IMG/VR virus record: IMGVR_UViG_3300007735_000480 | Coordinates: 1 to 21,908 of that record | Length of the DNA: 21,908 bases | From: a virus | Strand: one strand, 5' to 3' | Part shown: piece by piece, positions 1-21,908 of the stretch | Layout: each line of letters begins with the position of its first letter | Numbering within the stretch: the first letter of the stretch is position 1 | Made by a program: the position numbers and the translations under genes | The notes under the pieces: model-generated | What the model saw: the letters and a program-made list of their open reading frames with translations, nothing else | The model's database searches: none | Told to the model about the DNA's origin: nothing

Positions 1-122
1 ACATGCGCGCGTATGGAAACGTGACGCAGGCCAGCGCGCTGCCGCTGCCCGCCACGATGACCTTCGGGACGAGTGGCGAGTCGTCGTCGCCGATCATGGG
101 CATCGACGTCCGCGGCTTCTAG
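1..122 (+). CDS. C-terminal fragment of an upstream gene, possibly portal
   Basis: An open frame enters from the left edge and stops at TAG (120-122). The visible tail is about 39 residues, ending in GIDVRGF. It has no recognisable motif. In HK97-type head modules the gene just before the prohead protease is normally the portal, and a small ORF separates it from the protease here, so portal is the best positional guess. The ATG at base 3 is most likely an internal methionine. The identity rests on position alone. Confidence 0.5.
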   Translation, partial: MRAYGNVTQASALPLPATMTFGTSGESSSPIMGIDVRGF

Positions 123-311
123 ATGCTCCTCCTCCTGATCGTCGGCGCATCCGTCCCGACCCCGACCGGAGGGCACCCCGGCCGACCCGATCGGAACGTC
201 GCCCGACGGCCGGTGACGCCGGAGCCGGGTGCGACCATTGACGAGGACGACGAAAGCGTGCTCGTCGTCCTTCTGCTCGGCGTGGCCGAGGACCAGGAGG
301 GCCCGTGGTGA
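123..311 (+). CDS. Small hypothetical protein between the upstream gene and the protease
   Basis: This 62-residue ORF starts with ATG directly after the TAG of the upstream gene, and its TGA overlaps the GTG start of the protease (GTGA, 308-311). That coupling is the main evidence that it is translated. The first residues are hydrophobic (LLLLIVGASV), the middle is Pro/Arg-rich, and the C-terminus has an acidic run followed by another hydrophobic stretch (VLVVLLLGV). I do not recognise a family. No ribosome binding site is obvious before the ATG, so it would depend on reinitiation. It could be a small head or connector accessory protein, or spurious. Confidence 0.4.
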   Translation: MLLLLIVGASVPTPTGGHPGRPDRNVARRPVTPEPGATIDEDDESVLVVLLLGVAEDQEGPW

Positions 312-991
312 ACCGTGCGGTGAAGGCGACGCTCCTCGACGACGACGCCTTCCGCCTCCTCGCCTTCCCCTTCGGCGGCCCCATCCCCTCCCCTCGCAGC
401 CCGCGCGGCGTCGACCTCGACGGCGAGTGGTTCAGCGAGCGCACCGACATCAAGCCCGCCTGGCTCAAGGCGCGCCCGGTCGACTGGCACCACGGCGCCG
501 ACGCGACGCTCGGCCGCGAGGTGATCGGCAAGGCAGTCGACCCGGTGATGGACGACGAGGGATGGTGGGTGACCGTGTGGCTCGACCACGGCCACCGACG
601 CCTGGAGCTCATCAAGCGGCTCGCCGAGAAGGGCGCCGCGCTCTTCGGCTCGTCGGAATCGGTCGCGGGGCTCGTGAAGAAGGACAAGGCGACCGGCGAG
701 ATCCTCGAATGGCCCTACTGGCGGCAGACGTTGAGCACGTCGCCCCAGAACACCTTGTCGGTCATGCGCCCCCTCAAGGCTTCCGTGGCGCACATCGACC
801 CCGATTACATCACCCCCGCCTTCTGGGCGGATCTCGGCCCCCGGCTCGCGGACCTCGCGGCGGACCTGCGCACGACCTCGGCGGTGACCCCGCCCGGCAA
901 GGGCGCGGCATACGACGACGGGCTACTCGAAGCGGTGGCGCGGTTCGACCGAGCGACGGCTAACGCCCTCGCGAAGGTCCGCGGGGCGTAA
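308..991 (+). CDS. HK97-type prohead protease
   Basis: This is the capsid maturation protease that cleaves the scaffold region of the capsid protein inside the prohead. The frame opens with GTG GTG at 305 and 308. AGGAGG at 295-300 is better spaced for 308, which also overlaps the previous stop, giving 227 residues. The family pattern is present: a His pair in VDWHHG (near residue 61), a GW-V-V-L strand after MDDEG, then the helix leading to LFGSSESVAGLV (about 112-122) with candidate nucleophile Ser, and a closing WPYWRQTLSTSPQN strand that matches the usual 'E-S-L-T-P' segment. It lies directly before the capsid gene, as expected. The exact catalytic Ser among the three in GSSES is not certain. 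Confidence 0.85.
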   Translation: MNRAVKATLLDDDAFRLLAFPFGGPIPSPRSPRGVDLDGEWFSERTDIKPAWLKARPVDWHHGADATLGREVIGKAVDPVMDDEGWWVTVWLDHGHRRLELIKRLAEKGAALFGSSESVAGLVKKDKATGEILEWPYWRQTLSTSPQNTLSVMRPLKASVAHIDPDYITPAFWADLGPRLADLAADLRTTSAVTPPGKGAAYDDGLLEAVARFDRATANALAKVRGA

Positions 992-1038
992 CCACCGACA
1001 CCTACAGCCCGGCGCTGGCCGGACGAAAGGGAACCCCA

Positions 1039-2420
1039 ATGGGAACGCAGTTCACCCAGGAGGTCGTGACCGGCGGCATCACGCCGACCACGGGCCTCAT
1101 GGACGCCATCGGCAAGGCGGCCACGCGCATCGAGCAGATCGCGACCGAGATGGCCGACGCCAAGGAGCAGGACACCGCCCGCTGGCAGGCGCTCAACGAG
1201 GAGCGCAAGTCGCAGGCCGTCGAGCTCTCGAAGCTCCAGGAGCAGTTCGCCAAGGCGAAGATGGAGGAGGAGACCGCGGACGCGGTGGCCTCCGTCGCCG
1301 AGATGAAGGCGCAGCTCGCGCAGATGCGCTCCCCCTCGAAGGCCGGCGCCATCGGTGCCGTCCGCGCGGGTGGCCGCTACGAGCCGGGCACGTTCCTCGG
1401 CGCGATCATGGACGCCCGCTCGGGCGACCCGGACGCCCGCCTCGCCGCGAAGGCGACGCTCGACCGGCTCGCCTCGGCGTACGGCCGTGACGAGGGCAAG
1501 GCGACGCTCGGTGCGACCGACGCGACCGGCGGCTGGATTCTGCCGAACGCGATCGTCGACCAGCTCATCATCCCCGGCACCGTCGACAACATCTACCGCC
1601 GCCTTATGACGGTGGTCAACAACGTCGCGACGTTCCAGATCGACATGCCCTACCGCGACGCTGCCCGCGCCGCGGCGGTCATCGCACCGTGGGGCAACAC
1701 GATCGAGAACAAGGACCTCGCGTACCAGGCTTACACCGCCACGGTGTACACCCTCGCGAGGGTCTACGACCTCGGCGCCCAGTTCGTCCAGTTCAGCCGC
1801 GGCGCGGCCGAGCAGGACGTGATGACGGAGCTCGCCGCCGCGTTCGCACAGGGCGAGTCGTACTACATCCGCGAGGGCTCCGGCTCCTCGCAGCCGTACG
1901 GCTACACCGGCGCGCTCACGAACGGCCCCGGCTCGTTCAAGACGACGTTCACCCCGTCGAGCACGACGCTCGCCGGGTCGATCGCGACCTCGATCGCCGA
2001 CGCGGCCGGGGCCCTCGCGGGCCGCGGCGTGAAGCCGACCGCAGCGGTCATGTCGGCCTCGTCCTACTGGACGATGGTCAGCCAGGGTACCGACAACGCG
2101 GGCTTCTTCTTCAACCCGGCCGGTGGCCCGACGGGCATCGCCCCCGGGACGCTCATGTCGCCGTTCGGCATCCCGGTGTACGCCGACCCCGCGGCGGACC
2201 TCAGGGGACCGCGGCGGTCACCGACAACCTCGTCGTCGCCGACTGGAGCAAGTTCAAGCTCTACTTCGGCTCGACGTACCGGGTCGACGTCTCGGACGTG
2301 GCCGGCACCCGCTGGGACACGCTCACCGTCGGCTTCCGGGGGACGGAGCAGATGGCGTTCGACGCACGGCCGGCGGTCTACGCGGGCCACGCGCAGATCA
2401 TCACCGACATCGTCCCGTGA
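1039..2420 (+). CDS. Major capsid protein (HK97 fold, fused scaffold), frame broken near 2202
   Basis: This is the main shell protein. The ATG at 1039 follows GAAAGGG at suitable spacing. Residues about 20-105 are a charged, Gln/Glu/Lys-rich coiled coil typical of the scaffolding (delta) domain removed by the protease. From about residue 115 comes the HK97-like core, with GGWILPNAIVDQL, a long beta-rich E-loop region and SQPYGYTGAL. The frame is coherent up to VYADPAADL (about 2202). The expected ending (TAAVTDNLVVADWSKFKLYF to DIVP) then lies one frame back and stops at 2420. The uncorrected frame runs to 2532 with a Ser/Arg-rich antisense-like tail. Restoring one base gives 460 residues. 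CTCAGGGG could be a truncated CTCCAGGGG (Leu-Gln-Gly). The break may be an assembly error or a real mutation. Confidence 0.88.
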
Positions 2421-2485
2421 TGAAGATCCGGCCGGGGTACCCCCCTTCCCCGACCGGCGCCTGACGTCCGCGCAGCACGTCCGAC

Positions 2486-2504
2486 TGGCCGCCGTAAGCG
2501 GCCA
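2486..2504 (+). terminator. Hairpin after the capsid gene
   Basis: TGGCCGC and GCGGCCA form a perfect 7-bp stem around a CGTAA loop in the 108-base gap between the capsid stop and the methyltransferase start. Only a short CCACTTT follows, so it is a weak intrinsic terminator at best. It could attenuate readthrough from the abundant capsid transcript into the modification genes. Confidence 0.4.
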
Positions 2505-2528
2505 CCACTTTCCGCATCGAGGGGCACG

Positions 2529-3215
2529 ATGACCGAAGAGCGCGAGTTCCGGACGCCGCATGGGAAGCCCGTGCGGCTTCTGTGCCGTCCGGGCACGAAC
2601 GACCAGATGATGGCCTACTCCTGCCTCGACGAGGATGAGTACCGCCTCCGCGACATCCCAGCGAGCACGCTCACGCTCGCGGCCGACGTCGGCGCCCACA
2701 TCGGGATGGTCGCGATCGGCCTCGCGCTCGACCACCCCGGCGCCCGCGTCCTCGCGGTCGAGCCGCTCCCCGCGAACATCGCGCTCCTCGAGGAGAACGC
2801 CCACCGGAACGGCGTCGGCGACCGCGTCACCGTCATCTGGGGCGCGGCCTCGCGCACGAAGGGGAACGTCGACATCGCCTGGTCGTTCGCGGGCGACGAG
2901 GCCGCCGACATGCACCGCTTCGTCGGCAACCAGCCGATGGCCGCGGGCACGAAGCAGGAGACGCTCACCGTCCCGGGCGTCACGCTCGCGAGCCTCGTCA
3001 CGACGGGCGCGCTCGACCTCCTCGTCACCGACTGCGAGGGCGGCGAGTACGACCTGCTCGCGGGGAAGACCGCGAAGGCGCGCGTGCGGGAGATCCGCGG
3101 CGAGTACCACGGCGGCTTCACCCGCCTCGAGGGGCTCCTCGCCGACACGCACGACGTCGAGGCGATCGGGGGCACGGCCTCCTTCGGGGGGTTCATCGCG
3201 CGGGCGCGCACGTGA
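2529..3215 (+). CDS. FkbM-family SAM-dependent methyltransferase
   Basis: This 228-residue protein probably adds a methyl group to a hydroxyl, often of a sugar in FkbM family members. The SAM-binding glycine loop is AADVGAHIG (51-59), the acidic residue after strand 2 is in AVEPLPANI (E78), and the family's late motif is VTDCEGGEYDLL (166-177). The ATG at 2529 has GAGGGG just upstream. It is followed through a GTGA overlap by three glycosyltransferases, which suggests it methylates a sugar they transfer. It lies between the capsid and connector genes, so the virion is a likely target, though this is inference. Methylation of a protein side chain is an alternative. Confidence 0.85.
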   Translation: MTEEREFRTPHGKPVRLLCRPGTNDQMMAYSCLDEDEYRLRDIPASTLTLAADVGAHIGMVAIGLALDHPGARVLAVEPLPANIALLEENAHRNGVGDRVTVIWGAASRTKGNVDIAWSFAGDEAADMHRFVGNQPMAAGTKQETLTVPGVTLASLVTTGALDLLVTDCEGGEYDLLAGKTAKARVREIRGEYHGGFTRLEGLLADTHDVEAIGGTASFGGFIARART

Positions 3216-4255
3216 GCCGTGTCGTCCTCCTCCTCGCCCACTCCATCGAGGAGTACATGCAGGTCCGGCTCCTGCACGAGCTCGGCCACGAGGTCCTGTC
3301 GATCGGCGCGTACCTCGACCCCGCGCACCCCGGCGACGACAAGCGCCCGGCGCTCCCCGAGGTCCTCTTCCACGCCGACCTCGCCGCGGTCGTCTCCGCC
3401 GCGCCCTGCTCGCCCGACATGCCCGACGACCACCTGTGGGGCGCGAAGGACCGCCTCCCCGACGCGGTCATCGACTGGGGCGACATCTTCATCGTCCACC
3501 ACTGCGAGTGGCGCTGGCTCGCGGGCGGCAACTTCGACCGCCTCAAGGCGGCGGGCAAGCGGGTCATCTGGCGCACCGTCGGCCAGTCGACCCACGAGAA
3601 CGAGCTGCGGATGCAGGCGCTCCGCGCGCAGGGCCTCGAGATCGTCCGCTACTCCCCGAAGGAGCGGAGCATCCCCTACTACGCGGGCGAGGACCGGCTC
3701 ATCCGCTTCTGGATGGACCCCGACGAGTGGACCGGCTGGACGGGCAACGACGTCCGCGTCGGCAACGTGACCCAGGACATGCGCGGCCGGGCGGCGTGGA
3801 CGGGCTGGGACTGGTACGCCGAGTTCGCCCGCTACGCCCCCTGCTATCCGGCCGGACCGAAGTCGGAGCAGTGGGGCGGCGCCGGCAGCCTCGACTACGA
3901 CGGCTTGAAGGCGTACCTCCGCTCGATGCGCGCGTACGTCTACACCGGCACGTTCCCCGCCTCGTACACGCTCGGGCTCATCGAGGCCGCGATGACCGGC
4001 GTCCCGATCGTCGCCGCGGGCCCCGCCCGCTGGGGCCGCGACTTCTCCGGCCTCCCGTACGGCTCGGCGCTGTACGAGGCGCACGAGCTCGTCCCGCTCT
4101 GGTCGGACGACCCGTACCAGGCCGCCCAGATGGCGAACCGCCTTCTCCACGACCCCGACTGGGCGAAGGCGATCTCGACGCGGCAGCAGGAGGTGGCCGA
4201 GGCGCTGTTCGGCAAGCCCGTCATCGCCGCCCAGTGGAAGGAGTTCCTCGGATGA
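3212..4255 (+). CDS. GT-B-type glycosyltransferase (first of three)
   Basis: This 347-residue protein starts with GTG overlapping the methyltransferase stop (GTGA, 3212-3215). The N-terminal half has a Rossmann-like opening (RVVLLLAHSIEEYMQVRLLHELGH) and the C-terminal half has the donor-binding element YVYTGTFPASYTLGLIEAAMTGVPIVAAG (242-270), the place where GT4-like enzymes carry E-X7-E. The second Glu (E259) is present, but the first is replaced by a small residue. It is cytosolic, with no signal peptide or membrane segment. Acceptor and sugar are unknown. By position it should act with the two downstream transferases and the methyltransferase on one glycan. Confidence 0.72.
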   Translation: MSRVVLLLAHSIEEYMQVRLLHELGHEVLSIGAYLDPAHPGDDKRPALPEVLFHADLAAVVSAAPCSPDMPDDHLWGAKDRLPDAVIDWGDIFIVHHCEWRWLAGGNFDRLKAAGKRVIWRTVGQSTHENELRMQALRAQGLEIVRYSPKERSIPYYAGEDRLIRFWMDPDEWTGWTGNDVRVGNVTQDMRGRAAWTGWDWYAEFARYAPCYPAGPKSEQWGGAGSLDYDGLKAYLRSMRAYVYTGTFPASYTLGLIEAAMTGVPIVAAGPARWGRDFSGLPYGSALYEAHELVPLWSDDPYQAAQMANRLLHDPDWAKAISTRQQEVAEALFGKPVIAAQWKEFLG

Positions 4256-5343
4256 GGGTCCTCGTCGACTTCCATCACCACGCGCTCGCCGAGAGCCTCC
4301 TGCGCCTCTTCGACGACCGCTACGGCGTCGACGTCTACTTCCCCGCGGGGATGGGCTGGTACGAGCGGGGCTACTGGAACTTCGAGCGGGCGTGGCACGG
4401 CGACGCGGTCGCGCGCCAGTACCTCGAGGGGATCTGGGCCGACGGCGAGTGGGGCGAGCACGGCGTCTTCCGGCGCGACCCGCGCCACCCCGGCCGCTGG
4501 CACAACGGCGTCACCGTCGAGCGGGCGCTCGACATGGTGTGGGACCTCGTCATCTCGACGCTCCCCCACAACGACGAGGGGATGCACCGCTTCGCGACGG
4601 TCGACCTCCCGGCGAACCAGCGCGCCCGCTTCGGCCTGCAGATCGGGAACGTGATGCAGGACAGCCGCTACGACCTCGCGGAGTTCGCGCTCTCCTCGTC
4701 GACGCTCCCCGGCCACACGACGCCCGACTCCTGGGCGAAGGTCATCGACCACCGCGGCGTGCCGACCGTCATCTACCACCAGGAGTTTGACGCGCAGGGC
4801 GTCTTTCGCTTCGACCCCGACCCGGCTGCGGGCTCCCGCGAGGTCGCCTCCTGGGTGAACTGCTTCCCCGAGACGGCGCCCTACCCGGGCTTCCTCGACT
4901 TCGCCCGCCGGCACGCCGACGACTTCGACTTCAAGGTGTACGGCGCGTACGGCTCGGCCGCCGCGGACGAGCTCGCCGCGGGCGACGTGTCGCTCGTCAC
5001 CGACGTCGCGGACCGGATGAGCGAGGCGCGCGTCGGCTTCCACATGAAGGCGTGGAGCGACGGCTTCGGCCACGTCATCCACAACTGGGCCGCGCTCGGC
5101 CGCCCGATCGTGTGGGTCGCCGACTACTACCGCGACAAGCTCGCCGCGCCGCTCTTCGTCGAGGGCGTCAACGCGTGGGACATCGGGCGCCACACCGAGG
5201 CCGAGCTCGTCGCGCTCATGCGCCGCCTCCGCGACGACGACGAGTTCTGGCTCAACGCCGCGACCGCGAGCCGCGACCGCTTCGACTCCCTCGTCTCGTT
5301 CGACGCGGAGGCGCAGGCGATCGCCGGGATGCTCGGCCTGTGA
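4252..5343 (+). CDS. Divergent GT-B-like glycosyltransferase (second of three)
   Basis: The start is the ATG at 4252, overlapping the previous stop as ATGA. The same frame is open far upstream (from 2635), but that part is antisense-like Ser/Arg-rich sequence lying under the two preceding genes. The 363-residue protein begins MRVLVDFHHHALAESLLRLF and has a central strand set (PTVIYHQEF, FDFKVYGAYGS). Its C-terminal segment, VGFHMKAWSDGFGHVIHNWAALGRPIVWVADY (261-292), resembles the donor-site helix of GT-B enzymes, with His-Asn in place of the usual Glu pair. Family assignment is therefore weaker than for its neighbours. Its C-terminal stop overlaps the next GTG. Confidence 0.6.
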   Translation: MRVLVDFHHHALAESLLRLFDDRYGVDVYFPAGMGWYERGYWNFERAWHGDAVARQYLEGIWADGEWGEHGVFRRDPRHPGRWHNGVTVERALDMVWDLVISTLPHNDEGMHRFATVDLPANQRARFGLQIGNVMQDSRYDLAEFALSSSTLPGHTTPDSWAKVIDHRGVPTVIYHQEFDAQGVFRFDPDPAAGSREVASWVNCFPETAPYPGFLDFARRHADDFDFKVYGAYGSAAADELAAGDVSLVTDVADRMSEARVGFHMKAWSDGFGHVIHNWAALGRPIVWVADYYRDKLAAPLFVEGVNAWDIGRHTEAELVALMRRLRDDDEFWLNAATASRDRFDSLVSFDAEAQAIAGMLGL

Positions 5344-6629
5344 GGGTCCTCTTCGTCGGCGACCTCGCCGCGACCGGCTTCGGCTCGGTGACGACCGACC
5401 TCGGGCGGGCGCTCCTCGACCGCGGGCTCGACGTCCGGTTCCTCTCGCAGAACGAGATCGGCAGTCTCCCCGAGCCCTTCGCCTCGCGCGCGGTCGACCT
5501 CGCGTTCTACACGTACCAGGCGGGCCAGCCGGGCGTGACCGGCGTCCGCTCGCTCATCGGCGACATCATCGACGGCGTCCCCGGCCACCTCCTCGTGAAC
5601 GGCGAGGCCTTCGGCGACTGGCGCCCCGAGGCGGTCGTCGTCCTCTCGGACTTCGTCGCCGCGCGCCTCCTGTGGACCCGCTTCGCCGACGCGTTCGCGA
5701 AGGTCCCCGTCTACCACTACGTCCCGGTCGAGGGCGTCGACCTCCCGCCGCTGTGGGCCGACCTGTGGCGCCACATGCGGCCGGTCGCGATGAGCCGCTT
5801 CGGGCAGGAGCAGATCGAGGCGCTCACCGGCGTCCGCCCGCCGCTCGCCTACCACGGCGTCGACCCCGACGCGTTCTGGCCGGTGAGCCCGAGCCGCCCC
5901 ATCGACGTGCCCCGCGACGACGGCCCCGACAGCCCGACGGTCCGCATCACCTCGAAGGAAGGCGCGAAGCGGTTCTTCGGCTTCGACCCGCGCTGGACGA
6001 TCATCGGCCGGACCGACCGGAACATGCCGCGCAAGCGGTACGCCTCGCTCCTCCGCGCGGTCGGCCCCGTCCTCGAGGAGCGCGAGGACGCCCGCCTCCT
6101 CATCCACGCAAGCGCGTTCGACCAGGGCGGCTTCCTCCCCGACAGCGTCTCGAAGATGTCGCCCGCCGCGGGCTCGCGGGTCATCATCACCGACCGCCCC
6201 GGCCTGCCGCGCTCCGTCCTCAACGCGCTCTACAACGCGATGGATCTCTACGTGACGACGTCCGCCGAGGGCTTCGGCCTGTGCATCGCGGAGGCGCTTG
6301 CGTGCGGCGTCCCCGCGGTCGGGATGGACTACTCCGCGGTCCCCGAGGTCATCGGCCCCGCGGGGATGACGGTCGCGGTCGACCGGACGTACGACAACGA
6401 GTACGACCACGCGTGGGCATGGCCGGACGAGACGATGTTCCGCGTGGCCGTCCGGCACCTCGTCGAGCATCCCGCGAAGCGGCGGGCGCTCGGCGCACTC
6501 GGGCCGGGCCACGTCGAGCGCCACTTCCGCTGGTCGTCGGCGGCCGAGGCGTTCGAGGCGGTCCTCCGGGGGTCGTACAATGAGCAGGACAGGCCGTCAG
6601 GGACGGCGCCGGAGCCGCTTGCCGCGTGA
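5340..6629 (+). CDS. GT4-family glycosyltransferase (third of three)
   Basis: This 429-residue protein starts at GTG 5340, overlapping the previous stop (GTGA). Open sequence further upstream in this frame lies under the previous gene and is not coding-like. It shows the best GT4 signature of the three: an N-terminal MRVLFVGDLAATGFGSVT loop, an interdomain FDPRWTIIGRTDRNMPRKRY segment (basic nucleotide-binding region), and a perfect E-X7-E motif in AEGFGLCIAEALACGVPAV (E310, E318), followed by the SAVPEVIG loop. GT4 enzymes use nucleotide sugars with retention of configuration. The C-terminal tail SGTAPEPLAA looks flexible. Its TGA overlaps the GTG of the connector gene, placing the modification block in the structural operon. 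Confidence 0.88.
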   Translation: MRVLFVGDLAATGFGSVTTDLGRALLDRGLDVRFLSQNEIGSLPEPFASRAVDLAFYTYQAGQPGVTGVRSLIGDIIDGVPGHLLVNGEAFGDWRPEAVVVLSDFVAARLLWTRFADAFAKVPVYHYVPVEGVDLPPLWADLWRHMRPVAMSRFGQEQIEALTGVRPPLAYHGVDPDAFWPVSPSRPIDVPRDDGPDSPTVRITSKEGAKRFFGFDPRWTIIGRTDRNMPRKRYASLLRAVGPVLEEREDARLLIHASAFDQGGFLPDSVSKMSPAAGSRVIITDRPGLPRSVLNALYNAMDLYVTTSAEGFGLCIAEALACGVPAVGMDYSAVPEVIGPAGMTVAVDRTYDNEYDHAWAWPDETMFRVAVRHLVEHPAKRRALGALGPGHVERHFRWSSAAEAFEAVLRGSYNEQDRPSGTAPEPLAA

Positions 6630-7270
6630 ACCTGTGGATCTCCGCAGCCGACGTCCGAACGTACGCGAACCTCGACGGCACCGCCGGCCGCTATAGCGAC
6701 GCCGCGCTCGGCTCGAACATCTACGCCGCCCAGCAGCTCATCGAGCAGCGGACGGGGCGCGTGTTCGACGCGCAGACGACGAGCCGGACGTTCACGACCG
6801 AGTACCGCGCGCAGATCGCGATCCCCGACGTCCGATCGGTCTCCTCGGTCACGTTCGTTGGCACCGCGCTCACCGCAAACGAGACGTACTGGCTCCTGCC
6901 CGACCCGAAGTTCCCGACCGTCTACACGGCGATCCAGTTCCGCGTCTACGGCCGCAACCGGCTCAACTGGTACCTCGGCAACCCGAACTGGTACGACCGC
7001 GGGCTCGACATGCGCGTCCCCTACTCGACCTCCTCGATGCCCAACGACCTCGTCATCACCGGCGACTGGGGCTGGTCACCGCCGCCCTGGGACATCCTCC
7101 ACGCGACGAAGGTCCTCGCGGCATGGCTCACGAAGCGCGCCGACGGCGTCCTCGCGAACGCGGTGCAGGCGCCCGACGGGACGGTCTTCGACTACTCCCA
7201 GATGCCTCCCGAGGTGAACGCCGTCATCGCGACGTACCGGGTCGGCGAGCAGGCCGTGAGCATCTTCTGA
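6626..7270 (+). CDS. Head-tail connector (gp6-like adaptor)
   Basis: This 214-residue protein starts with GTG at 6626 (GTGA overlap). It opens with a typical adaptor helix pair (ISAADVRTYANLDG, YAAQQLIEQRTGRVF), then a beta-rich middle describing a surface strand (IAIPDVRSVSSVTFVG), and ends with helices including ILHATKVLAAWLTKRADG. That layout and its place between capsid and tail genes match the HK97 gp6/SPP1 gp15-like adaptor that docks on the portal. In simpler phages this gene directly follows the capsid gene. Here about 4.2 kb of modification genes intervene. Confidence 0.68.
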   Translation: MNLWISAADVRTYANLDGTAGRYSDAALGSNIYAAQQLIEQRTGRVFDAQTTSRTFTTEYRAQIAIPDVRSVSSVTFVGTALTANETYWLLPDPKFPTVYTAIQFRVYGRNRLNWYLGNPNWYDRGLDMRVPYSTSSMPNDLVITGDWGWSPPPWDILHATKVLAAWLTKRADGVLANAVQAPDGTVFDYSQMPPEVNAVIATYRVGEQAVSIF

Positions 7271-7812
7271 TGGACGCGCTCGAAGGCACGACCGAGCTCC
7301 GCCGTCGCCTCGAGGCGGTCGTCGACCGCTCGCCCGACCTTGTCCTCCGGACGTGGCAGACCGCGACGGTGGGCAAGGCGAAGGACAACGTGGTCTCGTT
7401 CAGCAAGACCCGCACGCTGTCGCGCTCGATCCGTCCCGGCGACCTCGACGCGAAGGCGGGCAACGCGACGGTCACCGCGGGTGGCTCGGAGACGCACGGC
7501 TACGCCCGCTACGTCGAGGAGGGCACCCGCCCCCACGAGATCCGCCCGAAGGTGAAGAAGGCGCTCTTCTTCGGCTCCCAGCGGGCGCTCTCCGACCGCG
7601 CCGGGTCGGGCGCGATCCTCGGCCGCCGACAGACCGGCGCGGTGAACGCCGCGACCGTGCGGAAGTACGGGACGCTCGCCTTCCAGTACGCGAAGGTCGT
7701 CAAGCACCCCGGCACGAAGCCGCAGCCGTACCTCCGGCCCGCCGCGCAGGCCGCGCTCGACGAGCTCGGCATCGAGCGGACCGTCACGGTCGCGTGGAAC
7801 GAGGGCGCATGA
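7270..7812 (+). CDS. HK97 gp10-like neck/tail completion protein
   Basis: The start is ATG at 7270 (TGATG overlap), giving 180 residues. The core GYARYVEEGTRPHEIRPK (78-94) followed by KHPGTKPQPYLRPA (145-158) is a recognisable pair of motifs of the HK97 gp10 family, small head-tail joining proteins in the neck. The N-terminus is helical and basic. It is translationally coupled on both sides. Confidence 0.75.
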   Translation: MDALEGTTELRRRLEAVVDRSPDLVLRTWQTATVGKAKDNVVSFSKTRTLSRSIRPGDLDAKAGNATVTAGGSETHGYARYVEEGTRPHEIRPKVKKALFFGSQRALSDRAGSGAILGRRQTGAVNAATVRKYGTLAFQYAKVVKHPGTKPQPYLRPAAQAALDELGIERTVTVAWNEGA

Positions 7813-8222
7813 GCGTCATCGCCGACATCCGCAACGGGGCGAAGGCGGTCCTCGACACCGTGCCCGGCCTCGCCCAGACGTACAGCGCCCGGCCGGCCAG
7901 CCTCGGCTCGCTCCCCTGCGCGTTCGTCGACGAGATCCGCTCCTCGCTCCTACACACGGCGGGCGTCCGCCAGTGGGACGGCGGCGAGGTCGACATCTAC
8001 GTGATCGCCGGGGGCTTCGACAACGAGGAGGCGCAGGCATCCGCCGACACGCTCGTGTCCGCGGTCATCGACGCCTTCTCCGACGCGCCGCACATGGCGG
8101 GCGCGAACACCGTGGCGGAGCCGGTCCGGGTGCGGACGGCGTCCGTCGACAACGGGCAGGGCGCGACGTACCCCGCGTGGGTCGTCACGGTCGGCCGGTT
8201 CACCTACAGCGAGGGGCGCTAA
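7809..8222 (+). CDS. Probable tail terminator protein
   Basis: This 137-residue protein starts at ATG 7809 (ATGA overlap). Size and place, between the gp10-like gene and the tail tube gene, fit the tail terminator (lambda gpU/HK97 gp10-neighbour type), which caps the tail tube and sets its final length. The sequence has an N-terminal helix, then alternating strands (GEVDIYVIAGGF, TYPAWVVTVGRFTY) with a helix between them, consistent with the small alpha/beta fold of that family. No residue-level signature was recognised, so the call is mostly positional. Confidence 0.55.
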   Translation: MSVIADIRNGAKAVLDTVPGLAQTYSARPASLGSLPCAFVDEIRSSLLHTAGVRQWDGGEVDIYVIAGGFDNEEAQASADTLVSAVIDAFSDAPHMAGANTVAEPVRVRTASVDNGQGATYPAWVVTVGRFTYSEGR

Positions 8223-8261
8223 GAGCGTCCGCGGCCCGGAAAGGGCAGGAAGGCACCGACC

Positions 8262-9299
8262 ATGCCCATCCAGGGCTTCACTCGGTTCCGCAAGTGGCAG
8301 TTCGGCAAGCAGTCGGTCCACGGCACCGCGGTCGCGGCGACGCGTGCGGTCGGCTGGAAGGGGTCGATGTCGATCAACCCCAACTGGACGCAGCAGACCG
8401 ACGTCGACACCGGCGCGATCGACCCCGTCCTCCCCGCGTACCGCACGTACCTCGACGTGACGTCGAGCCTGTCCGGCCCGCTCACGTACGACGACATCCC
8501 GCTCATCATGGCCGCGGGCGTGCGCGGCGGCGTCTCGGCGGTCACCTCGTCCTCGACGTACCAGTGGACGCACACCGCGCTCACGACGTCCGCGACGACG
8601 CTCGACGAGTTCACGACCGAATGGGCCGACGACGTCATCGGCGCGACCGCCGACGGCTTCAAGGCGAAGGACGGCATCCTCGAGAGCATCGAGCTCGGCT
8701 TCGACGAGAGCCTCGGCCCCTGGACGTTCACCGGCGGCTGGCGCTGGGGCTCGGTCGACGGCGGCATCACGCCGACCGCCGGCCTCATGGTCGGCTCGAA
8801 CCTCCCGCTGGTGTTCGGCGCTGATACTAAGCTCTACATCGACTCGACCAGCGGTGGCATCGGCGGCACGCAGATCTCCGACGCGCTCCACAGGGCGTCG
8901 ATCACGATCACGAACAGCATCGACGTGAAGCGCTTCGCGAATGGCTCGAACACCCGCTTCGCCGTCGCGGGCTACGGCCTCACCGGCCGCGAGATCACCG
9001 CGTCGTTCACGTTCGCGAAGACGTCGGCGACCGTCGGCGTCGCGGGCGAGGCCGCGAAGTGGCTGTCGGCCGACCCGACGAACCGCTACATCCGCCTCAA
9101 CGTGACGAGCCCAAGCATCATCTCGGGCGCCATCCCCTACTCCTGGGACCTCTACCTCTCGGGCACGTGGACCGCCCGCACCGACGAGGAGGTCGGCGGC
9201 AACGCCGTCGTCACCCTCGAATGCACCGGCCGCTACGACGCGGGGCTGGGGTACGTCCTCCGCTCCTACGTCGTGAACAACCGGTCGGCCCTCGCGTGA
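8262..9299 (+). CDS. Major tail tube protein
   Basis: This 345-residue protein is preceded by AGGAAGG and starts at ATG 8262 after a 39-base gap, one of the few true intergenic gaps in the tail module. That gap would allow independent, strong translation as needed for an abundant structural protein. The sequence is almost wholly beta with Thr/Ser/Gly-rich strands (YQWTHTALTTSATTLDEFTTEW, WTFTGGWRWG, RASITITNSIDVKRFANG, EITASFTFAKTSATV), typical of long tail tube proteins. Strand WTFTGGWRWGSVDG and the late helix GEAAKWLS are characteristic of actinophage-type tubes. It sits directly before the chaperone pair. Confidence 0.78.
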   Translation: MPIQGFTRFRKWQFGKQSVHGTAVAATRAVGWKGSMSINPNWTQQTDVDTGAIDPVLPAYRTYLDVTSSLSGPLTYDDIPLIMAAGVRGGVSAVTSSSTYQWTHTALTTSATTLDEFTTEWADDVIGATADGFKAKDGILESIELGFDESLGPWTFTGGWRWGSVDGGITPTAGLMVGSNLPLVFGADTKLYIDSTSGGIGGTQISDALHRASITITNSIDVKRFANGSNTRFAVAGYGLTGREITASFTFAKTSATVGVAGEAAKWLSADPTNRYIRLNVTSPSIISGAIPYSWDLYLSGTWTARTDEEVGGNAVVTLECTGRYDAGLGYVLRSYVVNNRSALA

Positions 9300-9727
9300 G
9301 CTGGTTCCTCTCGGAACGAGCACCCGTCGCCGTCCCGCTCGGGGAGTGCCAGTGCCCCGGCGCTCCCCATGCGGGCGGCGATACGGTGTACCTCCGCGCC
9401 GAACTTGACGCCGCGGGCGGGCTCGGTGTCGTCGCGACGTTCACGTCCGGCGACTCCGACGCGCTCATCGAGCGGATGGGACGGGCGTACCTCATCGCGG
9501 GGATCGTCGACTGGACGTTCACCGACGAGGCGGGGGCGAAGGTCCCGGTCACGCACGACAACATCCGCCGACTGCGGTGGACCGCCTCGACGCTGACGCT
9601 CGCCAACGCGGCGTCGGACCTGTACGGCGAGGCGGTGCTCTCCCCTTTGGTGCAGACGGCGAGCGCGTCCTCGCCGAGTGGGCCGTCGGACGGATCGACC
9701 TCTCCGACCCCTACCTCCTCGGACTGA
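9296..9727 (+). CDS. Tail assembly chaperone, short (gpG-like) form
   Basis: GTG at 9296 overlaps the tail tube stop (GTGA). Normal decoding gives 143 residues ending in a Ser/Pro/Thr-rich tail. The N-terminal part has alpha/beta character (VYLRAELDAAGGLGVVATFT, LIERMGRAYLIAGIVDWTF) and a CQCPGAPH cluster. Position between tail tube and tape measure, plus the slippery site at 9643-9649, identifies the gpG-type chaperone that coats the tape measure protein during tail assembly. Residues after the slippery site are low-complexity, as usual for the unshifted product. Confidence 0.75.
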   Translation: MSWFLSERAPVAVPLGECQCPGAPHAGGDTVYLRAELDAAGGLGVVATFTSGDSDALIERMGRAYLIAGIVDWTFTDEAGAKVPVTHDNIRRLRWTASTLTLANAASDLYGEAVLSPLVQTASASSPSGPSDGSTSPTPTSSD

Positions 9728-9915
9728 CCCCGGAGGCGGTGATGGCCATCCACGACGCGACCTACGCGACGCGCCCGAGCTCGTATCGCGAGCTCCGCTG
9801 GCGACTGCTCCACCTCTTCGAGGAGCGGGTCGGCAAGCGGATCTCCGAGGCGAGCCTGCGGGAGGCGGCGGAGCAGGAGAAGGCGTGGGAGCGGGCGCAT
9901 GAGGTGCTCGGCTGA
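9296..9915 (+). CDS. Tail assembly chaperone, -1 frameshift (gpGT-like) form
   Basis: Shifting back one base at 9643-9649 joins the first 118 codons to a downstream frame that reads GADGERVLAEWAVGRIDL and ends at TGA 9913-9915, giving a fusion of about 206 residues. The added domain is helical and well conserved-looking (LTPEAVMAIHDATYATRPSSY, LLHLFEERVGKRISEASL). It lacks a good start of its own. In lambda the longer gpGT binds the tail tube and recruits it to the tape measure. The fusion stop overlaps the tape measure ATG (TGATG). Confidence 0.75.
9643..9649 (+). promoter_or_regulatory. -1 programmed frameshift slippery heptamer CCCTTTG
   Basis: In the reading frame of the short chaperone the codons are TCC CCT TTG, so CCCTTTG fits the X XXY YYZ rule exactly. 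A -1 slip re-pairs to CCC TTT and continues as GGT GCA GAC. The zero frame stays open for 26 more codons. A GC-rich stretch follows that could hold a stimulating structure, but I did not identify a specific stem. Confidence 0.8.
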
Positions 9916-11912
9916 TGGCGCTAGCGGAGCAGGCCGACCTCGTCGCGCGGCTGAGGCTCAAGGACGAGTTCTCCGGGCCGGCCAAGAAGGCCGAGCAGCA
10001 GGTCGCGGCGCTCGACCGTCGCTACCAGTTGCTCAACCAGGGCGTGGGCAAGGTCGGCCGCGGGCTTCGGGTCGGGCTGACCAACTCGCTCAAGATCGGC
10101 GCCACGGCCGCCGGTGCGCTCGCGACGCAGGTCTACGCGGGCATCCAGTCGCTTGCCGAGCTCGACGCGGTGCAGAAGCAGACCGAGGCCGTCATCCGCT
10201 CGACCGGCGGAGCGGCGCGCGTCACCGCCGAGGCGGTGCGCGACCTCGCGACGAAGTACGAGGACCTCACCACTGTCGACGACAAGGTCGTGCAGCGCGG
10301 CGAGAACGTCCTCCTCACCTTCCGCAACATCCACAAGAACGCCTTCGAGCCCGCGCTCGCCGCCTCGCTCGACCTGTCGGTCGCGCTGGGCAAGGACCTC
10401 ACCTCGTCCTCGATGATGGTCGGCAAGGCGCTCAACGACCCGGTCGCCGGAATGACCGCGCTCGGACGCGCGGGGGTTCAGTTCACCGACCAACAGAAGG
10501 CGCAGATCAAGACGCTCGCGCAGAGCGGCCGGACGATGGCGGCGCAGAAGATCATCCTCCGCGAGTTGAGCAAGGAGTTCGGCGGGTCGGCGGCGGCCAG
10601 CGCGGACACGTTCCAGGGCGCGATGAACCGGATGGGCGACGCAATCGAGACGGTGCAGGTCGCGCTCGCCGAGCCGCTCATGAAGCCGCTCGAGGAGGCG
10701 GCCCTGCGGTTCCGCGACTTCGCCACGTCGCCGGAGGTCATCGACGGCATCCGTCGCCTCGGCGAGGGCATCGCCGGCCTGTTCAGCGCGCGCAACCTCG
10801 ACGACGGGTTCGCGATGCTCCAGGGCGGCTTCAAGTTCCTCCAGGACATGCCGTGGTCGCAGATCCGGCGCGGCCTCCAGCAAACGGTCGACATCGCCGG
10901 GCAGGCCGTCGGCATCTTCCAGTCGCTGCCCTCCGGTCTCCAGTCGGCGCTCATCACGCTCCTCGCCGCCAACAAGCTCACCGGTGGCCTCGTCGCGTCG
11001 GGGCTCAAGGACATCGCCTCGTTCGCGCTCGGCAGCCTCAAGACGATCAACGCGGGCGCCGTCACCGTCAACGCGGGCGGCGTGGCCGGTGGCGCAGGCG
11101 GCGGTGGCGGCGGGGCGGGCGGGTTCCGCGGCAAGCTGGGCGGGCTGGCCGGCGCCATCCCGATCGTCGGCGCCACGACGTTCATGGTCGCCGAGGCGTA
11201 CATCCAGGTGAAGGAACAGATCACCGAGGCGCAGAACTATCTCTACGGCAAGGAGACCGACGCGCTGAAGCGCAGCCCCTCGCAGATGATCCGCGACGTC
11301 CTCGGGTTCGTGCGAAGCCCGGACTTCGCCAATCGTGGGCTCGACAAGTCGATCAGCAAGACGCTCGATACGCAGCTCACGCGCATCTTCACGGCCAACA
11401 ATCGCGGTCAGCTTAGCCAGACCGACCGCATCCTCGCCGCGCAGATGGTCCGCGAGCTCATCGCGAAGGGGTACACCGGAGCTCAGCCGGGCTCGACGGA
11501 GATCCCCGGGATGCCTGGCCGCAAGGTCGAAGGCGTCACGGTCGGCAATCAAGGGTTCCTCAAGACGCTCCTCAAGCTCCTCGAGAATCCTCCGAACGCC
11601 AGCAAGCCTCGACCCGGCAACAACATCCCCGACTTCCCGAACGCCCTAAGCAAGCCGTTTCAGTTGCTCGGTCATCGGCTTGTCGCCGAGGGAAAGCTGC
11701 AAGCAGGCGTGTTCCGCGGCATCCAGCGCGACGTAAACATGGGCGTGATCAACGGTAAGCAGGCGCTCAAGTACTTCAAGCTCATCGAGGAGCACACCAA
11801 GGAGCCGCCGAGCTACCAGTTCACGCTCAAGCCCTCGGTGACAATCTCCGCCTCGGCGACCGGCAACGCGATCACCTTCGCCGCGAACGGGCAGCGCCTG
11901 GAGATCCTCTAG
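9915..11912 (+). CDS. Tail tape measure protein
   Basis: This 665-residue protein starts at ATG 9915 (TGATG). It begins with the familiar tape-measure opening (LVARLRLKDEFSGPAKKAEQQVAALDRRY). Long alpha-helical stretches follow, including the conserved phage-tail segment around residues 120-210 (VVQRGENVLLTFRNI, MMVGKALNDPVAGMTALGRAGVQ, MAAQKIILRELSKEFGG). A glycine-rich hinge near 390-412 precedes a hydrophobic segment (GAIPIVGATTFMVAEAY) that may insert in the membrane during DNA entry. By the usual 0.15 nm per residue the tail would be roughly 100 nm. No lytic transglycosylase or peptidase motif was seen. Confidence 0.88.
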   Translation: MALAEQADLVARLRLKDEFSGPAKKAEQQVAALDRRYQLLNQGVGKVGRGLRVGLTNSLKIGATAAGALATQVYAGIQSLAELDAVQKQTEAVIRSTGGAARVTAEAVRDLATKYEDLTTVDDKVVQRGENVLLTFRNIHKNAFEPALAASLDLSVALGKDLTSSSMMVGKALNDPVAGMTALGRAGVQFTDQQKAQIKTLAQSGRTMAAQKIILRELSKEFGGSAAASADTFQGAMNRMGDAIETVQVALAEPLMKPLEEAALRFRDFATSPEVIDGIRRLGEGIAGLFSARNLDDGFAMLQGGFKFLQDMPWSQIRRGLQQTVDIAGQAVGIFQSLPSGLQSALITLLAANKLTGGLVASGLKDIASFALGSLKTINAGAVTVNAGGVAGGAGGGGGGAGGFRGKLGGLAGAIPIVGATTFMVAEAYIQVKEQITEAQNYLYGKETDALKRSPSQMIRDVLGFVRSPDFANRGLDKSISKTLDTQLTRIFTANNRGQLSQTDRILAAQMVRELIAKGYTGAQPGSTEIPGMPGRKVEGVTVGNQGFLKTLLKLLENPPNASKPRPGNNIPDFPNALSKPFQLLGHRLVAEGKLQAGVFRGIQRDVNMGVINGKQALKYFKLIEEHTKEPPSYQFTLKPSVTISASATGNAITFAANGQRLEIL

Positions 11913-13505
11913 GTGCCGCTCACCTGGACCATCGGCGGCGTCGACAAGAGCGACTCCGTCCGCTACCAGTCGTGGTCGCTCACCGAGTGCGCCCAGCGCG
12001 GGCAGGTCGGCGCGGCGACGCTCACCATCGACGACACGCTCGGCACGTACCTCCCGCCCGCCCAGAAGACGATCACGGTCGTCGAGTCGAGCGCGACCCC
12101 GACTCGCCTGTTCACCGGCTACGTCGCGGAGCGGACGACCTCGACGTTCCAGATGCCGCCCGGCCAGCGGCAGTGGGTCGTGACGGTCGAGGACCTCAAC
12201 GTCCTCTTCGACGACCGCATCATCACGAACGCGATGAACGGCAACCGGCCGGCAGAGACCGACCGCGACCGCGTCCGCTGGCTCCTCGGGCTCACCGAGG
12301 GCGCGGCCTGCACCGTCCTATCGAGCCCCGGCATCACGTCGGGCGTCCTTCACGGCGCGGGCGACGACGTCGACATGGACAAGACCGACTACCGCGGTAA
12401 GACCGCCCGCGACGTCCTCGAGGACTGCGCGCAGAAGTCGGGCGCGAACTACTTCCTCTACGACATCGGCAGCGGCATCAAGCTCTTCTACGACGTCGGC
12501 ACGAACGCGACGTTCACCTCGACCGCCTACCTATCCGACGCCGCGGCGGATGTCGACTCGACGACCGTCTTTCCGATCTCCAACCCCGAGTATTCCTACG
12601 ACCCGTCGCGCGTCTACTCGCGCCTCCGCATCCGCTACAAGGCGGGCAGCACGACGCAGGCGCTCGACACGACCGGCTCAAACTTCCGCGTCCGCGAGAC
12701 CTACAAGCGGTGGATGCGGGCTAAGACCGAGACGAAGGCGACCGCCCAGGCGAACAAGTGGCTCGCGCAGGCGGCGACCGAGACCCGCTCGCTCAAGTGC
12801 TCGACGATCATGCCCGCGGCCTACGTCAACCTCATCCGGGCGGGGATGCTCATCGGCATCAAACTGACCCGCCACGGTTTTACGGGCTACGAGAACTGGC
12901 GTGTCACGACCCGCACCATCACGCAGCTCAACGACGTCACCTACCGCGTCGACCTCGTCCTCAAGGACAAGGTGAAGCCGACCCGCTTCTTCGACGGCCC
13001 GGACGTCTCGGTCGACGAGGAGTTCTCGACCGCGACCGACGCCTCGACGCCCGACTCGCCAGGCGCGCTCCTCGACGCAAACGGCCTCACCATCAACGGC
13101 GGCTCGATCTCGGTGACCAACGGCTCCGCCGAGGTCATCATCGACGGGACGAGCGAATTTTTCTCCATCGTCGCGAAGGGCACCATCCAGCTCCCCGCGT
13201 CGACCGGCAAGGGCCTCACGAAGAAGACGTTGTCGGTGACGACCGGCCTGGACACCGACCCGCTGGTCCTCTTCGCGGCCCGCGTCCCCTCGCGTGACGG
13301 CACCGGCGACTGGTCGCAGCCGCTACCGGAGTTGAGCATCTCCGCGGCCGGCACGATCCTCCGCGCCTTGCAGGGCCGCGCGCGCTACGAGTCGGGCGCG
13401 GGTGCCGCCGCGAAGACGCAGGTGCAGGTGACGCGGTTTAGCAGCTCGCCGCCGGACGGCGCCCAGACCATCCGCTACTGGATCTTGCAGAAGAGGGTCA
13501 TCTAG
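11913..13505 (+). CDS. Tail hub/baseplate-like minor tail protein
   Basis: GTG at 11913 directly follows the tape measure TAG, giving 530 residues. The N-terminal half is beta-rich and resembles the gp27/hub type of minor tail protein (GQVGAATLTIDDTLGTYLPP, FTGYVAERTT, DYRGKTARDVLEDCAQKSGANYFLYD), the last segment being a common element of phage hub proteins. Later strands (IRAGMLIGIKLTRHGFTGYENWRVTTRTI) look like the hub's second barrel. The C-terminal third is Thr/Ser-rich beta repeats. It would form the tail tip behind the tape measure. The exact Dit versus Tal role cannot be fixed from sequence. Confidence 0.65.
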   Translation: MPLTWTIGGVDKSDSVRYQSWSLTECAQRGQVGAATLTIDDTLGTYLPPAQKTITVVESSATPTRLFTGYVAERTTSTFQMPPGQRQWVVTVEDLNVLFDDRIITNAMNGNRPAETDRDRVRWLLGLTEGAACTVLSSPGITSGVLHGAGDDVDMDKTDYRGKTARDVLEDCAQKSGANYFLYDIGSGIKLFYDVGTNATFTSTAYLSDAAADVDSTTVFPISNPEYSYDPSRVYSRLRIRYKAGSTTQALDTTGSNFRVRETYKRWMRAKTETKATAQANKWLAQAATETRSLKCSTIMPAAYVNLIRAGMLIGIKLTRHGFTGYENWRVTTRTITQLNDVTYRVDLVLKDKVKPTRFFDGPDVSVDEEFSTATDASTPDSPGALLDANGLTINGGSISVTNGSAEVIIDGTSEFFSIVAKGTIQLPASTGKGLTKKTLSVTTGLDTDPLVLFAARVPSRDGTGDWSQPLPELSISAAGTILRALQGRARYESGAGAAAKTQVQVTRFSSSPPDGAQTIRYWILQKRVI

Positions 13506-14725
13506 TGCCCGACATCGACGACCCGTTCCTCGAAGAGGTCGAGCCGACCGCGCAGCAAGTCGGCATCGACGTGCCCGGCTCGCGCTCCGGCTTTACCGAC
13601 TTCATCAACTTCGGCATCTTCAACGGGAACTTCCGACTCGGCCCGCCGAACCCCGCGGCGAACGTCGACGTCGTCGGCGCCGCGGGCAGTAACTTCGTCC
13701 CCGGCTGGCGCTTCGTCCAGTCGAGCAACACGAACATCACCGGCTCGATGGTCCGCAACGCCGCGTACCCGTCCGGCTCGAACTTCCGCTTCACGTTCGC
13801 GGCGGGATCGGCGAACGACGAGGCCTACATCGAGCAGCTCATCGACATGGGGGGATCGGTCAACCAGGACATCGGCGCAATCATCCGCGGCTACGGCTCC
13901 TCGTCGCAGAACAGGGCGGGCCTCGCCGTCTCGACGCAGTACCTCACGACCGACGGGACGATCGCCGGGATGCCGCCGGAGCGGACGACGCTCGACTCTG
14001 GCGGCGTGGGAGGGCGCGCCCCGCGCTATCTCTTCCACCCCGCGGAGGTCGACAACCCGCCCGGCGCGGCGCGCTACCTGCGGCTGCGCGTCGTCGCGAA
14101 CCGGCAGTCCGTCTTGGCCGGCACCGCGTTCACCATCGACGTGCCGGAGATCCGGCGCGAGCGGGTCACGTCGAACGTGCGCCTCGTGGACCGCCAGCTA
14201 TATGGCGGCGCAGGCGTGGTGAGCGTCGGCGACTTCTATATGACCGGCTCCAACCTCCTGTGGCAGCCCGCCTCGACGACCGCCGGAAGCACGACGACGC
14301 AGCGCCTCCTCAACTACCAACTCGTCCCGCTTCCGTTCAGCCTCGTCAACATCCCCGCGAACGCGGTCACCGAGCTCCAGCTCTGGGGCGACACGGCGCT
14401 CGCGCTCGCGACGCCGCGCATCGGTATCCCGTGGGCGTCCGCGATCGTCGGCGCGTCATACCGCCTGTCGGCCATCCCGACGGCCGGTGGCGCGTCCGCG
14501 CTTGCCATCCGCGTGCAGGTCGGCGGCTCGACCGTATGGACCCCGTTCACCATCGCCGGGTCCGGCGGGGCGCTGTCGAACGAAGCGAGCCAGGTCGTCA
14601 CGGCCGACGAGCTCGCAAGCGGGCAACAGATCGGCGTCGTCGTGGACACCTCGGCAACCTATGCGCCGACGACCGCCGACCTAGCGGTCGTCGTGTGGGT
14701 CGCCGTGAAATACGACGGGAACTAG
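13505..14725 (+). CDS. Putative tail-tip/receptor-binding protein with CBM-like domain
   Basis: This 406-residue protein starts at GTG 13505 (TAGTG overlap). After a short acidic N-terminus, residues about 35-215 look like a jelly-roll carbohydrate-binding module (FGIFNGNFRLG, NFVPGWRFVQSSNTNITGSM, then alternating strands to FTIDVPEIRRERV). The second half (about 230-406) is another beta-sandwich (VSVGDFYMTGSNLLWQP, NIPANAVTELQLWGDTALA, QIGVVVDTSATYAPTTADLAVVVW). The two beta domains and the place after the hub gene suggest a host-surface or self-glycan binding protein. There is no enzymatic motif. This is inference from fold-like appearance, not a firm family match. Confidence 0.5.
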   Translation: MPDIDDPFLEEVEPTAQQVGIDVPGSRSGFTDFINFGIFNGNFRLGPPNPAANVDVVGAAGSNFVPGWRFVQSSNTNITGSMVRNAAYPSGSNFRFTFAAGSANDEAYIEQLIDMGGSVNQDIGAIIRGYGSSSQNRAGLAVSTQYLTTDGTIAGMPPERTTLDSGGVGGRAPRYLFHPAEVDNPPGAARYLRLRVVANRQSVLAGTAFTIDVPEIRRERVTSNVRLVDRQLYGGAGVVSVGDFYMTGSNLLWQPASTTAGSTTTQRLLNYQLVPLPFSLVNIPANAVTELQLWGDTALALATPRIGIPWASAIVGASYRLSAIPTAGGASALAIRVQVGGSTVWTPFTIAGSGGALSNEASQVVTADELASGQQIGVVVDTSATYAPTTADLAVVVWVAVKYDGN

Positions 14726-14728
14726 CCG

Positions 14729-15019
14729 ATGATCATCGCCTGGGACGAGGGCGGCAACATCGTCGCCACGCTCGACGAGGTCCGGCGAGACGGCGCGTTC
14801 CTCGACGTCGCCGCTGAGGAGGCGGCAGGCGTTCGCCTGCGGAGTCTGTGGAACGTCAACGGCGCGGTCGCCTCGGGGACGTGGCCGGAGTCGCTCGGGG
14901 CCGCCGCGCACGACTACCGCGTCGAGCTCTCAGAAGATGGGAGCCTGCCCCGCGTCGTCCGGCTCGTCCACCGCGGGAGCGGGCTCGTCCGCGATCGCGC
15001 CGCCCTCGAGCAGCCGTAG
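14729..15019 (+). CDS. Small protein ending the tail operon
   Basis: This 96-residue protein starts at ATG 14729, three bases after the previous stop. Its central WPESLGAAAHDYRVEL and closing VHRGSGLVRDRAALEQP have the look of small conserved proteins that follow tail genes in actinophages, but I cannot give a function. Its last 90 bases overlap the end of a leftward gene on the other strand, so the two transcripts converge here and no intrinsic terminator is evident. Confidence 0.6.
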   Translation: MIIAWDEGGNIVATLDEVRRDGAFLDVAAEEAAGVRLRSLWNVNGAVASGTWPESLGAAAHDYRVELSEDGSLPRVVRLVHRGSGLVRDRAALEQP

Positions 15020-15139
15020 CCGCGAGCGCCGCTCCTCGGCCTTCTCGTCGGCGGTCACCGCGCCCCGGGACATCGTGATGTCGGCGGTGTCGAGGTGAAG
15101 CGTCGCGCCGAAGGTCCAGTCCTTCTTGTCGCGCTTCAT
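14930..15139 (-). CDS. Small leftward protein of the lysogeny region
   Basis: The leftward ATG at 15139 has a strong AGAGGGGG-type ribosome binding site (complement of about 15143-15150) and gives 69 residues beginning MKRDKKDWTFGATLHLDTADITM. It is followed by an Arg/Glu helix and an acidic Pro-rich tail. A SOS-box-like palindrome lies just before the binding site. The frame extends further upstream to about 15217, but the binding site favours 15139. No family is recognised. It lies downstream of the repressor in the same direction, so it may be a lysogen-expressed or damage-responsive gene. Confidence 0.5.
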   Translation of the reverse strand: MKRDKKDWTFGATLHLDTADITMSRGAVTADEKAEERRSRLRLLEGGAIADEPAPAVDEPDDAGQAPIF

Positions 15140-15151
15140 CTGATCCCCCTC

Positions 15152-15167
15152 TAGAACGTTCGTTCTA
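15152..15167. promoter_or_regulatory. SOS-box-like palindrome TAGAACGTTCGTTCTA
   Basis: Seven-base arms TAGAACG and CGTTCTA flank a TT centre. The inner GAAC-N4-GTTC matches the core of the Gram-positive/actinobacterial LexA box. It lies 13-28 bases upstream of the leftward ATG at 15139, a position suited to repression. LexA or a phage repressor could bind it. Confidence 0.45.
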
Positions 15168-15170
15168 TCC

Positions 15171-15188
15171 GTGCCAGACTGTCGGCAC
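15171..15188. repeat. Short inverted repeat GTGCC/GGCAC
   Basis: GTGCC (15171-15175) and GGCAC (15184-15188) can pair around an eight-base loop. It is adjacent to the SOS-box-like palindrome and upstream of the leftward small gene. It might be part of the same control region. A short stem like this may also be chance. Confidence 0.25.
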
Positions 15189-15293
15189 GACCACGATCGA
15201 AGATTGTGGACAGGCAACGTTTCCCGGACCTTGCGCGGGATATGCGCGAACTGTCACCATCGAGTCAATGACCTTCCCCCTTCCGTCCGCCAC
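15171..15293 (+). pseudogene. Endonuclease VII/HNH-like fragment
   Basis: From GTG 15171 the frame reads DCRHDHDRRLWTGNV and then RGICANCHHRVND. The spacing of His-Asp-His, a following TG, and RG-x-C-x-x-C resembles the second half of recombination endonuclease VII/HNH zinc nucleases. The first CxxC of such proteins is absent upstream, where the frame is closed by TGA at 15141. The frame remains open past a G14 tract into sequence antisense to the repressor, where it loses sense. Codons such as AGA, ATA and TTG differ from the neighbourhood. It may be a remnant or a chance frame. Confidence 0.25.
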
Positions 15294-15308
15294 CGGAGGA
15301 GGGTCCGC

Positions 15309-15322
15309 GGGGGGGGGGGGGG
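15309..15322. repeat. G14 homopolymer
   Basis: Fourteen consecutive G residues lie in the 240-base gap between the repressor stop and the leftward small gene. It is the longest such run I noticed in the window. Length changes by slippage would alter any frame crossing it, and its reported length may also be imprecise. Confidence 0.9.
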
Positions 15323-15339
15323 TAACAGGGGGTTCCTTC

Positions 15340-15531
15340 ATGTCGACGCCGGTCCCCAGCCCGGACGAGCTGCCGCCGCTCATCGACCCAGATCCCGAGG
15401 AGGAGAAGCGGGTCGCGCTGGTGCATCTGACGCTGTATCTGCTCGGGTTGCGAGCAACGCCGCGCGGGTCGCGCGACCGAGCAGGTCGTCGCCCTCGCGC
15501 AAGAGGCGAACCTCCTCCTCAAGCCGCGTGA
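15340..15531 (+). CDS. Possible small rightward ORF antisense to the repressor end
   Basis: ATG 15340 has AGGGGG eight or so bases upstream and opens a 63-residue frame, MSTPVPSPDELPPLIDPDPEE followed by KRVALVHLTLYLLGL. The first 25 residues look protein-like, but from 15380 onward the frame lies opposite the repressor C-terminus and turns Arg/Pro-rich. It could be a tiny real gene, or the end of a longer frame joined across the G14 tract, or spurious. Confidence 0.25.
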   Translation: MSTPVPSPDELPPLIDPDPEEEKRVALVHLTLYLLGLRATPRGSRDRAGRRPRARGEPPPQAA

Positions 15532-15820
15532 CGGCATCGCGCAGCTCCTCGAGGCCGGCCGCGATCGTCGCCAGGGAGACCGGGTCCGCCTCGCGGGTCG
15601 GCGACCGCTCGCCGTAGAGCCGCTCGAACGCCGCGACGACGGGCATGCCGGGCTTCCGGCCGCCCGACTCGAGCGCGTAGTAGTACGACTCGTTGATGCG
15701 GCGCCCGCTCGCCTGGAGCGCGGCGACGGCCTGCGGGCCTGACCAGCCACGCTCCGATCGTTTCCTGACGAGCCAGGCGCCGAACGTGCCCCGTTCGTCG
15801 TCGGCCTTCCTCGTGCCCAC
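15380..15820 (-). CDS. HTH (Xre-type) phage repressor with coiled coil
   Basis: This leftward gene encodes about 146 residues from GTG 15820. GTG 15856 in the same frame is an alternative start, and neither has a convincing ribosome binding site. Residues 13-70 form a helix-turn-helix domain (FGAWLVRKRSERGWSGPQAVAAL, then SYYYALESGGRKPGMPVVAAFERLYG). Residues 84-118 are a heptad-like coiled coil (IAAGLEELRDAVTRLEEEVRLLREG) that should mediate dimerisation. It lacks the S24 self-cleavage domain of CI/LexA proteins, so induction would need another route. It diverges from a Cro-like gene across a 142-base control region, the usual layout of an immunity repressor. Confidence 0.75.
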   Translation of the reverse strand: MGTRKADDERGTFGAWLVRKRSERGWSGPQAVAALQASGRRINESYYYALESGGRKPGMPVVAAFERLYGERSPTREADPVSLATIAAGLEELRDAVTRLEEEVRLLREGDDLLGRATRAALLATRADTASDAPARPASPPRDLGR

Positions 15821-15901
15821 GGCGGGATGGTACGCCGGGTGGGCGCGGGGATGCACGTCATAACTTCGGCACGCCCGATGCTCACCTCGAGTGGTGCTTG
15901 T

Positions 15902-15954
15902 CATACGCACCGTGCGCAGTTCATGTATTGACAGCCCTACGCATGAAGCGTATG
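15902..15954. promoter_or_regulatory. Mirrored operator half-sites between repressor and Cro-like genes
   Basis: CATACGC at 15902-15908 is the exact inverse of GCGTATG at 15948-15954. Each overlaps a possible -10: TATGGT rightward and, on the other strand, TATGAC (15905-15900). A tighter inverted repeat TACGC-ATGAA-GCGTA occupies 15938-15952, and CGCA-CCG-TGCG lies at 15906-15916. These are plausible repressor/Cro operators. The leftward promoter lacks a good -35, so only the rightward one is well supported. Confidence 0.5.
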
Positions 15955-15956
15955 GT
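15928..15956 (+). promoter_or_regulatory. Sigma70-type promoter TTGACA-N17-TATGGT
   Basis: A perfect -35 TTGACA (15928-15933) is followed by exactly 17 bases and TATGGT (15951-15956, four of six consensus bases). The expected start of transcription is about six to seven bases on, which coincides with the ATG at 15963. It would drive the Cro-like gene and probably the downstream recombination genes. Confidence 0.75.
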
Positions 15957-15962
15957 CTGCAC

Positions 15963-16157
15963 ATGACCGGACTGGACCTACGGCTCGCTCGCACGGCACG
16001 GCGCATCCACTCGAAGGATCTCGCCGCGGCGATGGGCGTCTCCGCGTCGCGCGTCTCTCGCATCGAGAACGCCGACATCCTCCGTCCGGCCACGGTGGCG
16101 CGGTATCTCGCCGCGCTCGAGCTGCTGACCCGGCCGGGCTCCCGGCGGGCAGCGTAG
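15963..16157 (+). CDS. Cro-like HTH regulator, probably leaderless
   Basis: This 64-residue protein is almost entirely a helix-turn-helix domain: LARTARRIHSKDLAAAMGVSASRVSRIENADILRPATVARYLAALEL. The start at 15963 is chosen because it begins right at the HTH and falls at the predicted +1 of the promoter. An earlier in-frame ATG at 15891 would lie upstream of the promoter. No Shine-Dalgarno sequence precedes it, which fits leaderless translation, common in actinobacteria. Divergent to the repressor, it is the natural candidate for the lytic antirepressing Cro. An excision control role is possible. Confidence 0.75.
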   Translation: MTGLDLRLARTARRIHSKDLAAAMGVSASRVSRIENADILRPATVARYLAALELLTRPGSRRAA

Positions 16158-16166
16158 GAGGAGGGC

Positions 16167-16262
16167 ATGTCCGCACAGGTGATCGACATGAAGGCGTGGC
16201 TCGCGAAGCACCCCCGCAAGGTGTCGCGCCCCGCGCCCCGGCAGCTGCCGCCGGCCGCCTGA
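16167..16262 (+). CDS. 31-residue small protein
   Basis: ATG 16167 follows a very strong TAGGAGGAGGG that overlaps the stop of the Cro-like gene. The product is MSAQVIDMKAWLAKHPRKVS followed by RPAPRQLPPAA. It has a short amphipathic start and a basic, Pro-rich end. No family is recognised. The strong ribosome binding site in the first rightward operon is the evidence for translation. Confidence 0.5.
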   Translation: MSAQVIDMKAWLAKHPRKVSRPAPRQLPPAA

Positions 16263-16272
16263 CAGCACAGCA

Positions 16273-16312
16273 CCCGGGCCGCTCTTTCCTGCAAGACGAG
16301 CGCGGACCCGGG
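16273..16312 (+). promoter_or_regulatory. Imperfect long hairpin before the nuclease gene
   Basis: CCCGGGCCGCTC (16273-16284) can pair with GAGCG-C-GG-A-CCCGGG (16298-16312), twelve pairs with two single-base bulges and a 13-base loop. No T-tract follows, and the AGGAGG of the next gene lies just downstream. It could attenuate or pause transcription, or protect the mRNA end, rather than act as a simple terminator. Confidence 0.4.
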
Positions 16313-16326
16313 CACCAGGAGGAAGT

Positions 16327-17187
16327 ATGACACCCGTCCGAGACCCCATCGGCGAGCGTGCCGCACAGGCCGCGCACCTCGCCCGCCGCAACCCCCGCGA
16401 GCGGCTCTCCAAGTCGTGGATGATCGGGGCCGACCTGTGCGGCTACCGCGCGTGGTACGACCTGTGGTTCCCGACGCCCTTCCTCATGACCGAGAAGGTC
16501 GCGTTCGGCAAGGCGGTCGACGCGGGCGTCGAGCTCATCGTCGAAGCGCTCCGCTCCGGCCAGCCGGTCGACCTCGTCCGCGCGATGTGGGCCGCCGAGG
16601 CGACGACCGAGGACCACGCGGTCGCGGTCGACCTCGACGCGGTCCGCACCGCGCTCTCGCGGTTCGAGCCGGAGGTCGCCACCCAGTTCGACTGGCGCTA
16701 CTGCGAGACCCAGCCGCACCTCTCGCTCGAGATCCCCGGCATCGGCCCGGTCGACGGTCACCCCGACATCGTCCTCGCCGACAGCACGATCCTCGACGTG
16801 AAGACCGGCGCCCGGGCGAAGTCGCCCGAGGCGGCGGCGACCGCGTACCTGGAGCTCGGCTTCTACGCGATCGCCGTCGAGGCGATGACCGGCGAGCGCG
16901 TCCCCCGCGTCGGCTACGTCACGTGGGTCCGCTCGAAGGCGCCCTACTGGCAGGTCGTCACCGCGCCGGTCACCGACCGGATGCGCGCCATCACCCGCAA
17001 CCTCGCCGCCGCGAAGGCGCGCGCCATCGACGCGGACGGCCTCCTCAACGAGGGCGTTGCCGAGCCGCGCAACCACACGCTCACGAACGGTCCGAAGTTC
17101 GACGGCCTGTGCACTGACTGCTCGCACGCCCCGTGGAACGACGGCCGCTGCGAGATCACCGAGGAGGTCCTCCATGCAGCCGCGTGA
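16327..17187 (+). CDS. PD-(D/E)XK exonuclease, RecB/Cas4-type with Fe-S cysteines
   Basis: This 286-residue protein starts at ATG 16327 behind AGGAGGAAG. The nuclease core is GHPDIVLADSTILDVKTG, giving D147 and D157-x-K159, with the YLELGFYAIA helix after it (Q/Y-motif region). Four cysteines are placed as in Cas4, AddB and related nucleases: C38 near the N-terminus and C262-x2-C265-x9-C275 near the C-terminus, predicting a [4Fe-4S] clamp. The family cleaves DNA ends. Being followed, with a 14-base overlap, by a probable annealing protein, it likely acts like the exonuclease of a lambda Exo-Bet-type pair in phage recombination. Confidence 0.82.
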   Translation: MTPVRDPIGERAAQAAHLARRNPRERLSKSWMIGADLCGYRAWYDLWFPTPFLMTEKVAFGKAVDAGVELIVEALRSGQPVDLVRAMWAAEATTEDHAVAVDLDAVRTALSRFEPEVATQFDWRYCETQPHLSLEIPGIGPVDGHPDIVLADSTILDVKTGARAKSPEAAATAYLELGFYAIAVEAMTGERVPRVGYVTWVRSKAPYWQVVTAPVTDRMRAITRNLAAAKARAIDADGLLNEGVAEPRNHTLTNGPKFDGLCTDCSHAPWNDGRCEITEEVLHAAA

Positions 17188-17800
17188 CTTCGCCAAGGAC
17201 TACGTCACCGTCGCCGCCCGCGTCGAGGCGTTCTACAAGGCGTACCCCGAGGGGTCGCTCCAGAGCGAGATCGTCGAGATGACCGACAAGCGCGTCATCG
17301 TCCGGGCGGTCGCCTTCCGCAACCCGGAGGACCCGCGCCCCGGCATCGGCCACTCGGCGCTCGCCATCCCCGGCGCGACGCCGTACACCCGCGGCTCGGA
17401 GCTCGAGAACGCCGAGACCTCGGCGTGGGGCCGCGCGATCGCGGCGCTCGGCTTCGAGACGAAGGCGGGCATCGCGTCGGCCGACGAGGTCGCCATGCGC
17501 CAGAACGGCCACGGCGCCCCGCAGACGGCCGCCCCGGCTCATCACACCCCCACGAACGGCAACGGGCACCACGAGGCTCCTGCCCCGGTCTCCGGGGACG
17601 GGCTGACGCTCGCACAGGCGATGGACGCGCTCAATCGGGCCGCCATCGACAAGAAGGCGATCTCGGCGAAGGGCAAGGAGCTCTACGGGACGTGGTCGCT
17701 CAAGGAGATGACCCCGGCGCAGCGGGCGCACCTGGTCGAGGAGCTGCTCGGCCCGGACCTCCCGCCGCCGTCCGAGGACTTCTCGGAGCTCCCGTTCTGT
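17174..17800 (+). CDS. Probable single-strand annealing protein, stop apparently lost
   Basis: ATG 17174 is preceded by GAGGAGG. Residues 1-110 are a conserved phage domain (VAARVEAFYKAYPEGSLQSEI, then GATPYTRGSELENAETSAWGRAIAALGFETK). The 'SELENAETSAWGRAIAALG' helix resembles the corresponding helix of ERF/Rad52-like annealing proteins, though I cannot confirm the family. A His/Asn/Pro linker and a C-terminal helix pair end at SEDFSELPF (208 residues). The expected TGATG junction reads TGTTG at 17798-17802, so as written the frame continues to 18601 (475 residues) through antisense-like sequence and into the HTH gene at 18185. The coordinates give the inferred original end. Confidence 0.6.
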
Positions 17801-17955
17801 TGCGCTGCCTCGACCGCGGCGAGGGCCGGTGCTCGGTCCTCGTCGCCCACCGCTGCGCGACCCGTGCGGCCCGGCTCCGTGCCGACTCCGCCTCCGCTCT
17901 CGCCGCCGCCGCGATCGTCGCGACGCTCGGCCTCCTCATCGGGAGGGCCATGTGA
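17800..17955 (+). CDS. Small protein with one C-terminal membrane helix
   Basis: From TTG 17800 the frame encodes 51 residues, LRCLDRGEGRCSVLVAHRCA, then an Arg/Ala-rich stretch and a hydrophobic helix (SALAAAAIVATLGLLIGRAM). TTG stands exactly where an ATG would lie if the junction were TGATG, as at several other junctions in the window. The stop overlaps the next ATG (TGATG). Its three cysteines and single tail membrane segment do not identify it. A small holin-like or membrane-anchoring role is possible but unsupported. Confidence 0.5.
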   Translation: MRCLDRGEGRCSVLVAHRCATRAARLRADSASALAAAAIVATLGLLIGRAM

Positions 17956-18188
17956 TGCAGTTCCAGAAGGTCAACGCGAGCGCGTTCCCCCGCGAGGGCT
18001 ACCTCGCCGTCGGCTCGCTCGGCGTCGTCGCCGCGAAGGACATCCAGCACCTCGTCCCCGTTGTCGGGCGCGAGTGCCTGGAGTGCAGCTCGACGTTCAA
18101 GGAGGGCGACCTCGTGACGCTCGTGCGCGACATCTACGGCGTCGCGTGGGTCCACGACGCATGCATCCGCGAGGAGATGGCCGCGTGA
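17955..18188 (+). CDS. Small zinc-binding protein (CxxC...HxxC)
   Basis: This 77-residue protein starts at ATG 17955, with GGGAGGG upstream. C41-x2-C44 and H67-x2-C70 form one likely zinc site around the strand pair GDLVTLVRDIYGVAWVHDAC. Such compact treble-clef-like proteins are common in actinophage early regions, with no settled function. It is coupled to its neighbours by TGATG and GTGA overlaps. Confidence 0.65.
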   Translation: MQFQKVNASAFPREGYLAVGSLGVVAAKDIQHLVPVVGRECLECSSTFKEGDLVTLVRDIYGVAWVHDACIREEMAA

Positions 18189-18601
18189 GCCAGGCGAGCG
18201 ACATCCTCGACTACCTCAAGGCGCACGAGGAGGGCATCACGCCGCTCGAGGCGCTGCAGCTCTTCGGGTGCATGCGGCTCGCCGCGCGCATCGCCGACCT
18301 CAAGGCGGACGGGCACATGATCGCGATGACCGAGGAGGCGCACGAGGGCGGCCGGCACGCCCGCTACCGGCTCGTCACCTCGACGGAGCGCCGCATCATG
18401 CCGACCGTTCAGGACTGGGAGCACTACCTCGAGTCGCCGCACGCGCGCTACGGTCACGCCCTGGCGGAGTCGTGGTGCCTGTGGTGCCGACGGATCGCCG
18501 ACGAGTCGGCCCGTTTCGAGGTGCGGATGCCGGACTATGCGCCGCGCCACCAGACGGACGCACCAGAGGAGCGCGAGCCGACTCTGTGGGACGCAGCGTG
18601 A
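18185..18601 (+). CDS. Winged-helix HTH protein with CxxC motif
   Basis: GTG 18185 overlaps the previous stop (GTGA), giving 138 residues. Residues 4-65 form a typical phage winged helix domain: ILDYLKAHEEGITPLEALQL, then CMRLAARIADLKADGHMIAM and RHARYRLV as the wing. The C-terminal part has C98-x2-C101 in ESWCLWCRRI. It may regulate or assist replication. It is the true gene at the end of the long run-on frame from the annealing protein gene. Confidence 0.7.
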   Translation: MSQASDILDYLKAHEEGITPLEALQLFGCMRLAARIADLKADGHMIAMTEEAHEGGRHARYRLVTSTERRIMPTVQDWEHYLESPHARYGHALAESWCLWCRRIADESARFEVRMPDYAPRHQTDAPEEREPTLWDAA

Positions 18602-18846
18602 TGACCGAAACGCGCAGGAAGTTCCTTACCGCCGCGGATTTCATCCGTCTCCGTTCGCCGTGGTTCCGAGTTGCGGTCAAGAAACGTCGGAATGGGTGGG
18701 ACGTGTGGCTGAGGGTGGACGGGGTGTATGCCGACAAGGAGGACGCGGAGAAGGCCGCTGAAGCGATGAGGGGGTGGGTCATGGGCATCCGCGAGCTCGA
18801 CGAGAATCGGATGCACGACTGGTCCGCGGAAGGTGACCCGCTGTGA
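18601..18846 (+). CDS. Small basic hypothetical protein
   Basis: ATG 18601 overlaps the previous TGA (TGATG). The 81 residues begin MTETRRKFLTAADFIRLRSP and contain KKRRNGWDVWLRVDGVYADKEDAEKAAEAM, a strand-turn-strand-helix that could be a small alpha/beta unit. Codon use is a little less GC-biased than its neighbours. Function is unknown. Confidence 0.55.
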   Translation: MTETRRKFLTAADFIRLRSPWFRVAVKKRRNGWDVWLRVDGVYADKEDAEKAAEAMRGWVMGIRELDENRMHDWSAEGDPL

Positions 18847-19025
18847 TCCGCATCGAGCAGTGCGTGTGCGGCGGGGTCATCGCCGTCGCCATGCCGGCAT
18901 CGGACGAGGAGATCGCCCGCGCCGTGTGGACGCACAACCACACGGTCCGCCACCAGGTGTGGCGGGAGCGCGGCGTCCTCGAGGACGACTGGGACGGCTA
19001 CGAGCGGAGGAAGCAGGTGGCATGA
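18843..19025 (+). CDS. Small Cys/His protein, possible zinc finger
   Basis: GTG 18843 overlaps the previous stop (GTGA). The 60-residue product has C7-x-C9-G and H31-x-H33-x3-H37 (CVCGGVIAV, WTHNHTVRH), a plausible metal site of a small phage zinc protein. It overlaps the next gene by ATGA. Function is unknown. Confidence 0.6.
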   Translation: MIRIEQCVCGGVIAVAMPASDEEIARAVWTHNHTVRHQVWRERGVLEDDWDGYERRKQVA

Positions 19026-19864
19026 CGGCACAGGCGGACCCGTATGTCCGGGTCTACACCTCGATCATCTCCGACCCCAAGTTCGAGGGGGTCTACGGCG
19101 ACGACAAGGCGCTCGCGACGTGGCTCCGACTGCTCCTCATCGCCGACTCGATGTACCCCGCACCGGGTCATCTGCCCCTCCGGGTGGACATGAAGGCGGT
19201 CGAGAAGCTCGCGAAGGCGGGCCTCATCGACCTCCTGCCGGGCGATCTCTACCGCTTCCACGGGCTGGAGAAGGAGCGGGGCCGCCGGAGCGACGCGGCG
19301 CGGCAGTCCGCGAACCGGCGCTGGAAGGGCTCCGCTGAGCGTGATCTGCCCTACGTCGAGGACCCCTCGGCATATGCGACCGCAATGCGACCGCATAGCG
19401 ACCGCAATGCGACCGCAGTGCGACCGCATGCAGACGTCGAATGCGAAAGTGATGCTCTCCGCTCCGCTCCGCTCCACTCCGCTCCGAGCAGCTCCGCTCC
19501 TACGCAGGATGACGACCCCCTTGATGCCTGGTACCGACTGACCGCGTCGTGGCCGTCGCCCCGGATCGCTCCGTGGCTCGAACGGCTCGCGAACGATCAC
19601 GGGCCGGCGGACCTCATCGCGGCCCTCGGCATCGAGTGGAAGGCCGACCCCGACCGCGCGACCGTCCTCGGCCGGACCGAGACGCGCCTCAAGCGGACAG
19701 CTCACGAGCGCCGCAAGGCGGGCGAGGCCGCCGAGCGGACACGCGCCGAGGAGGAGCGCAAGGCGATCGAGGAGATGCCGCTCGAGCAGCGCGCCGCGAA
19801 CATGGCGCGCCTCCGCGAGGAGATGGCGAGGGCGGGACTGCTCCCGAAGGAGGAGGCGGCATGA
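19022..19864 (+). CDS. Replication-organiser-like protein carrying iterons
   Basis: This 280-residue protein starts at ATG 19022 (ATGA overlap). The N-terminal domain (residues 8-100) has the look of phage replication organiser winged helix proteins: VRVYTSIISDPKFEGVYGDD, LATWLRLLLIADSMYP, VEKLAKAGLIDLLPGDLYRF. A low-complexity linker (119-160) is encoded by iterons and CTCCG repeats. Residues 165-221 form a helical domain (AWYRLTASWPSPRIAPWLERLANDHG), and 222-280 are a charged coiled coil. The family recruits host helicase to the origin. Finding repeats inside the gene mirrors lambda O with ori inside it. A transcriptional regulator is the alternative. Confidence 0.55.
   Translation: MTAQADPYVRVYTSIISDPKFEGVYGDDKALATWLRLLLIADSMYPAPGHLPLRVDMKAVEKLAKAGLIDLLPGDLYRFHGLEKERGRRSDAARQSANRRWKGSAERDLPYVEDPSAYATAMRPHSDRNATAVRPHADVECESDALRSAPLHSAPSSSAPTQDDDPLDAWYRLTASWPSPRIAPWLERLANDHGPADLIAALGIEWKADPDRATVLGRTETRLKRTAHERRKAGEAAERTRAEEERKAIEEMPLEQRAANMARLREEMARAGLLPKEEAA
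19376..19428. repeat. Five iterons GCGACCGCA at 11-bp period, candidate origin
   Basis: GCGACCGCA occurs at 19376, 19387, 19398, 19409 and 19420, each separated by two bases (AT, TA, AT, GT). Four of the five are preceded by T and so are dyads, TGCG-AC-CGCA. The 11-bp period places all sites on one face of the helix. The array lies inside the replication-organiser-like gene. Confidence 0.85.
19456..19500. repeat. Pentamer repeats GCTCC
   Basis: GCTCC recurs in five-base register at 19461, 19466, 19471, 19481, 19491 and 19496, with variants TCTCC (19456) and ACTCC (19476) between them. It encodes a Ser/Ala/Pro linker. It may be part of the origin or simply an expandable linker. Confidence 0.75.
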
Positions 19865-20202
19865 CGAGCGAGGCCACCCGCCGCGGCCGGGCCGCGCGCA
19901 ACAAGGGCAACGCCTACGAGCGGAGCGTCGCCGAGCGGCTGGGCGCCCGCCGCGTCGGGCAGTACGGCGGCAAGGCGGACGTCGAGGCCGACTGGATCGC
20001 GGTGCAGTGCAAGGTCGGCTCGGCGTACCCCGAGCGGATCGACGGATGGCTCCGCGCCCTGCCGTGTCGTGCCGGCCAGCTCCGCGCGCTCGTCATCGGC
20101 GACGCGCCCGGGCCGGGGCGGAAGCGCCGCGAGCTCATCGTGCTCGACCTGGCCGACTTCATCGACTGGTACGGCGGGCGCGCCGACGAGGAGGCCGCAT
20201 GA
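19861..20202 (+). CDS. Hjc-like PD-(D/E)XK nuclease (Holliday junction resolvase-like)
   Basis: This 113-residue protein starts at ATG 19861 (ATGA overlap). It shows NKGNAYERSVAERLGARRV (E20), KADVEADWIAVQCKVG (D44, then Q49-x-K51) and later strand LRALVIGD. This order, E then D then Q/E-x-K in a protein of little over 100 residues, is the archaeal/phage Hjc and VRR-type nuclease pattern. Q49 replaces the usual acidic residue. It probably resolves recombination or replication branches together with the nuclease/annealing genes upstream. Confidence 0.68.
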   Translation: MTSEATRRGRAARNKGNAYERSVAERLGARRVGQYGGKADVEADWIAVQCKVGSAYPERIDGWLRALPCRAGQLRALVIGDAPGPGRKRRELIVLDLADFIDWYGGRADEEAA

Positions 20203-20597
20203 GCGAGGTCGAGCCGCTCTACGTCGACGTCCGCACCGCCGCCGCGCTGCTCGGCTGCTCGTCCACGACGGTGCAGCGTGGCATCGCGAAGGGCGACATC
20301 CCGCACATCCGCCCGAGCGGCCCGGGTGGTTCCATTCGCATACCGCTCGCCTGGCTGCGGCGCTTCGAGGAGATGGACCATGGCAAGACGCTACGGGACC
20401 GGCAGCATCTACCAGCGGTCGAGCGACGGTCGCTGGATCGGGAACCTGCCCGACGGACACGGCGGTCGCAGCCGCTCGGTCACGGGAACCACCCGCGACG
20501 AGGTCGAGCGGAAGCTCGTGAAACTGGGGAAGTCGTCGACTTCGGCCCGAAGGCCGAGAAGCGTGTCGGTCGCCGACCTCCTCGAGCGGTGGCTTGA
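20199..20597 (+). CDS. Excisionase-like HTH protein with long overlap into the integrase
   Basis: ATG 20199 overlaps the previous stop (ATGA). Residues 6-58 are a MerR/excisionase-type helix-turn-helix: LYVDVRTAAALLGCSSTTVQ, then IAKGDIPHIRPSGPGGSIRI and PLAWLRRFEE. The frame continues to 132 residues, but everything after about residue 60 overlaps the integrase gene for 218 bases and reads like shadow sequence (Arg-rich). The functional protein is therefore probably the first 60 residues, with an unusually long tail. It would direct excision or bind near att. Confidence 0.7.
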   Translation: MSEVEPLYVDVRTAAALLGCSSTTVQRGIAKGDIPHIRPSGPGGSIRIPLAWLRRFEEMDHGKTLRDRQHLPAVERRSLDREPARRTRRSQPLGHGNHPRRGRAEARETGEVVDFGPKAEKRVGRRPPRAVA

Positions 20598-21492
20598 ATA
20601 CGTCGCCCAGTCGGTGAGGCCCGCGAGCCTGATCGCCTACGACGTCGCGGTCCACCAGCGGATCGTCCCGCACATCGGCTTCATCCGCGTCTCCGACCTC
20701 ACGAGCGACGACGTCGCGAGGCTGATGCGTGACCTGTCCACGCTGCCACGCGCCGAGGGCAAGGAACCGTATTCCGCCGCGACGGTGAGCTTCGTCCGCT
20801 GGCTCCTCGGCGCGGCGCTGAAGAAGGGGGTCGACTGGGGTTACACCGACCGGAACGTTGCCCTGGCAGTCCGGCGTCCGCGGGTCCCGCGGCATCGCAT
20901 CGAGGGGTGGAGCGCCGAGCAGGCTCGGACCTTCATCACGGGTACCAAGGGCGATTCGAACTGGGCGCTGTACGTGCTCGCAATCACGACCGGCATGCGG
21001 AAGGGCGAGCTGCTCGCGCTGCGCTGGAAGGACGTCGACCTCGCGGCCGGCACGGTGAACGTGACCGCGACGCTCCGGCAGGTCGACCGCCACCGGTGGT
21101 CGTGGGACGAGCCGAAGACGGCTACATCGCGCCGCACGATCGTCCTCACGCGGGTCGCCATCGAGGCGCTGAGCGCGCACCAGGCGAACTCGACGTCGCG
21201 ATGGTCGGTCTTTGCTCGCCCGGATGGGCGCCCGCTCGCCGAGGTCACGCTGGGACAGTCGTTCCATCGTCTGGCTGACAAGGTGGGTCTGCCACGGGTC
21301 CGCTTCCACGACCTCCGGCACACAGCGGCGCACATGATGCTGGACGAGATGGGCGGCGACCTGCGGGCCGTCTCCGCGACGCTCGGCCACTCGACGATCG
21401 GGACGACCGTGGACATCTACGGGGGAAGGGCTGACGAGGCGCGCAAGCGCGCGGCGCAGGCCATGGACCGGATCATGGAGGGGATCGGATGA
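20380..21492 (+). CDS. int: Tyrosine integrase
   Basis: ATG 20380 has GAGGAG seven bases upstream, giving 370 residues. An upstream extension in this frame lies under the excisionase gene. The N-terminal arm-binding domain (RRYGTGSIYQRSSDGRWIGN) is followed by a core-binding helical domain (about 62-165, SVADLLERWLEYVAQSVRP). The catalytic residues are R207 (TTGMRKGELLALRW), K246 (EPKTATS), H310-x2-R313 (FHDLRHTAAHMM), H337 (LGHSTIG) and Y347 (VDIYGG), all in order and intact. It catalyses site-specific integration and excision of the phage. Confidence 0.95.
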   Translation: MARRYGTGSIYQRSSDGRWIGNLPDGHGGRSRSVTGTTRDEVERKLVKLGKSSTSARRPRSVSVADLLERWLEYVAQSVRPASLIAYDVAVHQRIVPHIGFIRVSDLTSDDVARLMRDLSTLPRAEGKEPYSAATVSFVRWLLGAALKKGVDWGYTDRNVALAVRRPRVPRHRIEGWSAEQARTFITGTKGDSNWALYVLAITTGMRKGELLALRWKDVDLAAGTVNVTATLRQVDRHRWSWDEPKTATSRRTIVLTRVAIEALSAHQANSTSRWSVFARPDGRPLAEVTLGQSFHRLADKVGLPRVRFHDLRHTAAHMMLDEMGGDLRAVSATLGHSTIGTTVDIYGGRADEARKRAAQAMDRIMEGIG

Positions 21493-21671
21493 CTGAAACA
21501 TCGCTGACAATGGGCCGGATGCACGCTCACGACGTGGAACTCCGCCTTCGGCGCGCGCCCTTCGCGGCGGGCTCCGCGAGCGTGAAACGCCCCTCCGGGT
21601 GGGGGCTGGATGCCCCACTTGACGACACCTCAATCGCTGAAACTCCTCTGACACGGGCGGCGGCCCGATGA
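21489..21671 (+). CDS. Doubtful small ORF after the integrase
   Basis: A 60-residue frame opens at ATG 21489 (ATGA overlap with the integrase). It carries no recognised motif and is laid over a segment of repeats and a hairpin that looks regulatory. Its Ala/Arg-rich composition and lack of a ribosome binding site argue against it. Confidence 0.2.
   Translation: MTETSLTMGRMHAHDVELRLRRAPFAAGSASVKRPSGWGLDAPLDDTSIAETPLTRAAAR
21493..21653. repeat. 17-bp imperfect direct repeats after the integrase, candidate attP arms
   Basis: CTGAAACATCGCTGACA (21493-21509) and CTGAAACTCCTCTGACA (21637-21653) match at 14 of 17 positions, 144 bp apart. Each contains CTGAAA and CTGACA 11 bp apart. A further TGAAAC occurs at 21583-21588. 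They lie directly after int, the usual place for attP with arm-type integrase sites. The core crossover site is not identified. Confidence 0.5.
21600..21617 (+). terminator. Hairpin downstream of the integrase
   Basis: GGGGC (21602-21606) pairs with GCCCC (21612-21616) around TGGAT, extended by T21600-A21617 with one bulged G. ACTT follows. It may be a weak integrase terminator or part of the attP structure. Confidence 0.35.
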
Positions 21672-21908
21672 GCCACCGGATGCCCATCGATCACGTCCGC
21701 AAGCAGCACGCCGTGCGCTTCGGCAAGGAGGTCCGCAAGGCGCGCCTCGCAAAGGGGCTCTCGCGCCGCGCGCTCGCGCTCCAGCTCGCCATCGGCGAGA
21801 GCGCCCTGTGGACGTACGAGAGCGGCGGAAACCTGCCCCGCATCGAGACCGCCCAGCGGCTCGCGTCCGGCCTCGGCGCGCCGATCCTCGTCGAGATCGT
21901 CCTGGAGT
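21668..21908 (+). CDS. HTH (Xre-type) regulator, cut by the window end
   Basis: ATG 21668 opens a frame still open at the last base, 80 residues so far. Residues 16-75 are a helix-turn-helix domain (RFGKEVRKARLAKGLSRRAL, LQLAIGESALWTYESGGNLP, ETAQRLASGLGAPI). A phage regulator located after int may control integrase or early genes. The C-terminal part is not visible. Confidence 0.7.
   Translation, partial: MSHRMPIDHVRKQHAVRFGKEVRKARLAKGLSRRALALQLAIGESALWTYESGGNLPRIETAQRLASGLGAPILVEIVLE

Follow-up and report, generated by a model that had tools for sequence, protein, structure and literature searches.

The window analyzed here, by which we mean the whole 21,908-nt stretch of DNA, is a 21.9-kb IMG/VR virus record from an uncultured bacterial virus. 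Its head genes include a methyltransferase gene (MT) and three glycosyltransferase (GT) genes (GT1, GT2 and GT3), arranged as follows.

305..991, + strand: probable prohead protease or head gene; no Pfam match; directly 5′ of the capsid gene
1039..2420, + strand: major capsid protein (MCP), HK97 type (PF05065, 1e-6; phrog_10, 3e-10), with a frame change at ~2190–2210
2529..3215, + strand: MT, FkbM-family SAM methyltransferase, 228 aa (PF05050, TIGR01444)
3212..4255, + strand: GT1, unnamed family with a predicted GT-B fold and the motif A-X7-E, 347 aa (AlphaFold model with GT4 matches in the PDB)
4252..5343, + strand: GT2, unnamed family with a predicted GT-B fold and the motif D-X7-N, 363 aa (AlphaFold model with GT-B matches in the PDB)
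5340..6629, + strand: GT3, predicted canonical GT4 enzyme, constant last gene of the locus, 429 aa (PF13692, 4e-14)
6626..7270, + strand: head-tail adaptor (connector; phrog_442, 2e-16), with homologues after GT3 in all relatives that contain the region

Every junction from MT through GT1, GT2 and GT3 to the adaptor gene is a 4-base stop/start overlap. The open reading frames, the overlaps and the folds described below bear out what a sequence-only reading of this DNA had proposed, namely an unbroken, overlapping block of one methyltransferase and three GT-B enzymes between capsid and adaptor. Homologues of the 305..991 product in loci L004 and L015 are 53–80% identical and occupy the equivalent position immediately 5′ of the capsid gene. 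The C-terminal part of the capsid protein runs on in another frame in the window; since the capsid gene of relatives L014 and L004 is a single ORF of ~460 aa, the frame change probably reflects an error of sequencing or assembly, or else a broken gene in this copy. Among isolated phages, the capsid protein has just one weak, partial relative (28% coverage), and none was found for the tail protein encoded at 11913–13505. The record is probably incomplete, as neither a terminase nor a portal gene was recognized in the window. A tyrosine integrase gene near the right end (PF00589, 3e-23) indicates that the phage is probably temperate, and genes for an HTH regulator (15891–16154) and a PD-(D/E)XK nuclease (16327–17184) lie downstream of the tail genes.

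MT belongs to the FkbM family, with scores well separated from the model cut-offs (PF05050, 4e-12, 46.9 bits vs 22.7; TIGR01444 of NCBIfam, 8e-20, 71.7 bits vs 37.7). It keeps the SAM-binding motif D-x-G-x3-G, and D53-G55-G59, E78 and D168-E170 are conserved among 70 relatives. By profile (PF13692, 4e-14; PimB′, 2e-14) and by its E-X7-E motif with upstream R/K residues, GT3 classifies as a GT-B enzyme of CAZy family GT4; residues E310-X7-E318, R224, R231 and K232 are invariant in 62 of 62 relatives. GT3 is thus the one transferase of the block for which a perfect E-X7-E had been claimed. It directly precedes the adaptor gene in all 48 loci in which a family-matched gene does so.

The other two transferases proved harder to place. 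GT1 has no significant match in Pfam, PHROGs or NCBIfam, and GT2 has none above cut-off in the same three collections (best, PF13524 at E = 0.025). AlphaFold models built from the family alignments reached a pLDDT of 89 for GT1 and 85.5 for GT2. Foldseek searches against the PDB matched both models to GT-B/GT4 enzymes with a probability of 1.00 (best E = 5e-11 and TM ~0.6–0.7 for GT1; best E = 2e-10 and TM ~0.5–0.6 for GT2), with BshA, PimA, HepE, tll1591, TarM and EarP among the matches. In profile comparisons, the C-terminal halves of GT1, GT2 and GT3 align in register. The models thus place GT1 and GT2 in the GT-B fold, with two Rossmann-like domains, and agree with the fold originally suggested for both proteins.

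Their motifs depart from the canonical form in a consistent manner. In GT1, the second Glu is present in 117 of 117 relatives, and the first position is Ala in 115 of them (98%). In GT2, the first position is Asp in 104 and Glu in 4 of 108 relatives (D270, 96%), the second is unconserved, and K266, four residues upstream of D270, is invariant. Neither protein shows the intact E-X7-E or the significant GT4 profile match by which CAZy GT4 membership is judged. In GT4 enzymes, the two Glu of E-X7-E contact the donor sugar and the nucleotide ribose; some of these contacts are presumably lost in GT1 and GT2. Because the motif is altered, we regard both proteins as predicted catalysts at most. Since the altered motifs are fixed in ~110 relatives each, GT1 and GT2 represent conserved subfamilies rather than decayed genes, and the earlier suggestion that the two motif-divergent transferases may form new subfamilies holds for two conserved, unnamed families. 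Relatives of the block are 30–83% identical and keep the gene order, and dN/dS values of ~0.24–0.42, estimated from codon-position divergence against the closest relative, indicate purifying selection on all four genes; the block is thus no chance arrangement. The possibility that GT1 and GT2 are decayed, or are not GT-B proteins, was ruled out by the structure models, purifying selection and motif conservation.

GT1 and GT2 form an obligate pair: among viral loci with enough flanking sequence, 67 of 68 GT1-bearing loci also have GT2, and 80 of 80 GT2-bearing loci also have GT1. A short, diverged GT2 paralogue lies between MT and GT1 in L015 (12468–13313, with D-X7-E), L036 and L045. GT1 relatives with no GT2 nearby were seen in bacterial genome records (L019 9923, L022 802, L023 9878 and L024 2035), which derive from the chromosome of Methylophilaceae LSUCC0401 and from Planctomycetes MAGs.

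Scanning viral contigs, together with genome contigs, with GT1 and GT2 profiles yielded 130 non-redundant loci; four loci from GenBank phages and fragments of the window are counted among them. Three genomic contexts predominate. In context A, the order is HK97 capsid-[MT-GT1-GT2-GT3]-adaptor, found, apart from the window, on 65 non-redundant contigs, many of them cut at one end. When the window is counted in, 35 of the 37 loci flanked on both sides have all four genes, and the four-gene block thus recurs between capsid and adaptor in other phages. In context B (13 loci), GT1 and GT2 follow the gene for a scaffold-P22-like coat protein (PF11651) in the order coat-[GT4-GT4-GT1-methyltransferase-GT-A-x-GT2]; this P22-type coat is unrelated to the HK97-type capsid. 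At least two context B loci carry a Thr-rich collagen-like gene 3′ of the cassette (L137, 14998–17208; L134, 16308–18821), whose products, with ~26–27% Thr in Gly-X-Y repeats, are candidate O-glycan acceptors. In context C (18 non-redundant loci), the order is DNA polymerase III alpha-[GT4-GT1-methyltransferase-GT2]-RecA, with a C5-cytosine methylase gene downstream in 12 of 18. Examples are L138 (5511–13726) and L166 (5527–17100), where the cassette possibly serves DNA glycosylation; L166 and most of its relatives have the downstream C5-cytosine DNA methylase. Searching 50,697 GenBank phage records by tblastn uncovered no relative of GT1 (two members) or GT2 (one member), and a tblastn search of plasmids found no GT1 relative.

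As this first set of loci had been found through GT1 and GT2 themselves, the final scan of viral contigs started from the capsid protein. The capsid profile was made from capsids of cassette-bearing contigs, which reduces the bias without removing it. The best 80 matches gave 74 non-redundant capsid relatives, 44 of them with both capsid and adaptor genes; more distant capsids, beyond these 80 matches, could still be without the locus. The adaptor, used as a single-sequence query against viral contigs, returned no match, whereas the profile-based capsid query did succeed. Among the best 80 capsid matches, a GT3-type transferase lies between capsid and adaptor in 44 of 44 two-flank relatives, GT1 and GT2 also occupy the slot in 29 of the 44, and an empty slot, with capsid adjoining adaptor, was found in 0 of 44. 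The sequence-only reading had pictured the block as inserted into a normally adjacent capsid/connector pair; with glycosyltransferases in every two-flank slot of this set, "inserted" is misleading.

The 15 relatives in this set of best 80 matches that have no GT1 and GT2 contain different glycan genes in the slot, GT-A transferases included. In the variable part of their slots, Glycos_transf_2 accounts for 22 of 57 scanned ORFs, accompanied in smaller numbers by methyltransferases, NTP/CTP transferases (cytidylyltransferase), FdtA, RmlD/epimerase and KAS III, as well as acyl-, hexapeptide and GNAT acetyltransferases. A KAS III-like gene lies in the slot of L224 (15016–15951), and FdtA, Asn synthase and epimerase genes occur elsewhere in the slots of L189–L234; related phages possibly carry unusual acylated or amino sugars. 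Mapping the presence of GT1 and GT2 on MCP, GT3 and adaptor trees required at least 5, 5 and 6 changes, respectively, on quick maximum likelihood trees in which some branches are weak. With the slot occupied in all 44 two-flank relatives and GT1/GT2 changing along the trees, the head operon of these phages keeps a glycan locus in place while swapping what it contains, GT3 being the constant last gene.

We propose, with a probability of roughly two in three, that the block attaches an O-methylated glycan to a protein of the virion, the capsid protein being the likeliest. Phage-encoded glycosyltransferases linked to structural genes, one mark of a virion glycosylation system, are present here. 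The enzyme classes and the coupled block make glycan assembly, the job assigned earlier, likely, and the position next to the capsid gene in two unrelated capsid lineages does the same for the virion as target. In this proposal, the block would be one allele of a glycan locus native to the head operon of the lineage. GT3 would probably form the first or anchoring linkage to the virion protein, for which the major capsid protein is the likeliest candidate; GT1 and GT2 would probably extend the glycan with sugars taken from host nucleotide sugars; and MT, the methyltransferase of FkbM type, would O-methylate one added sugar, capping or decorating the glycan. These steps would take place in the cytoplasm while the late genes are expressed, ahead of assembly or in its course. 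Related phages have other transferases, sugar-nucleotide enzymes and enzymes of acetyl or acyl groups in exchange for the GT1/GT2/MT part and, with this part exchanged, related particles would carry different glycans. We infer the protein nature of the acceptor, its identity with the capsid protein, the order of action and the identity of the sugars.

Whether the glycan is placed on the head or elsewhere is addressed by gene neighborhood. Capsid adjacency in two capsid types, together with the glycosyltransferases in the corresponding slot of two isolated phages (phiPsal1 and Mae-JY09, see below), argues for a head-linked role, as judged from gene order; the context C cassette, flanked by DNA polymerase III alpha and RecA, does not fit a capsid-only role. 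A sub-case that overlaps with virion glycosylation, and that we consider rather unlikely, is that the target is a tail or minor virion protein (tail tube, fiber or collagen-like) instead of the capsid. Some mycobacteriophages have a glycosylated tail tube (PMC12363180), and L134 and L137 have a Thr-rich collagen-like gene after GT2. However, collagen-like genes occur in only three capsid-context loci, where they lie upstream of the capsid gene, and the constant neighbors of the locus are the capsid and adaptor genes. A CBM-like tail-tip protein had also been named as a possible acceptor, but the product of 13505–14725 has no carbohydrate-binding match in Pfam.

The main rival to virion glycosylation, improbable in our estimate, is that the enzymes glycosylate modified bases in the phage DNA, a hypermodification that blocks restriction, and that the head-operon position is incidental; the sequence-only reading had not raised this possibility. 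This reading is kept alive by the GT1-methyltransferase-GT2 set in the replication module of another phage group, where the 18 context C loci have the order GT4-GT1-MT-GT2 and 12 have the C5-cytosine DNA methylase downstream. T4-type DNA glucosyltransferases have GT-B folds, a fold shared with the enzymes modeled here, and a PDB neighbor of the GT1 model is the phage glycosyltransferase HY126 (9iqz). Nonetheless, a partly controlled search for base-activating enzymes turned up little: the thymidylate synthase/hydroxymethylase family occurs in just 1 of 50 records, and the C5 methylase in 8 of 50, five of these in the replication-context group, and in only 3 of 22 capsid-context contigs (G001–G022). 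Tet/JBP dioxygenases were found in 0 of 50 records, which counts weakly given that the positive control was silent too. The exchangeable neighbors, moreover, are enzymes of surface-glycan type (FdtA, KAS III, GNAT). Alteration of the host cell envelope, through receptor masking, superinfection exclusion or lysogenic conversion, we hold to be distinctly improbable, even though the integrase (PF00589, 3e-23) marks the phage as probably temperate and several of the best structural matches, e.g., PimA and PimB′, are lipid or cell-envelope glycosyltransferases. A hydropathy scan detected no transmembrane (TM) segment in MT, GT1, GT2 or GT3 and, in the variable part of the slot, at most one marginal TM window in each of 6 of 57 proteins and no multi-pass membrane protein; this lack of membrane proteins argues against envelope conversion. 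The locus likewise contains no gtr-type combination of membrane flippase and polyprenyl-phosphate transferase. Conversion genes usually stand on their own and are active in the lysogen, unlike this block, which lies in the late head operon and is coupled to the adaptor gene in every relative examined.

To our knowledge, only a few phages have been shown to glycosylate their virions. In the uncultured lineage studied here, the head operon seems to include sugar-building genes throughout, as an obligate component, and their allele-like exchange within the slot resembles bacterial surface-polysaccharide loci. A wider reading, which we offer tentatively and at somewhat less than even odds, is that of a serotype-like virion-glycan locus, in which a constant anchoring GT3 is combined with a swapped set of sugar-adding and sugar-modifying enzymes to give antigenically or adhesively different particles, and in which GT1 and GT2 would found two new, always-paired families recruited independently beside two unrelated capsid types. 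If this is true, the particles of closely related phages would differ in their sugar coat, which would matter for adsorption, for how hosts and grazers recognize the particles and for particle stability. The analysis also yields two conserved glycosyltransferase families that are unnamed and whose catalytic motifs are altered, and the exchanged loci provide natural variants with which the sugar added by each gene could be worked out.

Among known systems, the mycobacteriophages Che8, Corndog and Myrna encode the transferases that glycosylate their virion proteins; capsid and tail tube are the acceptors, and this glycosylation lowers antibody binding (PMC12363180, citing Freeman 2023). Like the window, Che8 has three consecutive annotated glycosyltransferase genes (gp108–110) with four-base overlaps; unlike it, this trio lies at the far right genome end, outside the head operon. 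Homology between GT3 and Che8 gp108 was considered and rejected, as profile comparison found no relation between the two. Pontimonas phage phiPsal1 (MG835450) has glycosyltransferases in the corresponding slot, with a capsid gene, a group I GT, a methyltransferase, a GT2-family glycosyltransferase and a HK97 gp6-type neck gene, and its group I GT is 26% identical to GT3 of the window over 70%. However, its glycosyltransferases are annotated as group I and GT2-family (GT-A type) enzymes, its methyltransferase is on the opposite strand, and tblastn found no relative of the window's GT1. The phage is reported as no longer available and is not discussed further in PMC6106888. Microcystis phage Mae-JY09 (PP395641) similarly has an RfaG-type GT related to the GT3 family, plus further genes, between capsid and head-tail adaptor; its other slot genes, in contrast, are annotated as hypothetical, and tblastn found no GT1 relative. 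The solved GT-B enzymes of family GT4 (BshA, PimA/PimB′, HepE and tll1591) resemble the GT1 and GT2 models in fold, and GT3 also by sequence profile, but identity to them is ~8–16%, and of the two acidic residues of E-X7-E, the first is missing in GT1 and the second in GT2. In our literature search, no paper described a glycan locus as a constant feature of the capsid-adaptor interval. Virion glycosylation itself is thus known from mycobacteriophages, whereas the capsid-adaptor glycan locus and the two unnamed transferase families appear to be new.
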